Source of the DNA: an uncultured Aliiroseovarius sp.
GTDB lineage: Bacteria > Pseudomonadota > Alphaproteobacteria > Rhodobacterales > Rhodobacteraceae
Length of the DNA stretch: 64,000 nucleotides
Direction of reading: 5' to 3'
Assembly (NCBI RefSeq): GCF_947492455.1
Contig: NZ_CANLNB010000004.1
Coordinates: forward strand, 124,001 to 188,000
The notes under the pieces are model-generated. The model was not told the origin of the DNA. It searched no databases and was given only the letters and a program-made list of their open reading frames with translations. Position numbers and translations under genes: made by a program. The stretch's first letter is position 1. Every line of letters begins with the position of its first letter. Positions 1-64,000 of the stretch are shown piece after piece.

Positions 1-119
1 GCGCGTCCGTCCCATTCCGGCACGCCCCACTCAAGGTCATGATATTCCTGATAAATCGGCTCGCTCCCGCACCAAGAACAGCGGATCAAGTCAGTGGTTT
101 GCGCGTGGGAGTCGGTCAT
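1..119 (-). CDS. tag: DNA-3-methyladenine glycosylase I, N-terminal part (cut by window start)
   Basis: The complement encodes the first 39 codons of a protein that runs off the left edge. Visible residues include RCSWCG, then YQEYHD and LEWGVPEWD, which match the conserved N-terminus of Tag (E. coli has RCGW, YHD and NEWGVPE). In that family the Cys near residue 4 and the His of YHD bind zinc. Tag removes 3-methyladenine from alkylated DNA in base-excision repair. The ATG is the start nearest the divergent promoter region (120-216) shared with the EAL gene. The catalytic part lies outside the window, so only the family can be named. Confidence 0.85.
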   Translation of the reverse strand, partial: MTDSHAQTTDLIRCSWCGSEPIYQEYHDLEWGVPEWDGR

Positions 120-216
120 GTTCTCGGATCCATTACACTTTTAGACAAACTATCTGATTTACGTCTCGTTAGCACTGAATTGCCACTTATGGTCGTACGG
201 CAGCACAGGTGACACC

Positions 217-1059
217 ATGTTCAACTTCGGAAGTAAGACATCCCCGGACACACAGATGCAAGACCCTGTGGGTGGGCCAGTGGGCGATCCGCTCAGCTCG
301 GCCATCGGGATGCGGGACAAGGACGCGATCAACCTTGTGCGCGAGGCATTGCGCAAAAAACGCGTCCGGCTGGCCTTTCAGCCTGTCGTGCAAACGACCA
401 AGCCAGATCGCCGTGCGTTTTTCGAAGGGCTGATCCGCGTTCTGGATCCAAACGGGCGGGTGATTCCCGCAAAGGACTTCATCGACTCGGTCGAAGATAA
501 AGAGATGGGGCGCAAACTGGATGCGCTTGCGCTGGAAAAAGGGCTGGAGGCGCTGCAGGCCGAACCCAACCTGCGTTTGTCCATCAACATGTCTGCGCGG
601 TCGATTGGGTATCCGGGGTGGAAGAAGGTGTTGGAGCGTGGGCTGGAAGACGACCCGCATCTGGGTGAACGTCTGATCCTTGAGATCACCGAACGCACTG
701 CCATCACCATGCCCGAACTTGTCCGCGTCTTCATGGCCGAGATGCAAAGTCACGGTATCAGCTTTGCGCTGGATGACTTTGGGGCAGGCTATACCTCGTT
801 CAAATACCTCAAGGATTTCTATTTCGACATCATCAAGATTGATGGCGAGTTCATCCGCGGGATCCACAGCGACCCGGACAATCAGATCCTCACACAGGCG
901 ATGGTCTCGGTCGCGCGGCATTTTGATATGTTCACCGTGGCCGAAAGCGTCGAAACGGCCGAAGATGCGGCCTTTCTGACCCAGATCGGCGTGGACTGCA
1001 TGCAGGGCTATTATTTCGGCGTGCCGACCTTGGATCCCTATTGGCGCAAAGCGGCCTAG
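217..1059 (+). CDS. EAL-domain protein (probable c-di-GMP phosphodiesterase)
   Basis: A 280-residue protein that is almost entirely one EAL domain after a leader of about 50 residues. The signature Glu sits in FEGLIRV (EGL rather than EAL). SINMSA, LILEITE, ALDDFGAGYTSF, IIKIDGEF and VAESVET follow in the canonical order, supplying the metal- and substrate-binding Glu, Asn, Asp-Asp and Lys residues of active phosphodiesterases. No GGDEF, PAS or membrane segment is visible, so it is probably a stand-alone cytoplasmic enzyme hydrolysing cyclic di-GMP. The ATG at 217 has only a weak ribosome site. It is transcribed divergently from tag. Activity is inferred from motif conservation; the EGL variant leaves some doubt. 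Confidence 0.88.
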   Translation: MFNFGSKTSPDTQMQDPVGGPVGDPLSSAIGMRDKDAINLVREALRKKRVRLAFQPVVQTTKPDRRAFFEGLIRVLDPNGRVIPAKDFIDSVEDKEMGRKLDALALEKGLEALQAEPNLRLSINMSARSIGYPGWKKVLERGLEDDPHLGERLILEITERTAITMPELVRVFMAEMQSHGISFALDDFGAGYTSFKYLKDFYFDIIKIDGEFIRGIHSDPDNQILTQAMVSVARHFDMFTVAESVETAEDAAFLTQIGVDCMQGYYFGVPTLDPYWRKAA

Positions 1060-1218
1060 GTGGGCGTGATAACGCTACCACATTCACGCCGCTTGATTTT
1101 CTCTGCAATGCAGCACAGGATGCGCTCAGCAATGATCGTGCATGATGGCGTGTGTTTTGGAAATTTCTGAAATTCGCGGTGGCGTGCTGATCGTAAGTCT
1201 GGAGGAAAAGGAAGCATC

Positions 1219-2394
1219 ATGACCAATGTCGTAATCGTATCGGCCGCGCGCACCGCCGTGGGCAGTTTCTCGGGTTCGTTCGCGAACACGCCCGCCCATG
1301 ACCTCGGCGCAGCCGTTCTGGCCGAGATCGTCGCCCGCGCAGGGATTGACCCGTCCGAGGTCAGCGAGACCATTCTGGGTCAGGTGCTTCAGGCCGGTCA
1401 GGGTCAGAACCCGGCACGTCAGGCGCATATCAACGCTGGTTTCGCGAAAGAGGCATCGGCTTGGGGCATCAACCAGGTCTGTGGCTCGGGTCTGCGTACC
1501 GTTGCGCTGGGCGCACAGCACGTGCAATTGGGCGACGCTGCCATCGTGGCTGCTGGTGGCCAAGAGAACATGACCCTCAGCCCCCACGTCGCGCACCTGC
1601 GTGCCGGGCACAAAATGGGCGACATGAAATTCATCGACTGCATGATCAAAGACGGTCTGTGGGATGCGTTCAACGGCTACCACATGGGCCAGACCGCTGA
1701 AAACGTGGCCGAGCAGTGGCAGATCACCCGCGAGATGCAGGACGAATTCGCTGTTGCCTCGCAAAACAAGGCGGAAGCCGCTCAGAAAGCCGGCAAATTC
1801 GCGGACGAGATCGTGCCCTTCACCGTGAAAACTCGCAAGGGCGACATCATCGTGGACCAAGACGAATACATCCGTCACGGCGCCACCATCGAAGCCATGC
1901 AAAAACTGCGTCCGGCCTTCACCAAAGACGGTTCGGTCACCGCTGCAAACGCCTCGGGCATCAACGACGGCGCGGCTGCCGTGCTGCTGATGTCGGCTGA
2001 TGAGGCCGAGAAGCGTGGGCTGGAGCCGCTGGCACGTATTGCGTCCTATGCAACTGCCGGTCTGGACCCGTCGATCATGGGCGTGGGCCCGATCCACGCG
2101 TCGGGCAAAGCGCTGGATAAGGCGGGCTGGAAAGCTCAGGATCTGGATCTGGTTGAAGCCAACGAAGCCTTCGCCGCACAGGCCTGTGCCGTGAACAAAG
2201 ACATGGATTGGAACCCGGACGTAGTGAACGTGAACGGCGGGGCCATCGCCATCGGTCACCCGATCGGCGCCTCGGGCTGCCGTATCCTGAACACGCTTCT
2301 GTTCGAAATGAAGCGCCGCGAGGCCAAGAAGGGTCTGGCGACCCTCTGCATCGGTGGCGGCATGGGCGTGGCCATGTGCCTCGAGCGTCCGTAA
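1219..2394 (+). CDS. phaA: Acetyl-CoA acetyltransferase (beta-ketothiolase)
   Basis: A 391-residue thiolase, the usual length. It condenses two acetyl-CoA to acetoacetyl-CoA, the first step of polyhydroxybutyrate synthesis, or runs in reverse during breakdown. The nucleophilic Cys88 lies in [10 protein letters not shown]. The C-terminal [17 protein letters not shown] carries the active-site His, and [10 protein letters not shown] carries the second catalytic Cys. A strong ribosome site (GGAGGAAAAGG) precedes the ATG. phaB follows on the same strand, but a terminator (2413-2438) and a separate regulatory region lie between them, so the two need not be co-transcribed. The biosynthetic role is inferred from the phaB neighbour. 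Confidence 0.96.
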
Positions 2395-2412
2395 GGTCGA
2401 CATGAACGATAG

Positions 2413-2438
2413 AAAAGGCGCCTTCGGGCGCCTTTTTT
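2413..2438 (+). terminator. Rho-independent terminator of phaA
   Basis: An 8-bp or longer stem, AAGGCGCC pairing with GGCGCCTT around a TTCG tetraloop, is followed by a T run. It starts about 18 bp after the phaA stop codon and separates phaA from phaB. Confidence 0.92.
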
Positions 2439-2487
2439 GTTAAATGTTTTGTCGTGCTCTTGTCGCAACCGCAAAATAAACTCTGCA

Positions 2488-2522
2488 TTGCGGCAAAATG
2501 TTTGCGCAATAATATTGCGCAA
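2488..2522 (+). promoter_or_regulatory. Inverted repeats upstream of phaB, candidate PhaR-type operator
   Basis: Within the AT-richer phaA-phaB gap a perfect 9-bp inverted repeat, TTGCGCAAT / ATTGCGCAA with a 3-bp spacer, occupies 2502-2522. A smaller TTGC-G-GCAA palindrome lies just upstream (2488-2496). PhaR regulators of related bacteria are known to bind TGC/GCA-rich dyads at pha genes, so this is a plausible operator. The assignment is inference. Confidence 0.5.
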
Positions 2523-2577
2523 GTTAAATTGAAAATGTAACAGAGTTTCAGGCTCAAGATTCGAAGTGGAGATAAAC

Positions 2578-3300
2578 ATGGCCCGAGTTGCACTTGTCAC
2601 CGGTGGTTCGCGCGGTATTGGCGCATCAATTTCAAAAGCGCTGAAAGCTGAAGGTTACGAGGTCGCCGCGACCTATGCCGGCAACGAAGAGAAAGCTGCC
2701 GCCTTCACTGCCGAGACCGGCATCAAGACGTACAAGTGGAACGTTGGCAGCTATGAAGAAAGCGCCGCCGGTATCGCTCAGGTCGAAGCTGACCTTGGCC
2801 CGATCGACGTGGTTGTTGCCAACGCTGGCATCACCCGCGACGCACCGTTCCACAAGATGACCCCGCAGCAGTGGCAGGAAGTCATCGACACCAACCTGAC
2901 CGGCGTGTTCAACACCGTTCACCCGATCTGGCCCGGCATGCGCGAGCGCAAGTTCGGCCGCATCATCGTGATCAGCTCGATCAACGGTCAGAAAGGCCAG
3001 TTCGCTCAGGTGAACTATGCTGCAACCAAGGCGGGCGATCTGGGTATCGTCAAGTCGCTGGCCCAAGAAGGCGCACGCGCAGGCATCACCGCCAACGCTA
3101 TCTGCCCCGGCTACATCGCAACCGAAATGGTTATGGCGATCCCGGAAAAAGTACGCGACTCGATCGTTGCAGGCATCCCGGCAGGCCGTCTGGGCGAACC
3201 GGAAGAAATCGCGCGCTGCGTAGCCTTCCTGGCCTCGGACGACGCTGGCTTCATCAACGGCTCGACCATCTCGGCCAACGGTGCGCAGTTCTTCGTTTAA
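2578..3300 (+). CDS. phaB: Acetoacetyl-CoA reductase
   Basis: A 240-residue short-chain dehydrogenase that reduces acetoacetyl-CoA to (R)-3-hydroxybutyryl-CoA with NADPH, the monomer for polyhydroxybutyrate. The nucleotide-binding TGGSRGIG is at residues 8-15, NAG lies mid-protein, the catalytic Ser is in VISSING and the Tyr/Lys pair in NYAATKAG. The C-terminal FINGSTISANGAQFF is typical of PhaB. I chose the ATG at 2578 over an in-frame GTG at 2566 because GGAG (2568-2571) sits 6 bp before the ATG. It follows phaA, but its own upstream region and terminator suggest independent expression. FabG is the main alternative and is made less likely by context. Confidence 0.93.
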   Translation: MARVALVTGGSRGIGASISKALKAEGYEVAATYAGNEEKAAAFTAETGIKTYKWNVGSYEESAAGIAQVEADLGPIDVVVANAGITRDAPFHKMTPQQWQEVIDTNLTGVFNTVHPIWPGMRERKFGRIIVISSINGQKGQFAQVNYAATKAGDLGIVKSLAQEGARAGITANAICPGYIATEMVMAIPEKVRDSIVAGIPAGRLGEPEEIARCVAFLASDDAGFINGSTISANGAQFFV

Positions 3301-3489
3301 TTACGCAGGACAATCACAATTCAGGGGCTGGCCAGTTTGGCCGGCCCTTTTTGTTGGCAACTGAGGTGTCAGCGACGCTAGACGCGCCGACATCCAGCGG
3401 CCAATATTCCGAAAGACCAAGGCGCGCTCCGCATGTGCGCGCTTATAGGCGGCATGAAGCTCGGTCTGGTTTGTCGCGGTCTCCAACAT
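3301..3489 (-). CDS. Small hypothetical protein, convergent with phaB
   Basis: A 62-codon frame beginning MLETATNQTELHAAYKRAHA and continuing with an amphipathic stretch (RALVFRNIGRWMSARL). A good ribosome site (AGAGGA, about 9 bp before the ATG on this strand) supports translation. The charged, Ala/Arg-rich N-terminal half resembles small Rhodobacteraceae proteins of unknown function. The C-terminal third is encoded through the phaB terminator hairpin and looks low-complexity, so the real product may be poorly conserved there. It abuts the phaB stop codon. No function can be assigned. Confidence 0.45.
   Translation of the reverse strand: MLETATNQTELHAAYKRAHAERALVFRNIGRWMSARLASLTPQLPTKRAGQTGQPLNCDCPA
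3325..3352 (+). terminator. Rho-independent terminator of phaB
   Basis: GGGCTGGCC pairs with GGCCGGCCC (9 bp with one G-T) around AGTTT, followed by five T. It begins 24 bp after the phaB stop codon and lies inside the small reverse-strand gene. Confidence 0.9.
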
Positions 3490-3596
3490 GGTCCTGGTCC
3501 TCTTAAGTCATCTTTGAGTGTTCTTAATATGGGGCGTTGAAATACATGCGACAAACGAGACTTTCAAAGGCTTCAGATAAGTGATACTTAACTGAA

Positions 3597-4538
3597 ATGA
3601 GTGACCGCCTGCCCCCCTTAACCGCCCTGCGCGCCTTTGATGCTGCGGCCCGCCATATGTCTTTTCAGAAGGCTGCGGCCGAGCTGAATGTGACACCGGC
3701 GGCCCTGTCTTTTCAGATCAAGTCGCTGGAAGAGCATTTTGGCGCGCCCCTGTTTCACCGCTTGAACCGCGCCGTCGAGCTGACCGAGGCCGGCCGTCTT
3801 CTGGCGCCCGGCGCGGCGGATGGGTTCGAGATGCTGACCAGCGCATGGCGGAATGCGCGGCGAAGCTTGGACAGCAATACGCTGACTGTGACGGCGGGAC
3901 CGGCGTTTACCTCGAAATGGCTAGCGCCCCGGCTTTACGACTTCGCGCAGGATCACCCCGAGATCGAGCTGCGCTTTGCGGCGGGTTTGAAATTTGTGGA
4001 CCTGAACCGGGATGAAGTCGACGTCGCCATCCGGTTTGGCTATGGCCCCGATGACGGGCTGTATTCTCATCCGCTGGCGAGCGAATGGCTGACCCCGGTG
4101 ATGCTGCCCGCTTTGGCCGAGAAATATCCAGAGCCGAAAGACCTGTTGTCAGCGCCTTTGATCCACAACACATCAGATGATTTCTTGAACCCGCCCTGTG
4201 ACTGGCCCGCGTGGTTACGCGCGGCTGGCGTTCATGGGACGCCCCGGATCACGTCGGTGTTTTCCCAACCCGACCACGCGCTGGATGCGGCGATGGCGGG
4301 GGTGGGCGTCGTGTTGGGGCGACGTGCCTTTGTGGTGAAGTATTTGGCTGAAGGGCGCCTGGTCGCGCCCTATGGGCTGGCGTTGTCGACCAAGGCGCGG
4401 TTTAGGTTCCTGTGCCGTCAGGGGCAGGAAAACCGACCCGCGATTGCGGCGTTCCGCGATTGGGTGCTTGCCGAGATCGCCAAAAACACGCATGTGACGG
4501 ACAGCTTGAAAATCGTTTCGGTCGAGGACATGGCGTGA
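3597..4538 (+). CDS. LysR-family transcriptional regulator (GcvA-like)
   Basis: A 313-residue LysR protein. The N-terminal winged helix runs from LPPLTALRAFDAAARHMSF through the recognition segment TPAALSFQIKSLEEHFG to LFHRLNRAVELTEAG, a pattern typical of the GcvA/AmpR branch. The rest is a periplasmic-binding-like effector domain. The start lacks an obvious ribosome site. A small inverted repeat (TAAGT-GAT-ACTTA, 3578-3590) lies immediately upstream and could be an operator or part of the promoter. Its stop overlaps the start of the downstream exporter gene, so the two are translationally coupled and the exporter may be a target. The effector is unknown. Confidence 0.9.
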   Translation: MSDRLPPLTALRAFDAAARHMSFQKAAAELNVTPAALSFQIKSLEEHFGAPLFHRLNRAVELTEAGRLLAPGAADGFEMLTSAWRNARRSLDSNTLTVTAGPAFTSKWLAPRLYDFAQDHPEIELRFAAGLKFVDLNRDEVDVAIRFGYGPDDGLYSHPLASEWLTPVMLPALAEKYPEPKDLLSAPLIHNTSDDFLNPPCDWPAWLRAAGVHGTPRITSVFSQPDHALDAAMAGVGVVLGRRAFVVKYLAEGRLVAPYGLALSTKARFRFLCRQGQENRPAIAAFRDWVLAEIAKNTHVTDSLKIVSVEDMA

Positions 4539-5410
4539 CGCGGAAAACCGCCACCTTGATTGGGTTCATCGCTGTGCTGCTGTGGTCGCTTCTGGCGCTG
4601 TTCACCGTGGGCACGGCCCCGGTGCCGCCGTTCCAACTGGCGGCAATGACCTTCCTGGTCGGCGGAACGTTGGGCGTGATCTGGATCGCTACGACCGAGG
4701 GGTTGGGCGTTTTGCGCACGGTCAGCTGGCGAGTCTATGCGTTCGGGACGCTGGGGCTGTTTGGCTATCACGCGCTGTATTTCTCGGCCCTGCGCATGGC
4801 ACCCGCGGCCGAGGCCGGGTTGATCGCCTATCTGTGGCCTCTGTTCATCGTGCTGTTTTCAGGGTTGCTGCCAGGCGAAAGCCTGCGTCCAATGCATGTG
4901 ATCGGCGCGTTGGTGTCCTTTGCCGGTGCGGCCTTGATCGTGCTGGGCGGCGCCACCGGCTTTGACGCGGCTGCGCTGCCGGGTTTTGTGCTGGCGTTCC
5001 TCTGCGCGCTGACCTGGTCGGGCTATTCGGTTCTGTCGCGCCGGCTTGGGAATACGCCCACGGCGTCAGTCGTGGTGTTCTGTCTGGCCACCGCCATCCT
5101 GTCGACCGGCGCGCACCTTGTGTGGGAAGACACTGTTTGGCCCAACGGAGCGCTCGGTTGGGCGTCTGTTGCAGGACTTGGTCTGGGGCCAGTCGGGCTG
5201 GCCTTCTATGTCTGGGATGTGGGGGTCAAACGCGGAGACATTCAACTTCTGGGCGTCGCAAGCTATGGCGCGCCCTTGCTGTCTACGCTTGTGTTGATTT
5301 TGGCGGGAGTTGCGCAGCCTCACCCATCTTTGCTGATCGCGGGGGTGTTGATCACTGCGGGTGCTTTGATGGCGGCACGGGCCAGTGCCGGTTCGTCTGA
5401 ACAGAGCTGA
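4535..5410 (+). CDS. DMT-superfamily exporter, YddG-like
   Basis: About 291 residues with ten predicted membrane helices, in the EamA/DMT superfamily. The start TRKTATLIGFIAVLLWS, the internal AEAGLIAYLWPLFIVLFSG and the late WDVGVKRGDIQLLGVASY resemble E. coli YddG, an inner-membrane exporter of aromatic amino acids. I set the start at GTG 4535, whose GTGA overlaps the LysR stop codon; an open frame continues upstream but only inside the LysR gene. The tight overlap indicates a two-gene operon. Substrate specificity is inferred from overall similarity and is uncertain. Confidence 0.85.
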   Translation: MTRKTATLIGFIAVLLWSLLALFTVGTAPVPPFQLAAMTFLVGGTLGVIWIATTEGLGVLRTVSWRVYAFGTLGLFGYHALYFSALRMAPAAEAGLIAYLWPLFIVLFSGLLPGESLRPMHVIGALVSFAGAALIVLGGATGFDAAALPGFVLAFLCALTWSGYSVLSRRLGNTPTASVVVFCLATAILSTGAHLVWEDTVWPNGALGWASVAGLGLGPVGLAFYVWDVGVKRGDIQLLGVASYGAPLLSTLVLILAGVAQPHPSLLIAGVLITAGALMAARASAGSSEQS

Positions 5411-5426
5411 CCCGCGCCTAAAACCG

Positions 5427-5600
5427 TCAGGCCGTGGCCGTCGTCAGTCGTTCAATCTCTTCCTTGAGCTGGAGCTTTTGCTTTTTTAGTTCGGTAATCT
5501 CGGCATCTGTGGTGCCGGGCGCGCGCTGGATTTCCTCGACTTTATCCGAGAGGACCTCGTGTTTCCTGCGCAGCTCTTCAAGATGCGAACTCATGCTCAT
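5427..5600 (-). CDS. DUF465 (YdcH-type) small coiled-coil protein
   Basis: A 57-residue protein beginning MSMSSHLEELRRKHEVLSDK and ending in a charged helix with LKKQKLQLKEEIERL. This short two-helix coiled coil is typical of the DUF465/YdcH family, whose function is unknown. A strong ribosome site (CAGGAGGATCGCC) precedes the first of two in-frame ATGs. It converges with the YddG-like exporter gene and stands alone. Confidence 0.85.
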   Translation of the reverse strand: MSMSSHLEELRRKHEVLSDKVEEIQRAPGTTDAEITELKKQKLQLKEEIERLTTATA

Positions 5601-5726
5601 GGCGATCCTCCTGTTGATTTATAGAACGTACCGAGTGCACCACACTTTTCCTCGCTTGTCACGGAATCGTTGCAATTCTTTGCGGGGATTCGCTGACGTG
5701 GTTTCGCGGGATTTAACTGGTGGGCT

Positions 5727-6485
5727 TTACCCCCAGCACAATGCCGCCCCGTCGCGCAGGATGGCCTGAATCTCGGGCGTATAATGCTCGCGATCCGAAG
5801 TATGCGCGGCGCCTTCATGCAGAACAATCGGCGCGGCCAGACGGAACGCCGCGCGCCCGCCTTTGCGGGCTTGCAACAGAAGCAGCTTCGCGGCGCGCCC
5901 GGTGCGCGGGGACAACGGTTGCACCACCACCGACCCCAGTCGGTCATCAAGTGCTGATAGGATGTCCGGCAACCTCTCGGCCGCGTTGATCATCGTCAGC
6001 ATCCCACGTGGTTTCAGGCGGCGCGTGGCTTGATCCATCCAGACCGCCAAGGGGGTCTCTTCCCCCATCGCCTGTTCGCGGGCGTCATGTGGCGACATGC
6101 TGCCACGCGCGCGGTCGAAATAGGGCGGGTTCATGATCACATGATCAAAGCTTAGGGCGCGTAGCGCATCCGGCATCCGCGCCAGATCGCCGTCATGCAC
6201 GGTCAAGGAAATTCCGTTATCTTCCGCATTCTTGCGCGCCAGGGTCGCGTGATCCGCCTGCCGCTCGATCCCGTGCAGCGTTAGCCCTGATACCCGCCGC
6301 CCTAGACACAGGGATGCCGCCCCAACGCCGCAGCCCAATTCTAACACAGACTGGCCGGCCTGCGCGGCCACGGCGCTTGCCAGAAACACCGGATCGACCC
6401 CAGCGCGATAGCCGGTTCTGGGTTGCGTCAGCACAAGCTGCCCACCCAGAAAATCATCCTGTGTCAGATCGTCGGGATGCATCAT
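5727..6485 (-). CDS. tRNA1(Val) adenine-37 N6-methyltransferase-like protein
   Basis: A 252-residue class I SAM-dependent methyltransferase. The start DDFLGGQLVLTQPRTGYRAG and the SAM motif VLELGCGVGAASLCL are followed by the catalytic NPPYFD, diagnostic of N6-adenine/N5-glutamine methyltransferases and typical of the TrmN6/YfiC family. TrmN6 methylates A37 of tRNA1(Val). Two consecutive ATGs follow a TAAGGG ribosome site. It lies 5 bp downstream of the DUF2007 gene on the same strand, so the two form an operon. The family is clear; the tRNA substrate is inferred. Confidence 0.85.
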   Translation of the reverse strand: MMHPDDLTQDDFLGGQLVLTQPRTGYRAGVDPVFLASAVAAQAGQSVLELGCGVGAASLCLGRRVSGLTLHGIERQADHATLARKNAEDNGISLTVHDGDLARMPDALRALSFDHVIMNPPYFDRARGSMSPHDAREQAMGEETPLAVWMDQATRRLKPRGMLTMINAAERLPDILSALDDRLGSVVVQPLSPRTGRAAKLLLLQARKGGRAAFRLAAPIVLHEGAAHTSDREHYTPEIQAILRDGAALCWG

Positions 6486-6490
6486 GGCCC

Positions 6491-6706
6491 TTAGCTTTCA
6501 AAGGCGATGTCGTGGTCGCGCAAGATCGCCTGCGCCATGAACAAATCCTCGTCCCGCACCATCAAGCGGCGCGGCAAAATGCCAATGCTTCCTTCCAACG
6601 CACTCATATGGACGTCCATCGCAAAGCAAGCTATATCCTCGCCTGTAAGAAGGGCGGTGACGAAGGGGATCATGGTTGGATCCGTGGTTCTCAGAAGCTC
6701 TTTCAT
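6491..6706 (-). CDS. DUF2007 protein (putative signal-transducing protein)
   Basis: A 71-residue protein beginning MKELLRTTDPTMIPFVTALL, with the family-typical DVHMSALEGSIGILPRRLMV. DUF2007 proteins are small cytoplasmic proteins of unresolved role. The frame is open further upstream, but the family begins at MKELLRT, so I set the start there; the ribosome site is weak. It is the first gene of the pair with the methyltransferase and is divergent from the polyprenyl synthase gene 59 bp away. Confidence 0.88.
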   Translation of the reverse strand: MKELLRTTDPTMIPFVTALLTGEDIACFAMDVHMSALEGSIGILPRRLMVRDEDLFMAQAILRDHDIAFES

Positions 6707-6765
6707 ACTTTCGGAGATAAGGGCATCCCCGCCCATTTGTCGAGCCGGTTGACGGGAAGGTGAAG

Positions 6766-7761
6766 ATGCTGATCGAAGCTGCACATAAACCGCATGAGCG
6801 TCTGGGCCAGCATCTGGCCGCGGATATGGATGCTGTGAACACGCTGATTCGCGAGCGGATGGCCTCGAAACATGCGCCGCGTATTCCCGAAGTGACTGCG
6901 CATCTGGTCGATGCAGGCGGCAAACGTCTGCGCCCGATGCTGACCTTGGCCGCCGCGCGTCTGTGTGGCTATGACGGCCCTTATCACATCCATTTGGCCG
7001 CGACGGTCGAGTTTATTCACACCGCGACGCTGCTGCATGATGATGTGGTGGACGAAAGCGCCCAACGGCGTGGGCGACCCACCGCGAACCTTCTGTGGGA
7101 CAACAAGTCCAGCGTATTGGTGGGCGACTACCTGTTCTCGCGCTCGTTCCAGCTGATGACTGATACCGGCTCGCTGGACGTGCTGCGCATCCTATCCAAT
7201 GCCTCGGCCACGATTGCAGAAGGCGAAGTTCTGCAGCTGACCGCCGCGCAGGACCTGTCAACGGACGAGGAAATCTACCGTCAGGTTGTCCGAGGCAAGA
7301 CTGCCGCGCTGTTCTCGGCGGCGACCGAGGTGGGCGGTGTCATCGCAGACGCGCCGGAAGATCAGGTGAAAGCGCTGTTCGACTATGGCGACGCGCTGGG
7401 GATTTCCTTCCAGATCGTGGACGATCTGCTGGACTATTGGGGTGGCGACGCCACCGGCAAGAACATCGGCGACGACTTCCGCGAACGCAAGCTAACCCTG
7501 CCGCTGATCAAGGCCGTGGCCAAGGCCGACGACGAAGAGCGTGCCTTTTGGACCCGCACGATCGAAAAAGGCCGTCAGGAAGAGGGTGATCTGGAGCGCG
7601 CGTTGGAGCTGTTGAACAAACACGGCGCGCTGGAAGACACGCGGGCCGAGGCGATCGCCTGGGCAGACAAAGCCAAAGCCGCCCTGACCGCGCTACCCGA
7701 CGCCCCTATCCGCCACATGCTGCATGACATCGCAGACTACGTGGTCGCGCGCCTGAACTAA
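6766..7761 (+). CDS. Polyprenyl diphosphate synthase (octa-/decaprenyl type)
   Basis: A 331-residue all-helical trans-prenyltransferase that builds the long isoprenoid tail of ubiquinone from farnesyl diphosphate and isopentenyl diphosphate. The first aspartate-rich motif is LLHDDVVDESAQRRG and the second is QIVDDLLDYWGG; GGKRLRPML near residue 50 is the substrate-binding segment. GGGAAGG precedes the chosen ATG; a GTG at 6760 is a possible alternative. Because Rhodobacteraceae make ubiquinone-10, a decaprenyl product is likely, but chain length cannot be read directly. ispE, converging downstream, belongs to the same isoprenoid supply. Confidence 0.92.
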   Translation: MLIEAAHKPHERLGQHLAADMDAVNTLIRERMASKHAPRIPEVTAHLVDAGGKRLRPMLTLAAARLCGYDGPYHIHLAATVEFIHTATLLHDDVVDESAQRRGRPTANLLWDNKSSVLVGDYLFSRSFQLMTDTGSLDVLRILSNASATIAEGEVLQLTAAQDLSTDEEIYRQVVRGKTAALFSAATEVGGVIADAPEDQVKALFDYGDALGISFQIVDDLLDYWGGDATGKNIGDDFRERKLTLPLIKAVAKADDEERAFWTRTIEKGRQEEGDLERALELLNKHGALEDTRAEAIAWADKAKAALTALPDAPIRHMLHDIADYVVARLN

Positions 7762-7765
7762 ACTT

Positions 7766-7841
7766 CCTCTTGCGTTAAATACCTCAGGGGAGCGCGCAGC
7801 GCGGGGGCAGCGCCCCCTAGGCTCACGAAGTGAGCCACCGA
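7766..7841 (+). repeat. Intergenic hairpin element, copy A
   Basis: It starts 4 bp after the polyprenyl synthase stop codon. It has the shared opening CCTCTTGC..TAAATACC, a first hairpin with GGGGGC/GCCCCC arms, a second with GGCTCA/TGAGCC arms, and the shared end CCACCGA. Three related copies occur at 14244, 48701 and 52460, all in the same orientation downstream of plus-strand genes. Confidence 0.75.
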
Positions 7842-7857
7842 CAGCCCGCCGACAGCC

Positions 7858-8688
7858 TTACGCCAGATTCGCCGCTTCTACCCACCAGTCAGGCTGCGCC
7901 GTTGCCAGCGCGGCCGCCCCGGCGTGCGCCGCGTCCTCGGTTTCAAACAACGCAAAGCACGTTGCCCCGGATCCTGACATCCGCGCCAATCGCGCGCCGG
8001 GCAGATCGGTCAGCGCGTCCAACGCGTCCTGAATGACCGGGGACCGTGCAATCGCCGGGGCTTCCAAATCATTGCGTTGGGTTGCTAGCCAGTCGATGAA
8101 CACACCCGTTTTCATACCCTGCGGGATCCGTTTGGGCATGGGCGGGTTTTGTTTGCTCTCCAGCGCTTTGAACACCTCGGGGGTTGGCACGTCCACACCC
8201 GGATTTGCCAGAACCGCGAACAAGGGCGGCAGACCGGGGCAGGGGGCGACGTCTTCGCCAATCCCGCGCATCCGGGCGGCTTGCCGCATCAGGCAGACGC
8301 GCACGTCTGCGCCCAGCTCTGCCACGCCCTCGGGCAGGCGCGTGTCTCCGATCAGGTCGGACAGCGCCAAAATGGTCGCCGCCGCGTCCGAGCTTCCGCC
8401 CCCGATCCCTGCTGCTGCGGGCAGATGTTTGGACAAGACGATATGCACCGGGACGCCAAACAGGTCTGCCGCGCGGGCAACTAGGTTTGAGCCATCCGCC
8501 GGGACACCCGCCGCTTTCGGGCCAATCACCTCCAGCCGGTTTTGTTCGGCAGGCATCACGGTGATCCGATCGCCCACATCGGCGAAGACCACAAGGCTGT
8601 CCAGCAGGTGATAGCCATCACGCCGCTGCCCCGTCACATGCAGGGTCAGGTTCACCTTGGCGGGGGCGAAAACCTTTGTGATGCTCAT
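7858..8688 (-). CDS. ispE: 4-diphosphocytidyl-2-C-methyl-D-erythritol kinase
   Basis: A 276-residue GHMP kinase that phosphorylates CDP-ME in the methylerythritol phosphate pathway to isopentenyl diphosphate. It begins VFAPAKVNLTLHV, the family's substrate-binding start, and carries the ATP-binding loop AAAGIGGGSSDAAATI; a late RMSGSGATCFALF matches the third GHMP motif. Its ATG overlaps the stop codon of the upstream TPR gene (ATGA), so it is translated by coupling. It converges with the polyprenyl synthase gene across repeat copy A. Confidence 0.94.
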   Translation of the reverse strand: MSITKVFAPAKVNLTLHVTGQRRDGYHLLDSLVVFADVGDRITVMPAEQNRLEVIGPKAAGVPADGSNLVARAADLFGVPVHIVLSKHLPAAAGIGGGSSDAAATILALSDLIGDTRLPEGVAELGADVRVCLMRQAARMRGIGEDVAPCPGLPPLFAVLANPGVDVPTPEVFKALESKQNPPMPKRIPQGMKTGVFIDWLATQRNDLEAPAIARSPVIQDALDALTDLPGARLARMSGSGATCFALFETEDAAHAGAAALATAQPDWWVEAANLA

Positions 8689-10406
8689 TCGGACGCGTGC
8701 AGGGGATCAGCCCCTTCTTCTTCCAGAACCACGTCCAATCCAACCTCGAGCTTGCGGCGAATGCGGTCGGGATCAAGCTCGGTCAGGTCGGTGTCATCGG
8801 TGATGAAGCTTAGGGCGCGGCTCCATTGGAACTCGGCCTCGCGCTTGCGGCCAACGGCCCAATAGGTGTCGCCCAGATGGTCGTTCAGGATCGGTTCTAC
8901 CGGGTCCAGTTCGACCGCGCGCTCCATCTGCACGACGGCCTCGTCATAGCGGCCTAGGCGGTACAGAACCCAGCCCAGACTGTCGACGATATAGCCACGA
9001 TCCGGGCGGGCTGCGACGGCGCGTTCGATCATACCCAATGCCTCGTCCAGCTTCTCGCGCCGCTCAACCAGCGAATAGCCCAGATAGTTCAGGACGGTGG
9101 GTTGCTCGGGGCTCAGCTCCAGTGCTTTGCGGAAGCCTTCCTCGGCGGCGGGCCAGTCGCCCAGTTTGTGGGCAGCAATGGCGCGCTGGAAATAGGTGGG
9201 CCATTGGGTGGGAAGGTCGGCTTCGAACCGGGCGATAGCAAGGTCATAGGCATCGCGGGCCTCGGCAAAGCGGTCCTGCTGCATCAACGTATCCCCAAGC
9301 GCCACGCGAAAGCGCAGCGTGTCGGGGAAGGTTTCGGCCAGCGTGCGTAGCTCTCCGGTCGCTTCGTCCAACCGGTCAGCGCGACGCAGCACATCGGTGC
9401 GACCAAGGGCAGCGTGCTGATACGCAAAACTGTCTTGCGGAACCCGGCCATAGGTCTCGATCGCCAGATCATGGTGGCCTATATCTTCTAGGATCTGGGC
9501 CGATAGAACCAAAACACCGGCATGGGTTGGGGCAAGATGTTCGGCCACGCGATTGTAGAGAAGGATGCCGGTCTGGTCGCCCTCGGGGCCGACGGATTCG
9601 GCCACGGCAAACAACAGTTCGGCAATCCCGTCTTGCGGCGCGCGAATGATGGTGAAGTCGAGCGTTTTTCCCGCCTCGAGATCCGCGATCACCTGTTCGA
9701 CTTCGGCGTCGGACATGCCCGACCGGGCGGCCTTCATCAGCTCAAGCGCTTTGCCCTGTTGGTCGCTTTGGCTAAGCGACTGCGCATGCGCGAACAGGCC
9801 CGAGCGGTTCAGTTGCAGCGCTCCGTCCTCACCGCCCAGAATGTGGGCCGCGCCTTCGAAATCCCCGACATAGGCCAGCATCAACGCCTTTTGATACAGA
9901 GTGAAACCGTGGCTGGCATTGCCTTCCCCAAGCGTATCGAAGATCGCCAGTGCCTCTGACATCTTGCCTTGTCCAATGCGGATCCAGGCCTGAATCATCT
10001 GGTCAATCACCGGGGCGATCGACACCTTTGTGCCCACAAGCGCAGTCGCCGTGTCCCAATCGCCTTTCTTCAGCGCATCGCCCAACAGGACCAGCGCGGC
10101 GATCTGGTTGTTTTTACTGACCGAGGCCATTCTGCGCGCATAGGGCAGCGCATCATCCAGCTTGCCAAGCGCAATCTGGGCGACGATCAGCCCTTCCAGC
10201 ACGTCCAGATTCTGCGGATCCTGCGCAATCGCACGAGTGCCATATTCAACCATTTCGGGGAAATTGCGCGACAGATCGGCGTGCCGTGCGGCCAGATAGG
10301 CCCCCGCGACATTATCCGCGTAAGCCGCGGTTCCCACAGCGCAGTGCGCGGCCAGAAGGGTCGGAAGGGCAAGGCGGCGTAGAGCCGAGGATGTCAGGCG
10401 GAACAA
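8685..10406 (-). CDS. Exported tetratricopeptide-repeat protein
   Basis: A protein of about 573 residues with a signal peptide (LALPTLLAAHCAVGTAAYA, cleavage before DNVAG) followed by many TPR-like helix pairs; the best repeats lie in the C-terminal third (QPTVLNYLGYSLVERREKLD, then YIVDSLGWVLYRLGRYDEAV). I set the start at TTG 10406, preceded by AAGGAA about 9 bp upstream; the frame stays open further back only through the ETF-QO terminator and coding region. It is followed by ispE with a 4-bp overlap. TPR arrays scaffold protein complexes, here in the periplasm; partners are unknown. Confidence 0.83.
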   Translation of the reverse strand: MFRLTSSALRRLALPTLLAAHCAVGTAAYADNVAGAYLAARHADLSRNFPEMVEYGTRAIAQDPQNLDVLEGLIVAQIALGKLDDALPYARRMASVSKNNQIAALVLLGDALKKGDWDTATALVGTKVSIAPVIDQMIQAWIRIGQGKMSEALAIFDTLGEGNASHGFTLYQKALMLAYVGDFEGAAHILGGEDGALQLNRSGLFAHAQSLSQSDQQGKALELMKAARSGMSDAEVEQVIADLEAGKTLDFTIIRAPQDGIAELLFAVAESVGPEGDQTGILLYNRVAEHLAPTHAGVLVLSAQILEDIGHHDLAIETYGRVPQDSFAYQHAALGRTDVLRRADRLDEATGELRTLAETFPDTLRFRVALGDTLMQQDRFAEARDAYDLAIARFEADLPTQWPTYFQRAIAAHKLGDWPAAEEGFRKALELSPEQPTVLNYLGYSLVERREKLDEALGMIERAVAARPDRGYIVDSLGWVLYRLGRYDEAVVQMERAVELDPVEPILNDHLGDTYWAVGRKREAEFQWSRALSFITDDTDLTELDPDRIRRKLEVGLDVVLEEEGADPLHASE

Positions 10407-10467
10407 GGGCAGAAATTCCTTAAGTCGCAGCAGGGTTACGTCTGCAAAACCTAATGTGCCTTCCAGT

Positions 10468-10502
10468 TGAAAACAATGAGGGGCAGCACATGGCCGCCCC
10501 TC
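10468..10502 (-). terminator. Rho-independent terminator of the ETF-QO gene
   Basis: Read on the minus strand, GAGGGGC pairs with GCCCCTC, extended by a G-T and two G-C pairs around CATGT, followed by ATTGTTTT. It begins 27 bp after the ETF-QO stop codon. Confidence 0.85.
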
Positions 10503-10528
10503 TTTGTCGCTTTTTTGATCGCTTGCGA

Positions 10529-12181
10529 TCACATGTTCGGATAGTTCGGCCCGTCGCCGCCCTGCGGAACCGTCCAAGTGATGTTCTGGCTGGGGTCCTT
10601 GATGTCGCAGGTCTTGCAGTGGACGCAGTTCTGGAAGTTCACGACAAAGCGCGGGTCTTTGCCTTCTTCTTCGACGACTTCGTACACACCGGCCGGGCAG
10701 TAACGCTGCGCGGGTTCTGCGAACTCGGGCAGGTTGACCGAGATCGGCAGATCCGGGTTTGCCAGCTTCAGGTGGCACGGCTGGCTTTCTTCGTGGTTGG
10801 TGGCCGCGAAGGATACGTTGGTCAGGCGGTCAAAGGACAGCGTGCCATCGGGTTTCGGATAGTCGATTTCCGGGTAATCCTTGGCCTTGCCGGTGGCTTC
10901 CGCATCGGACTTGCCGTGCTTCACGGTGCCGAAGGGCGAGAACTTGAAGATCGACTGGACCCACATGTCCAGACCGCCCAGCATCAGCGATGCGGTCAGG
11001 CCGTATTTCGACCATAGCGGCTTGACGTTGCGGACCTTCTTCAGGTCTTTCGCGACGTCGCCGGTGCGCAGTTCTTCTTCGTAATCGTTCAGCTCGTCGC
11101 TGGAACGGCCTTCTTTGATGGCCTTCACTGCCGCATCAGCCGCAGCAATGCCCGACAGCATGGCGTTGTGGTTGCCCTTGATGCGCGGCACGTTCACCAG
11201 ACCGACCGAGCAGCCCAAGAGTGCGCCACCGGGGAACGAAGCTTTCGGCATCGACTGATAGCCACCTTCCGAGATCGCACGCGCACCGTAGGCCACGCGC
11301 TTGCCGCCTTCCAGCAGCTTGGCGATTTCCGGGTGATGCTTGAAGCGCTGGAATTCCATGTAGGGATACAGGTGCGGGTTCTTGTAGTTCAGGTGAACAA
11401 CGAAGCCGACAAACACCTGGTTGTTTTCCAGGTGATAGATGAACGAGCCACCGCCTGCGTTCTTGCCCAGCGGCCAGCCCATCGTGTGGGTCACGGTGCC
11501 TTCGCGGTGCTTGGCGGGGTCGATCTCCCAGATCTCTTTCATGCCGACGCCGAATTTCTGAACGTCGCGGCCAGCCTGCAGGTCGTATTTGGCGATGATC
11601 TCTTTCGCCAGCGATCCACGCACACCTTCCGAGATGAAGACGTATTTGCCGTGTAGTTCCATGCCCGGCTCGGTGTTGGGGCCATAGGATCCGTCGGCTT
11701 CCAGACCGAAGACGCCAGCAACGACACCCTTCACTTCGCCATTGTCGCCATAGACCAGTTCGGATGCGGCCATGCCGGGGAAGATTTCCACGCCCAGCTC
11801 TTCAGCCTGTTCGGCCATCCAGCGGCAAACATTCGCCATCGAGACGATGTATTTGCCGTGGTTGTTCATCAGGGGCGGCATCGGCCAATTCGGCACGCGC
11901 AGGTGACCTGCCGGTCCAAGAACAAGGAAGTTGTCTTTCTTCACTTCCGTCTTGATCGGTGCGCCTTTGTCCTTCCAGTCCGGGATCAGCTTGTCCAAGC
12001 CGCAGGTGTCCAGCACAGCACCCGACAGGATGTGCGCGCCCACTTCCGAGCCCTTCTCTAGCACCACAACCTCAAGGTCTGGGTCTTGCTGTTTCAGTCG
12101 AATGGCGGCGGACAGGCCAGCGGGGCCTGCGCCCACGATCACCACGTCGTATTCCATGCTTTCGCGTTCGATGTCGCTCAT
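10529..12181 (-). CDS. Electron-transfer flavoprotein-ubiquinone oxidoreductase
   Basis: A 550-residue protein, the family's normal length. It passes electrons from reduced ETF (fed by acyl-CoA and other dehydrogenases) to ubiquinone at the membrane. The N-terminal FAD-binding VVIVGAGPAGLSAAIRL lies near residue 12. The C-terminal iron-sulfur region has YCPAGVYEV and NCVHCKTCDIKDP, giving the four Cys of one [4Fe-4S] cluster. The start at MSDIERE follows GGGGAAAAG; an upstream in-frame start at 12211 is less likely. It is monocistronic with its own terminator. It fits the fatty-acid, propionate and polyhydroxybutyrate metabolism seen elsewhere in the window. Confidence 0.96.
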   Translation of the reverse strand: MSDIERESMEYDVVIVGAGPAGLSAAIRLKQQDPDLEVVVLEKGSEVGAHILSGAVLDTCGLDKLIPDWKDKGAPIKTEVKKDNFLVLGPAGHLRVPNWPMPPLMNNHGKYIVSMANVCRWMAEQAEELGVEIFPGMAASELVYGDNGEVKGVVAGVFGLEADGSYGPNTEPGMELHGKYVFISEGVRGSLAKEIIAKYDLQAGRDVQKFGVGMKEIWEIDPAKHREGTVTHTMGWPLGKNAGGGSFIYHLENNQVFVGFVVHLNYKNPHLYPYMEFQRFKHHPEIAKLLEGGKRVAYGARAISEGGYQSMPKASFPGGALLGCSVGLVNVPRIKGNHNAMLSGIAAADAAVKAIKEGRSSDELNDYEEELRTGDVAKDLKKVRNVKPLWSKYGLTASLMLGGLDMWVQSIFKFSPFGTVKHGKSDAEATGKAKDYPEIDYPKPDGTLSFDRLTNVSFAATNHEESQPCHLKLANPDLPISVNLPEFAEPAQRYCPAGVYEVVEEEGKDPRFVVNFQNCVHCKTCDIKDPSQNITWTVPQGGDGPNYPNM

Positions 12182-12474
12182 AATCTTTTCCCCGGATGGT
12201 CCGTTTCGCAAGATCGTTAGCTTGACGCACGGGGCGGGTCAATCAGGACACGACGTTACAAGGGTGTGTTTCCGACAAATTTGCCGAACCACGGCTTTGT
12301 TTGCGCTGACACCAGCGGCGCGGGGGTGAAATGCTGCATTTCGGATCCAATCGTGCAAGCAAACAAGGGCGTTGCAAATCGCGCCGGATTGCTAGATTTT
12401 CGACCCGACCGAGCCGAAATGAGACCACGCTGGCGGGCACCTTCGTGCCGAGCGACAATAAATGAACAGGTTTG
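12182..12474. other. Divergent promoter region between ETF-QO and greA
   Basis: This 293-bp gap separates two divergent start codons. I see no convincing gene or RNA in it. It presumably holds both promoters, but no clear -35/-10 pair stood out by eye. Confidence 0.5.
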
Positions 12475-12945
12475 ATGGAAAAAATACCTTTGACCCGCGC
12501 GGGCCACACCGCGCTGAATGACGAGTTGAAGCAGCTGAAAACTGTAGAGCGCCCCGCGATCATCGAGGCGATTGCCACCGCGCGCGAGCTTGGCGACCTG
12601 AAAGAGAACGCCGAATACCACTCGGCCCGCGAAAAGCAGGGCTTCATCGAAGGCCGTATTAAGGAACTCGAAGGCATCCTGTCGCTGGCCGAAGTGATCG
12701 ACCCGGCGAACATGTCTGGCACCGTCAAGTTCTCGGCCACCGTCACGATCGTTGACGAAGACACCGACGAAGAGAAGACCTATCAGATCGTTGGCGAGCC
12801 CGAAGCCGATATCGAAAACGGCAAGCTGAACATCAAGTCCCCCTTGGCCCGCGCCCTGATCGGCAAGGAAGAAGGCGACAGCGTCGAGGTCCGTACGCCG
12901 GGCGGCGAGAAAGCTTATGAAATCCTGAGCATCGACTGGATCTAA
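12475..12945 (+). CDS. greA: Transcription elongation factor GreA
   Basis: A 156-residue protein, close to the usual 158. It rescues backtracked RNA polymerase by stimulating transcript cleavage through the secondary channel. The N-terminal coiled coil starts MEKIPLTRAGHTALNDELKQL. The functional tip DLKENAEYHSAREKQGF carries the two acidic residues that act in cleavage. The C-terminal FKBP-like part includes IVGEPEADIENGKLNIKSP and ALIGKEEGD. The ribosome site is weak (ACAGG, 4 bp before the ATG). A conserved membrane-protein gene starts 2 bp after the stop, so the two are probably co-transcribed. Confidence 0.96.
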   Translation: MEKIPLTRAGHTALNDELKQLKTVERPAIIEAIATARELGDLKENAEYHSAREKQGFIEGRIKELEGILSLAEVIDPANMSGTVKFSATVTIVDEDTDEEKTYQIVGEPEADIENGKLNIKSPLARALIGKEEGDSVEVRTPGGEKAYEILSIDWI

Positions 12946-12947
12946 CC

Positions 12948-14018
12948 GTGGCAGACAAGCCCCAGACACCGGACACCAAGCGGTTCCCCCCGAAGGGGAC
13001 CGCACCGTTAGAGATGCTGGACGAAGCGTCCACGCTCTCGGTGGCCGAGGTAATCGGTCTGGCCCTGTCCTTCGTCTGGTTGGCGGGATGTGCGATGTTC
13101 TTCATGGTGATGGGCACCGGTCCGTCTGAGGGTGGCTTTGACCCGCTTCGGTTCGTGATGGTTGTCGTGGCGATTGCGATGCCTGTCGCGATGATCTGGG
13201 TGGCTGTCGCCGCGATGCGCTCGGCGCGGATTATGCGGCAGGAAAGCACCCGGCTGAAAGCGGCAATCGACGGGATGCGCACCGCGTATTTGCAGCAGCA
13301 ACAAAGCATGGGCGGCCCCGGCGCGCAGGTGTCGAAGGTCGAACAGAAGCTGGAAGAGATCGCCAAGGTCTCGCGCCGGACAGAAACGGCGCTGGCGACG
13401 TTCGTGTCGATTCGCCCCGGAATGCCTAACTTGGCCAACCCGCACCCGGACCCGGTAGCGCCAGCGATGGGGCCCGAGGAAACGGCGAAAGAACCGGTTG
13501 ATCAAACGAAGCTCGAACTTGGCACGCCGGCCGAAGATATGATCCCGCCGCTGTCGATCGAGGACTTCATCCGCGCGATGCACTTCCCCGAACATGCCCA
13601 AGATGCCGAGGGCTTCCGCGCCCTGCGTCGCGCCCTTGAAGATCGTCAGGTCGCGGGGCTGGTGCAGGCGGCACAAGATATCCTGACGCTGATGTCGCAA
13701 GACGGCATCTATATGGACGACCTGCGCCCCGACCGCGCCCGCCCCGAGGTTTGGCGCAAGTTCGCCGCAGGGGAACGCGGAAAAGAGATTGCTGCGTTGG
13801 GTGGCGTGCGGGATCGTTCGTCCTTGGCTTTGACGGCGGGACGGATGCGCAAGGATCCGGTGTTCCGCGACACGGCCCACCATTTCCTGCGTCGCTTCGA
13901 CCAGACCTTCGCGCAGTTCGAAAAGAACGCCTCGGACGCGGATCTGGCGGCAATGGCCGACACCCGCACCGCGCGGGCGTTCATGCTGCTGGGGCGCGTG
14001 ACGGGGACGTTCGACTAA
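12948..14018 (+). CDS. Conserved membrane protein of unknown function
   Basis: A 356-residue protein starting with GTG only 2 bp after greA. Two membrane helices lie near residues 35-55 (GLALSFVWLAGCAMFFMVMG) and 70-90. A coiled-coil stretch (SKVEQKLEEIAKVSRRTETA) and a Pro-rich linker follow, then a soluble C-terminal domain from about residue 200 containing FIRAMHFPEHAQDAEGFRAL and ending AFMLLGRVTGTFD. I do not recognise a characterised family. Coupling to greA may only reflect expression. The C-terminal domain is cytoplasmic if both helices form a hairpin. Confidence 0.75.
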   Translation: MADKPQTPDTKRFPPKGTAPLEMLDEASTLSVAEVIGLALSFVWLAGCAMFFMVMGTGPSEGGFDPLRFVMVVVAIAMPVAMIWVAVAAMRSARIMRQESTRLKAAIDGMRTAYLQQQQSMGGPGAQVSKVEQKLEEIAKVSRRTETALATFVSIRPGMPNLANPHPDPVAPAMGPEETAKEPVDQTKLELGTPAEDMIPPLSIEDFIRAMHFPEHAQDAEGFRALRRALEDRQVAGLVQAAQDILTLMSQDGIYMDDLRPDRARPEVWRKFAAGERGKEIAALGGVRDRSSLALTAGRMRKDPVFRDTAHHFLRRFDQTFAQFEKNASDADLAAMADTRTARAFMLLGRVTGTFD

Positions 14019-14310
14019 ACCCTCCCGCCCATGTGCCATGCCTGATGGCCTGTCCCTTGGTTTGGGGCGGCCTCGCTTCGCTCGGCAGATTTCAGGCCTC
14101 CGGTAGGGATATTTGTGACAAGAAAAGCGCGTAACGGGATATTAACTATCGCGATATAGCCTCAAGGAGCGGTACAGGCGGGGACGCCGATGGCCGCACA
14201 AGGAAAAGCGCAAGCTTGAAGGAGAGGGCAGCCCCCTCTCTTTTTCTTGTTTCAAGTATCCTGGGGTGAATGCGCGAAGCGCAGAGGGGCAAAGCCCCTT
14301 CTCGGCTCTA
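14019..14310. other. Gene-free region with a possible small RNA
   Basis: The first half (about 14060-14125) holds CCTCCGGTAGGGATATTTG, which resembles a motif I recall as frequent between Rhodobacteraceae genes. From about 14139 an AT-rich stretch is followed by a structured segment (nested GCGG/CCGC and GGCG/CGCC pairings, 14169-14198) and a strong terminator at 14222-14245. No credible open frame is present apart from a 9-codon one, MAAQGKAQA, at 14190. The last part is repeat copy B. Confidence 0.4.
14222..14245 (+). terminator. Rho-independent terminator in the 14.2-kb gap
   Basis: GAGAGGG and CCCTCTC form a perfect 7-bp stem around CAGCC, followed by five T. No plus-strand gene ends within 200 bp, so it terminates either the greA operon at a distance or a short untranslated RNA. 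Confidence 0.85.
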
Positions 14311-14312
14311 TC
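14244..14312 (+). repeat. Intergenic hairpin element, copy B (truncated)
   Basis: It shares the block TCCTGGGGTGAATGCGCG and the GGGGC-AAA-GCCCC hairpin with copies at 48701 and 52460. The second hairpin (GGCTC..GAGCC in the others) is lost, because the stop codon of the RND pump gene lies there. Confidence 0.65.
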
Positions 14313-17300
14313 ACCCCGATCGGCGTTGGCTGGAATAGGCCGCCGCCATACTGATTACCGCGATGGCTCCGCACATCATGACCGCCCGCAGGATCGCGCC
14401 GTTTGTGGCGCCCCAAATCGCGACGGACCCGGCGAAGGCCAGCAGCATTGCGCCTGCGGCCACCCCGGTCACGCGCACTGCCGGTTTCGCCGCCGCACGC
14501 CCGCGCCCGTGCCAAAGACGCCGCAGCGTTCCTAGCATCTTACCGATGTCGGTCTGAATGGCGATCAGCGATGGTACGATCAGCAGTACCAGAAACATCC
14601 CGAACCCAAGCCCATAGATCAACGTGATCACCGTGGGTTTCAGGAACTGCGCTTGCCGCGAGGTCTCGTACAGCAGCGGCATCAGCCCCAGCACGGTGGT
14701 CAGGGTGGTCAGCATCACCGCGCGCAGGCGGTCGGCGGTGCCCTCGATGATCGCCGGGATGATCCCGCGTTCCTTCGCGTATTCGTCGATGGTGGTCACC
14801 AGTACGATGGAATCGTTGATGATGATCCCCGTCATCCCGATCAGCCCCACGACCGAGAACATGGACAACGGAACCCCCCATTGCACATGCCCGTAAATTG
14901 CCCCGACCAGCCCGAAGGGAATGATCGACATGACCACCAAAGGCCGCGTCCAACTTGAGAAGATCCATGCGAGCGTCAGGAAGATCCCCAGCAGCACCAG
15001 AATCAGACCGGTACGTGCATCCGAAAGGAAATCACGCTGCTGCTCGGCCAGCCCGCCGATGCGGTATTCGATCGAGTGGGTTTCGGCCAGCGCGGGCAGG
15101 ATTTCGGTCTCGATGGTGCGTTGGATTTCCTCGGCGCGGGCCGCGTTGTCCTCGCTGATATCACCCGAGACATTGACCATCCGGATGCCGTTTTCCCGTT
15201 GGACAGTGGCGAAGCCCTGGCGCGTTTGCACCGACACCAGATCGGCGAGGCTAACATAGGCACCGGACTGCGTGCGCAGCTGCATCCGTTCAAGGAAATC
15301 GGCGGAGCGTTCGCCGTCCGGAATCTCAACGCGGATTTCGGCCGAGCGCGTGCCGTCGGGATAGGTGGCAGCCTCGACACCGTTCAAGCGATTGCGCAAC
15401 ACGCGGCTGAGGTCATCAATGGTGAAGCCAAGTGCCTTGCCCTGCGCGGTCAGGTCCAAAATTAGCTCTTCCTTATCATAGCTCAGGCTGTCTTCCAGCG
15501 CGGACACTTCGGGATATGGAATCAACTGGGTTTTCAGGTCTTCGGCGGCGGCTTTCAGGGCCTCGGATGTTGCCCCAAACAGGTCGACATCAAGGCTGTC
15601 GCCGCCCGGGCCGAAGCGGCCACCGCGGAAGGACAGGACTTCAAGTAGAGGGTGATTCACGATCTCGTCCTGAAGGGCCGAGACGAGCTCGAACGTGGAG
15701 TAGGGGCGCAAGTCGGCGTCGATCAGTTCGACCACGATCGACCCCAGAAGATCCGCATCTTTGTTGTCCACGCCCGACAGGCCGCGCCCCGCGTTACCGC
15801 CGATTTGCGCCAGTGCGCTGGCCACGGGGTCTGCGCCGTATTCTTCCTCGAACTGGGCTGTCGTCTTCTCGACGGCGCGCTGCAGATTGTCCAGCATGGC
15901 GCTCGTATCGGCGCGGGTTGCACCTTCGGCCATGGCAAAGTTGGCAGTGATGGTCGAGCTTTCCGGAGCGCTGAAGAAGCGGAAGGTCAGGTCGCCGCGA
16001 ATGAAGATCGACGCTTGGCTGACCAAGATCAGTATGGTCGCCGCTATCACCGGATAGCGCGCCTTGATCACCAACGCCATGAGGGGACGGAACGCATTGT
16101 CACGCACCCAGCGGAAGCCTTTGTTCACCTGTCGCGAGGGCCAGTCATACCAGTGTTCCTTCGCTGTATGGGTCAGCGCATGCGCCATGTGGTGTGGCAG
16201 GATCAGGAAGCACTCGATCAGGGACGCCGCCAGCACCACGATCACGGTGAAGGGGATATCGGTGATGAGGTCTCCGAACCGTCCACCGATCGAGGTCACG
16301 CCGAAGAACGCGATGATGGTGGTCAGGGTGGCCGAGAAGACCGGCGGGAACATCCGCTTTGCGGCGTTCTCGGACGCTGCGAAGGGGCTTTCGCCCAGCC
16401 GGCGGGCCCGAAAATCCGCGTGTTCGCCTACCACGATGGCGTCATCCACCACGATCCCCAGCGTGATGATCAACGCGAAAAGCGAGATCATGTTGATCGT
16501 GATCCCAGACATATACATCAGGAAAACAGCAGTGGTCATGGCGACGGGGATGCCCGCCGCGACCCAAAACGCGGTGCGGGCGTTCAGGAACAGGAAAAGC
16601 AGAAGCAGAACCAACCCAAGCCCTTGAAGCCCGTTTTCGGTCAGCATTTTCAGGCGCGCAGATATCAGCTCTGACCGCGTGCGCATCAGTTCGATCTCGA
16701 CGCCTTCGGGCAGGGTTTCCAGCATCTCGGCGCGGATGTCCTCGACGATCTCTTGCAGCTCGATTGCGTCCCCTTGGGCGGATCGCGAGACGTTCAGCGC
16801 CATCGCCGGATTATCGCCCACGAAATAAGAGCGGTTGCGGTCTACGCCTTCGACGCGGACGGTCGCGACGTCTCCGATGGTCAGGTTCGATCCGTCGGCA
16901 TTGGCGCGCAGGACCAATGCAGCGATGTCATCCGGCGTCCGCTTTGGATCACCCGTGCGTACCCGCGCCGCGCCGGACGAAACATTGCCCGCCGGGTTTG
17001 TGCTGACCGCGCCTGCGATGACTTCGGCAATCTGGGCCATTGTCACATCGTTTTCGATGAGCGACAGCGAGGTCACCTCGACCACGGTTTGCGGCGCGGC
17101 AAAACCTCGGATCGAGGTGCGCGTCACGCCGCGCTCAAACAGGCGGATCACCATTTCATCGGCAAAGCGGCCCAGCTGTTCAATCGCCACAGGACCCGAG
17201 ATCACCACATCCGTTACGCTATCGCGCCAGACGCCGCGCCGGACTTGGGGGGTGTCGGCGTCTTCGGGCAGATCGGTGATCTCGTCTACCGCAGTCTGGA

Positions 17301-17634
17301 TGTCATCGGCGGCCTGATTGACGTTCCAGCCGGGCTCGAACTCCATCGTGATGTTCGCCCGCCCTTCGAAGGCACGCGAGCTGACGCTAGAGACGCCATC
17401 CACGGCCAGAAGCGAAGGCTCCAGCACTTGGACGATGGCGGTGTCCACGTCCTCGGCACCAGCGCCCTGCCATGTGGTGTTGACCGAAACGGTCTCGACT
17501 ACGACATCGGGGAAGAACTGTGCCCGCATTTGCGGATAGCTGGCGATGCCAAGCGCCATCAGGATCACCAACAGCAGATTGGCGACCGTGGCATGGCGGG
17601 TAAAATAGGACAGGATGCCGTTGGCGGGGGTCAT
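14311..17634 (-). CDS. RND-family efflux transporter, inner-membrane subunit
   Basis: A 1107-residue proton-driven pump of the AcrB/HAE-1 superfamily. An N-terminal helix (TVANLLLVILMALGIASYP) leads into a first periplasmic porter domain. The helix cluster with GIVVDDAIVVGE holds the paired Asp of the proton relay, a second porter domain spans roughly residues 560-850, and a second helix cluster includes GMTGIIINDSIVLVTT. Beyond the usual end near residue 1035 there is an extra tail with two more membrane helices (VAAGAMLLAFAGSVAIWG and a second). It starts 3 bp after the fusion-protein gene. Substrate unknown; no outer-membrane channel gene is adjacent. Confidence 0.93.
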   Translation of the reverse strand: MTPANGILSYFTRHATVANLLLVILMALGIASYPQMRAQFFPDVVVETVSVNTTWQGAGAEDVDTAIVQVLEPSLLAVDGVSSVSSRAFEGRANITMEFEPGWNVNQAADDIQTAVDEITDLPEDADTPQVRRGVWRDSVTDVVISGPVAIEQLGRFADEMVIRLFERGVTRTSIRGFAAPQTVVEVTSLSLIENDVTMAQIAEVIAGAVSTNPAGNVSSGAARVRTGDPKRTPDDIAALVLRANADGSNLTIGDVATVRVEGVDRNRSYFVGDNPAMALNVSRSAQGDAIELQEIVEDIRAEMLETLPEGVEIELMRTRSELISARLKMLTENGLQGLGLVLLLLFLFLNARTAFWVAAGIPVAMTTAVFLMYMSGITINMISLFALIITLGIVVDDAIVVGEHADFRARRLGESPFAASENAAKRMFPPVFSATLTTIIAFFGVTSIGGRFGDLITDIPFTVIVVLAASLIECFLILPHHMAHALTHTAKEHWYDWPSRQVNKGFRWVRDNAFRPLMALVIKARYPVIAATILILVSQASIFIRGDLTFRFFSAPESSTITANFAMAEGATRADTSAMLDNLQRAVEKTTAQFEEEYGADPVASALAQIGGNAGRGLSGVDNKDADLLGSIVVELIDADLRPYSTFELVSALQDEIVNHPLLEVLSFRGGRFGPGGDSLDVDLFGATSEALKAAAEDLKTQLIPYPEVSALEDSLSYDKEELILDLTAQGKALGFTIDDLSRVLRNRLNGVEAATYPDGTRSAEIRVEIPDGERSADFLERMQLRTQSGAYVSLADLVSVQTRQGFATVQRENGIRMVNVSGDISEDNAARAEEIQRTIETEILPALAETHSIEYRIGGLAEQQRDFLSDARTGLILVLLGIFLTLAWIFSSWTRPLVVMSIIPFGLVGAIYGHVQWGVPLSMFSVVGLIGMTGIIINDSIVLVTTIDEYAKERGIIPAIIEGTADRLRAVMLTTLTTVLGLMPLLYETSRQAQFLKPTVITLIYGLGFGMFLVLLIVPSLIAIQTDIGKMLGTLRRLWHGRGRAAAKPAVRVTGVAAGAMLLAFAGSVAIWGATNGAILRAVMMCGAIAVISMAAAYSSQRRSG

Positions 17635-17637
17635 GGA

Positions 17638-19095
17638 TCAGTTCTCCATGTTCTTCTCAAGCCGCGCCAGAGTGTCAGCGGGCAACTCGCCTTCCTCTAA
17701 CTGGCGCAGGATGCGATCACGGGCGCTTTCCGGCATCCGCGTGTTGCTTTCCACGAAGCTTTTCAACAGCGCGACGCGGGCCGGGTCCAGCGCGACCATT
17801 TCGGGCTTGGCTTCCGGGGTGAGTTTGCCATCGCGCACCGGGCGCACACGAATGCCTTCCCCCAAAACCGGGCTGCGCTTGGTGATTGCTTCGCGCCCGT
17901 TCAGGCCGGAGGCGCGGACCAGCACGTCATCACCTTGGCGACGCAGAAGCGTCACCTGTGCGCTTTCCAACCGGTCCCCTTCGCCCAGAAGTAGGATATT
18001 GCCGGACGCATCCAGTGCGGTTGCTGGCAGGCGAACGACCTGATCCAACGGCGGCTCGGACAGTTCGACGGTCACGAAATCGCCCGGACGCAAGCCCGGT
18101 GTGGCGTCGAGATTGGCAAAGAGCATCCGGCCCGTTTGTCCTTCACCCACATCGGCGTTTTCACGGTCCACGCGGCCGGTGGCGGTCAGGTCTACGCCGG
18201 TGGCTTCCAGCCGGACCGTGACCGGTAGATCCGCAAGCGCGCCGTTGTCTGCCAGAAGCCGTGCATATTGCGCGGTCGAGACGCGGAAGCCGACCTCAAG
18301 CTTGTTGGGGTCGACCAAGCGTGCCAGCTTTTCGTTCGGGGTAACAAGGCCGCCGAGCAACACGGTTACATCTGTCAAAGTTCCTGAAAATGAAGCGCGT
18401 ATCTCGGTTTCGTCCAGTCGGCGCTGGGCTTCGTCGCGGGCGATCTCGCGGCGGGATAGGGTGGCTTCGGCGGTGGCGACACGGGCTTCGGCTGTGATGA
18501 CTGCCTGACGCTTGCCCAGCACGGCCTGCGCCGCGGTCGAGGCTGCGAGTGCTGCGTTTTCGACGGCCGCTTCGGTGCCGACACCCCGTTCAACAAGGTC
18601 ATTTTGTCGGGCCAAAGCGGCGTCGCGCAGCTCGGCCTGACGTCGGGCGTTGTCCAGATCATCGCGGGCCAGATCCAAGGCGGCGGTTGCATCACGCAAC
18701 TCGGCCTTGGCTTGGGTCAGGTCTGTCTCGGCCAAGTCCAGCGCGGCTTTATAGTCGGTCGGGTCGATGCGCAGCAAAAGCGCGCCTTCTTCGACCTGTC
18801 CGCCGTTTACGAAGGTCTCGGACATTTCAACCACGGTGCCCGAGGCACGGGCGCGGATGTCCAGGCCCCGGCGCGTGGCGAGTTCCCCGAACGAGGACAG
18901 GATGGGGGTAATGGTCGCGGGCTCCAGCGTGACCACATTGGCCGAAAACACCCGCTCGCGCCCAGACGGGGCCGCGTTGTCGCGATCCGCGCGGGCCTTA
19001 AAGGCTGATTGCACCATCAGTCCGGCCATCGCCAAAAGGCCGATCGTGGCAGCCAGCAGGAAAAGCCCAATCAGGCTGCGTCCCAGAAATCGCAT
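17638..19095 (-). CDS. RND efflux periplasmic adaptor (membrane-fusion protein)
   Basis: A 485-residue HlyD/AcrA-type adaptor linking the RND pump to an outer-membrane channel. A single N-terminal anchor (SLIGLFLLAATIGLLAMAG) precedes a lipoyl-like half (GTVVEMSETFVNGGQVEEG), a long coiled-coil hairpin rich in Ala, Glu and Arg (residues about 130-240), the second lipoyl half (IRASFSGTLTDVTVLLGG) and beta-barrel domains. An unusual charged tail ends LARLEKNMEN. I set the start at MRFLGRS, with GGAG 7 bp upstream. It heads a two-gene operon with the pump. Confidence 0.9.
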   Translation of the reverse strand: MRFLGRSLIGLFLLAATIGLLAMAGLMVQSAFKARADRDNAAPSGRERVFSANVVTLEPATITPILSSFGELATRRGLDIRARASGTVVEMSETFVNGGQVEEGALLLRIDPTDYKAALDLAETDLTQAKAELRDATAALDLARDDLDNARRQAELRDAALARQNDLVERGVGTEAAVENAALAASTAAQAVLGKRQAVITAEARVATAEATLSRREIARDEAQRRLDETEIRASFSGTLTDVTVLLGGLVTPNEKLARLVDPNKLEVGFRVSTAQYARLLADNGALADLPVTVRLEATGVDLTATGRVDRENADVGEGQTGRMLFANLDATPGLRPGDFVTVELSEPPLDQVVRLPATALDASGNILLLGEGDRLESAQVTLLRRQGDDVLVRASGLNGREAITKRSPVLGEGIRVRPVRDGKLTPEAKPEMVALDPARVALLKSFVESNTRMPESARDRILRQLEEGELPADTLARLEKNMEN

Positions 19096-19217
19096 ACATC
19101 TCTCCGTCTCATCCGATGCTATCCTGACGCGCGCCTCAGGCCGGGGCAAGCGGCGTGTGGTCACAGGTGCGATAGCGTCGGCTCATATGATCCATACGGA
19201 TCAAACGGATGAGCGGA

Positions 19218-19766
19218 TTACTTCCGTCGCTTATGTTCGTCCAAACGCGGAAAAATTTCGACGAAGTTGCAGGGGTGGTGGCGATAATCCAGCTGATGCA
19301 CCAGAATGTCGTCCCAAGCGTCCTTGCAAGCACCGGGGCTGCCGGGCAGGGCGAAGAAATAAGTGCCGTTGGCGACGCCCCCCGTGGCGCGGCTTTGCAC
19401 CGCCGAGGTGCCGATCTTTTTCATCGAGACGATGGTGAAGACTGTCCCGAATGCCTCGATTTCTTTTTCATAGACATCGCGATGCGCCTCGACCGAGACA
19501 TCGCGGCCCGTCAAGCCGGTGCCGCCGGTTGAAATCACCACGTCAATCTCGGGGTCCAAAGACCATGCGCGCAGCTGGTCGGCAATCTCGCCCCGTTCGT
19601 CCCGGATGATCTTGCGGTCGGCCAGCAGATGCCCGGCCCCCTCCAACCGTTTGACCAACGTATCGCCCGAGCGGTCCTCGTCCATCGAGCGGCTATCGGA
19701 CACGGTCAGAACTGCGATGCGGACCGGGATGAACTCGCGTTGGTTGTCGGCAGGAACTTTGGACAT
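19218..19766 (-). CDS. moaB: Molybdenum cofactor biosynthesis protein B (MoaB/Mog family)
   Basis: A 182-residue protein of the MPT-binding family that adenylates molybdopterin before molybdenum insertion. It shows RIAVLTVSDSRS, the signature STGGTGLTGRDVS and the late FALPGSPGACKDAW. Only the region from MSKVPADNQ onward resembles the family; an open frame extends 324 bp further upstream but only inside the adjacent glycosylase gene, so I rejected that start. It lies 23 bp downstream of the uracil-DNA glycosylase gene on the same strand. MoaB and Mog cannot be separated reliably here. Confidence 0.9.
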   Translation of the reverse strand: MSKVPADNQREFIPVRIAVLTVSDSRSMDEDRSGDTLVKRLEGAGHLLADRKIIRDERGEIADQLRAWSLDPEIDVVISTGGTGLTGRDVSVEAHRDVYEKEIEAFGTVFTIVSMKKIGTSAVQSRATGGVANGTYFFALPGSPGACKDAWDDILVHQLDYRHHPCNFVEIFPRLDEHKRRK

Positions 19767-19789
19767 GATGTGGCCTGTGATTTGGCGGG

Positions 19790-20605
19790 CTATGCGCCCT
19801 CGTTCAGTTTTGCTTGGATTTCCAGAAGATCCGCCCATGCCTCGCGTTTTGCCGCGGGGTTGCGCAGCAGATAGGCGGGGTGGAACATCGGCATGATCGG
19901 CCTGCCCCACTGGTTGTCCCAGTGGCCGCGCAGGCGGGTGATGCCGCGCTTGCCGAGGACGGCTTGGCACGGGGTGTTGCCCATCAAGACGATCAGCTCG
20001 GGCGCGACCAGCTGCACGTGACGTTCGAGGAAGGGGACCATCATGGCCATTTCCTCGGGCGATGGATCGCGGTTTTGTGGTGGGCGCCATGGCATGACGT
20101 TGGTGATGTAAATCGCGTCTTTCGACAGGGGCACATCGCGGCCCATGCCGATGGCGGCGAACATCTTGTCCAGAAGTTGACCGGCGCGACCAACAAAGGG
20201 TCGGCCTTCGATATCCTCGTCCCGGCCCGGCGCTTCGCCGATGATCATCACACGCGCGGCGGGGTTGCCGTCCGAGATCACCGTGTTGCGTGCGCCTTTC
20301 TTCAGCTCGCAGCCGTCAAAGGCTTTAATTGCGGCCTTCAGCCCGTCCAGATCCTGCGCCCCTGCGGCGGCTTGTTTGGCCAGCGCGACATAGTCGATCT
20401 TGGGCTCAGCAGGCGGCGGTGTTGGGGCGGTCCGTTTCGGCAGCTCGACCGGTGCGGATGCTTGGGCTTTGGGGGCGGGTTTCGGCTCGGACGGGGCCAA
20501 GGCATAGCGATCCACCGGGGCGTCGGAAATTGCATCCACCGCGCCCAGCTCGATCTGCCATTCCAAAAGCGCTTTTGCGCTGTGCCAGTCTTGTGCCGAT
20601 TCCAT
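19790..20605 (-). CDS. Uracil-DNA glycosylase, family 4-like
   Basis: A 271-residue glycosylase that removes uracil from DNA. After an Ala/Pro-rich N-terminal linker of about 80 residues comes the UDG fold: motif [21 protein letters not shown], the strand [14 protein letters not shown], and motif [12 protein letters not shown]. Family-4 enzymes carry four Cys binding a [4Fe-4S] cluster. Here only one ([11 protein letters not shown]) is visible: the usual KCRPP is PWRPP and the Cys of the next helix is Met (EEMAMMVPF). It is therefore probably a cluster-less branch. It is divergent from pyrB and upstream of moaB. Confidence 0.85.
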
Positions 20606-20675
20606 GTGCGCAGCCTAAGTGCAGCCGAAGGGAAGGTAAACGCCCCACGATCGCACGATGCGTGCACACAAGGGA

Positions 20676-20704
20676 TAGACGAACCCGCGCCCCAACCCTA
20701 TAAG
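20676..20704 (+). promoter_or_regulatory. Sigma-70-type promoter of the pyrB operon
   Basis: TAGACG (-35) and TATAAG (-10) are separated by exactly 17 bp, and pyrB starts 28 bp after the -10 box with GGAGG in between. Read by eye. Confidence 0.55.
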
Positions 20705-20731
20705 CGCGTGGAACACAGGACGGAGGCCCGT

Positions 20732-21694
20732 ATGACATTCCGCCAACGACATCTTCTTGGGATCGAACAGCTTCACCCGGAAGAGATCAAAACCGTTCTC
20801 GATCTTGCCGACAGCTATGCCGAGATGAACCGCTCGTCCGTGAAGCATTCCGATGCTTTGGCCGGGCTGACCCAGATCAACATGTTCTTCGAGAACTCCA
20901 CCCGCACGCAGGCCTCGTTCGAGATCGCCGGCAAGCGTCTGGGTGCGGATGTGATGAACATGGCGATGCAGGCGTCGTCGATTAAGAAGGGCGAGACGCT
21001 GATTGATACGGCGCTGACGCTGAATGCGATGCACCCGGATCTGCTGGTCGTGCGCCACCCGCATTCCGGCGCGGTGAACCTGCTGGCTGAGAAGGTGAAT
21101 TGTGCCGTCTTGAACGCAGGTGACGGCAAGCACGAACACCCCACGCAAGCGCTTTTGGATGCGTTGACCATCCGGCGCGAGAAGGGCCGCCTGCATCGTC
21201 TGACCGTGGCGATCTGCGGTGACATCGCGCACTCGCGCGTGGCGCGTTCGAACCTGATCCTGCTGGGCAAGATGGAAAACCGCGTGCGCCTTGTGGGTCC
21301 GCCGACCCTGATGCCCAGCCAGATCGACCAGTTCGGGGTCGAGGTCTATGACGACATGGAAGAGGGTCTGAAAGACGCCGACGTCGTCATGATGCTGCGC
21401 CTTCAACGCGAGCGTATGGATGGCGGATTTATCCCCTCGGAACGCGAATACTATCACCGCTATGGTCTGGACGCCGAAAAACTGGCCCATGCCAAGGACG
21501 ACGCCATTGTCATGCACCCCGGCCCGATGAACCGGGGGGTCGAGATTGACGGCACCATCGCCGACGACATCAACCGTTCGGTCATTCAGGAACAGGTGGA
21601 AATGGGCGTCGCCGTGCGTATGGCCGCAATGGACCTACTTGCGCGCAACCTGAAAGCGGAGCGCGAAAACCGGACCGAGGGCGTCTATGTCTGA
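20732..21694 (+). CDS. pyrB: Aspartate carbamoyltransferase catalytic subunit
   Basis: A 320-residue enzyme joining carbamoyl phosphate and aspartate to N-carbamoylaspartate, the committed step of pyrimidine synthesis. The carbamoyl-phosphate site [13 protein letters not shown], the [14 protein letters not shown] segment and [10 protein letters not shown] are present, as is the C-terminal [12 protein letters not shown] chose the ATG preceded by GGAGG; an open frame runs much further upstream only antisense to the glycosylase gene. It overlaps the next gene by 8 bp, and the pyrC-like gene follows, the arrangement of class A ATCases that need an inactive dihydroorotase partner. carB at 31.5 kb supplies its substrate. 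Confidence 0.97.
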
Positions 21695-22118
21695 TACGTC
21701 GGAACGCACACTTGATCTGGAACCGGGTGAAAAGCTGATCGACAGCTTCTCGGGCAACACGAAGACCTATGTGAAAGAGCATGTGATGTTGGCCGCGCTG
21801 GGCGCGGTCGCGATCTCGGGCGCGTTGATGGCGATGGGCAATCCGCATGCCTGGACGGGTGTCGTCGGATCGGTCGCAGCCATCGGGGTGCGCGGGCTGT
21901 ATGTCGCCAAGGAGCAGCTCGGCTTCACGTGGCACCTGACCAACCGCCGCCTGATCGGCCCGGATGGGCGCACCATTCTGTTGAGCTCGATCGACAAGGT
22001 GAACGTGATTTTCACCGCCGCGCAGATGGTGACCCTGACGGGCGACAAATACATGCTGAAATATCAGGCCGACGCCAAGGCCACCCAAGCCGCGATTGAT
22101 CGTGCGCGAGGCGCGTAA
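21687..22118 (+). CDS. Small membrane protein with PH-like domain
   Basis: A 143-residue protein beginning [20 protein letters not shown], with one or two hydrophobic segments ([18 protein letters not shown] and a second) and a C-terminal part with the pattern [13 protein letters not shown] followed by [11 protein letters not shown]. This matches bacterial PH-like (bPH2, YdbS-type) domains, which are small membrane-associated beta folds of unclear role. Its start overlaps the pyrB stop by 8 bp and it lies between pyrB and the pyrC homologue, so it is co-expressed with pyrimidine genes; no functional link is evident. Confidence 0.75.
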
Positions 22119-22128
22119 GGAGACTGAC

Positions 22129-23400
22129 ATGACCACCACCTTCACCAATGCCCGCCTGATCAACCCGGAAACCGGCACGGACGAGATTGGCAGCCTGACC
22201 ATCGAGGGCGGGTTGATTGTCGGCCTGAATGCGGGCGAGGCGGGCGAGGTCATCGATTGCGGCGGCAAGTGTCTGGCCCCCGGCATCGTGGATATCGGCG
22301 TGAAGATCGGCGAGCCGGGCGAGCGGCACAAGGAAAGCTTCCGCACCGCCGGTCTGGCGGCGGCGGCAGGCGGCGTGACCACGATGGTTATTCGTCCCGA
22401 CACCACCCCCGCTGTGGATACGCCCGAGACATTGTCCTTTGTCACTCGTCGCGCGGGGCAGGTGACGCCGGTGAACGTGCACTCCATGGGCGCGTTGACC
22501 AAAGGCCGCGAAGGCCGCGAGATGGTCGAGATGGGTTTCATGCTAGATGCAGGCGCGATTGCCTTCACCGATTGCGACCACGTCGTCACCGACAATAAGG
22601 TCTATTCCCGCGCCATGACCTATGCCCGTTCGCTGCGCGCGCTGATCATCGGCCACCCGCAGGATCCGCAGCTGTCGAAAGGGGCGGCTGTGACCTCGGG
22701 CAAGTTTGCGTCCTTGCGCGGGTTGCCTGCTGTGAACCCACTGGCCGAGCGCATGGGGCTGGAACGCGATCTGGCTCTGGCCGAGATGACGGGCGTCGCC
22801 TATCACGCCGACAGCCTGTCGACCGCGAAATCGCTGCCTGCGTTGGAGCGCGCCAAAGCCGCGGGCGTTGACGTGTCCGCAGGCGTGAACATTCACCACC
22901 TAACCCTGAACGAACTGGACGTGGGCGACTATCGCACCTTCTTCAAGGTGAAGCCGCCTTTGCGCAGCGAAGACGACCGTTTGGCGATGGTCGAGGCCGT
23001 CGCCTCGGGTCTGATCGACATTATTTCGTCCATGCACACCCCGCAGGATGAGGAAAGCAAACGCCTGCCGTTCGAGGAAGCGGCCTCGGGCGCGGTGGCT
23101 TTGGAAACCTTGCTGCCCGCTGCGATGCGTCTGGTGCATGCTGGGCTAATCGACCTGCCGACGCTTTGGCGTGCGCTGTCGTTGAACCCCGCCCGCCGGT
23201 TTAACCTGCCGGGCGGAGAGCTAACCGTCGGCGCCCCCGCAGATCTGGTTCTGTTCGACCCTGATGCGCCGTTCGTTCTGGACCGTTTCAAGCTGAACTC
23301 GAAATCCAAGAACACGCCGTTCGACGGCGCGCGGATGGAGGGCAAGGTGCTGGGCACATGGGTCGCGGGCGAGCGCGTGTTTGGAGGCAATGATGCCTGA
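22129..23400 (+). CDS. Dihydroorotase-like protein lacking catalytic residues (PyrC')
   Basis: A 423-residue protein with the full amidohydrolase/class I dihydroorotase fold, starting at an ATG preceded by TAAGGAG. The metal-binding DxHxH after APGIVD is replaced by DIGVK; the conserved HxxHxST region reads YHADSLSTA; the catalytic Asp segment SDHAP reads SSMHTPQ. KVKPPLRSEDDR and NIHHLTLNE remain. Such changes mark non-catalytic PyrC' proteins, which in Pseudomonas stabilise the aspartate carbamoyltransferase dodecamer. The position beside pyrB supports that structural role. An active dihydroorotase must then be encoded elsewhere. Its end overlaps plsY. Confidence 0.85.
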   Translation: MTTTFTNARLINPETGTDEIGSLTIEGGLIVGLNAGEAGEVIDCGGKCLAPGIVDIGVKIGEPGERHKESFRTAGLAAAAGGVTTMVIRPDTTPAVDTPETLSFVTRRAGQVTPVNVHSMGALTKGREGREMVEMGFMLDAGAIAFTDCDHVVTDNKVYSRAMTYARSLRALIIGHPQDPQLSKGAAVTSGKFASLRGLPAVNPLAERMGLERDLALAEMTGVAYHADSLSTAKSLPALERAKAAGVDVSAGVNIHHLTLNELDVGDYRTFFKVKPPLRSEDDRLAMVEAVASGLIDIISSMHTPQDEESKRLPFEEAASGAVALETLLPAAMRLVHAGLIDLPTLWRALSLNPARRFNLPGGELTVGAPADLVLFDPDAPFVLDRFKLNSKSKNTPFDGARMEGKVLGTWVAGERVFGGNDA

Positions 23401-23998
23401 TCTGCTCACCTCGTTTCCGCTGCTGATCGGTGTGGCCATCGCAGGCTATCTGCTGGGCTCGATCCCCTTTGGAATCGTTATGGCGCGGCTGTTCGGTCTG
23501 GGTGATTTGCGCCAGATAGGGTCGGGCAATATCGGCGCGACCAACGTGCTGCGTACGGGTAATAAAGTTGCCGCGTTCCTGACCCTGATCGGAGATGCCG
23601 GCAAAGGCGGCGCCGCCGTTCTGCTGGCCCGTGCGCTCTTTGCCGAAGACGCCGCGCAACTGGCGGGCTTCACTGCCTTCCTTGGACACTGCTTTCCGGT
23701 GTTTCTGGGCTTCAAAGGCGGCAAGGGTGTCGCCACATGGCTGGGCACCATGCTGGCCCTGGCCTTCCCGCTGGGACTGGCCGCTTGTGCCACGTGGCTT
23801 GTGACCGCGCTGGTCTTCCGCATTTCCTCGCTTGCCGCTTTGGTCGCGGCAGCCCTGTCGCCGGTCATTGCGTTGGCGTTCGGCTGGAACAGCCTTGTTC
23901 TTATTTCAGTTGCATTGGCTGCCTTGATTTTCTACCGCCACAGCGCGAATATCGCGCGTATCATCGCGGGCGAAGAGCCGCGTATTGGGCGCAAGTAG
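23393..23998 (+). CDS. plsY: Glycerol-3-phosphate acyltransferase PlsY
   Basis: About 201 residues with five or so membrane helices. PlsY transfers the acyl group from acyl-phosphate to glycerol 3-phosphate, the first step of phospholipid synthesis. Signatures are GYLLGSIPFGIVMAR, GSGNIGATNVLR and GFKGGKGVATWLG, the three conserved loops of the family. Of two consecutive ATGs I chose the second (23393), 5 bp from GGAGG. It overlaps the end of the dihydroorotase-like gene by 8 bp and is probably the last gene of the pyrB operon. Confidence 0.95.
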   Translation: MPDLLTSFPLLIGVAIAGYLLGSIPFGIVMARLFGLGDLRQIGSGNIGATNVLRTGNKVAAFLTLIGDAGKGGAAVLLARALFAEDAAQLAGFTAFLGHCFPVFLGFKGGKGVATWLGTMLALAFPLGLAACATWLVTALVFRISSLAALVAAALSPVIALAFGWNSLVLISVALAALIFYRHSANIARIIAGEEPRIGRK

Positions 23999-24025
23999 CG
24001 CCGCACGTAACAAGGAATAGTCTCG

Positions 24026-24454
24026 ATGGATTTTCAGACATCAGTTAGAATCTGCTTTCAGAAATACGTAACCTTCTCAGGCCGCGCGATCCGAAGTGAA
24101 TATTGGTGGTTTTCCCTGTTCCTCGTCCTTGCGTCGATCGCTCTGGGAATTGTGGACAGTATTTTCTTTGGTTGGGAAAGCATGTTCTCGCCGCTGAGCG
24201 ACCTGTTCTCGCTGGCGACCATTTTGCCCAGCTTGGCTGTCACGTCGCGCCGTCTGCACGATATCGACAAATCGGCCTGGTGGATGCTGCTGATCCTGAT
24301 CCCGATTGTTGGCTGGATCGTTCTGATCTATTGGATGTGCCAGCCCGGCACCCAAGGCCCGAACCAGTTTGGTAACGATCCGTTCGGCGATGGTCCGGCT
24401 GATTACGATGACAGCGACTATGCGCCGTCGTCGATCCCGAATGTCGGTGACTGA
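24026..24454 (+). CDS. DUF805 membrane protein
   Basis: A 142-residue inner-membrane protein of the DUF805 family: a start pattern FQKYVTFSGRAIRSEYWWF, hydrophobic helices, and the hallmark SRRLHDIDKSAWW followed by LIPIVGWIVLIYWMCQPG. The tail is acidic and Gly/Asp-rich. The function of DUF805 proteins is unknown. AAGGAA lies upstream of the ATG. It follows plsY by 27 bp and may be co-transcribed. Its stop abuts that of the convergent DUF167 gene. Confidence 0.9.
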   Translation: MDFQTSVRICFQKYVTFSGRAIRSEYWWFSLFLVLASIALGIVDSIFFGWESMFSPLSDLFSLATILPSLAVTSRRLHDIDKSAWWMLLILIPIVGWIVLIYWMCQPGTQGPNQFGNDPFGDGPADYDDSDYAPSSIPNVGD

Positions 24455-24712
24455 TCACCCAGTGATCTGAAACACCTTATCTTTCGATGTCGCGCCTTGG
24501 ACCAGTTCAAGGCGCGATTTTGCGATGCCAAGCGCGTCTGCCAGCAACTTCGCGACTGCCTTGTTGGCTTTGCCGTTCTCGGGCGCGGTGGTGGTCTGAA
24601 CGCGGATCTGTCCATCCCGCAAAGTGACTTCGTTGCGCGATGCTTTCGGGGTGACCCGCACCGCGATCCGCGCGCCTTCCTTCGCCAGATATGACAGCTC
24701 GCCCTTCTTCAT
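24455..24712 (-). CDS. DUF167 (YggU-type) protein
   Basis: An 85-residue protein with the YggU/DUF167 pattern: RIAVRVTPKASRNEVTL, then APENGKANKAVAKLLADALG and KSRLELVQGATSKDKVFQI. The fold is a small alpha/beta domain of unknown function. It converges on DUF805 with directly adjacent stop codons and is divergent from the histone deacetylase-like gene. Confidence 0.9.
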   Translation of the reverse strand: MKKGELSYLAKEGARIAVRVTPKASRNEVTLRDGQIRVQTTTAPENGKANKAVAKLLADALGIAKSRLELVQGATSKDKVFQITG

Positions 24713-24786
24713 GCGCGCAGAGTGCCGCGCGGGGCTGGACGGCGCAAGGGCTGTAGGTCACTGTGCAGAAAATGACGGAGGGCGAC

Positions 24787-25899
24787 ATGCGCAAGACAGG
24801 GTTTTTCTGGGACGAGAAGTGTTTTTGGCATTCGGGCGGCAACTATGCTGGCAACTTGCCCGTTGGCGGGTTGGTGCAGCCCTTGGCGGCAGGTGGCTTG
24901 CCGGAAAGCCCCGAGACCAAACGGCGCTTGAAAAACCTGCTGTATGTGACCGGGCTGTCGCGCGCACTGGTCCAACGCACCGCTGCCGAAGCAGATATCG
25001 AGACGCTGGCACGCGTCCACCCGGCGTCCTTCCTGTCCGACTTCAAAGCGGCCTCGGACACGGGCGGGGGAGAGCTGGGCCTGCGCACCCCCTTCGGCCA
25101 AGGCGGGTTCGAGATCGCGGCGCTGTCGGCAGGTCTGTCCGTTGCGGCGCTTGAGGCCGTTCTGCGGGGCGAGGTCGATAACGCCTATGCTCTGTCGCGC
25201 CCGCCGGGGCATCATTGTTTGCCGGATTTCCCCAACGGGTTCTGCCTGCTGGCCAACCTTGGCATCGCGATCCGCAACGCGCAGGCCAAGGGGCTGGCCA
25301 AACGCTTTGTTGTGCTGGATTGGGACGTGCATCACGGCAACGGGACCGAGGCGATCTTTCTGGATGATCCCGACGTGCTGACCATCTCGATCCATCAAGA
25401 GCGGAACTACCCGCTGGATACCGGCGATGCAGATGTGCGCGGCGAGGGGAAAGGGGAAGGGGCCAACATGAACCTCCCGCTGCCGCCGGGTGCGGGGCAT
25501 GCGACCTATCTGGAGGCAATGGAGCGGATCATCCTGCCCGCCATCCGTGCCCACGAGCCCGAGGTGATCGTGGTGGCGAACGGCTATGACGCGGCGGTGA
25601 TTGATCCCTTGTCCTGCATGTTGGCCACCGCTGACACGTTCCGCCAGATGACCCGCATGGTCATGGCGCTGGCCGATGACATCTGCGACGGGCGCGTGAT
25701 GATGGCGCATGAAGGCGGCTATTCCGAGGTCTACGTCCCGTTCTGTGGCCACGCCGTTCTGGAAGAGATGTCGGGCGCGGGCATTCACGCCGCTGATCCG
25801 CTGGCCGAGGCCTTCGCGATCCGGCAGCCCAACGCCAAGGCCGAGGCGTTCTTCTCCAGCCAGTTGGCCGACCTGTCTGATTTCTTCAATGTGAAGTGA
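24787..25899 (+). CDS. Histone deacetylase-superfamily hydrolase (class II type)
   Basis: A 370-residue zinc-dependent deacetylase-fold enzyme. RPPGHHC holds the paired catalytic His, VLDWDVHHGNGT the zinc-binding Asp and His, NGYDAAVIDP the second zinc Asp, and HEGGYSEVY the catalytic Tyr. The start DEKCFWHSGGNYAG is typical of bacterial HdaH/acetylpolyamine amidohydrolase relatives. GGAGGGCG precedes the ATG. Bacterial members act on acetylated polyamines, acetoin-pathway proteins or other amides, and the substrate here cannot be told. A nitroreductase follows 98 bp downstream. Confidence 0.9.
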   Translation: MRKTGFFWDEKCFWHSGGNYAGNLPVGGLVQPLAAGGLPESPETKRRLKNLLYVTGLSRALVQRTAAEADIETLARVHPASFLSDFKAASDTGGGELGLRTPFGQGGFEIAALSAGLSVAALEAVLRGEVDNAYALSRPPGHHCLPDFPNGFCLLANLGIAIRNAQAKGLAKRFVVLDWDVHHGNGTEAIFLDDPDVLTISIHQERNYPLDTGDADVRGEGKGEGANMNLPLPPGAGHATYLEAMERIILPAIRAHEPEVIVVANGYDAAVIDPLSCMLATADTFRQMTRMVMALADDICDGRVMMAHEGGYSEVYVPFCGHAVLEEMSGAGIHAADPLAEAFAIRQPNAKAEAFFSSQLADLSDFFNVK

Positions 25900-25997
25900 C
25901 TTAACATCTTGACGTCGGGCCGCGCAGACCCGACATATCCCCCAAGCCAGCCGCGCCCGCGGCCAAGCAAGATATTGCTCTGACCAAGGACAAAACG

Positions 25998-26576
25998 ATG
26001 CCTGAACGCAACCAAGCGGCGCTTGATTTCCTTCTGACCCGCCGGTCCCGCCCCGCCAAAACCCTGACCGGTCCCGGCCCGGATCGCGACACGCTGACAA
26101 CCATCTTGACTGCCGCCGCCCGCACGCCGGATCACGGCAAGCTTGAGCCGTGGCGCTTCGTGGTTCTGGAAAAGCCCGCTTTGATGCGCGCCCATGCGCT
26201 GGTGGCCGAACGGGGTGCGGCACTGGGACATGACCCCGCCAAGATCGAGAAAGAACAGATCGCTTATGAGCGCAGCCCCCTGGCCGTCGTGGTGGTGGAA
26301 AGCCCTGTCGACAGCGAGAAGGTGCCAGCGATCGAGCAGACCTATTCTGCCGGTGCCGTCTGTCTGGCGCTCTTGAACGCCGCCTTGGCCTCGGGCTGGG
26401 GGGCGAACTGGCTGTCTGGCTGGGCCAGCTTTGACGCGGATTTCACCCGCGATGCGTTTGGTGTGGATAGTCACGAAAGCGTTGCAGGGATCATCCATAT
26501 CGGCACCGAAACCGTTGCCCCGCCCGAGCGCCCGCGCCCGGATCTGGACGCCATCACCACTTGGATTGAAAGCTAA
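25998..26576 (+). CDS. Nitroreductase-family protein (YdjA-like)
   Basis: A 192-residue compact nitroreductase: the FMN-binding start RRSRPAKTLTGPGPD, the AARTPDHGKLEPWRFVVLE segment, a middle AIEQTYSAGAVCLALLNAA and NWLSGWASF. This pattern matches YdjA, the minimal single-domain oxygen-insensitive flavoenzyme family; the physiological substrate is unknown. AAGGACA precedes the ATG. Its stop overlaps the start of the EI24 gene (TAATG), so the two are coupled. Confidence 0.88.
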   Translation: MPERNQAALDFLLTRRSRPAKTLTGPGPDRDTLTTILTAAARTPDHGKLEPWRFVVLEKPALMRAHALVAERGAALGHDPAKIEKEQIAYERSPLAVVVVESPVDSEKVPAIEQTYSAGAVCLALLNAALASGWGANWLSGWASFDADFTRDAFGVDSHESVAGIIHIGTETVAPPERPRPDLDAITTWIES

Positions 26577-27262
26577 TGTTTGACGATTTCTTCCGCGCCC
26601 TCGGCCAGCTTGGCGACCCGCGCTTTCGTAATGTGCTGCTGAAGGGGCTTGGCCTAACCGTCGGCCTTCTGGCGGCGATCACCATGGCGATGACGTGGCT
26701 TGTCGGCTTTCTGGTCCCAGACACGCTGTCGCTGCCCTTCGTGGGCGAGATCTCTTGGGTGAACGGGCTGGCGCTTTGGGCGTCGGTGCTCTTGATGCTG
26801 GTGCTGTCGGTCATTCTGATGGTGCCCGTCGCGGGTGCCTTTACCGGTCTGTTTCTGGATGAGGTCGCCGATGCGGTCGAGGCCAAGTACTATCCCCACC
26901 TCCCGCCCAATCCCGAGACCTCGATCCTGAATGACGTCCGTGAAAGCCTTGGCTTTTTCGGCGTGATCGTCGGGGTGAACCTGATCGCACTGATCCTGTT
27001 CTTCTTTGTGGGTCCGTTGGCCCCCATCTTGTTCTACGCGGTGAACGGATACCTGCTGGGCCGGGAATACTTCACCATGGCCGCCATGCGCCGCATGCCC
27101 CGTGCGGATGCCCACGCCCTGCGCCGTCGTCACAACGCGCAGATCTGGTTTGCCGGATGTTTGATGGCGGTGCCGCTGTCGGTGCCGCTGGTGAACCTGC
27201 TGATCCCCATTCTAGGAGCCGCGAGCTTCACGCATATGTTCCACCGTCTTGCAGGACGTTAG
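26576..27262 (+). CDS. EI24-domain (CysZ-like) membrane protein
   Basis: A 228-residue protein with about four to six membrane helices and the EI24/CysZ pattern: MVPVAGAFTGLFLDEVADAV, then ILFYAVNGYLLGREYFTMAA and RMPRADAHALRRRH, ending PLVNLLIPILGAASFTHMFH. CysZ is a sulfate permease in enteric bacteria; relatives in alphaproteobacteria are unassigned, and no sulfate genes are nearby. It is coupled to the upstream nitroreductase by a one-base overlap and followed by a strong terminator. Confidence 0.85.
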   Translation: MFDDFFRALGQLGDPRFRNVLLKGLGLTVGLLAAITMAMTWLVGFLVPDTLSLPFVGEISWVNGLALWASVLLMLVLSVILMVPVAGAFTGLFLDEVADAVEAKYYPHLPPNPETSILNDVRESLGFFGVIVGVNLIALILFFFVGPLAPILFYAVNGYLLGREYFTMAAMRRMPRADAHALRRRHNAQIWFAGCLMAVPLSVPLVNLLIPILGAASFTHMFHRLAGR

Positions 27263-27270
27263 AACGAAAT

Positions 27271-27294
27271 AGGGCGCCCGCTGGGCGCCCTTTT
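27271..27294. terminator. Rho-independent terminator between EI24 and DUF1467 genes
   Basis: AGGGCGCCC and GGGCGCCCT pair perfectly (9 bp) around GCT, followed by TTTT. It lies 8 bp after the EI24 stop codon and directly beside the convergent DUF1467 stop, so it may serve both strands. Confidence 0.88.
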
Positions 27295-27295
27295 C

Positions 27296-27574
27296 TTATC
27301 CGCTGGTGTCATCGTAGCGGTCGAACCAGTCGATATCCTCGACCCCGATCCAGCCCGAGATGATGATCCCCGCGATGATCGCCCAGACGATCGTGCCCGC
27401 GATGGTCACGATCAAAAGCGTGCGTCCCAGCTTGAAGTTGGCCGGGGCGCCTGCATGGGTGCCGGGCACGATCTCGCCCTCGTCGCCTTGGGTACGCAAG
27501 CGGATCGGCAGGACCACGAACATGGTCACGAACCAGATTACGACATAAAGGACGGCGGCGGCGGTGATCGACAT
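27296..27574 (-). CDS. DUF1467 membrane protein
   Basis: A 92-residue protein with two membrane helices: AAAVLYVVIWFVTMFVVLP, then a loop with LRTQGDEGEIVPGTHAGAPA, and LLIVTIAGTIVWAIIAG. The loop motif is characteristic of DUF1467, an alphaproteobacterial family of unknown function that is often next to the epimerase gene. Its ATG overlaps the stop codon of mce by one base, so it is translationally coupled. Confidence 0.92.
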   Translation of the reverse strand: MSITAAAVLYVVIWFVTMFVVLPIRLRTQGDEGEIVPGTHAGAPANFKLGRTLLIVTIAGTIVWAIIAGIIISGWIGVEDIDWFDRYDDTSG

Positions 27575-27978
27575 CAGACTTGTTCCAGTTCCACCAGAGT
27601 ACCGGTGAAGTCTTTCGGATGCAGGAACAGAACCGGCTTGCCGTGCGCGCCGATCTTCGGTTCGCCCGTGCCCAGAACGCGCGCGCCCGAGGCTTGCAGT
27701 TGGTCACGTGCGGCCAGAATGTCGTCGACTTCATAGCAGATGTGGTGGATGCCACCCGACGGGTTCTTTTCCAGGAAGCCGGCGATGGGCGAGTTGTCCC
27801 CCAGCGGGTAGAGCAGTTCGATCTTGGTGTTGGGAAGTTCGATGAACACGACGGTCACGCCGTGATCGGGTTCGTCCTGCGGTGCGTTTACCTTCGCGCC
27901 CAGCGTGTCGCGGTACTGAGCGGCGGCGGCCTCAAGGTCCGGCACGGCGATGGCTACGTGGTTCAGGCGTCCGATCAT
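27574..27978 (-). CDS. mce: Methylmalonyl-CoA epimerase
   Basis: A 134-residue vicinal-oxygen-chelate enzyme interconverting (2R)- and (2S)-methylmalonyl-CoA. It begins IGRLNHVAIAVPDLEAA, has the metal His in GGIHHICYEVDD and ends with FTGTLVELEQ carrying the metal Glu; HPKDF is a family marker. GGGAGAG precedes the ATG. In Rhodobacteraceae this enzyme serves propionyl-CoA and ethylmalonyl-CoA metabolism. meaB for the partner mutase is at 47.7 kb, and polyhydroxybutyrate genes are at the left end. Confidence 0.95.
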   Translation of the reverse strand: MIGRLNHVAIAVPDLEAAAAQYRDTLGAKVNAPQDEPDHGVTVVFIELPNTKIELLYPLGDNSPIAGFLEKNPSGGIHHICYEVDDILAARDQLQASGARVLGTGEPKIGAHGKPVLFLHPKDFTGTLVELEQV

Positions 27979-28136
27979 CTTGTCTCTCCCAATTCAAATG
28001 CTGTGCTGCTTATGCATAAGCGGCCCCTTCAGGGCAAGCGGCACTGTGCCACAGGCGCGTAATGCCGTTGCGTTTCTGGGGTTAACCGGTTGTTAGGCAG
28101 TTTTGCGCCAAGGTGATCCCTGAAAGGAGCATGAAG

Positions 28137-28856
28137 ATGAGCGATAAACTGGAAGCCTTCATGATGACCCAACCGCCGACCGCTGAGCGCCCCCTGAACG
28201 GGATGACCGTTTTGGTGGTCGAAGACAGTCGCTTCGCGTCCGAGGCGATCCGCCTTCTGTGTTTGCGATCCGGCGCGCGCATTCGGCGGGCCGATAATCT
28301 GTCCGCCGCACATCGACATCTTCGTGTCTATCGGCCGACGGTCGTGATTGTTGATATGGGCCTTCCTGACGGGTTTGGCGCGGATCTGATAGAAGAGCTT
28401 TCGGGCGATGCCATCCGCGTCCCCGTGATCCTTGGAATGAGCGGAGATGCCGGCACGTGTGATGCTGCGCTTCAGGCTGGTGCAGACGGGTTCCTTGAGA
28501 AGCCCGTAGAAAGCCTTGCCGTATTCCAAGAGGCAATTTTAAGCGTCTTGCCACAGCAAGAAGGACCGGCGACCCCGCGCAGGCTTCCGAATGACGTGAT
28601 TGCACCGGATGCGCTGGCGCTGCAGGACGACCTGTCGCATCTGGCGCAGATCATGCGCGAGGGCGATGATGATGCGACGCAAGACTATGTCGCGCAGTTT
28701 CTGGGGGGGCTTGCCGTTTCCGCTCATGATCAGGCGCTTGCGGCCGCTGCCAAACGGCTTGCTGCGGCCCGCCATGCGGGGCGGTCCACGGGGACAGACA
28801 TGGCCCATGTGACGCATTTGGTTGCGGATCGACTAAAGGAACGACGACAGCTTTAG
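28137..28856 (+). CDS. Response regulator with uncharacterised C-terminal domain
   Basis: A 239-residue protein. The receiver domain (residues about 23-140) has VLVVEDSRF, the phosphoacceptor Asp73 in VIVDMGLPDG, the Ser in LGMSGD and the Lys in FLEKPVE. The rest is Ala-rich helical sequence (DDLSHLAQIMREGDDDATQD, then AAAAKRLAAARHAG), which is not a DNA-binding, GGDEF or EAL domain; an HPt-like or dimerisation role is possible. Of two ATGs I chose 28137, 7 bp from AGGAG. No histidine kinase is adjacent, so it is an orphan regulator. Confidence 0.87.
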   Translation: MSDKLEAFMMTQPPTAERPLNGMTVLVVEDSRFASEAIRLLCLRSGARIRRADNLSAAHRHLRVYRPTVVIVDMGLPDGFGADLIEELSGDAIRVPVILGMSGDAGTCDAALQAGADGFLEKPVESLAVFQEAILSVLPQQEGPATPRRLPNDVIAPDALALQDDLSHLAQIMREGDDDATQDYVAQFLGGLAVSAHDQALAAAAKRLAAARHAGRSTGTDMAHVTHLVADRLKERRQL

Positions 28857-28976
28857 TTAGTTTTCGCGAAAATACCCGGCACGAAATATTCCTCGACCCT
28901 CCTCATTTCCGCCCTTTTTCAGGGGCACTCTGAAGAATGAGGAAGGGTATAAGAATCAATTTGCGAGGTTGATATC

Positions 28977-29159
28977 GTGAAAGACTTGATCAAGAAATTT
29001 GCTGACGAAGAGCTGGGCAACGCCGTGATTGACTGGACCGTACTGATTGTGGGTGCGGTCATGATGGTGACTGCTGTGGTTCTTGCGGTGGTCGAACCCA
29101 ATGCACCCGTGAGTGAGGCAACGGGCCAGATCATCAACGTTCAGCCCTTGGCTGGTTAA
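28977..29159 (+). CDS. Flp-type (type IVb) pilin-like protein
   Basis: A 60-residue protein starting with GTG (GAGG 8 bp upstream). The charged leader KDLIKKFADEELG precedes NAVIDWTVLIVGAVMMV, a single hydrophobic helix. The Gly before the helix with Asp at position 5 after it fits type IVb prepilin processing; Rhodobacteraceae Flp pilins often have Asp here in place of Glu. No tad/cpa assembly genes are in the window, so this is an orphan. A strong terminator follows. Confidence 0.65.
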   Translation: MKDLIKKFADEELGNAVIDWTVLIVGAVMMVTAVVLAVVEPNAPVSEATGQIINVQPLAG

Positions 29160-29199
29160 CCCTACCTCTATTTGTAAACGTTCTGTTGTTATGTGTATC

Positions 29200-29234
29200 G
29201 GGCGCACTTCTTGAAGTGCGCCCTATTCGTTTTC
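29200..29234 (+). terminator. Rho-independent terminator of the Flp-like gene
   Basis: A perfect 11-bp stem (GGGCGCACTTC with GAAGTGCGCCC, 2-bp loop) is followed by TATTCGTTTTC, 40 bp after the stop codon. Confidence 0.88.
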
Positions 29235-29348
29235 TAATCCTTTGAGCGATGCCCAATGACCGGGCAGTCGGCCCAGCCCGACCCCTTGCGGACCAATTTT
29301 TCCGCTGCAGGTGACGCGGAAATCATCGTGTTTCCCGACGCAAAACGA

Positions 29349-29380
29349 CCCGCATAAAATATGCGGGCCGTCTGTTTTTT
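29349..29380. terminator. Bidirectional terminator downstream of aspS
   Basis: CCCGCATA and TATGCGGG pair perfectly around AAA. Six T follow on the plus strand, and GTCGTTTTG on the minus strand. It lies 29 bp beyond the aspS stop codon. The 115 bp to its left hold no evident gene. Confidence 0.8.
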
Positions 29381-29408
29381 CTAGTTGCGTGCGATGACCG
29401 TGATCAGA

Positions 29409-31259
29409 TCACTCTTGCGGAATAACCCGCAGGTGCAGTTCGCGCAGCTGTTCGTTCTGCGGTTCGGACGGTGCGTTCATCATCAGGTCTTCGGCGCGCT
29501 GGTTCATCGGGAACATCATCACTTCGCGGATGTTTTCCTGATCGGCCAACAGCATCACGATACGGTCGACACCAGCGGCACAGCCACCGTGCGGGGGTGC
29601 GCCGTACTGGAACGCGTTGACCATACCGCCGAAGCGCTTGATCACTTCGTCTTTGCCATAGCCGGCCAGTTCAAAGGCTTTGAACATGATTTCAGGCTGG
29701 TGGTTCCGGATTGCGCCCGACACCAGTTCATAGCCGTTACAGGCCAGGTCATACTGGAAGCCTTTGACGTGCAGCGGATCGCCCAGCAGCGCGTCCAGAC
29801 CGCCTTGCGGCATCGAGAACGGGTTGTGGTCGAAGTCCAGACCGCCGTTTTCTTCGTCCAGCTGGAAGATCGGGAAATCGACGATCCAAGCAAAGGCGAA
29901 ACGGTCCTTGTCGGTCAGGCCAAGCTCGTCACCGATGACGGTACGGGCGCGGCCCGCGACACCTTCAAAGGCTTTCGGCTTGCCGCCCAGGAAGAAGGCC
30001 GCGTCGCCGATGTCCAGACCCAGTTGCTGGCGGATGGCTTCGGTGCGCTCGGGGCCGATGTTCTTGGCCAGCGGACCGGCCGCTTCCATGCCGCCTTCGA
30101 CTTCGCCGGATTTCAGCTTGGCTTGGGCTTCTTTCACGGTGATGCCCAGCTCTTGCGCCACGGCATCGGCGGTTTTCTCGCGCCAGAAGATATAGCCCAT
30201 GCCGGGCAGGCCTTCTTGCTGTGCGAACTTGTTCATGCGGTCGCAGAACTTGCGCGAGCCACCTTTCGGGGCCGGGATGGCGCGGATTTCAGTACCGTCC
30301 TGTTCCAGCAGCTTGGCGAAGATCGCAAAGCCCGAGCCACGGAAGTGGTCCGAGACGATCTGCATTTTGATCGGGTTACGCAGGTCCGGCTTGTCGGTGC
30401 CGTACCACAGGGCGGAATCCGCGTACGAGATCTGCTCCCACGTCTGGTCAACTTTGCGGCCCTTGCCGAATTCTTCGAAGATGCCGCGCAGAACTGGCTC
30501 GATCGTGTCGAACACGTCCTGCTGGGTGACGAAGCTCATCTCCATGTCCAGCTGATAGAAGTCGGTGGGCGAGCGGTCGGCACGCGGGTCTTCGTCGCGG
30601 AAGCACGGTGCGATCTGGAAATACTTGTCGAAGCCAGCAACCATCATCAGCTGTTTGAACTGCTGCGGGGCCTGCGGCAGCGCATAGAACTTGCCCGGGT
30701 GCAGACGCGACGGCACCAGGAAGTCACGCGCACCTTCCGGCGACGAGGCGGTGATGATCGGGGTCTGGTATTCGCGGAAGCCCTGATCCCACATACGCTT
30801 GCGCATCGAGGCCACAACGTCCGAACGCAGCTTCATGTTTTCCTGCATCACTTCGCGGCGCAGGTCGAGGAAGCGGTACTTCAGACGGGTTTCTTCCGGG
30901 TATTCCTGATCGCCAAAGACCATCAGCGGCAGTTCGTCAGCGGCGCCCAGAACCTCCAGATCACGGACGAAGACTTCGACTTCGCCGGTCGGGATTTTCG
31001 GGTTCACCAGATCTTCGTCACGCGCCTTCACGTTGCCGTCGATGCGGATACACCATTCCGAGCGCACCTTCTCCATCTCGGCAAAGACGGGGCTGTCGGG
31101 GTCACACAGAACCTGCGTCACGCCGTAATGGTCGCGCAGGTCGATGAACAGGATGCCGCCATGGTCGCGGACACGATGGACCCAGCCCGACAGGCGGACG
31201 GTCTCACCGACGTTGGATTTGTTCAGTTCAGCACAGGTGTGGCTGCGATAGGCGTGCAT
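29409..31259 (-). CDS. aspS: Aspartyl-tRNA synthetase
   Basis: A 616-residue bacterial-type class IIb synthetase. The N-terminal OB anticodon-binding domain has [20 protein letters not shown]. Motif 2 is [19 protein letters not shown], followed by [12 protein letters not shown]. The bacterial GAD insertion spans about residues 290-420. Motif 3 includes [20 protein letters not shown] precedes the ATG. In alphaproteobacteria lacking asparaginyl-tRNA synthetase the enzyme often charges tRNA-Asn too, but that cannot be judged from this window. It is divergent from carB. Confidence 0.98.
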
Positions 31260-31446
31260 GTCAGGCTCCCACGAGCGGATTTAAGTCTCGGGCCGATACA
31301 CCTGCCTTGGCGGGCAAAGTCAAGGCGCAGCGGCACCAATGGCGCAAAAGAGCCGCCACAAGGTGCAATTTTCTTGGTCTTTATCGCACAATGAACGAGA
31401 ATTCCGTCTGAACCTGAAACAATGATGGGTTCCGCACAAACAGGGC

Positions 31447-31474
31447 TTGCAGAAACCCCGCTGGTGTCTATAAC
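31447..31474 (+). promoter_or_regulatory. Sigma-70-type promoter of carB
   Basis: TTGCAG (-35) and TATAAC (-10) are separated by 16 bp within the 277-bp aspS-carB gap. The carB ATG is 62 bp after the -10 box. No other structure stood out in the gap. Confidence 0.5.
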
Positions 31475-31536
31475 CCACGACAATTTGCGTGCGGCAGGGA
31501 TTCCCGCGCGCGTTCAGTCTGCCGATGGGGGATACC

Positions 31537-34500
31537 ATGCCTAAAAGAACCGATATCAACTCGATCATGATCATCGGCGCGGGGCCCATCATTATTGGGC
31601 AAGCCTGCGAGTTTGACTACTCTGGTGCCCAAGCTTGTAAGGCGCTGCGCGAAGAAGGCTACCGCGTCATTCTGGTGAACTCGAACCCGGCGACGATCAT
31701 GACCGACCCCGGTCTGGCCGACGCGACTTATATCGAGCCGATCACCGCAGAAGTCGTCGCCAAGATCATCGAAAAAGAGCGCCCCGATGCGCTGCTACCC
31801 ACCATGGGTGGTCAGACCGGTCTGAACACCGCGCTGGAACTGGATGATCTGGGTGTTCTGGACAAGTTCAACGTGGAACTGATCGGCGCCAAGCGCGACG
31901 CCATCGAGATGGCAGAAGACCGCAAACTGTTCCGCGAAGCGATGGACCGTCTGGGCATCGAAAACCCCCGCGCAACCATCGTCACCGCACCGACCAACGA
32001 AAAGGGTCACGCGGATCTGGACGCTGGCGTGAAGATGGCGCTCGAGACGCTGGACGAAATCGGTCTGCCCGCGATCATCCGCCCCGCCTTTACCTTGGGC
32101 GGCACCGGCGGTGGTGTGGCGTATAACCGCGAAGAATACGAACATTACTGCCGCACCGGCATGGATGCCTCGCCGGTGAACCAGATCCTTGTGGATGAAA
32201 GCCTGCTGGGTTGGAAAGAATACGAGATGGAGGTTGTGCGCGACACTGCCGACAACGCCATCATCGTCTGTTCCATCGAAAACGTGGACCCGATGGGTGT
32301 ACACACCGGCGACTCGATCACCGTCGCGCCCGCGCTGACGCTGACCGACAAGGAATACCAGCTGATGCGCACGCACTCGATCAACGTGCTGCGCGAGATC
32401 GGCGTGGAAACCGGCGGATCGAACGTACAGTGGGCCGTGAACCCCGCCGATGGCCGTATGGTCGTCATCGAAATGAACCCGCGCGTGTCGCGCTCCTCGG
32501 CGCTTGCCTCGAAAGCCACCGGTTTCCCGATTGCAAAGATCGCGGCGAAGCTGGCCGTGGGCTATACGCTGGACGAGCTGGACAACGACATCACCAAGGT
32601 CACCCCCGCCTCGTTCGAGCCGACCATCGACTATGTCGTCACCAAGATCCCGAAATTCGCGTTCGAGAAATTCCCCGGCTCCAAGCCCGAACTGACCACC
32701 GCGATGAAATCCGTGGGCGAGGCGATGTCGATTGGCCGCACCATCCACGAGTCGATGCAGAAGGCACTGGCCTCGATGGAATCGGGCCTGACCGGCTTTG
32801 ACGAGGTCGAAATCGAAGGCGTTGATCAGAACGAACTCGAAGTAATGGCCAAGTTGGCTGATACCGATATCGGAGAGCACCTTACCGATGAGCACAAGGC
32901 AGCTGTGACCAAGGCTCTTTCAGAACAACGTCCTGATCGGATTTTGAAGATTGCTCAAGCAATGCGGCTCGGTTTTTCAAACTCTGAAATTCAGCGAATA
33001 ACATCCTTCGATGCATGGTTCTTGGATCGGATCCGTGAGATTGTGATTCACGAGAAAAATGTAAAGGTAAACGGTTTGCCGACTACGGAGTTTGGTCTGC
33101 GCAAGCTTAAGATGCTGGGCTTCACCGATGCCCGTCTGGCCAAACTGTCGGGCCGCACTGAAAAAGACGTGCGCGATGTACGCCGGAACGCTGGCGTGAA
33201 CGCCGTGTTCAAGCGCATCGACACCTGCGCGGCGGAATTCGAAGCGCAGACGCCCTATATGTACTCGACCTATGAAGCCCCGATGATGGGCGAAGTCGAA
33301 TGCGAAGCGCGTCCCTCGGACCGCAAAAAGGTCGTCATTCTGGGCGGTGGTCCGAACCGGATCGGACAGGGGATCGAGTTCGATTACTGCTGCTGTCACG
33401 CCTGTTTCGCGCTGACCGACGCGGGTTACGAGACCATCATGGTCAACTGTAACCCCGAAACTGTGTCGACCGACTATGACACCTCGGACCGTCTGTATTT
33501 CGAGCCGCTGACCTTCGAACACGTGATGGAAATCCTGCGTGTCGAGCAAGACAACGGCACGCTGCACGGCGTGATCGTTCAGTTCGGCGGTCAAACCCCG
33601 CTGAAGCTGGCCAACGCGCTGGAAGCCGAGGGAATTCCGATCTTGGGCACCACGCCGGACGCCATCGACCTGGCCGAGGACCGCGAGCGGTTCCAGGATC
33701 TGGTCAACAAGCTGGGCCTGAAGCAGCCGAAGAACGGCATCGCCTCGACTGACGAACAGGCGCTGGAAATCGCCGAGGAAATCGGCTTCCCGCTGGTCAT
33801 TCGCCCGTCCTATGTTCTGGGTGGCCGCGCGATGGAAATCGTGCGCGATATGGGTCAGCTGAAGCGCTACATCGCCGAGGCCGTTGTGGTGTCGGGCGAC
33901 AGCCCGGTTCTGCTGGACAGCTATCTGGCCGGCGCGATCGAGGTTGACGTGGACGCGCTGTGTGATGGCGAGAATGTCCACGTTGCCGGCATCATGCAGC
34001 ACATCGAAGAAGCTGGTGTCCACTCGGGCGACTCGGGCTGCTCGCTGCCGCCCTACAGCCTGTCGGAAGACATCATTGCCGAGCTGCGCCGTCAGTCGCG
34101 CGAGCTTGCGCTGGCCCTGAACGTGGTTGGCCTGATGAACGTGCAGTTCGCCGTGAAAGACGGCGAGATCTATCTGATCGAAGTGAACCCGCGTGCCTCG
34201 CGCACCGTGCCGTTCGTGGCCAAGGCGGTTCTGTCGCCCATCGCCTCGATCGCAGCGCGCGTCATGGCGGGCGAGAAGCTGGACGCGTTCGATCTGGTTG
34301 ATCCCAACATCGACACCTATGCGGTGAAAGAGGCCGTTCTGCCCTTCGCCCGCTTCCCCGGAGTGGACACGATCCTTGGCCCGGAAATGCGCTCGACCGG
34401 CGAGGTTATGGGCGCGGACAAGGATTTCGCCATGGCCTTCCTGAAGGCTCAGCTGGGCGCAGGCACCATGCTGCCGACCGAAGGCACTGTGTTCCTGTCG

Positions 34501-34872
34501 ATCAAGGATGGCGACAAGACCCCGCAGCTGGTGGAAACCGCACAATTGCTGGCCGAACAGGGCTTCCGCATCATCGCGACCTCGGGCACGGCCAAGTTCC
34601 TGGCCGGAAACGCGGTCGAGGCGGATGTGGTTGCAAAGGCATACGAGCCGGGCCGCATGATCATCGACATCATGAAAGATGGCGAAGTGCATCTGGTCAT
34701 GAACACGACCGAGGGCGCCCAGTCCGTCAGCGACAGCCGCGAAATGCGCAACGTCGCGCTGATGGACAAGATCCCGTATTTCACCACGCTGGCAGCAAGC
34801 CACGCCGCAGCCCGCGCCATGAAAATCCGCGGTGAACGCGAGATCACGGTGAAGCCGCTGCAAGAGGCGTAA
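31537..34872 (+). CDS. carB: Carbamoyl-phosphate synthase large subunit
   Basis: A 1111-residue protein with two homologous ATP-grasp halves. It makes carbamoyl phosphate for both pyrimidines (pyrB) and arginine (argF). The first half starts [20 protein letters not shown] and includes [14 protein letters not shown]; the second starts [19 protein letters not shown] and includes [17 protein letters not shown]-terminal MGS-like allosteric domain begins near [14 protein letters not shown] chose the ATG after GGGGGATACC. Codons for roughly residues 429-528 (32821-33120) are AT-richer and use rare codons compared with both flanks; see findings. A terminator follows the gene. Confidence 0.98.
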
Positions 34873-34893
34873 GTCTCTCAGCAAAGACAGAAC

Positions 34894-34922
34894 AAAGGGC
34901 GCGGCAATTCCGCGCCCTTTTT
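34894..34922 (+). terminator. Rho-independent terminator of carB
   Basis: GGGCGCGG and CCGCGCCC pair around CAATT, extended by AAA/TTT and ending in five T, 22 bp after the stop codon. Confidence 0.92.
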
Positions 34923-34995
34923 CGTGGCTGGGTGAAAATCTCGTTCGATCTGCGCGGGCTGTGCTATGCTTTCCTCAATAAGAAGGAGAGCAGTG

Positions 34996-35313
34996 ATGAA
35001 ACCCTTTGCCCCCATGATCTTGCCTGCTGCAATTGCCGGCCTTCTGTCCGGATGTCAGGCGATGCAACCAATCACTACGCCCACCACCAACGTCACGGAC
35101 CTGCCGCTGATGGGCGGGTATCGCAGCCCTGCGGATGAATGCGAAAAGCTGGGCGAGAACGAGCTTACCATCAACTATCTGGACCACACGGCAACCTTGG
35201 TCGGCTGCCCGGCAGACTATGAAGGTCTGGGCGTGTTCCAAGTGGATACCGGCGGCATCGAGGTCGCGCGGATTGACGGCTGGGTTCTGTTCAGCGTTCC
35301 CAGTGGGTCTTAA
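34996..35313 (+). CDS. Small predicted lipoprotein
   Basis: A 105-residue protein with a lipoprotein signal: MKPFAPMILPAAIAGLLSGC, Cys at the cleavage site. The mature part has two Cys (SPADECEKLG and ATLVGCPADYEG) that could form a disulfide, and ends GWVLFSVPSGS. AAGGAG lies 7 bp before the ATG. An upstream start at 34966 is open but lacks a ribosome site. I do not recognise a characterised family. Its stop overlaps by 4 bp that of the convergent desaturase gene. Confidence 0.75.
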   Translation: MKPFAPMILPAAIAGLLSGCQAMQPITTPTTNVTDLPLMGGYRSPADECEKLGENELTINYLDHTATLVGCPADYEGLGVFQVDTGGIEVARIDGWVLFSVPSGS

Positions 35314-36344
35314 CCGTACAGCTGCTGTGCCTGCGTGAACGACATCAACTTCTTGCTTTTCTCGTCCCACAGGTGCAGGCGCACGCTGGCCAGGCTCTCG
35401 CGGATCGTCATGCGGTTCACCGTCGACAGATACTCGTGATCCTTCAGCACTTCGGTCAGGCGATAGAACGGGATACGGCTGTGCAGGTGATGTACGTGGT
35501 GGATGCCGATATTCGCGCTGAACCATTGCAGGATCGCGGGCATCACGTAATGCGAGCTGCCATGCAGGGCCGCGTCGTGCAGCTGCCAGTCTTCCTCGGC
35601 CTTCCAGTGCGTTTCTTCAAACTGGTGCTGGATATAGAACAGCCACATGCCCGCGGTGGCCGCCAGCAACGTGGTGGGCAAGAAGATCAGAAGCACCGGC
35701 ATCAGACCGCCGAAATACCAGATCACCACAAGCGCCGCGACAATCACGATGTTCGTCGCCATCGCACTGACCCAATACTTCGCGGCATTCATCAACCCGA
35801 AGGGCAGGCGGTTTTGCAGCAGGAACAGGTATCCGGGCGCAAAGCCAAACAGCGTGATCGGGTTGCGATAGAGCCGGTACTGGAATTTGCGCAGCGGCGA
35901 CAGCGCGTTGTACTCGTCCACGGTCAGGGTCATGATGTCGCCAATCCCACGCTTGCCCAGATTGCCAGCCGAGTTGTGGTGGATCGAATGCGTGCGCTTC
36001 CAGACATCATAGGGCGTCAGGGTAACGACGCCGATCACACGGCCAACCCAATCGCTGACCGTGCGGCTTTTGAAGACCGAGCCATGTCCGCAGTCATGCT
36101 GGATGGCGAACAGGCGCAGAAGGAAGGCCGCGTTGAACAGCGCGATGCCAAGGCTCAGCCACGGGCTGATCGACAGGCAATACCACGCGAGCGCCCAAAG
36201 CAGCAGAAACGGAACCGCGCTGACGGCCAGTTCGAACGAACTGCGCAGCGTGCTGGGTTCGCGATACTTTGCCAGCGTTCTGACCCAATCACGGGCGGTA
36301 AGGTCTTCGTCTTTCGGCAGCGGAATGTTTGAGAGCTCTGTCAT
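35310..36344 (-). CDS. Membrane fatty-acid desaturase
   Basis: A 344-residue integral-membrane di-iron desaturase. The three His clusters are HDCGHGS near residue 80, HSIHHNSAGN near residue 120, and HHVHHLHS near residue 285, with hydrophobic helices between. Such enzymes introduce a double bond into acyl chains of membrane lipids using oxygen, important for membrane fluidity. The start at MTELSNIP is chosen on length; a further in-frame start lies 27 bp upstream. Position of the double bond and donor are not determinable. It stands alone, convergent with the lipoprotein gene. Confidence 0.88.
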   Translation of the reverse strand: MTELSNIPLPKDEDLTARDWVRTLAKYREPSTLRSSFELAVSAVPFLLLWALAWYCLSISPWLSLGIALFNAAFLLRLFAIQHDCGHGSVFKSRTVSDWVGRVIGVVTLTPYDVWKRTHSIHHNSAGNLGKRGIGDIMTLTVDEYNALSPLRKFQYRLYRNPITLFGFAPGYLFLLQNRLPFGLMNAAKYWVSAMATNIVIVAALVVIWYFGGLMPVLLIFLPTTLLAATAGMWLFYIQHQFEETHWKAEEDWQLHDAALHGSSHYVMPAILQWFSANIGIHHVHHLHSRIPFYRLTEVLKDHEYLSTVNRMTIRESLASVRLHLWDEKSKKLMSFTQAQQLYG

Positions 36345-36454
36345 GGGCCTACTTTTGTGGTGGTAGGCCATTCCGATAGACTATCGGGTCAACAGTGCAA
36401 GGGAATAATGACATCTGGTGCCGGACTCTCGTTTTGCGGGAGTGCGCCGGCCCT

Positions 36455-36856
36455 TCAGGCGCTCAGCCCAATCGGCTCGATCCGATAGACGCCGTTGATC
36501 CGCCATTTGCCGTCAATGACGATCATTTCGTAGGCGAACCAATGGTCCTTGCCGGACTGGTCCTGAATGCGCAGACGTTGAAGCGTGTAGCTGCCATTGG
36601 TGATCTGATCGACATATTCCAGCTCGGCCGGGTTCTGCACCATGGGATAGCCGTTCTGCACCATCATGCCGAAGTTTTCAGGCGTGCCGAACAGGCTTTG
36701 GATATTGGGCGAGGCATAGGAAAACGCCTTGTCCGTATCCTGCGCCCCGAACGCGTCGATCTGGGACGAGATCACATCCTCGATGCTCTGATCCTGTGCA
36801 TAGGCTGGGGTCAGCATCAGCGCCAAGCCCAGCAGAAGAGATGTCGGAAACCTCAT
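36455..36856 (-). CDS. DUF4864 secreted protein
   Basis: A 133-residue protein with a signal peptide (MRFPTSLLLGLALMLTPAYA, then QDQSIEDV). The mature part, with SQIDAFGAQDTDKAFSYASP, GMMVQNGYPMVQNP and WFAYEMIVIDGKWRINGVY, matches DUF4864, an NTF2-like fold of unknown role. A near-perfect ribosome site (AAAGGAGGTGAT) precedes the ATG, so expression is probably efficient. It lies 50 bp downstream of the lipoprotein gene on the same strand. Confidence 0.85.
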   Translation of the reverse strand: MRFPTSLLLGLALMLTPAYAQDQSIEDVISSQIDAFGAQDTDKAFSYASPNIQSLFGTPENFGMMVQNGYPMVQNPAELEYVDQITNGSYTLQRLRIQDQSGKDHWFAYEMIVIDGKWRINGVYRIEPIGLSA

Positions 36857-36906
36857 GTGTATCACCTCCTTTACGAAGACGATTACGGGGTGAGGCGCGG
36901 TTTGGA

Positions 36907-37383
36907 TCAGTTGCAGGACCGGATGCCGCGCGCGACGATCGCTTTCCAATCCGGGCCCAACACCTCGCGGGCGTCGATCGCGGTCTTATAGCCCTTGTCG
37001 CGCGGCTTGAACATTTGGACATACATCATGGCCTCATGCGCACCGGTCATGACCACCCGCTGATTGCCGAAATAGGTGACGTTCCCATTTGCCGAAGGGC
37101 TGGAGGCATCGGCGGTGGCATAGGGGTTCGCATGGGTCGGACCCGTCACGGTCGCGCGGGTGCTGTTGGCCACGGTGTTGCGCAGGATCTGGAAACGGTC
37201 ATAGCCACGGCGCAACGTCTCAACCGCTGCCAGTTCTTGCTCGACCCTTGCCGCCGCCATAGGACCACAGGCCGTCGCGGTGGACGTTCTAAGCATAAAC
37301 TGGCTTTCCAGCCCACCGGTGGATTTGCAGCCCGCCAAAGCGGCCAGAGTAAAGGCGAACGCCATTCCGATACGTAGCTTCAT
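36907..37383 (-). CDS. Predicted lipoprotein of unknown function
   Basis: A 158-residue protein whose signal sequence MKLRIGMAFAFTLAALAGC ends in a lipobox Cys. The mature part is largely helical (GPMAAARVEQELAAVETLRR), with a Ser/Thr/Asn-rich middle (ANPYATADASSPSANGN) and a C-terminal Cys. No family was recognised. GGGAG lies 9 bp before the ATG. Together with the DUF4864 protein it forms a likely pair of envelope proteins. Confidence 0.7.
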   Translation of the reverse strand: MKLRIGMAFAFTLAALAGCKSTGGLESQFMLRTSTATACGPMAAARVEQELAAVETLRRGYDRFQILRNTVANSTRATVTGPTHANPYATADASSPSANGNVTYFGNQRVVMTGAHEAMMYVQMFKPRDKGYKTAIDAREVLGPDWKAIVARGIRSCN

Positions 37384-37448
37384 GTGCAAATGCTCCCGAT
37401 AAGTCCGGCATCAATTTAGCCGAGGGGGTGGCGGGGGCAAGTCTTGGA

Positions 37449-38843
37449 TTAAGACTTGAGTTGTCCCCACAAATCATATTCCCCCGCCTCGTCGACCTCG
37501 ACGGACACGATATCCCCGACCGAAAGCCCCTTGGTGCCGTCGTCGATGAACAGGTTGCCGTCGATTTCCGGCGCGTCGGCTTTGGTGCGGCAGGTGGCGA
37601 TGCCGTCTTCGTCGATGTCGTCGACGATCACGTCCATCACCTGTCCGACTTTCGCGGCCAGTTTGGCTTCCGAGATCGCCTGCGCCTTTTCCATGAAGCG
37701 TTCCCAGCGGTCTTGTTTGACCTCGGCGGGGACGTGATCGGGCAGGTCGTTGGAGCGTGCGCCGTCGACGTTTTCGTATTGGAAGCAGCCGACGCGATCC
37801 AGTTGGGCCTCGTCCATCCAATCCAGAAGGGTTTGGAATTCTTCCTCGGTCTCGCCGGGGTAGCCCACGATGAAGGTCGAGCGCAGGGTGATGTCTGGGC
37901 AGTCCGCACGCCATGCGGCGATCTCGTCCAGTGTTTTGGAGGCCGCTGCCGGGCGGGCCATACGTTTCAGGATGTCCGGGTGGGCGTGCTGAAAGGGGAT
38001 GTCCAGATAGGGCAGGATCAGGCCTTCGGCCATGAGTGGGATTAGATTGCGCACATGCGGATAGGGATAGACATAGTGCAGGCGCACCCACAGGTCTTTG
38101 CCCGCCCCCAGCGCGCCAAGGTCGCGCGCCAGATCGGTGATGTGGGCGCGGTGGCCGCGCTCTTCCGCGTGTTTGATGTCGACGCCATAGGCCGATGTGT
38201 CCTGTGAAATCACCAGTAGCTCTTTCACGCCAGCCTCTACCAGCTTGCCAGCTTCACGAACGACCGCATGGGCCGGACGGCTGGCGAGTTTCCCGCGCAT
38301 ATCGGGGATGATGCAGAACTTGCACTTGTGGTTACAGCCCTCGGAAATCTTCAGATAGCTGTAGTGGCGCGGCGTTAGGCTGACGCCCGTGGCTGGCAGC
38401 AGGTCGATGAAGGGATCTGGGCTGGGCGGTACGGCGCCGTGCACGGCGTCCAGCACCTGCTCGTACTGATGCGGGCCGGTGACGGCCAAGACGCTGGGGT
38501 GGGTGCCGCGGATGTAATCCTCTTCCGCGCCCAGACAGCCGGTGACGATCACCTTGCCATTTTCGTTCAGGGCTTCGCCAATGGCTTCAAGGCTTTCAGC
38601 CTTTGCCGAGTCCAGAAACCCGCAGGTGTTTACGATCACCGCATCCGCGCCGGAATAGTCCGGGCTGATCGCATAACCTTCGGCGCGCAGGCGCGTCAGG
38701 ATGCGTTCGCTGTCGACCAGCGCCTTTGGGCAGCCAAGGCTGACCATGCCCACGGTGGGCTGACCCGCGCGGGCGGGCTCGGAAAAGCGGGCCTTGGGGG
38801 CAAGGTCGGGGCGCAGGTTGGGCGGATTTACAGGATCTGTCAT
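37449..38843 (-). CDS. rimO: Ribosomal protein S12 methylthiotransferase RimO
   Basis: A 464-residue radical-SAM methylthiotransferase that modifies Asp88/89 of ribosomal protein S12. The N-terminal UPF0004 domain has [13 protein letters not shown] and [10 protein letters not shown], with the Cys set for the auxiliary cluster, completed by [10 protein letters not shown]. The radical-SAM motif is [14 protein letters not shown], and a C-terminal TRAM domain starts near [15 protein letters not shown]. The S12-specific CPKALVDSE distinguishes it from MiaB. It appears monocistronic. Confidence 0.97.
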
Positions 38844-38894
38844 GGCGGGCCGTATAGCTAAAGCAGAACGTTATGGGAAGGGCGCGGGGCCGGA

Positions 38895-38924
38895 ATGCAA
38901 AAGCGCGCCCGGTGGGACGCGCTT
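38895..38924 (-). terminator. Rho-independent terminator of gcrA
   Basis: On the minus strand AAAGCGCG pairs with CGCGCTTT, extended by CCC/GGG across one bulged base, and the right arm ends in four T. It starts 24 bp after the gcrA stop codon. Confidence 0.78.
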
Positions 38925-38947
38925 TCGAAATGCTGTGTCGCGGATGC

Positions 38948-39538
38948 TTACCGCTTGCGGTCGCGGCGCGAGGACATCGGCTGGAACGCCACGCCCACGT
39001 GTGCTTCGCAATAGGGCTTGCCCTGCTGCACGGCCAGACCGCAGAACCAGAAGTCATCGGTGGCCGGGTCACCCACGGGCCATTTGCAGGTCTTCTCGGT
39101 CAGTTCCATCAGGTTCAGGCGCTTGGCGCCTTTTTCCACTTCGCTGACCTTGGCCAGGGCCTCGGGGCTGATCTCGTTGGCCGAAGGCTGCGGGGGCAGG
39201 GGTTGGCCTGCCGGAATGATCGCCTTGCGCGCGGGCGTTGCAGGCTTGGCTTCAGCTGCAGGCGCCTCTTCGGCTTTCGGCGCAGGTTCAGCGGCTTTCT
39301 TCGGGGCAGCCTTGGGCTTGGCCGCTACCTTAGGCTTGGCGGCTGTCTTGGCCGTTGCCTTGTCGCCCGCAGGAGCTTTGCTGCCACCGCTCGAGCGGTT
39401 GGATAGGCCCAGACGATGCACCTTGCCGATGACCGCATTGCGGGTCACGCCACCAAGTTCCTTCGCGATGACCGAGGCCGATTGACCCTCGCCCCACATC
39501 TTCTTCAGGATTTCTACGCGCTCGTCTGTCCAGGACAT
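38948..39538 (-). CDS. gcrA: GcrA cell-cycle regulator
   Basis: A 196-residue protein. The N-terminal helix-turn-helix MSWTDERVEILKKMWGEGQS with TRNAVIGKVHRLGLSNR is diagnostic of GcrA, the alphaproteobacterial regulator that binds methylated GANTC-containing promoters with sigma-70 and activates cell-cycle genes. A long Ala/Lys/Pro-rich linker (residues about 60-125) connects to a C-terminal domain with TCKWPVGDPATDDFWFCG and KPYCEAHVGVA, which contacts sigma-70. GGGAAG precedes the chosen ATG. It has its own terminator. The match to the family is strong. Confidence 0.97.
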   Translation of the reverse strand: MSWTDERVEILKKMWGEGQSASVIAKELGGVTRNAVIGKVHRLGLSNRSSGGSKAPAGDKATAKTAAKPKVAAKPKAAPKKAAEPAPKAEEAPAAEAKPATPARKAIIPAGQPLPPQPSANEISPEALAKVSEVEKGAKRLNLMELTEKTCKWPVGDPATDDFWFCGLAVQQGKPYCEAHVGVAFQPMSSRRDRKR

Positions 39539-39645
39539 GCTTTCTTCCCGTCTGCTTGGGGGCGGCCGTTCTCGGTCAGGCCCCTTTGAATTCACAAGCC
39601 CCTATACTAGTCACCCACGCGGCGGATACAAGCCAAGAAGCCGCT

Positions 39646-40521
39646 TTACTTGGCCTGTCGTCCTTCGCGCCACGCCAGAATGGCACCACCCGCCACGATA
39701 ATCCCCGCACCAAGCGCGCTGAGCCACCCGGGCGCCACGCCAAACAGGCCAAAGTCATAGAGGGCGGCGAAGATCAGTGTTGCATACGAGAACGGCACGA
39801 CAAAGCTGGCATCGGCGCGCCGGATCGCCTGCACATAGCACGCCTGCGCCGCGGCCATCATGAAACCAAGCGCTGCCAGCACGGTCCATTGCGCGGGGGT
39901 GGGGGCCTGCCACACGAACAGAACCGCGCAGGACGCGATGGTTAGGCCGATCGCGTTGTTGATGACGAGGATCTGCAGGGGTGCCTCGCGCCCTGCCAGT
40001 CGTTTAATGAAGATGGTTTCGAGCCCCAAGATTGCTGCGGCCCCAAGGGCGAGCAGCGCCGCCGGGTCGAAGCTGGAGGCACCCGGGCGGATCAGGATCA
40101 GCGCTCCGGTCAGCGCCATCGCGACCGACAACCAGCGCCACGGGCCGACGCGCTCGCCCAGCAGAGGGATTGCTAGCAGCATGGCGAAGACAGGGTTCAG
40201 GAACGAGATTGCCGTGGCATCCGCCAGCGGGATCAGCGTGGCGGCGGCAAACATCAGCGTCACACCCGCGAACCCGGCAGCAGACCGCGCGGCGTGGAGT
40301 TTCAGGTTGGGGCGCGTGATGCGCAGCCGTCGAAACAGCGCGAAGCTGCCGATCGCCAGAAATGCGAAGGTAAACCGCCCGTGCGTGATCTGAAGCGGGT
40401 GTAGGGGATCGCCCAGCAAATCCTTTCCCGCCAGCTTCGCCATCAGCGTCGTGCCCGCGATGAACACGGTGGCCACCAGCATGAAGCCAACAGCAGCGAG
40501 GGGAGAGTTGCGCGTTTCCAT
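39646..40521 (-). CDS. DMT-superfamily transporter (EamA)
   Basis: A 291-residue inner-membrane protein with ten hydrophobic helices and two EamA repeats. ITHGRFTFAFLAIGSFALF, LADATAISFLNPVFAMLLAI and FVVPFSYATLIFAALYDFG are typical of the S-adenosylmethionine/drug-metabolite exporter branch. Substrate unknown. It is divergent from the arginine operon across 247 bp. Confidence 0.87.
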   Translation of the reverse strand: METRNSPLAAVGFMLVATVFIAGTTLMAKLAGKDLLGDPLHPLQITHGRFTFAFLAIGSFALFRRLRITRPNLKLHAARSAAGFAGVTLMFAAATLIPLADATAISFLNPVFAMLLAIPLLGERVGPWRWLSVAMALTGALILIRPGASSFDPAALLALGAAAILGLETIFIKRLAGREAPLQILVINNAIGLTIASCAVLFVWQAPTPAQWTVLAALGFMMAAAQACYVQAIRRADASFVVPFSYATLIFAALYDFGLFGVAPGWLSALGAGIIVAGGAILAWREGRQAK

Positions 40522-40559
40522 CCTTTCCCTCTACGCGTGCGCATCCCGATTGAAAAGGC

Positions 40560-40588
40560 TGGACAGAACAGGCGCGATCCCCTATCTC
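40560..40588 (+). promoter_or_regulatory. Promoter with leaderless geometry upstream of the arginine operon
   Basis: TGGACA (-35) and TATCTC (-10) have a 17-bp spacer. The -10 box ends exactly 6 bp before the ATG of a 17-codon frame, so transcription would start at or near that A. Confidence 0.5.
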
Positions 40589-40594
40589 GCCCCC

Positions 40595-40648
40595 ATGATC
40601 AAACGCCTGCATATCGCTGAAACCCGACGCCGACGCACCCGCGCCTGA
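40595..40648 (+). CDS. Possible arginine-rich leader peptide of argDF
   Basis: A 17-residue frame MIKRLHIAETRRRRTRA with six Arg, four of them consecutive (CGA CGC CGA CGC). It has no ribosome site but sits right after a promoter-like pair, as expected for a leaderless transcript. Downstream come a perfect 7-bp hairpin (40668-40684) and a terminator-like hairpin (40719-40753) directly before argD. Amino-acid-rich leader peptides controlling attenuation are established for trp, ilv and leu operons, and the trpL leader of Sinorhizobium is leaderless. An arginine version here is inference, and I found no convincing antiterminator pairing. Confidence 0.45.
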   Translation: MIKRLHIAETRRRRTRA

Positions 40649-40718
40649 CGTCCCGTTCGTTTGTTCCTGCGCAACGTTTGCGCAAACCCATCCAAAACCA
40701 TCTGGAAATTGTTGACTT

Positions 40719-40753
40719 GAGGCCCGCCATCCGGCACCCAAAGGCTTCTTTTT
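40719..40753 (+). terminator. Terminator-like hairpin upstream of argD
   Basis: GAGGCC pairs with GGCTTC (one G-T), enclosing a smaller GCC-ATCC-GGC hairpin, and five T follow. The argD ribosome site (GAAGAGG) begins right after. A candidate attenuator; the outer stem is only 6 bp. Confidence 0.5.
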
Positions 40754-40768
40754 GAAGAGGATACCACC

Positions 40769-41950
40769 ATGATCCCGTCGCTTCTGCCGACCTATAACCG
40801 TGTTGACCTTGCTTTCGAGCGTGGCCAGGGCAGCTGGCTTGTCACGGATGGGGGCGAGCGATATCTGGATCTAGGCGCGGGCATCGCGGTGAACGCGCTG
40901 GGCCACGCCCATCCTGCGCTGGTCGAGGCGCTGACCGAGCAGGGTGCGAAGCTGTGGCATGTGTCGAACCTCTATAAGATCCCGCAGCAGCAGACGCTGG
41001 CCGATCAGCTGGTCGATCTGACCTTTGCCGACACCGTGTTCTTCACCAACTCGGGCACCGAAGCGTGCGAACTGGCGGTGAAGATGGCGCGGAAATACTG
41101 GTCGGACAAAGGCGAAGACCGCGCGCGGATCATCGGCTTTGAGGGCTCGTTCCACGGACGCTCGTCGGCGGGCATTGCCGCCGCGGGTGGCGAAAAGCTG
41201 ACCGCGGGTTTTGGCCCGCTTCTGCCCGGCTTCACACATCTGCCGTTCGGCGACCTCGACGGTCTGACCAATGAACTGGCCGAGGGCGACGTGGCCGCCG
41301 TGATCATCGAACCCGTGCAGGGCGAGGGCGGCATCCGCCCCGTCCCAGATGACGAGCTGAAAGCCATCCGCGCCGCCTGTGACGCCGCTGGCGCATTGCT
41401 GATCTTTGATGAAGTGCAATGTGGCATGGGCCGGACGGGCAAGCTGTTCGCGCACGAGTTCTCGGGCGTCACACCGGACATCATGATGGTCGCCAAAGGC
41501 ATCGGCGGGGGCTTCCCGTTGGGTGCTGTGCTGGCGACCGAAGACGCGGCAAGCGGCATGGTCGCGGGCACCCACGGGTCCACCTATGGCGGCAACCCGC
41601 TGGCCTGTGCCATCGGCTCGAAAGTGACCCAGATCGTCGCCGATCCCGAATTTCTGGCCGAGGTCAGCCGCAAGGCCGGTTTGTTCCGTCAGAAGCTGGA
41701 GGGCCTTGTCGCTGCGCACCCGGATGTTTTCGAAAGCGTCCGCGGGTCGGGCCTGATGCTGGGTCTGAAGTGTAAGGCGACCAACATGGACGTGCTGGCG
41801 AAATGCTATGACGCGAACCTGCTGTGCGTCCCCGCAGGCGACAACGTGCTGCGCATCCTGCCCGCGCTGACCATCGAAGACGAAGACATTGCCGAGGCGA
41901 TCACCCGCCTTGAAACCGCTGCCAAGGCTGTGGAGGGCCAAAGCGCATGA
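40769..41950 (+). CDS. argD: Acetylornithine aminotransferase
   Basis: A 393-residue class III PLP aminotransferase that converts N-acetylglutamate semialdehyde to N-acetylornithine. It shows [18 protein letters not shown], the PLP-contacting [15 protein letters not shown] and the Schiff-base Lys in [13 protein letters not shown]. Its start follows GAAGAGGATACCACC. The stop overlaps the argF start (ATGA), so the two are translated by coupling. A promoter and possible attenuator lie in the 247-bp region upstream. Confidence 0.96.
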
Positions 41951-42873
41951 AACATTTCCTCGACATCAACGCCACGGAAACGGGCGAGCTGAAAAACATC
42001 ATCTCGGAAGCGCACCGGATCAAAGCCGCGCGTGCGGGCCGCCCCAAAGGCGCCCTGGACGACGAAAAGCCGCTGGACGGCCACATGGTCGCGCTGATTT
42101 TCGAAAAGCCCTCGACCCGGACGCGCGTCAGCTTTGACGTGGGTGTGCGCCAGATGGGCGGTGAAACCATGGTTCTGTCCGGCTCTGAAATGCAGCTGGG
42201 TCATGGTGAAACTGTTGCCGACACCGCCAAGGTGCTGTCCCGCTATGTTGACATGATCATGATCCGGACCTTCGAAGAAGCGACCCTGCTCGAGATGGCG
42301 GAATATGCCGACGTGCCGGTGATCAACGGGCTGACCAACCGCTCGCACCCCTGCCAGATCATGGCCGACATCCTGACGTATGAGGAACATCGCGGCTCGA
42401 TCGAGGGCAAGAAAGTGGTCTGGGCGGGTGACGGCAACAATGTCTGTGCCTCGTTCCTGCACGCCGCTGGCCAGTTCGGGTTTGACCTGACCTTCACCGG
42501 ACCGGAACCTCTGGACCCGGAAATGGCCTTTGTCGAGGAAGCCCGCGCCAAAGGCGTGAATGTCGAGATCGTGCGCGATCCGGTGAAGGCCGTGGAAGGT
42601 GCGGATCTTTTGGTCGCCGATACCTGGGTGTCGATGCACGACGCGCCCTCGGCCCGCGAACGTCGCCACAACCTGCTGCGTCCCTATCAGATCAATGACG
42701 AGCTGATGGCGCACGCCAAACCCGACGCGCTGTTCATGCACTGCCTACCCGCGCATAGGGAAGAGGAAGTGACGAACTCTGTCATGGATGGTCCGCAGTC
42801 GGTGATCTTTGACGAGGCCGAGAACCGCCTGCATGCCCAGAAAGCCGTCATGCGCTGGTGTTTGGGCAAGTAA
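41947..42873 (+). CDS. argF: Ornithine carbamoyltransferase
   Basis: A 308-residue enzyme joining carbamoyl phosphate (from CarAB) and ornithine to citrulline. It shows the carbamoyl-phosphate motif [27 protein letters not shown], and the ornithine-site [19 protein letters not shown] is also typical. The ATGA overlap with argD fixes the start. A strong terminator follows 22 bp downstream, so the operon is probably just argDF plus the leader. Confidence 0.97.
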
Positions 42874-42894
42874 GCAGCACTATTGTTCCAATAG

Positions 42895-42924
42895 AAAAGG
42901 GCGCCTCGCTGGGCGCCCTTTTTT
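42895..42924. terminator. Rho-independent terminator of argDF
   Basis: AAGGGCGCC and GGCGCCCTT (9 bp) pair around TCGCTG, followed by TTTT. It lies between the convergent argF and phosphate transporter genes and may act on both strands. Confidence 0.92.
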
Positions 42925-42942
42925 GATCCTATGTGGGTTTGA

Positions 42943-44424
42943 TCACGCCACGACCGCGTTCAGGATGTAGAAGATTACTGCCGACATCATCGCGGCGGCA
43001 GGCACGGTGATGACCCATGCGGCCACGATGGTCATGAAGTGCGAGCGGCGCACCAGTTTGCGGCGGCGGCGCTCTTCGGGCGCGATGCGTTTGGCTTCGG
43101 GGCGGGCGGCGCGTGAATTGCGCAGGCGGCGCTCCATGTGGAACTCGCGATAGAAACCGACGCCGAAGACACCCCCAACTGCGATGTGGGTCGAGCTGAC
43201 GGGCAGGCCCAGCCAGCTGGCGACAATCACGGTGATGGCGGCGGACAGTGCCACGCAATAGGCGCGCATAGGGTTCAGCTTGGTGATCTGGCTGCCGACC
43301 ATGCGGATCAGCTTCGGGCCGAACAGCATCAGGCCAAAGCTGATGCCGAACGCGCCGATCACCATCACCCATGTGGGGATCGAGACCTTGGCGGCGAAGT
43401 CGCCCACGCTTTCCACGTGCACGATGGCGGCCAGCGGGCCAACCGCGTTCGCCACGTCGTTTGCGCCGTGTGCGAAGGACAGCAGGGCTGCCGAGAAAAT
43501 CAGCGGCAAGGCAAACAGCGTCTTTAGCGATTTGGTGCGGTTCTCAAGCCCTTCGGCCTGACGGGCGATCAGCGGGGCGGTGATCACGTAGGCCGCGCCA
43601 CCCACGGCAGCGCCGATCAGCAGGGCAGTGCCAAGGTCAATCTTGATAATCCGCTTCAGACCTTTGATCGATAGATAGGCGCCGAAAGCAGCGGCCATGA
43701 TCCCTATCAGGATCGGCACCCAGCGTTTTGCAGCAGCAATCTTGTCTTCCTGATAGACAATCTTGTGCTTGATCAGGGCAAGGAAGCAGGCCGCAATTAC
43801 ACCGCCCAGAACCGGCGAGATCACCCAGCTGGCGGCAATCTTACCCATGGTGGGCCAGCTTACCGCAGCAAAACCCGCCGCCGCGATGCCCGCGCCCATG
43901 ACGCCGCCCACGACCGAGTGCGTGGTCGAGACCGGAGCGCCAACCCAAGTTGCAAGGTTCACCCATAGCGCGGACGAAATCAACGCCGCCATCATCGCCC
44001 AGACAAAGGTGCGCGAGTGGTCAAAGCCCGACGGGTCGATAATCCCCTTCGAGATGGTCGAGACCACATCACCCCCCGCCAAAAGCGCACCGGCGCTCTC
44101 AAACAGCGCGGCAATCACGATCGCGCCGCCCATCGTCAGCGCGTTTGCGCCCACCGCAGGCCCCATGTTGTTGGCAACGTCATTCGCGCCGATGTTCAGC
44201 GCCATATAGGCGCCAAACGCGGCGGCGATGACGACAACCAAAGAGGTCGGGGTTTGGCCAAAGAATACAGCCGCACCCAGCGCTGCGACCACGATGAAGG
44301 CCAAAGCCACGCCCATGCCCACCAGCGGACGGGCCACCAGTTGGGTTGCGTATTCGACTTGGCTGATCTTGTTCAGGTCCTTGTCCAGTGTCTTCCACTG
44401 GTTGCCGCTGTTCTCGCCGCTCAT
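42943..44424 (-). CDS. PiT-family inorganic phosphate transporter
   Basis: A 493-residue membrane protein with two inverted copies of the family signature, GANDVANNMGPAVGA near residue 80 and GANDVANAVGPLAAI near residue 330. It is a low-affinity cation-coupled phosphate importer. GAPVSTTHSVVGGVMGAG and GLPVSSTHIAVGGVFGVG are the paired re-entrant segments. The N-terminal 40 residues are an extra cytoplasmic extension. I started at MSGENSG, with GAGG 8 bp upstream. Three GTTAC repeats at 11-bp spacing lie just upstream. Confidence 0.93.
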   Translation of the reverse strand: MSGENSGNQWKTLDKDLNKISQVEYATQLVARPLVGMGVALAFIVVAALGAAVFFGQTPTSLVVVIAAAFGAYMALNIGANDVANNMGPAVGANALTMGGAIVIAALFESAGALLAGGDVVSTISKGIIDPSGFDHSRTFVWAMMAALISSALWVNLATWVGAPVSTTHSVVGGVMGAGIAAAGFAAVSWPTMGKIAASWVISPVLGGVIAACFLALIKHKIVYQEDKIAAAKRWVPILIGIMAAAFGAYLSIKGLKRIIKIDLGTALLIGAAVGGAAYVITAPLIARQAEGLENRTKSLKTLFALPLIFSAALLSFAHGANDVANAVGPLAAIVHVESVGDFAAKVSIPTWVMVIGAFGISFGLMLFGPKLIRMVGSQITKLNPMRAYCVALSAAITVIVASWLGLPVSSTHIAVGGVFGVGFYREFHMERRLRNSRAARPEAKRIAPEERRRRKLVRRSHFMTIVAAWVITVPAAAMMSAVIFYILNAVVA

Positions 44425-44446
44425 GTCCCATCCTCGCAAGCTGCTT

Positions 44447-44473
44447 GTTACACGGCCGTTACGCAGCCGTTAC
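44447..44473 (-). promoter_or_regulatory. Three 11-bp-spaced repeats upstream of the phosphate transporter
   Basis: GTTAC (GTAAC on the coding strand) occurs at 44447, 44458 and 44469, exactly 11 bp apart, 23-49 bp upstream of the ATG. An 11-bp period is that of PhoB boxes, but the unit differs from the usual CTGTCAT, so the regulator is uncertain. Confidence 0.4.
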
Positions 44474-44552
44474 AATTCAGCGCCCGCGCTAGCTTGTCAG
44501 GGCCGCGATTGCAACAGATTCTGTGATGGAAATGCCATGTGGCGTTGGGAAA

Positions 44553-45011
44553 TCAGAAATCACGCAACAGTTTGCGCAAACCTTTTTCCTGCACCATCTC
44601 GGCGGCCTCTTCCGGCGACACCCACGCTCGCGTGCGCTCGTCCGCTTCGGGGAAGTCGTTTTCCAGCGTTTTGACCTTCAGAGGGAACACGCGGGCCGAG
44701 CAATGCGCCAGACCACCATCGTCCAATTCCTTGGCATAGCTGTATTCGCCGATCGGTGCGCGATCCAGTTGGCCTTTCTTAACCCCGGCCTCTTCCCAAG
44801 CTTCCTGGGCGGCGGCGTCAGCGTCGTTTGTGCCTTCCATCGGCCAGCCCTTGGGCAGGATCCAACGTCCGGTTCCGCGGGATGTCACCAACAGTACTTC
44901 CTTGTCATCGCCTTGCCCACGATAGCACAGCGCCGCAACCTGCGGGCGGCTGGGGCGTTTCAACATAGGTACTAGGACTTCGTCCCAAGCTTGTTTCAAA
45001 AGCGACGACAT
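44553..45011 (-). CDS. NUDIX hydrolase
   Basis: A 152-residue protein beginning MSSLLKQAWDEVLVPMLKRP. The Nudix box is GWPMEGTNDADAAAQEAWEE followed by AGV: Gly, the EAWEEAG core and the metal-binding Glu pair are present, but the usual Arg before Glu is Gln and the first acidic position is Thr. The layout (WILPKGWP before the box) resembles diadenosine and diphosphoinositol polyphosphate hydrolases. The substrate is therefore likely a dinucleoside polyphosphate, but this is not certain. It is monocistronic. Confidence 0.88.
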   Translation of the reverse strand: MSSLLKQAWDEVLVPMLKRPSRPQVAALCYRGQGDDKEVLLVTSRGTGRWILPKGWPMEGTNDADAAAQEAWEEAGVKKGQLDRAPIGEYSYAKELDDGGLAHCSARVFPLKVKTLENDFPEADERTRAWVSPEEAAEMVQEKGLRKLLRDF

Positions 45012-45127
45012 AGGGTGCCTGTGGATTTCTTGCTCATTATTCTACTTGTTGCGCTGTTAAATAACTGTTTGCGACCAAATTGCAAGTAAATGGGCCGTGA
45101 TCAGGTGCCTGCGGCCTGTTTGTGTGG

Positions 45128-47581
45128 CTATTTGCCCCTTGGTTTGGCGCGCAGGGTCGGGTCCGCGACAGTTGGATCCTCGGGCCACGGGTGTTTGGGA
45201 TAGCGTCCGCGCATGTCCTTGCGCACATCGGCATAGCTGGTGGCCCAGAAATTCGGGATGTCTGTCGTCGTTTGCACTGGTCGGCGCGCGGGTGACAGCA
45301 GCGTCACGCGCAGCGGGGTCTTGCCCACGGTCGGGTGACGGGTGACGCCGAACATCTCTTGTAGGCGCAGACTGATCTCGGGCGTGTCGCCGGAATAGTC
45401 GATGGGGGTTTTGTGTCCCAGCGGCGTGAGGAAATGGGCAGGCGCCTCGGCATCCAAGCGCGACATCTGGTTCCAATCGAGCATTGCGCGCAGGGCGTCC
45501 AAGGTTTCGAATTTCTTCCAGTCGGCGGTGGTTTTCACGCCGGACAAGTGCGGCAGAAGCCAGTCTTCGAGGGTCTCCATCAAGGCGGGCTCGGTCATCT
45601 CGGGCAGGCTGTCACCACCGGCCCGGACCAGCTCAACCCGCGCGACGAACCGCTTCGCCGCGTCCGAGGGCCGCAACCCCAGATCCCGCACCCCATCCAG
45701 CATCGCGTGCGCCACGATATCTTTCGGCGCGTCCTTCCAGATCCGATCATCCAGCACCACCGCGCCCAAGCATTCCTGCCGTCGCGCGATCACGCGCCCT
45801 TCGCGTTTGGACCATGCGCAGTTGTCGACCCAGCGGATTTGGTTCGCGAACAGCTCGCGCAATTCACCTTCGCCGATCAGGATCGCCTGACGCACGCGTG
45901 CTTCGCGTGGATTGCCGTCAGTATCGGTGATCACCAGAAGGCGTGATCCGGCGAGCGCATCGCCGTCGTCCATGACGGCCCCCTTGCCGCCAGACATCAC
46001 GAAACGCGGAATGTCACCGGGGCGCCGCAAGGCCACGCGATCGGGATAGGCCAAAGCCGCCATTTGCGCGGGGCTGAGATCCGGGCGCGCATCCCCCGCC
46101 ATACGGCGCAGGCGCTTAGCCTCGGTGCGAATGCGTTCAATGCCACCCCGGTTTGCTTGAATGCCACGCCGGGCGGCAAACCCCTTGGGGTCGCGGATGG
46201 CCTCAAGCCGCAGGATTAGATCCATCGCGGCGCTACGGGGCAGGGGATCCCGGTCGCTCCAAAGGGCGGCCAGATCGGCTGCGTCGGCTCCAGCCGTCAG
46301 CAGCATATGTCCAAGACGCGGATGCAACGGTAGGCGAGACAGCTGCGCGCCATGATCCGTAATCCGCCCGGTATCATCCAGCGCGCCCAATCCGCGCAAT
46401 AGCGCTTGCGCCTCCGAGAGCACGCCCACATTGGGCGGCGTCAGAAACGCCAACCCTGCGCCATCCGGGCTGCCCCATCCGGCCAGCTCCAACGCCAAGG
46501 GGGCGAGGTCTGCGGTCTCGATCTCGGCGGGGGCAAAGGGCGGCATCCCGCCGTCTTCGCCCTTGGTCCAGAGCCGGTAGCATGTGCCCGGCGCTACACG
46601 GCCTGCGCGGCCTCGGCGTTGTTCAGCCTCGGCCTTAGACACGCGCTCGGTCACCAGTCGCGACATCCCCGAACCCGGATCGAACCGAGCGCGCCGCGCC
46701 TGTCCCGCATCCACCACCACGCGGATGTCCTGAATGGTCAGCGAGGTCTCGGCAATTGCAGTTGCCAGCACGATCTTCCGGCCGTCCTTGGCGGGCTGAA
46801 TGGCCGCGCGCTGGGCAGCGAAGTCCATCGCACCATAAAGTGTGTGCAGGTGGCAGCCGCCGGGCAATCGCCCTTTCAGCGCGGCCTCGCAGCGGCGGAT
46901 TTCACCCTCGCCGGGCAGGAAAACCAGAACGCCGCCCTCGGTTTCAGCCAAGGCGGTCATCACCAGATCGGCAGTGGCGTCCGGCAATCGTGTGCCCTTC
47001 GCCAAGGGCCGGTCCAGATGCCGTGTCTCGACCGGATAGGCCCGTCCCTCGGACCGAATAATCGGCGCATCGTCCAAAAGCCGTGCCACCGGGTCCGCAT
47101 CCAACGTGGCCGACATCACGACCAGCTTCAGGTCATCGCGCAGCGCGCCCATCGCTTCCCATGTCAGCGCCAGCCCAAGGTCCGCGTTCAGGGATCGTTC
47201 GTGGAACTCATCAAAGATCACCGCGCCTATGCCCTCCAGCGAGGGGTCCGTTTGCAGCATCCGCGTCAGGATGCCCTCGGTCACGACCTCGATCCGGGTG
47301 GACTTGGAAACCTTCGCCTCGCCCCGAATGCGATAGCCCACCGTCTCGCCTGCTTTCTCGCCCAGCGTCTGCGCCATCCGCTCGGCAGCGCCTCGCGCGG
47401 CCAGACGGCGCGGTTCCAGCATGATCAGCCGCCCCTCGAACGCGCCCGCCTTGAGCATCTCAAGCGGCACCACCGTCGTCTTACCCGCTCCGGGCGGCGC
47501 CATCAGCACCGCGCGACCCTGCGCGCGCAGGGCAGCCAGCAGATCAGGGATCGCGTCGTGAATAGGCAGTTGGTCCGTCAT
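45128..47581 (-). CDS. hrpB: ATP-dependent helicase HrpB
   Basis: An 817-residue DEAH-box helicase. The P-loop is MAPPGAGKTTVVPLE (residues about 21-35) and motif II lies in IFDEFHERSLNADLGL. SATLDADP, IVLATAIAETSLTI and QRRGRAGRVAPG complete the helicase core. A HA2-like region and the HrpB-specific C-terminal domain follow (APAHFLTPLGHKTPIDYSGD). The length fits the family. Its role in RNA metabolism is not well defined in alphaproteobacteria. It is divergent from meaB. Confidence 0.95.
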   Translation of the reverse strand: MTDQLPIHDAIPDLLAALRAQGRAVLMAPPGAGKTTVVPLEMLKAGAFEGRLIMLEPRRLAARGAAERMAQTLGEKAGETVGYRIRGEAKVSKSTRIEVVTEGILTRMLQTDPSLEGIGAVIFDEFHERSLNADLGLALTWEAMGALRDDLKLVVMSATLDADPVARLLDDAPIIRSEGRAYPVETRHLDRPLAKGTRLPDATADLVMTALAETEGGVLVFLPGEGEIRRCEAALKGRLPGGCHLHTLYGAMDFAAQRAAIQPAKDGRKIVLATAIAETSLTIQDIRVVVDAGQARRARFDPGSGMSRLVTERVSKAEAEQRRGRAGRVAPGTCYRLWTKGEDGGMPPFAPAEIETADLAPLALELAGWGSPDGAGLAFLTPPNVGVLSEAQALLRGLGALDDTGRITDHGAQLSRLPLHPRLGHMLLTAGADAADLAALWSDRDPLPRSAAMDLILRLEAIRDPKGFAARRGIQANRGGIERIRTEAKRLRRMAGDARPDLSPAQMAALAYPDRVALRRPGDIPRFVMSGGKGAVMDDGDALAGSRLLVITDTDGNPREARVRQAILIGEGELRELFANQIRWVDNCAWSKREGRVIARRQECLGAVVLDDRIWKDAPKDIVAHAMLDGVRDLGLRPSDAAKRFVARVELVRAGGDSLPEMTEPALMETLEDWLLPHLSGVKTTADWKKFETLDALRAMLDWNQMSRLDAEAPAHFLTPLGHKTPIDYSGDTPEISLRLQEMFGVTRHPTVGKTPLRVTLLSPARRPVQTTTDIPNFWATSYADVRKDMRGRYPKHPWPEDPTVADPTLRAKPRGK

Positions 47582-47712
47582 CCCGCCCTTATCCGACGCC
47601 CCGCGCGCCGGGTCCAGTCCGGATCACAGGCGACATCGGCGCTAACATCGCTCAGGGCTCTGGACAGGGGCGTTTCCGCACGGCATGAACAGACCCGAAT
47701 AACGGAGGCGAC

Positions 47713-48687
47713 ATGGATATTCAGGATCTGGCCAAACGAGTGATTGCAGGCGAACGCCGCGCCTTGGCGCGCGCCATCACGCTGGTGGAAAGCGGACGCG
47801 CCGACCATCGTGCGCAAGCGGTCGAACTGCTCGAGGCCACGGCACCCGAAGGCCGCCAAGCCCTGCGCATCGGCCTGTCCGGCACGCCCGGCGTCGGCAA
47901 ATCGACTTTCATCGAAGCCTTCGGCATGTTCCTGATCGAAAAAGGGCTGAAAGTGGCTGTGCTGGCCGTCGACCCCAGTTCCGCACGGTCGGGCGGGTCC
48001 ATCCTTGGCGATAAAACCCGCATGGAAAGCCTGAGCCGCGAGAAGAACGCCTTCATCCGCCCCTCGCCCTCGCAGGCGCAAATGGGCGGCGTGGCGCGCC
48101 GGACCCGCGAGGCTGTCGCTCTGTGTGAGGCGGCTGGCTTTGATATCGTGCTGATCGAAACCGTCGGCGTCGGCCAGTCCGAAACCATGGTCGCCGAGAT
48201 GTCGGATCTGTTCCTTCTCCTCCTCGCCCCTGCCGGTGGCGACGAACTGCAAGGCGTCAAACGCGGCATCATGGAGATCGCCGACCTGATCTTGGTGAAC
48301 AAGGCCGATGGCCCGCTGAAAGAAACCGCCATGCGCACCTGTGCAGACTACGCCGGCGCGCTGCGCCTGTTGCGCAAGCGCGTTTACGATCCCGAAGGTT
48401 TCCCCAAGGCGCTGATGGTCTCGGCCGTCACCCATGACGGCCTGCCCGACGCATGGGACACCATGACCGAGCTCACCGATTGGCGCCGCGAACATGGCTA
48501 CTGGGACAAACGCCGCGCCGCCCAAGCGCGCCACTGGTTTGAAGAAGACTTGCGCATCGGCCTGCTGTCTGTGCTGGAGAATCCCGACACCCGCGCCCGG
48601 ATCGAAAGCCTTGGCACTCAAGTGGCCAGCGGCACCCTCTCCGCCACCCGCGCGGCCGAGGATATGCTAGCGCACCTGAAGCCCTAG
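47713..48687 (+). CDS. meaB: Methylmalonyl-CoA mutase-associated GTPase MeaB
   Basis: A 324-residue G3E-type GTPase that protects and reloads the adenosylcobalamin cofactor of methylmalonyl-CoA mutase. The P-loop is LSGTPGVGKSTFIEAFG. The Mg-binding VLAVDPSSARSGGSILGDK and ETVGVGQSE (switch II) are characteristic, as is LVNKADG for guanine specificity. CGGAGGCG precedes the ATG. The mutase itself is not in the window. mce at 27.6 kb acts in the same pathway. Repeat copy C follows. Confidence 0.95.
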   Translation: MDIQDLAKRVIAGERRALARAITLVESGRADHRAQAVELLEATAPEGRQALRIGLSGTPGVGKSTFIEAFGMFLIEKGLKVAVLAVDPSSARSGGSILGDKTRMESLSREKNAFIRPSPSQAQMGGVARRTREAVALCEAAGFDIVLIETVGVGQSETMVAEMSDLFLLLLAPAGGDELQGVKRGIMEIADLILVNKADGPLKETAMRTCADYAGALRLLRKRVYDPEGFPKALMVSAVTHDGLPDAWDTMTELTDWRREHGYWDKRRAAQARHWFEEDLRIGLLSVLENPDTRARIESLGTQVASGTLSATRAAEDMLAHLKP

Positions 48688-48700
48688 CAGCTTTCCCCTT

Positions 48701-48782
48701 CCTCTTGCCCCAAATACCTTGGGGTGAATGCGCGCAGCGCAGAGGGGCAACGCCCCTCCAGGCTCGTGAAACGAGCCACCGA
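48701..48782 (+). repeat. Intergenic hairpin element, copy C
   Basis: This is the most complete copy: CCTCTTGCCCCAAATACC, then GGGGTGAATGCGCGCAGCGC, a GGGGC-AAC-GCCCC hairpin, and a hairpin with GGCTCG/CGAGCC arms, ending CCACCGA. It lies 14 bp after the meaB stop codon. Arm sequences differ from copy A in a compensated way. Confidence 0.78.
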
Positions 48783-48969
48783 AACCCGGTCTAAAACCAA
48801 AGGTTGATCACCGCTAACATTTCGGATAGCGTCCCATCACGGACACCAAGAAGGAATTGCCGGATGCGAACAGCCAGGACCCCATACCACGCGTAGAACG
48901 CCGGTCCTGTCGGGCTGTCGTCAGCCCCGTTTCCCTATTTCTATTTCTTCCAGCGCATGAGGCGCCACC

Positions 48970-50799
48970 ATGTTCCGTTTCTTTGAAAATCTCATCGACC
49001 CGTTCCGTCCGTCGCCGGACGACACCCCGCCCGCCACGCTGTGGCCCTATCTGAAGTCGCAATATGACGGCTTCGGCAGGCTGATGGCGTTCATGGCCAT
49101 ATCCGGCGTCGTCGTCGCCCTGATCGAAACCAGCCTGATCTTCTACTCGGGCCGGGTGATCGACCTGATGGATGGCAGCACCACCGACAGCTTCTTCGCC
49201 TCCCATGGGGTCGAGCTGCTGTTGGCGGCACTCTTCATCCTGTTCCTACGCCCGGCCACCATCGGGCTGAACCACCTGCTGCTTGAGCAAACCCTCGTCG
49301 GAAACCTGCACGATCAGGTGCGCTGGCGGGCGCATAAGCACCTGCTGGGGCAAAGCATGGGGTTCTTTCAGAACGACTTTGCCGGGCGGTTGTCCAACCG
49401 CGTGATGCAACTGGGCGGCGCGGTCGAGGACGGCACCTATATGGCGTTCGAGGGCATTTGGTACGCGCTGACATATGTGATCGCGGCGGCCCTGATCCTA
49501 AGCCAGATCGACCCTCGTCTGGCCGCGCCGCTTTTGATTTGGCTGGTGCTCTATGTGATCTACACCCGCTGGGTCGCGCTGCGCGTGGCGTCCGCGTCGG
49601 AAAAATGGTCCGACGCGCGGTCGCTTCTGTCGGGGCGGATCGTGGACGCCTATGCCAATATCGAAAGCGTCAAACTGTTCTCTCAGGGTGAAAGCGAGGA
49701 ACGCTATGTGCTGTCCGCCCTCAAACGCCACCGCCTGCGGTTCCAGCGATTCCTGCGCCTGATGACGGAACTGAGCTTTGGCCTGAACGTGCTGAACGGG
49801 CTGCTGATCGTGGGCGTTCTGGGCACCTCGATCTGGTTCTGGACCCGTGGCGTCGTCACCGTGGGCGAGGTTGCTGCAGCATCCGCCCTGACCATCCGTC
49901 TGAACGGCATGTCTGGCTGGATTATGTGGGTCACGGTGCGGCTGTTTGAACATGCAGGCGTGATCCGCGAAGGTCTGCGCTCAATCGCGGTCGCGCATGA
50001 AGTAACCGATGCGCCGAACGCCCCCGCGCTGGCGCTGACCAAAGGCGAGATCCAGTTTGATGGGCTGACCCATCACTATGGCAAAGGATCGGGCGGGTTG
50101 GACAACGTCACCCTGTCGGTGCATCCGGGCGAAAAGGTCGGGCTGGTCGGGCGCTCGGGCGCGGGTAAGTCGAGCCTTGTGAACCTGCTTCTGCGCTTCC
50201 GCGATCCCGAAGGCGGGCGCATCCTGATCGACGGTCAGGATGTGGCGGGCGTTACCCAAGACAGCCTGCGTGCACAGATCGGCATGGTCACACAAGACAG
50301 CTCGCTTCTGCACCGCTCGGTGCGGGCGAACCTGCTCTACGGTCGTCCCTCGGCCAGTGAGGCCGAGATGATCGCCGCCGCCGAACGCGCCGAAGCGCAT
50401 GACTTCATTCAGTCGCTCGAGGACCCGAAAGGGCGCACCGGCTATGACGCCCATGTGGGCGAGCGCGGTGTGAAACTGTCGGGCGGCCAACGTCAGCGGG
50501 TCGCCATCGCCCGCGTGATGCTGAAGAACGCGCCGATTCTGGTGCTGGACGAGGCCACATCGGCCTTGGACAGCGAGGTCGAGGCCGCGATTCAGAAAAC
50601 CCTCTATGGTATGATGGAGGGCAAAACCGTGATCGCCATCGCGCACCGCCTGTCGACAATTGCCCAGATGGACCGGATCGTGGTGTTGGATCAGGGCCGG
50701 GTGATCGAAGACGGCAGTCATGATGAACTTCTGGCCGCCAAGGGCATCTATGCCGGTCTGTGGGAGCGCCAATCGGGCGGTTTCCTGGCCGAAGAGTAA
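48970..50799 (+). CDS. ABC exporter, fused membrane and ATP-binding domains
   Basis: A 609-residue half-transporter of the MsbA/ATM1 type. The membrane domain (residues about 30-330) has six helices, starting LMAFMAISGVVVALIETSLI. In the nucleotide-binding domain the Walker A is GLVGRSGAGKSSLVNL, the Q-loop GMVTQDSSLLH, the signature VKLSGGQRQRVAIARV, and Walker B PILVLDEATSALDSE with the catalytic Glu. It should work as a homodimer. The ligand is unknown, and no partner half-transporter is adjacent. TGAGGCGCC precedes the ATG. Confidence 0.92.
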   Translation: MFRFFENLIDPFRPSPDDTPPATLWPYLKSQYDGFGRLMAFMAISGVVVALIETSLIFYSGRVIDLMDGSTTDSFFASHGVELLLAALFILFLRPATIGLNHLLLEQTLVGNLHDQVRWRAHKHLLGQSMGFFQNDFAGRLSNRVMQLGGAVEDGTYMAFEGIWYALTYVIAAALILSQIDPRLAAPLLIWLVLYVIYTRWVALRVASASEKWSDARSLLSGRIVDAYANIESVKLFSQGESEERYVLSALKRHRLRFQRFLRLMTELSFGLNVLNGLLIVGVLGTSIWFWTRGVVTVGEVAAASALTIRLNGMSGWIMWVTVRLFEHAGVIREGLRSIAVAHEVTDAPNAPALALTKGEIQFDGLTHHYGKGSGGLDNVTLSVHPGEKVGLVGRSGAGKSSLVNLLLRFRDPEGGRILIDGQDVAGVTQDSLRAQIGMVTQDSSLLHRSVRANLLYGRPSASEAEMIAAAERAEAHDFIQSLEDPKGRTGYDAHVGERGVKLSGGQRQRVAIARVMLKNAPILVLDEATSALDSEVEAAIQKTLYGMMEGKTVIAIAHRLSTIAQMDRIVVLDQGRVIEDGSHDELLAAKGIYAGLWERQSGGFLAEE

Positions 50800-50848
50800 A
50801 CAATTGTGGTGGGGTGGAAAATTCCTGCCCCACTGCGCCGCGACTCAC

Positions 50849-50877
50849 TTGACGTCCCCCGATAAGGCGTCTATTCA
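50849..50877 (+). promoter_or_regulatory. Strong sigma-70-type promoter of rpmB
   Basis: TTGACG (-35) and TATTCA (-10) are separated by exactly 17 bp. A transcript starting near 50884 would have an unusually long leader of about 118 nt containing the hairpin at 50894-50915. Confidence 0.65.
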
Positions 50878-50893
50878 CCGCGGACGGAATTCG

Positions 50894-50915
50894 GGGCGCT
50901 GCCGTTGCGGCGCCC
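50894..50915 (+). promoter_or_regulatory. Hairpin in the rpmB leader
   Basis: GGGCGCTGC pairs with GCGGCGCCC (9 bp, one T-G) around CGTT and is followed by GTTTGTATT. It forms near the 5' end of the predicted rpmB leader and could act as a weak attenuator, mRNA stabiliser or protein-binding site. Confidence 0.45.
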
Positions 50916-51001
50916 GTTTGTATTGACCGGCTGGACGTGAGCGGCGCGAGGGCGCGCTGAACTTCTCACCAATCTGGCCCGAGAGAGCAAGGATAAGAGC
51001 C

Positions 51002-51289
51002 ATGTCGCGTGTTTGCGAACTGACCGGAAAAGGCCCGATGACTGGCAACAATGTCAGCCACGCCAAAAACAGAACCCGCCGCCGGTTTCTGCCGAACCTG
51101 AACGACGTGACGCTTCAGTCGGAAGCACTGGGCCGCGCGTTCAAACTGCGCATCTCGGCTGCTGCCCTGCGTTCGGTTGACCACCGTGGTGGTCTGGACG
51201 CGTTCCTGGCAAAAGCCAAAGACGTTGAGCTGTCGGCCAACGCTCTGAAGATCAAGAAAGAAATCGCGAAAGCTCAGGCAGCCGCCTAA
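51002..51289 (+). CDS. rpmB: 50S ribosomal protein L28
   Basis: A 95-residue L28. The start [20 protein letters not shown], then [14 protein letters not shown] and [20 protein letters not shown] are the family's conserved blocks. The extended C-terminal helix ([11 protein letters not shown]) is typical of alphaproteobacteria. It is monocistronic: the usual partner rpmG is absent, a strong promoter and long leader lie upstream, and a terminator follows. The single Cys near the N-terminus is in the position of the zinc-type variant, but the full Cys set is absent. Confidence 0.98.
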
Positions 51290-51322
51290 GCCCCGCGCTT
51301 TTCTGGATCGACCAGATTTTGA

Positions 51323-51353
51323 ACCGCCCCGGCCCTTGGCTGCGGGCGGTTTT
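51323..51353 (+). terminator. Rho-independent terminator of rpmB
   Basis: ACCGCCC and GGGCGGT pair perfectly with a further imperfect inner stem, followed by TTTT, 34 bp after the rpmB stop codon. Confidence 0.82.
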
Positions 51354-51419
51354 CGCGTGTTCTACACCTGTTACATTTTGTCACTTGTCGCCCCTGAAAA
51401 AGAGGCATAGCTAAGTGGC

Positions 51420-51767
51420 ATGATCCGTGCGGTATTTGCATATGTTCTGGCCTTTGCGCTGACCATCACCAGCTTTGCGCTGGCGGATGCCCGTGGTGAA
51501 AACCCGGATATGAATGGTGCGTTCGAGATGGTGCTGTGTACTGGCACCGGCATGACCACCATCACGCTTGGCCCCGATGGTGAGCCCATCGAATCGGTGC
51601 ACCTGTGTCCCGATGGCACGTCGATCTTCGCGGCCGCATTCTCGCTTCCATCCCTTGATATGCCCGAAACACGGGTGATCGCGCGCATCGTCCCTTCGCG
51701 TGCTGTCGCCATGCCGGGCCGGGATGAACTGTCCCCGTCTGCCCGAGGTCCCCCGGCGCTGGTCTGA
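51420..51767 (+). CDS. Small exported protein, possibly copper-related
   Basis: A 115-residue protein with a signal-like N-terminus (VFAYVLAFALTITSFALADA). The mature part has two Cys (FEMVLCTGTGMTT and ESVHLCPDGTS) spaced as in small DUF2946-type exported proteins that often accompany copper genes. The PCu(A)C chaperone gene follows 42 bp downstream on the same strand. Family assignment is tentative. The ATG has no strong ribosome site. Confidence 0.65.
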   Translation: MIRAVFAYVLAFALTITSFALADARGENPDMNGAFEMVLCTGTGMTTITLGPDGEPIESVHLCPDGTSIFAAAFSLPSLDMPETRVIARIVPSRAVAMPGRDELSPSARGPPALV

Positions 51768-51809
51768 TCCCTTCTATCAAGACCAACCCAAAGACCTAAG
51801 GACAAGACT

Positions 51810-52343
51810 ATGTTCCGTATGAAAACCGTTCTGGCTGCCAGTGCAGCTGCCCTTCTTTCCATGCCTGCTTTCGCGGGTGACATCATGATCAACGACGCCT
51901 ATGCGCGTGCCTCGGGCATGAACGCCAAGGCCGGTGCCGCTTTCTTCCAGATCATGAACCATGGCACCGAAGATGACCGCCTGATCGCCGCTAAATCCGA
52001 TGCCTCGAAGCGCGTCGAGCTGCACACCCACAAAGATCTGGGTGATGGCGTCATGAAAATGATGGAAGTCGAAGAAGGCTTCCCGATTGCCGCCGGTGGC
52101 ATGCATGAACTGAAACGCGGTGGAGATCACGTGATGTTCATGGGCCTGAACGCGCCCTTCGTGGACGGTGAAACCGTGACCGTCACGCTGGTCTTTGAAA
52201 AAGCCGGTGAAATGACAGTCGAGATCCCGGTCGACCTGAACCGCAACCCGATGGCTGGCGGCATGCAGCACGGCAAGCCTGAAGACGGCAAAATGGGTGA
52301 GGGTCACGGCACCATGACCATGGGCGACGGCAAGTCAAACTAA
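51810..52343 (+). CDS. Periplasmic copper chaperone PCu(A)C
   Basis: A 177-residue protein with a signal peptide (VLAASAAALLSMPAFA, then GDIMINDAYARAS). The copper site is made by His and Met residues: VELHTHKDLGDGVMKM, then MHELKRGGDHVMFMGL, the PCu(A)C pattern. The tail is Met/His-rich (GGMQHGKPEDG and MGEGHGTMTMGDG) and may bind further copper. Such proteins deliver Cu(I) for assembly of cytochrome oxidase CuA. It follows the small Cys-containing exported protein, with which it probably forms an operon. Confidence 0.93.
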   Translation: MFRMKTVLAASAAALLSMPAFAGDIMINDAYARASGMNAKAGAAFFQIMNHGTEDDRLIAAKSDASKRVELHTHKDLGDGVMKMMEVEEGFPIAAGGMHELKRGGDHVMFMGLNAPFVDGETVTVTLVFEKAGEMTVEIPVDLNRNPMAGGMQHGKPEDGKMGEGHGTMTMGDGKSN

Positions 52344-52426
52344 GGGCAACCCTTCAGAATTGAGGGTGCGGGGCGATAATGCGTCCCCAGCCCCGTGCCC
52401 CTAAAGGGGTCTCGTCAACCCCGATT

Positions 52427-52452
52427 GGCCGTAGCGATGCGCTGCGGCCTTT
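52427..52452 (+). terminator. Rho-independent terminator of the copper chaperone gene
   Basis: GGCCGTAGC and GCTGCGGCC pair (9 bp with one T-G) around GATGC, followed by TTT. It lies 84 bp after the stop codon. Confidence 0.78.
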
Positions 52453-52459
52453 CCTATTT

Positions 52460-52584
52460 CCTCTTGCCCTAAATACCTTGGGGTGTTCGGAGACAACTTA
52501 GAAACAGTCCAGGGGACTGTTTCGTCGACGAACGCGCAGGGGCGAGGGGCAAAGCCCCTTCAGGCTCGCGAAGCGAGCCACCGA
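52460..52584 (+). repeat. Intergenic hairpin element, copy D, split by an insert
   Basis: It opens like copy C (CCTCTTGCCCTAAATACC, GGGGTG) and ends with GGGGC-AAA-GCCCC and GGCTCG/CGAGCC hairpins and CCACCGA. Between GGGGTG and CGCGCAGG a 47-bp segment (52486-52532) is inserted. It contains a perfect 10-bp inverted repeat GAAACAGTCC/GGACTGTTTC with a 3-bp loop. Confidence 0.72.
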
Positions 52585-52590
52585 AGCCGG

Positions 52591-53280
52591 CTAGCCCAGC
52601 ACCTCGTTCACCCACGCTGGGACAATTTGGGTCGCCGGACCAAAGCGTGCCTCGTCGAAGATGCCCGCTGTATCCGATGGTTCCAGGTTCAGTTCCAGTG
52701 TCGGGATGCCCATCGCCCGCGCCTCTCCGACGAACCCGGCGGCCGGATAAACGGTGCCCGAGGTGCCGATGGCGACGAACAGGTCCGCTTGTCCTAGCGC
52801 GGCATAGATCATGTCCATCTGATAGGGCATCTCTCCGAACCACACGATGTCAGGGCGGGTGCGCGGGGCATTGCAGCTAGGGCAGGGGGCGGACGGTGAC
52901 ATCTCGCGCGGGGCGGGCCAACGGTGATCGCATTGCGCGCAGAGTGCCCCGGCCAATTCACCATGCATATGGATTACATCTGTCGCGCCACCGCGTTCAT
53001 GCAGGTCGTCGACATTCTGGGTGACCAGCGTCACACGGCCAGAGTGTTTGGCTTGCAAGTGGCCCAAGGCGTCGTGGGCCGCATTGGGCGTCGCGTCCAG
53101 ACAGTTGGCGCGACGGGCGTTATAAAACGCATGCACCAGCGCAGGATCGCGGGCGAAGCCCTCGGGCGTGGCCACGTCTTCCAGATCATACTTCGTCCAA
53201 AGCCCGTCGACGTCGCGAAACGTTCCCAACCCGCTTTCAGCCGAAATGCCCGCGCCGGTCAGGATCAGGATATGTGTCAT
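52591..53280 (-). CDS. cobB: NAD-dependent protein deacylase (sirtuin)
   Basis: A 229-residue class III sirtuin. It shows the NAD-binding GAGISAESGLGTFRD, TQNVDDLHERGG, the catalytic His in HMHGELAG, and the zinc Cys pairs CAQC and CPSC. YNARR near residue 60 holds the Tyr/Arg pair that in SIRT5 and CobB recognises succinyl and malonyl groups, so desuccinylase activity is plausible. Its ATG overlaps the stop of the upstream HxlR gene, so they are coupled. It removes acyl groups from lysines, for example on metabolic enzymes. Confidence 0.93.
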   Translation of the reverse strand: MTHILILTGAGISAESGLGTFRDVDGLWTKYDLEDVATPEGFARDPALVHAFYNARRANCLDATPNAAHDALGHLQAKHSGRVTLVTQNVDDLHERGGATDVIHMHGELAGALCAQCDHRWPAPREMSPSAPCPSCNAPRTRPDIVWFGEMPYQMDMIYAALGQADLFVAIGTSGTVYPAAGFVGEARAMGIPTLELNLEPSDTAGIFDEARFGPATQIVPAWVNEVLG

Positions 53281-53927
53281 TTGAAGCCGCCATAAATGTC
53301 CATTGCTTTCTGCAACAGATCAAGCAACGCGGCCACTTGCAAGGGATCCTGCGCGGCGATCTCGCCTTGTGCGGCGAAGTTGGCAACCCGTTGGTTGCCC
53401 TGCGCGACCGCTTCAAGGTCGGCCCACGCAAATCCCAACCGCACCGGCGCCAGTGGCATCGGCCCGGCCACCATCGCGGCCCGCCCCTGCGAGACGGTTA
53501 GCGAAAACGGTGCTTCGTCCAGCCAAATCTCGGCCCGCAATTCGTCCAGAGGCCCCGCCGCACGTTCAATTGCGCCCGCCAGAACGGCAACCCGCGACGA
53601 CGGCGCATTGGTCGGGGCGGCATTTTCGGGCGCCGGAATGTCACGGCCAAATCGCGCGAGCTCAAACAGGATCCCGCGCGTTGCTTGCCCGCGTTCGGTC
53701 AGCGCATATACGCGCCCGGATTTCGAGACCAGCCCGGCCTCGACCAGTTCGGCCAGACGCGCGGATAGCATATTTGTGGCGATCCCCGGAAGCCCGTTAC
53801 GCAGTTTGCCAAAGCCGGACGGACCTGCATGCAGCTCGCGCAGGACATGCAGCGCCCAGCGGTTGCCCAAGAGGTCAAGCGACAGGGAAATCGGACAGTT
53901 CAGAGAGTAGGGTTTTGCACGCGACAT
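53277..53927 (-). CDS. HxlR-family winged-helix regulator with C-terminal extension
   Basis: A 216-residue protein. The first 105 residues are a MarR/HxlR-type winged helix: NCPISLSLDLLGNRWALHVL, then GLPGIATNMLSARLAELVEA and YALTERGQATRGILFEL. The remainder is an uncharacterised domain (LAGAIERAAGPLDELRAEIW and later FAWADLEAVAQGN) resembling ligand- or sterol-carrier-like folds often appended in this group. I started at MSRAKPYS, with AAAAGG 6 bp upstream; the longer open frame upstream is not coding. It is coupled to the sirtuin gene. Confidence 0.83.
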   Translation of the reverse strand: MSRAKPYSLNCPISLSLDLLGNRWALHVLRELHAGPSGFGKLRNGLPGIATNMLSARLAELVEAGLVSKSGRVYALTERGQATRGILFELARFGRDIPAPENAAPTNAPSSRVAVLAGAIERAAGPLDELRAEIWLDEAPFSLTVSQGRAAMVAGPMPLAPVRLGFAWADLEAVAQGNQRVANFAAQGEIAAQDPLQVAALLDLLQKAMDIYGGFK

Positions 53928-54032
53928 GCGCGCCTTTTGACCCAGTGCAAAGGGGGCCGCAAGATACGATCTGCACCTTGGGCGAAAGGGCGCCCGTTGA
54001 CCTGCGAACCAAGCGTGTTGCATTTTAATCTT

Positions 54033-54266
54033 ATGAGCTTGAAACGCCCGATCCAACCGATGCCAGATGATATTGCGACCCGCCTGGAGGCCGACGGGCT
54101 GCGGCCCGCCTATGACGCGCGCCCACCCTATCAGCGGAATGACTATCTTGGCTGGATCGCCCAAGCGAAACGCCCCAAGACGCGGCAGAAGCGCATTGAT
54201 CAGATGTGTGACGAGCTGCGGGGCGGGCGTCTGTACATGAAAATGGTCTGGCGCAAGGACGCATAG
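54033..54266 (+). CDS. YdeI/OmpD-associated (OmdA-type) small protein
   Basis: A 77-residue protein corresponding to the C-terminal OmdA domain: DDIATRLEADGLRPAYDARP, then YLGWIAQAKRPKTRQKRIDQ and GRLYMKMVW. The larger YdeI family has an additional N-terminal domain missing here, but stand-alone versions exist. No ribosome site is seen; TTGACC and an AT-rich ATTTTA lie upstream close to the ATG, so translation may be leaderless. Role unknown. It is followed 36 bp later by the phosphatase gene. Confidence 0.75.
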   Translation: MSLKRPIQPMPDDIATRLEADGLRPAYDARPPYQRNDYLGWIAQAKRPKTRQKRIDQMCDELRGGRLYMKMVWRKDA

Positions 54267-54301
54267 GTGACAGCCCCGACCCGCGCCGCTACAACTGCGC
54301 C

Positions 54302-54754
54302 ATGACCGCACGTGTTCTTTTCGTCTGTCTTGGCAATATTTGCCGCTCTCCCAGCGCCGAGGGCGTGTTTCGTGCGCTTGCCGCGGACGCGGGGTTGAAT
54401 GTTGAAACTGACAGCGCTGGGACTTCGGATTGGCATGTTGGTAGCCCGCCGTATGGGCCGATGCAGAAAGCGGCGAAGGAGCGCGGGTTCGATCTGTCCG
54501 ACCTGCGCGCACGCCAGTTTACCGCCCGAGACTTTGACGCGTTCGACCTGATCATCGGTATGGATGCTAGCAATCTCGAGAATATCGAACGCCTGCGTCC
54601 TGCGGGATCGCAGACCCCGGTCCAGATCTTCACGGATTTCGCCCCTGAGACCGGCATGGATCACGTGCCGGACCCGTATTACACGCGCGATTTCGACCAG
54701 ACGTTGGATCTGGTGCAGGCGTCATCATTGGGGTTGATCGCGCGGCTGTCTTAG
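54302..54754 (+). CDS. Low-molecular-weight protein tyrosine phosphatase
   Basis: A 150-residue phosphatase. The active-site loop VCLGNICRSPSAEG has the Cys nucleophile and Arg, and the general-acid Asp lies in VPDPYYT. The spacing and length fit the LMW-PTP family (Wzb, YwlE type). Targets may be tyrosine or arginine phosphates on regulators or polysaccharide kinases; none is in the window. Its stop codon overlaps that of the convergent gene. Confidence 0.92.
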   Translation: MTARVLFVCLGNICRSPSAEGVFRALAADAGLNVETDSAGTSDWHVGSPPYGPMQKAAKERGFDLSDLRARQFTARDFDAFDLIIGMDASNLENIERLRPAGSQTPVQIFTDFAPETGMDHVPDPYYTRDFDQTLDLVQASSLGLIARLS

Positions 54755-55056
54755 CTGCAGTTTTGCGACACCAGCTCGCCAAATTGCTTATATCTTTGCC
54801 AGAACTGCTCGTCCGAGCGCCGGTCGGATTGGCGCGTGGATTGGCTTTTGTGCGGATCGCTAAAGAACTTCGCCACTTTCGAGCGTTCCCCGCCGCTGAG
54901 GGTTGCATCAGCAACGCGCTGAATGCAGCGACACAGAGAGCGCGTGGCATTGGGACGATCCGCCTTTAGGCATGCGCGTTCGATGGTTCCGCCATAGGCC
55001 GATGGGCCTGATAGCATCGCGGTCGCCAAGGTCACTGCAAGAACTGCTCGTTTCAT
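54751..55056 (-). CDS. Conserved small secreted Cys-containing protein
   Basis: A 101-residue protein with a signal peptide (AVLAVTLATAMLSGPSAYG). The mature part has four Cys (ERACLKADRP, SLCRCIQRVAD and the C-terminal NCS) and a charged stretch with SDRRSDEQFWQRYKQFG. I recall similar Rhodobacteraceae proteins labelled arginine transporter without support; nothing here is transporter-like. The start at MKRAVLA is supported by TAGGTGATGG. Function unknown. Confidence 0.72.
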   Translation of the reverse strand: MKRAVLAVTLATAMLSGPSAYGGTIERACLKADRPNATRSLCRCIQRVADATLSGGERSKVAKFFSDPHKSQSTRQSDRRSDEQFWQRYKQFGELVSQNCS

Positions 55057-55203
55057 ACCATCACCTAAATATGTGCCTGTTTGGGTCTGTTGCCCGATTT
55101 GCGTATAGACTATCGACAGAATGCGACGGATGCAATTTGCCCCGCACTTCAATGCGCGGATACTGGCGCTGCCTGATCGGTGAATCGGACAGCGCTATTC
55201 AGT

Positions 55204-56253
55204 TTACGCGGCGCGCGGCGTCATCGAGCGGGTGACCACATCCTGCGCCACCACCGCTGGGCTGACATCAGCCTCTTTCGCGCTTGTCAGGATGTCGCCC
55301 ATGGTGGAGTCCAAGGCGCGCAGCTTCTCATCCACCCAGTCGGTTTGGTTTTCGATGCCAAGGATCTCGGTTGCGGCGTTGATGATGCCACCGCCGTTTG
55401 CAACGTAGTCGGGGGCATAAAGGATGCCACGGCCATGCAGCAACTCGGCATCTTTGGGGGTGGCCAGCTGGTTGTTGGCGCCGCCCGCCACGGCCTTCAC
55501 CTTCAGCATCGGAATGGTCTCGGCATTCAAAATGCCGCCGATGGCGCAGGGCGCAAAAATGTCGGCTTCGACCGCATGGATCTTGTCCAGCGCAACGGGG
55601 GTTGCCCCCAGCGAGGTGACAGCGGCCTTGACGCGGTCAGGATCAATGTCGGTGACAATCAACTCGGCGCCCGCGGCTTTCAGGCGGTGGCACAGGTTCC
55701 ACCCGACGTGCCCCAATCCCTGCACCGAGATCACGCGACCTTTCAGCGACGCATCGCCCAGCGCATGTTCCGACACCTGACGGATTGCGTTAAAGATCCC
55801 ACGCGCGGTGATCGGGGACGGGTCGCCCGACGCGAACTTGCCGTCTGCCAGCCCGGCCACATAGCGCGATTCCTTCGCCACTTCGGCCATGTCCGCCGGC
55901 GTCATGCCCATGTCTTCGGCTGTCCAATACCTGCCCTCACAGGCCTCAACCGCCTTGCCGAAGGCGCGCAGCAGCTCGGGCGTTTTCAGCGTGGCCGGAT
56001 CGCCCATAATCACCGATTTTCCGCCGCCCAAGGGCAGGCCCGCCGCCGCGTTCTTATAGGTCATGCCCTCGGACAACCGCAGCGCATCGGTCAGCGCCTC
56101 GTCCTCGGACCCGTAAGGTTTCATCCGCAAACCGCCCGCCGCCGGGCCAAGCGCGGTCGAGTGGATGGCGATAAATCCGACCAACCCAAACTCGGCTGCT
56201 TCGACGCGGTAAACGCTTTCGTGGGTGTGCGATGCCACTTGTGTGATGTTCAT
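55204..56253 (-). CDS. Leucine dehydrogenase (Glu/Leu/Phe/Val dehydrogenase family)
   Basis: A 349-residue NAD-dependent enzyme that oxidatively deaminates branched-chain amino acids. The catalytic Lys lies in AGLPLGGGKSVIMGDP, the second conserved Lys in EGMTYKNAAAG, and the dinucleotide site is VQGLGHVGWNLCHRL. The length and GGLRMKPYGSEDEA favour leucine over glutamate dehydrogenase. AGGGAGGAC precedes the ATG. It is divergent from an Lrp/AsnC regulator across 124 bp holding two inverted repeats, the classic arrangement of regulator and target. Confidence 0.9.
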   Translation of the reverse strand: MNITQVASHTHESVYRVEAAEFGLVGFIAIHSTALGPAAGGLRMKPYGSEDEALTDALRLSEGMTYKNAAAGLPLGGGKSVIMGDPATLKTPELLRAFGKAVEACEGRYWTAEDMGMTPADMAEVAKESRYVAGLADGKFASGDPSPITARGIFNAIRQVSEHALGDASLKGRVISVQGLGHVGWNLCHRLKAAGAELIVTDIDPDRVKAAVTSLGATPVALDKIHAVEADIFAPCAIGGILNAETIPMLKVKAVAGGANNQLATPKDAELLHGRGILYAPDYVANGGGIINAATEILGIENQTDWVDEKLRALDSTMGDILTSAKEADVSPAVVAQDVVTRSMTPRAA

Positions 56254-56265
56254 GATGTCCTCCCT

Positions 56266-56347
56266 GTTGTTAACAGGCTAACAACGCGACTTGGGGGAAT
56301 TTCACCAAAAACAGGCGTCGACTTGGTAAATGTTAGAGATTATCTAA
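56266..56347. promoter_or_regulatory. Divergent operator region with two inverted repeats
   Basis: GTTGTTA/TAACAAC with a 6-bp spacer lies at 56266-56285, 12 bp upstream of the leucine dehydrogenase ATG. TTAGA/TCTAA around GATTA lies at 56333-56347, 30 bp before the regulator ATG. Short AT-rich dyads with TAG/CTA ends are typical of Lrp/AsnC binding. Confidence 0.5.
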
Positions 56348-56377
56348 TGTAAAAGACGTGAAGACGAGAGAAATCGA

Positions 56378-56833
56378 ATGGACGCCATCGACCGCCGCAT
56401 CATCGCCGCCCTGCAAGAGAACGGCCGCCAGAAGCTGGGGGAGCTTGCTGATTCCGTCGGCCTGTCTCCCACGCCCTGCGCCCGCCGCATCACCGCGCTG
56501 GAAGAGGCCGGCGTGATCACTGGCTATGGCGCCCGCGTGGATCAAGCCAAACTCGGCCTGCCCGTGACGGTCTTCATCTCGGTCGAACTGGAAAGCCAAA
56601 TGGGCGAGGCCGTCACCAAATTTGAACGCGCGGTATCGCGCTTGGACGAGGTGATGGAATGCCACTTGATGAGCGGCAACCGAGACATCCTTCTGCGCGT
56701 CGTCGTCGCTGACCTGACCGCCTTTGACCGCTTCATGGAAGAGAAACTGATGCGCGTTGACGGCATCGCACGCATGCGGTCGAGCTTTACTTTGCGGACC
56801 ATGGTGAAGCGGAACGTGATGCCGATGGAGTGA
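56378..56833 (+). CDS. Lrp/AsnC-family transcriptional regulator
   Basis: A 151-residue regulator. The N-terminal helix-turn-helix is MDAIDRRIIAALQENGRQKL with VGLSPTPCARRITALEEAGVI. The C-terminal RAM ligand domain has VTVFISVELESQ, the effector-binding loop MECHLMSGNRDILLRVVV, and MRSSFTLRTMVKR. It probably senses leucine or another amino acid and controls the divergent leucine dehydrogenase gene and itself. The neighbour relationship and operator-like repeats support this; the ligand is inferred. Confidence 0.93.
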   Translation: MDAIDRRIIAALQENGRQKLGELADSVGLSPTPCARRITALEEAGVITGYGARVDQAKLGLPVTVFISVELESQMGEAVTKFERAVSRLDEVMECHLMSGNRDILLRVVVADLTAFDRFMEEKLMRVDGIARMRSSFTLRTMVKRNVMPME

Positions 56834-56960
56834 GGCCACGGGGGGCAACATTCTGAGTTATTCTGACTGGGTGATAGACCGCACAGGGTCCGCCCTCTCT
56901 GCGGGGGCATTCTGCCCACCGCACGGTTTCATTGGGTTGGGAAGTATCTGGCGACAGAGA

Positions 56961-57476
56961 TCAGCTTTTAAAGGCGTCAATAAGTGGTTGAGGATCCGGG
57001 AACTTGCTTCTCGCTTGCCACTTGATGACGGTCCAAACCGTTCTGCCTGAGGTGTCTACATTTTTGTGGGTCGAAACACCTTTGAGCCGCATGTATTTCT
57101 TGGCAGGAATCACAAGAGTATCGCTGATGAATGTTTTGCCATTTTCTGTGCAGATCAAATCGCCTTTGCCAGACTTGTCTTCCATGCGTTCCGTGGTTCC
57201 ATGGCATTCCATGTTCAGCTTGTCATTCCAATAGAAGAAGCTGGACGTCCCATCCGGGCTACCCGTAATAAATCCGTGCATGACGATCTTCTCACCTGAG
57301 GCCATTCTGGTTACCGAGGTGGCAAAGAGCGCAAGCATCCCAAGCCGTTCACCTTTGTGGTTTGCTTTCGGAAGATCCTTCAGTCGCGGTTCGGATGGAA
57401 AGATGATGTCTTCTGCAAATAGGGATGTCGGTGCCAATAGGGCAGCAATTAAGAAGCTGAGCTTAAGGTATTTCAT
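56961..57476 (-). CDS. Secreted protein of unknown function
   Basis: A 171-residue protein with a signal peptide (YLKLSFLIAALLAPTSLFA, then EDIIFPSEPRL). The mature part is polar and has two Cys (NMECHGTTER and GDLICTENGKT) that could pair. Its codon use is somewhat AT-richer than its neighbours. I do not recognise a family, and no operon partner is evident. Confidence 0.7.
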   Translation of the reverse strand: MKYLKLSFLIAALLAPTSLFAEDIIFPSEPRLKDLPKANHKGERLGMLALFATSVTRMASGEKIVMHGFITGSPDGTSSFFYWNDKLNMECHGTTERMEDKSGKGDLICTENGKTFISDTLVIPAKKYMRLKGVSTHKNVDTSGRTVWTVIKWQARSKFPDPQPLIDAFKS

Positions 57477-57702
57477 CTAAAGACCTTTCGAAATATCGAT
57501 GCGCGTCAACATTGAAGACGGAAACGGGCAGTATTGTGGCAGCATGTCATTAATTGTGCGGACGTGCGTCGAACAAGCTATCGGGTCGACAGTAAAAATT
57601 CGCCACCCTTTTCGCAGGAAAGGATGCGGGGCTCTCTGCTGGAATGCCTGCCGGGTTAATAATTGTTGATTTGCCTTCAACTACCCTCAAGGCCGATCAC
57701 GC

Positions 57703-57730
57703 TTGACCGCCCCCAAAATCCCTTTAATAC
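57703..57730 (+). promoter_or_regulatory. Promoter of lepA, possibly leaderless
   Basis: TTGACC (-35) and TAATAC (-10) are separated by 16 bp, and the -10 box ends only 8 bp before the lepA ATG. No ribosome site lies between, so the transcript may start at or within a base or two of the start codon. Confidence 0.6.
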
Positions 57731-57738
57731 GCTGAACT

Positions 57739-59538
<1,800 letters not shown>

Positions 59539-59844
59539 AAGTCGGCCGTTTTTAGAGCGAGTGCGCGGCAGCGAATTGCGAAGCAAATCGCGTGCGCACC
59601 CCCTCGCAACTCCTTCGACGAATTTTCCAAAATCCCTTAGCCTCCCACCCGGAGCGCTAACCCGTCGTCGCATCCCAACACCAACTGTCCGGCTTATAAG
59701 CCGGACAACGCCCGACCCTCCCCACGGGAGGGCGTTCCGCCCACCCAGGGTCAGGCGCTGCCCTCTGAAGCGACACGCCAAAGTTCCGCGTGACTCCCCC
59801 TCCCAATCCCCCCTATAGCTCACTCACCCAACCTTGGAGCCCCC
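59539..59844. other. Gene-free region with two strong palindromes
   Basis: A perfect 20-bp palindrome with GTCCGGCTTA as its left half lies at 59687-59706, followed 9 bp later by CCCTCCC/GGGAGGG (59716-59732). No T run follows either, so they are not ordinary terminators. No open frame with a plausible start was found. The right end carries the TTGGAG ribosome site of the next gene. Confidence 0.5.
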
Positions 59845-60351
59845 ATGCCTTGCCCCCTCTGCGCCGCAGACGCGCCTCTTTCCTCTTTCCCCGTTCCCGG
59901 CGGACCCGCTGACGCCTCGGCTGATATCTGCGCCACCTGTGCCGCTCAGATCGACGGCACGCCCGAGGAGAACCACTGGCGCGGCCTAGCGTCCTCGATG
60001 TGGTCCGAGGATGCGGTGATTCAGGTGCTGTCGGTGCGGATGCTCAAGCGGTTGGAGGCTGCGTGGGCGCGGGATTTGCTGGATCAGGTTTATCTGGACG
60101 AGGACACGCAGTCGTGGGTCGACAATGTCGCCGCGGCCTCGAACCACAAGGACAGCAACGGGGTCACGTTGAATGCGGGGGATACCGTGGTGTTGATCAA
60201 GGATCTTCCCGTCAAAGGCGCGGGCTTCACGGCGAAGCGCGGCACGGCGGTGCGGGGGATCAGCCTTGTGGCCGACAATCCCGAGCATATCGAGGGCCGC
60301 GTGGAAGGGCAGCGCATTGTCATTCTGACGCAGTTTGTGAAGAAGAAGTAG
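59845..60351 (+). CDS. PhnA-domain protein
   Basis: A 168-residue protein. The N-terminal zinc-ribbon-like region has CPLC and CATC pairs. The C-terminal PhnA domain includes HKDSNGVTLNAGDTVVLIKD, then GFTAKRGTAVRGI and a KKK end. Despite the old name alkylphosphonate utilisation operon protein, PhnA-domain proteins are not phosphonate enzymes in general and their role is unknown. TTGGAG precedes the ATG. Two small membrane-protein genes follow on the same strand. Confidence 0.88.
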   Translation: MPCPLCAADAPLSSFPVPGGPADASADICATCAAQIDGTPEENHWRGLASSMWSEDAVIQVLSVRMLKRLEAAWARDLLDQVYLDEDTQSWVDNVAAASNHKDSNGVTLNAGDTVVLIKDLPVKGAGFTAKRGTAVRGISLVADNPEHIEGRVEGQRIVILTQFVKKK

Positions 60352-60397
60352 GCAGCGCGGGCCCCGTGGGCTATGCCGCCCGCAAAGGAGACCCCCC

Positions 60398-60592
60398 ATG
60401 CGCGCACCGCTTTGGAAAATCGTCGCTACGTTTTACGGCATCATCGGCTCGACCGTCGCGTCGGTGTTGGTGGTAATCGCGCTTGTAAACGGCGTGACGG
60501 GTCTGTGGCCGCTTCTGAGCGCGGCAGCCGTGGGCTTCGTGATCGGCCTGCCGGTGAGTTACTATGTCGCGCGTGCGATGGCGGGCGATTGA
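60398..60592 (+). CDS. Small membrane protein, tandem paralogue 1
   Basis: A 64-residue protein with two membrane helices: IVATFYGIIGSTVASVLVVI and a second ending VGFVIGLPVSYYVARAM. AAAGGAGA precedes the ATG. It closely parallels the 59-residue product of the next gene in length, helix placement and in the motif GFV-P-VS--VA, so the two arose by tandem duplication. Function unknown. Confidence 0.72.
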   Translation: MRAPLWKIVATFYGIIGSTVASVLVVIALVNGVTGLWPLLSAAAVGFVIGLPVSYYVARAMAGD

Positions 60593-60662
60593 TCCTGATC
60601 AAAGCGCCATGGTTTAGACGGGCAGAAGGTCGCTCCTGCAAATATTATGCAAGGAGATTAAC

Positions 60663-60842
60663 ATGTTACGTCTTGCCGCCGTGATCTACATCCTTCTGGG
60701 CGCTACCTTGGCCGGCATTTTCATCGTTGCTGCGTTGACCGTGGGCATGGATACCGCCCAGCCGATCATCTATGCCGCGATCGCCGGTTTCGTTGTCGCC
60801 GCCCCCGTATCTTGGGTCGTCGCCAAGCAGATCAACGGCTAA
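60663..60842 (+). CDS. Small membrane protein, tandem paralogue 2
   Basis: A 59-residue protein beginning MLRLAAVIYILLGATLAGIF, with a second helix AAIAGFVVAAPVSWVVAKQI. AAGGAG lies close before the ATG. Similar proteins of about 60 residues are common in Rhodobacteraceae, some carrying the unsupported label CTP synthetase as I recall; nothing catalytic is present. It ends 54 bp before tRNA-Arg. Function unknown. Confidence 0.72.
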   Translation: MLRLAAVIYILLGATLAGIFIVAALTVGMDTAQPIIYAAIAGFVVAAPVSWVVAKQING

Positions 60843-60896
60843 GCCACGTTTTCAGGTTGAAAATGGACCGCAGGCGGGGGTAATGCTTCGTCCAGC

Positions 60897-60973
60897 GGTC
60901 CCTTAGCTCAACTGGATAGAGCAGCTGACTTCTAATCAGCAGGTTGAGGGTTCGAGTCCTTCAGGGATCGCCA
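60897..60973 (+). tRNA. tRNA-Arg (anticodon TCT)
   Basis: A 77-nt cloverleaf. Acceptor GGTCCCT pairs with AGGGATC, the D-arm is in AGCTCAACTGGATAGAGCA, the anticodon loop CTTCTAA gives TCT, and the T-arm contains GGTTCGAGTCC. A G discriminator and an encoded CCA end follow. It reads AGA/AGG Arg codons, rare in GC-rich genomes. An AT-richer block begins downstream, so this gene is a candidate integration site. Confidence 0.97.
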
Positions 60974-61118
60974 TTTTCTATATTAGAGCAATAAATTGAG
61001 CTCGGATGCCGCTGGCGCAACTTCGGCGTCCTGATCGCAGGCAGCAATGTGGAAGCGGAGTCGGCGAGAGTCGAGTGTCGTTTGTGTTGTGTATGCGTAG
61101 GAACGGAAGCAGCCACGC

Positions 61119-61760
61119 TTACGTGCAGCTATACAATCTGCTGTAGTTGATCAGCGATGCGCGAAAGCGATTGAGTTCAATCTCAGAGGAGTAGGTGAAA
61201 TCTACTCGCTCAAAGATCTGGGTGTATTGGATGTTTTTAATATCGGAACTCCAATAGTTAATCTCTTGGAGTTGTGGGAAATTTTCTTTGAGAAGCTCTT
61301 CGATTTCGAGGAACTCTTGGGTGAACTCAAACGGCCATCTGATTCCGGGAAATTGTACTTTAACGTAAAAGTTAAAATCTCTAATTTTATCAATGGTATC
61401 GGAGTATTTATCGTTGTACGGCACCGAGAATGCAAAAATGGAACCGTACGCAGCGGATTGCCCTACTTGGTAAACACGTGTCGCGCTCAGCGCATCTAAG
61501 CTTTCGAGATTGATGTGCCGCTTATATTTTCTTTCAACTCGGTCGTGTGGATCATTTTCAAGTATTCTCGAAAATTCGATCACACAGTCATCGAGCAACA
61601 TTTCAGTGTAGCCCATCTCACTGAATGAACTGAGAAGCTCCTTCTCTGCTGCTATCTTCTCTTTTGAAATGCTAACCTGATCAAACGCAGTTTTTCCGAG
61701 AAATGGAGCAAGCAATAGGATCGCGAAAAGCAAGGCTATTATTGGTCTTCTGTTCCACAT
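61119..61760 (-). CDS. Hypothetical membrane-anchored protein in an AT-rich region
   Basis: A 213-residue protein beginning MWNRRPIIALLFAILLLAPF, a signal anchor, followed by an acidic and aromatic soluble part (DDCVIEFSRILENDP, then FNFYVKVQFPGIRWPF and DFTYSSEIELNRF). Base composition is clearly lower in GC than the rest of the window. I chose the ATG at 61760, with AAGGGG about 8 bp upstream; it sits one base after the stop of the preceding small gene (TAA-G-ATG), implying coupling. No family was recognised. Confidence 0.65.
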   Translation of the reverse strand: MWNRRPIIALLFAILLLAPFLGKTAFDQVSISKEKIAAEKELLSSFSEMGYTEMLLDDCVIEFSRILENDPHDRVERKYKRHINLESLDALSATRVYQVGQSAAYGSIFAFSVPYNDKYSDTIDKIRDFNFYVKVQFPGIRWPFEFTQEFLEIEELLKENFPQLQEINYWSSDIKNIQYTQIFERVDFTYSSEIELNRFRASLINYSRLYSCT

Positions 61761-61761
61761 C

Positions 61762-61950
61762 TTAGTTGCCCCTTCGTTCATACTCACCACGCGCTAAGCT
61801 AGATCCCTCGGGTTTTCCTCTCAGAGTTGAGCTTGCTTCGGGTTTTGTATCGTTCGCGGCTTCCGGGTTCACTAACCAATTTGCCACATGTGAGAACAAG
61901 TTTTTTGCTCGGTAGGACATGTTTCCAACGGCGCTTTCGAGGTGGCTCAT
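61762..61950 (-). CDS. Small hypothetical protein coupled to the downstream gene
   Basis: A 62-residue frame beginning MSHLESAVGNMSYRAKNLFS with a short helix (HVANWLVNPEAAND) and a polar Ser/Gly/Arg-rich tail. The stop is one base from the next start. The ribosome site is weak; MSYRAK at residue 11, after TTGGAAAC, is an alternative start. It could be a real small gene or a chance frame; spacing to its neighbour is the main support. Confidence 0.42.
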   Translation of the reverse strand: MSHLESAVGNMSYRAKNLFSHVANWLVNPEAANDTKPEASSTLRGKPEGSSLARGEYERRGN

Positions 61951-62054
61951 TCGCTCGGGATACGCGGGTTGTGACGTCTCATAGGGTGTCGTTGCATTGC
62001 CTCCGGGGATTAGCGGCGCGGGGCTTATTGGCTGCAGTTTGTGGGCGACATCAG

Positions 62055-63440
62055 TCAGCTGTGCGCGCCAGTCAGTGAGTCAAGGCAATAGCTTAGCGGT
62101 GTGTTCTTTGGGAGCACGCAATAGCCTTTTGACTTCAACTCCGCATTCGGGGGTTCGCCTCCTCCGATCAAGATGAGCAGAAAATCGTTCCATGGTGGCA
62201 AAAACGCGTGCGCATTTAGTTTTACCTTCACGGGTGACACGTTTTCGAGCGCTGTAAAAAATGATAGGTTGAAAGTGCCGTCTGTACCGGTGGGGTGTTC
62301 GTGCAGGTAATGCAACGCGCCGAATTCAGAATCCATGAAGAAGTCGAAGGCATAGCCCCGATCCATCGTTGAATGCTGAAGGTTTAGTCCGGCCATTTCC
62401 GCATTTCCTGCGCGTGTGGCGATATAGATGTCCTTGATGCGCTGATATACGTCAGGCCAGTTGGTCGCCTTTGTGGTGGCGCTGAGCGTCATGATCGCCT
62501 TATTCTTGCCCATGATGATAAAATCAGATCTTGGGTCATAGGCTGCACGCATGTCCTGCCGGATGATTTGAAACATCTCGGACCCTTGATTGGCGCCGAT
62601 ATAGTCGACCAGAAGATTTGCACCCAACAGCTGCGCAGTGTCCTGAAATGTCTTGGCTTTGATAAGCAGGACAAGCATTTCGGTCGCGTCGGTGTCATGG
62701 AAATGAATGGTCCCGGTGGGCAGAGAATACGGTTGATCATCCATCTCGAAGTAAGAGGTGATCCACTTCCAAACCGAACTAAGAGTCTGTCGTTTTGCTG
62801 CGGGTAGCGTGTCGATCAAACGCGTCGCACGACGCTCAATGCCGCTGACGTCGGACCTGATAATCACCTGATCAGGGCGTCCGAAACGATACCGGTGGTC
62901 TTGCGCGGATTGGGTTTCGCCTCCGGGGAGGTAGTCTAGGTAATAGGCGATCTCGTTCAGCACATCTTCGGGGCGGCCGGTTTTGCTAGAGATCCGAAGC
63001 CCCAGTTGCTGAAGCTCTCGCGCATACCAGTCCTTCGAATAACTTGCATCGTGGAACAGGACCTCAAAATAATCCAGTGCGGTCAGGATATTCTCGTCTG
63101 GGGCGGTGATGGTGAGCATCAGGTGTTGGGCTGTGGAGGCGACGCGATACTCGATGCCTTTGAGCCAGAGAAAATCCGCGACGCTGTAAGCTGACCGATT
63201 TTCTGTCCCGCCTGAAATCGTGCTCGATAGTCCCGCTTTCAGCGCCAAAGCTTGGGAATTGGTTGGCTGATCAAGCGACCACACGAATGTGAGTGCCGAA
63301 AGGCCGTTACGAAGGGCGGGCATGTTGACCGTGCTTGTTCTGTTGGTGGCGACAAGCCGTTCAGCGTGCGCTGATTGGGGCGATAGAAGGGACAAAACAA
63401 CCAGCAGGATAGCTGCGATTTTGGCTGAAAGATGTGGCAT
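62055..63440 (-). CDS. M16-peptidase-like secreted protein without zinc motif
   Basis: A 461-residue protein with a signal peptide (IAAILLVVLSLLSPQSAHA). The mature part has the two-domain M16 layout: a start VNMPALRNGLSALTFVWSLD, then SAYSVADFLWLKGIEYRVAS, and in the second half ANQGSEMFQIIRQDMRAAYD like the conserved SRLFQEIRE-GL-Y block. The HxxEH zinc motif is absent, so it probably is the non-catalytic partner of a heterodimer. Its ATG follows the stop of the upstream M16-like gene by one base (TAA-G-ATG). Confidence 0.6.
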   Translation of the reverse strand: MPHLSAKIAAILLVVLSLLSPQSAHAERLVATNRTSTVNMPALRNGLSALTFVWSLDQPTNSQALALKAGLSSTISGGTENRSAYSVADFLWLKGIEYRVASTAQHLMLTITAPDENILTALDYFEVLFHDASYSKDWYARELQQLGLRISSKTGRPEDVLNEIAYYLDYLPGGETQSAQDHRYRFGRPDQVIIRSDVSGIERRATRLIDTLPAAKRQTLSSVWKWITSYFEMDDQPYSLPTGTIHFHDTDATEMLVLLIKAKTFQDTAQLLGANLLVDYIGANQGSEMFQIIRQDMRAAYDPRSDFIIMGKNKAIMTLSATTKATNWPDVYQRIKDIYIATRAGNAEMAGLNLQHSTMDRGYAFDFFMDSEFGALHYLHEHPTGTDGTFNLSFFTALENVSPVKVKLNAHAFLPPWNDFLLILIGGGEPPNAELKSKGYCVLPKNTPLSYCLDSLTGAHS

Positions 63441-63441
63441 C

Positions 63442-64000
63442 TTAATCGGCTTTCTCGGCCAGAATGACTGATGTTGCGGCAGGGCTGACAATGCTTGTCA
63501 TGAATTCAATAACATCCTGATCTGATGTAGCATTTAGGGTATGGGTGAAGATCGAGGGACTGACAGGTGGGAACCCGTCCGCGGCGACATTCAGTAGGAA
63601 ATACAGAAAGCCCGAAGCGCGGCGTGCGACATTCTGGGCGCCTTCGATCTGTTGGTGGCGCGCGCGCTTGATCTCTTGCGGGCTGATCGGCGTCTTCAGC
63701 AGGCCGGCCAGAGTTGTGTTCAGCGTATCGTGTGCATCCTCGAGACTAACACCCGGCATTAGTTCGGCAATTATCGAAAGCTCAAGGTCTGCAGCCTTCG
63801 AGAAGTAGATGTCTATCTCCATCTTGAGGAACTGATTGGTGTCGTAGTAAAGCGCCTTGGAAAGCCGATTTTGCAAAATGGTTGTTGCGATGAAAAACGC
63901 GCCCTGCATGTCAACACTGGTTGTCCGGCCCTCAAATTCTACAAACTTCACAAGCTGGACCGTGTCATGCATCAGCCTGTCTGATTGGATGCGCTCGACA
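63442..64000 (-). CDS. M16-peptidase-like protein, C-terminal part (cut by window end)
   Basis: The frame stays open to the right edge, entering with VERIQSDRLMHDTVQLVKF. The visible 185 residues resemble the second M16 domain: MQGAFFIATTILQNRLSKAL, then AAELMPGVSLED-like spacing (IIAELMPGVSLEDAHDTLN) and the PISPQEIKRARHQQIEGAQN segment typical of M16 proteins. The catalytic N-terminal domain would lie outside the window, so activity cannot be judged. It is the upstream, probably catalytic, partner of the next gene. Confidence 0.6.
   Translation of the reverse strand, partial: VERIQSDRLMHDTVQLVKFVEFEGRTTSVDMQGAFFIATTILQNRLSKALYYDTNQFLKMEIDIYFSKAADLELSIIAELMPGVSLEDAHDTLNTTLAGLLKTPISPQEIKRARHQQIEGAQNVARRASGFLYFLLNVAADGFPPVSPSIFTHTLNATSDQDVIEFMTSIVSPAATSVILAEKAD

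Follow-up and report, generated by a model that had tools for sequence, protein, structure and literature searches.

How do alphaproteobacteria that seem to carry no ArgR repressor control the synthesis of arginine? The question is raised by the argD-argF operon in the 64,000-nucleotide stretch of DNA analysed here, which we call the window, where a preliminary description had drawn attention to a short, arginine-rich reading frame ahead of argD. Overall, we believe that this region is an arginine-sensing, ribosome-mediated leader-peptide attenuator of argDF, a reading of function built on sequence comparison to which we give a probability of about 0.68. Comparison gives good support to the sensing half of this reading, whereas its output half is still a proposal. 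Leader-peptide attenuation has been described for several amino acids, to which arginine biosynthesis would be an addition, and for alphaproteobacteria that lack ArgR the leader element offers a family-wide, testable answer to the question of how arginine synthesis is controlled. The readings weighed below are not mutually exclusive, and our confidence in them need not sum to 1.

The profile for ArgR (PF01316) matched nothing in 21 genomes, 13 of the window's genus (its own included) and 8 of other families, so that the Rhodobacteraceae were represented in this search by the window's genus alone; as a control, the same profile matched E. coli and 8 others of 14. ArgR is described as conserved in gammaproteobacteria and missing from other proteobacterial classes in one survey (PMC5343134).

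Between 40560 and 40768 of the window, the promoter-like TGGACA/TATCTC pair, the 17-codon frame, the 7-bp hairpin and the stem-loop H3, with its outer stem and five T, all lie exactly where the preliminary description had drawn them (Table 1). A gap of 6 bp separates TATCTC from the leader ATG at 40595, and six of the 17 leader codons specify Arg (codons 4, 11-14 and 16). The outer stem of H3 has 6 bp, including one G-U (GAGGCC, 40719-40724, with GGCTTC, 40743-40748), and an inner GCC/GGC; TTTTT (40749-40753) stands directly 3' of it, followed by the argD ribosome site and then the argD ATG at 40769. The last 4 bases of argD are also the first 4 of argF. A simple consensus scan of the window called neither a promoter nor a terminator at the leader region, the terminator pattern admitting loops of 3-8 only and hence being blind to the outer stem of H3. 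The host genome comprises 3.09 Mb.

Table 1. Coordinates of the argD-argF operon and of the elements upstream of it, in window positions.
Feature	Position	Strand	Remarks
P1, putative leader promoter	40560..40588	+	TGGACA (40560-40565), 17 bp, TATCTC (40583-40588)
Leader frame MIKRLHIAETRRRRTRA	40595..40648	+	Stop TGA 40646-40648; presumed transcript 5' end; no Shine-Dalgarno
Presumed sensor	40625..40636	+	Four tandem Arg codons, CGA CGC CGA CGC
H1, 5' arm	40597..40605	+	Start codon and codons 2-4; own-versus-cross pairing
H1, 3' arm	40658..40666	+	10-18 nt 3' of leader stop; own-versus-cross pairing
H2, perfect 7-bp hairpin	40668..40684	+	TGCGCAA/TTGCGCA; z -2.8
Spacer	40649..40711	+	C-rich and G-poor, possible Rho loading region; base composition
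P2-like element	40712..40740	+	TTGACT, 17 bp, CACCCA; TTGAC position near-constant, -10 degenerate
H3, stem-loop and five T	40719..40753	+	Terminator-like in genus; arm pairing, T counts
argD, acetylornithine transaminase	40769..41950	+	NF002325 590 bits, TIGR00707 454 bits, both above cut-off
argF, ornithine carbamoyltransferase	41947..42873	+	TIGR00658 375 bits, above cut-off

On the strand opposite argD, and upstream of it, lie genes for an EamA-type transporter (PF00892; 39646-40521), for a GcrA cell-cycle regulator (38948-39595; PF07750 160 bits, under the cut-off of NCBIfam NF050816) and for the ribosomal protein S12 methylthiotransferase RimO (37449-38843; TIGR01125 545 bits). In S. meliloti, gcrA is reported to be divergent from argD (PMC3616915), and compared with that arrangement the transporter gene may stand between gcrA and argD in the window.

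The Arg-run leader upstream of argDF is real and conserved, far beyond chance. We collected argD upstream regions from 30 loci found by genome search and from 80 named contigs, which together gave 103 distinct usable regions, and scored as a leader any ATG frame of 9-26 codons with an Arg run within its last nine residues. Runs of at least four Arg occur in 69 of the 103 regions, compared with 2 of 2060 shuffles and 1 of 103 reverse complements, and runs of at least three in 84, compared with 29 of 2060 dinucleotide shuffles and 3 of 103 reverse complements; a run of four for any of the 11 other amino acids tested was found in none of the 103. Within the window's genus, RRRR is present in all 20 assessable genomes, the window's own included, the region of the 21st (L004) ending at a contig edge. 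That locus is left out of all counts, as are L083, with 72 bp of upstream sequence only, and L031, which repeats the window's region; L093, which has no Arg-run leader, is omitted from the structure counts, and the H1, codon and promoter counts (n = 81, 84 and 66) omit loci that lack a three-Arg run or TTGAC or have a short spacer. All of these loci are related by descent, so that the counts are of non-independent events, and the window's genus has more than its share in the sets of 103, 94 and 84 loci.

An even sample is provided by a draw of 61 Rhodobacteraceae genomes, one per genus, of which 60 had argD at the limit used; all 60 regions were read, over 320 bp upstream of argD (310 bp in one). 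An Arg run of at least three stands near the end of a short frame in 34 of these genera, RR in 13 and less than that in 13. Persistence of the frame and its Arg run in close relatives had been set beforehand as the first refutation test for an arginine leader peptide ahead of argD-argF, and both persist, in 20 of 20 genomes of the genus and, for the run, in 34 of the 60 genera. Several of the RR cases resemble shortened forms, with endings such as IRRA and PRRSTRRA. In L221, L207, L204 and L190 (genomes G069, G097, G064 and G091), a 10-codon leader ends in IRRA, with the promoter TA in place and two tandem Arg, which suggests a reduced or decaying form. One genome (G035, locus L138) has a 25-codon RRRR frame 269-347 bp 5' of argD, farther than elsewhere, and is scored as lacking a leader since this frame exceeds the 320-bp limit. 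The leader was found in none of 12 genomes from other families of the class, and the element thus appears, on this sampling, to have arisen or been retained within the Rhodobacteraceae.

The leader is very probably leaderless, its transcript beginning at the A of its own ATG. In 84 loci aligned on that ATG, T occupies -35 in 83%, T occupies -12 in 68% and A occupies -11 in 77%, and a TA starting between -16 and -11 is present in 79 of the 84, in 56 of them at precisely -12. In P1, the bases at -35, -12 and -11 are spaced canonically relative to the A of the leader's ATG; promoter elements usually stand this far from a transcription start, which would make that A the start. The promoter spacing counts as separate support because it was by the Arg run, and not by the promoter, that we picked the frames. 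In the even draw, TA lies at -14 to -10 in 31 of the 34 leaders with a run of at least three Arg and in 11 of the 13 RR cases; of the 13 genera below RR, 5 have no short frame at all and TA is in place in 1 of the other 8. A Shine-Dalgarno-like 4-mer precedes the leader in 6 of 84 loci, compared with 81 of 84 ahead of argD. The leaderless start put forward in the preliminary description is thus backed by two agreeing lines, the promoter spacing and the missing Shine-Dalgarno sequence.

The spacer from the leader stop to the downstream TTGAC contains more C than G in 80 of 81 loci, and its pooled composition (38.3% C, 20.8% G) compares with 30.5% C and 31.9% G in the first 600 bases of argD; such a spacer would suit Rho-dependent termination relieved by a stalled ribosome. 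That a stalled ribosome can occlude a Rho site has been reviewed in the cases of tnaC and bp2923 and has been suggested for a uORF of S. meliloti (PMC12218461). Because Arg codons stand before an arginine operon, because ArgR was found in none of the genomes searched, and because of this bias toward C, relief of premature termination by an arginine-starved ribosome would be the most economical model. Consider a cell with ample charged Arg-tRNA. The first base transcribed from P1 would be the A of the leader's ATG, and a ribosome would load on the leaderless 5' end and translate about ten codons to reach the Arg run, there to be read by tRNA-Arg(ACG). The ribosome would run through and depart. 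With the start codon then folded into H1 against the post-stop region, no further ribosome would load and the C-rich RNA would be left naked; Rho, H3 or both would end the P1 transcript ahead of argD. In a cell short of Arg-tRNA, the ribosome would instead stall on the run, cover part of the C-rich stretch and hold the RNA open, and transcription would continue into argDF. Comparison supplies this model with the conserved frame and its Arg run, with the choice of codons, the spacing of the promoter, the pairing in H1, the excess of C over G and the failure to find ArgR, and the model adds to them a start site, stalling, a direction of response and a termination step that are our reconstruction. 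For the termination step we lean toward Rho, at a little short of even odds, since we found no conserved antiterminator and unbroken T runs occur unevenly. Intrinsic termination at H3 is a good second, more tentatively held and likeliest in the window's genus.

The pairing of the start-codon region with the post-stop region is the most prominent structural signal. We compared the pairing of two arms within their own locus with their pairing between loci, a comparison in which kinship was handled only by omitting similar arms. In 74 of 81 loci the H1 arms pair better within the locus than the median cross does (mean -12.4 versus -9.3 kcal/mol), 13 of the 81 falling within the best 5% of crosses, and in a scan of 856 segment pairs over 66 thinned loci H1 ranks first (t -6.9, 55.5/66), with a neighbouring pair second. 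Paired changes are exemplified by GAUUAAACG/UGUUUAAUC in L022 and GACGUGCA/UGCACGUC in L079. The window's copy of H1 carries a single mismatch and is unexceptional (p 0.42); the helix is part of the minimum-energy fold of the 73-nt leader and absent from that of 166 nt. Folding energies of single sequences give z values of -2.8 for H2, -1.1 for 40719-40748, -0.2 for the 73-nt leader and +0.76 for 166 nt, and so offer no support beyond H2, the whole leader being no stabler than its shuffles. H2 itself (segment pair S13-S29, t -3.7) cannot be a general element, as post-stop spacers go down to 27 nt, and a part for the 7-bp hairpin in the attenuator is not supported.

The preliminary description had also envisaged a classical attenuator of the trp type, in which stalling on the Arg codons would let an antiterminator form and block an intrinsic terminator at H3. 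There is indeed a hairpin with a T-rich tail before argD. In 72 of 94 loci the arms of H3 pair better with each other than the median cross does, compared with 44 of 94 for control arms, with 4 of 94 in the best 5%; its t of about -4.8 comes next after H1 in the scan, and we call the conserved pairing suggestive because the opposite tail of the scan reaches +4.7. At least four T occur within the 8 nt past the 3' arm in 19 of 20 loci of the genus and in 51 of 94 overall, and an unbroken run of at least four T ahead of argD in 25 of 94, a pattern that makes H3 a plausible terminator in the window's genus and a less plausible one across the family. A cysS uORF with a terminal U run, known from the Rhodobacterales (PMC8632094), also speaks for such an attenuator. 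What the scheme wants is its switch, and here the doubt already voiced about a clear antiterminator is borne out: among the 856 segment pairs in the 66 thinned loci, none joins the post-stop region to the H3 arms convincingly (best t -2.1), and no conserved antiterminator emerged by eye in 27 folded loci or from partition functions in 81. When folding began 15 nt beyond the first Arg codon of the run, as behind a ribosome stalled on that codon, the expected number of H3 pairs fell by more than 1 in 21 of 81 loci and rose in 8, a small mean loss (4.01 to 3.55; in the window, 3.7 to 3.1). The covarying pair that the scan put first joins the start codon to the post-stop region, not the post-stop region to H3. 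A classical switch would be weak and not conserved in form, likeliest in some loci, and as a general account we consider it unlikely.

Other structures and signals in the same region were considered and set aside. Pairing of the leader Arg region with the stretch before TTGAC (S-27 with T-10 and T-6; t -3.2 and -3.0) lies within the range of the opposite tail of the scan (+4.7). A T-box or riboswitch is rejected for want of an Rfam match: at the gathering score, the whole window yielded one tRNA (60897) only, and 40540-40800, searched at E up to 5, yielded one opposite-strand match (E 2.7), far under the gathering score. A sigma-54 reading of GGCAC..GGGC in H3 was dismissed by eye, as the GG-GC spacing varies and GG is absent from several loci. 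A hairpin that could mask the argD Shine-Dalgarno sequence (CUUCUU/AAGAGG, window 40743-40762; -4.0 kcal/mol, z -2.0) and excludes H3 is also predicted; it could form in transcripts from the P2-like element and be displaced by H3 in read-through transcripts, and is beyond the reach of covariation because the Shine-Dalgarno sequence is constant.

The P2-like element counts against the attenuator reading: lying 3' of the leader, it could free argD from P1. TTGAC occurs 40-85 bp 5' of argD in 95 of 100 loci, often with CA or TA 17-18 bp on. We read this element as a former argD promoter, because in 4 of 12 loci of other families, all without a leader (L144, L145, L147 and L153), argD is preceded by TTGAC-17-GATACT or CATACT. 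In the leader-bearing loci its -10 has at most three of six matches to TATAAT (81 of 81), and H3 crosses it. On its own, TTGAC-N-CACC carries no weight, because it is not rare enough in the window (3 matches, 1.6 expected). If P2 still works, P1 would be a regulated supply on top of a basal one.

A more radical division of labour would have P2 mainly serve argDF and P1 yield a small RNA or peptide that acts in trans, in the manner of rnTrpL/peTrpL, and is ended at H3. The near-universal TTGAC element would allow this, and the leaderless, dual-function trpL of S. meliloti is a precedent (PMC10117765). The degenerate -10 of P2 in all 81 leader-bearing loci speaks against it, as does the place of argD as the sole leader-bearer among 8 genes examined in the host genome, from which one would expect the leader to act in cis. 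Upstream of the other seven (argC, argG, argJ, argB, argH, carA and argS), the nearest 420 bp contained no ATG frame of 8-30 codons with RRR, the spans being measured from the profile match, so that a start may be off by some codons. Leaders ahead of other arg genes are rejected on this count, argJ and carA having upstream short frames with RR only, and because these seven genes lack an RRR frame the leader would control one operon only. We regard P2-driven argDF with a trans-acting P1 product as quite improbable, and such a product need not exclude the arginine attenuator, with which it is compatible.

Returning to the arginine attenuator and its sensing half, the choice of codons within the run points to a single tRNA. 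The 325 run codons of the 84 loci comprise 160 CGC, 148 CGA and 17 CGT, with no CGG, AGA or AGG, whereas among the 1386 Arg codons of argD in the same loci CGG accounts for 357 (25.8%) and CGA for 97 (7.0%). The even draw agrees, with 59 CGA, 67 CGC, 7 CGT and no CGG in 133. Among 45 tRNA hits in the host genome, there is one tRNA-Arg gene each for the anticodons ACG, CCG, CCT and TCT, ARAGORN giving no call at two tRNA loci (L179 and L241). The ACG anticodon, modified to ICG, reads CGU, CGC and CGA, and CCG reads CGG, so that the run codons would all belong to one tRNA, Arg-ACG. One of the four single-copy Arg tRNA genes found, that with anticodon TCT (L174), lies in the window itself at 60897-60970. 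Selective-charging theory accommodates a sensor built from the codons of one isoacceptor (PMC1183508), and the idea that attenuator codons follow the tRNA isoacceptor finds a natural test in the avoidance of CGG. At the same time, codon choice need not matter everywhere, because rare and frequent Arg codons performed alike in the orf34 leader of Salmonella (PMC6386406).

These codons also bear on an arrest peptide, in which a nascent basic chain would sense arginine or ornithine and stall the ribosome by its own sequence instead of through uncharged tRNA. Basic chains have effects in the exit tunnel, and SpeFL and the fungal arginine attenuator peptide stall by their own sequence. The constant position of the run near the leader C-terminus (0-5 residues from the end in 81 loci) fits such a role, but by inspection only the Arg run is kept between genera, the other residues varying widely, with the last one Ala in 42 of 81 loci, and the exclusion of CGG indicates a tRNA and not a peptide as what is sensed. 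We consider an arrest peptide very unlikely. Least credible of all is that the run arises incidentally from a conserved element in the DNA or RNA and is never read as codons, for although 54 of the 84 loci have exactly the string CGACGCCGACGC, which may also be held by pairing of the run with the post-stop region, the runs are written in 18 different nucleotide strings, every one of which encodes Arg in the frame set by an ATG at the putative transcription start.

The arginine-sensing attenuator thus remains our preferred reading, and it has to live with several difficulties. A conserved antiterminator was not found, the window's H1 is mismatched, and the whole-leader fold is unremarkable; C-richness predicts Rho action weakly; not even RR is present in 13 of 60 family genera, and other families of the class show no leader (0 of 12 genomes). 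A more novel reading, which we think less likely than not, is an attenuator that works without an antiterminator: H1 would limit each transcript to one ribosome, whose stalling at Arg would decide between Rho-type termination and read-through, and read-through would cross a hairpin set in the old argD promoter. If true, this would be the first such attenuator for arginine biosynthesis and a new switching layout.

Among the matches listed in the open-access literature there is no attenuator of an arginine biosynthesis operon; novelty is provisional. For the arginine operons of Actinobacteria, PMC1262725 reports no conserved RNA structure upstream. Regulation by ArgR likewise places arg genes under the control of arginine, by means of a protein repressor that was not found in the 21 genomes searched. 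The nearest likeness in sensing is the orf34 (SpeFL) leader of Salmonella speF, where tandem leader Arg codons also sense arginine, Lys codons in their place abolish the response, and Rho is involved; it differs in controlling ornithine decarboxylase in gammaproteobacteria, in its long leader with an RNase G-sensitive structure, and in holding its Arg codons at positions 12-13 inside a conserved peptide (PMC6386406). In the same order as the window, uORFC-8-2 ahead of cysS is likewise a short ORF with tandem cognate codons, but these specify Cys, the gene encodes a tRNA synthetase, and a terminal U run is reported in every case (PMC8632094). The Rho-dependent uORFs tnaC, bp2923 and S. meliloti duf1127_1 resemble our model in that the ribosome masks a Rho site at or after the uORF; their signals are tryptophan excess, copper and translation state, and not shortage of a single amino acid (PMC12218461). 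Closest in form is the leaderless trpL of S. meliloti (rnTrpL/peTrpL), an alphaproteobacterial short leader at the transcript 5' end before a biosynthetic gene, with 14 amino acids to the 17 in the window (PMC10117765). Set beside trpL, the leader in the window, whose leaderless start is predicted and for which no conserved antiterminator was found, carries Arg in place of Trp codons, a helix between its start codon and the post-stop region, and a degenerate argD promoter beneath its last hairpin.
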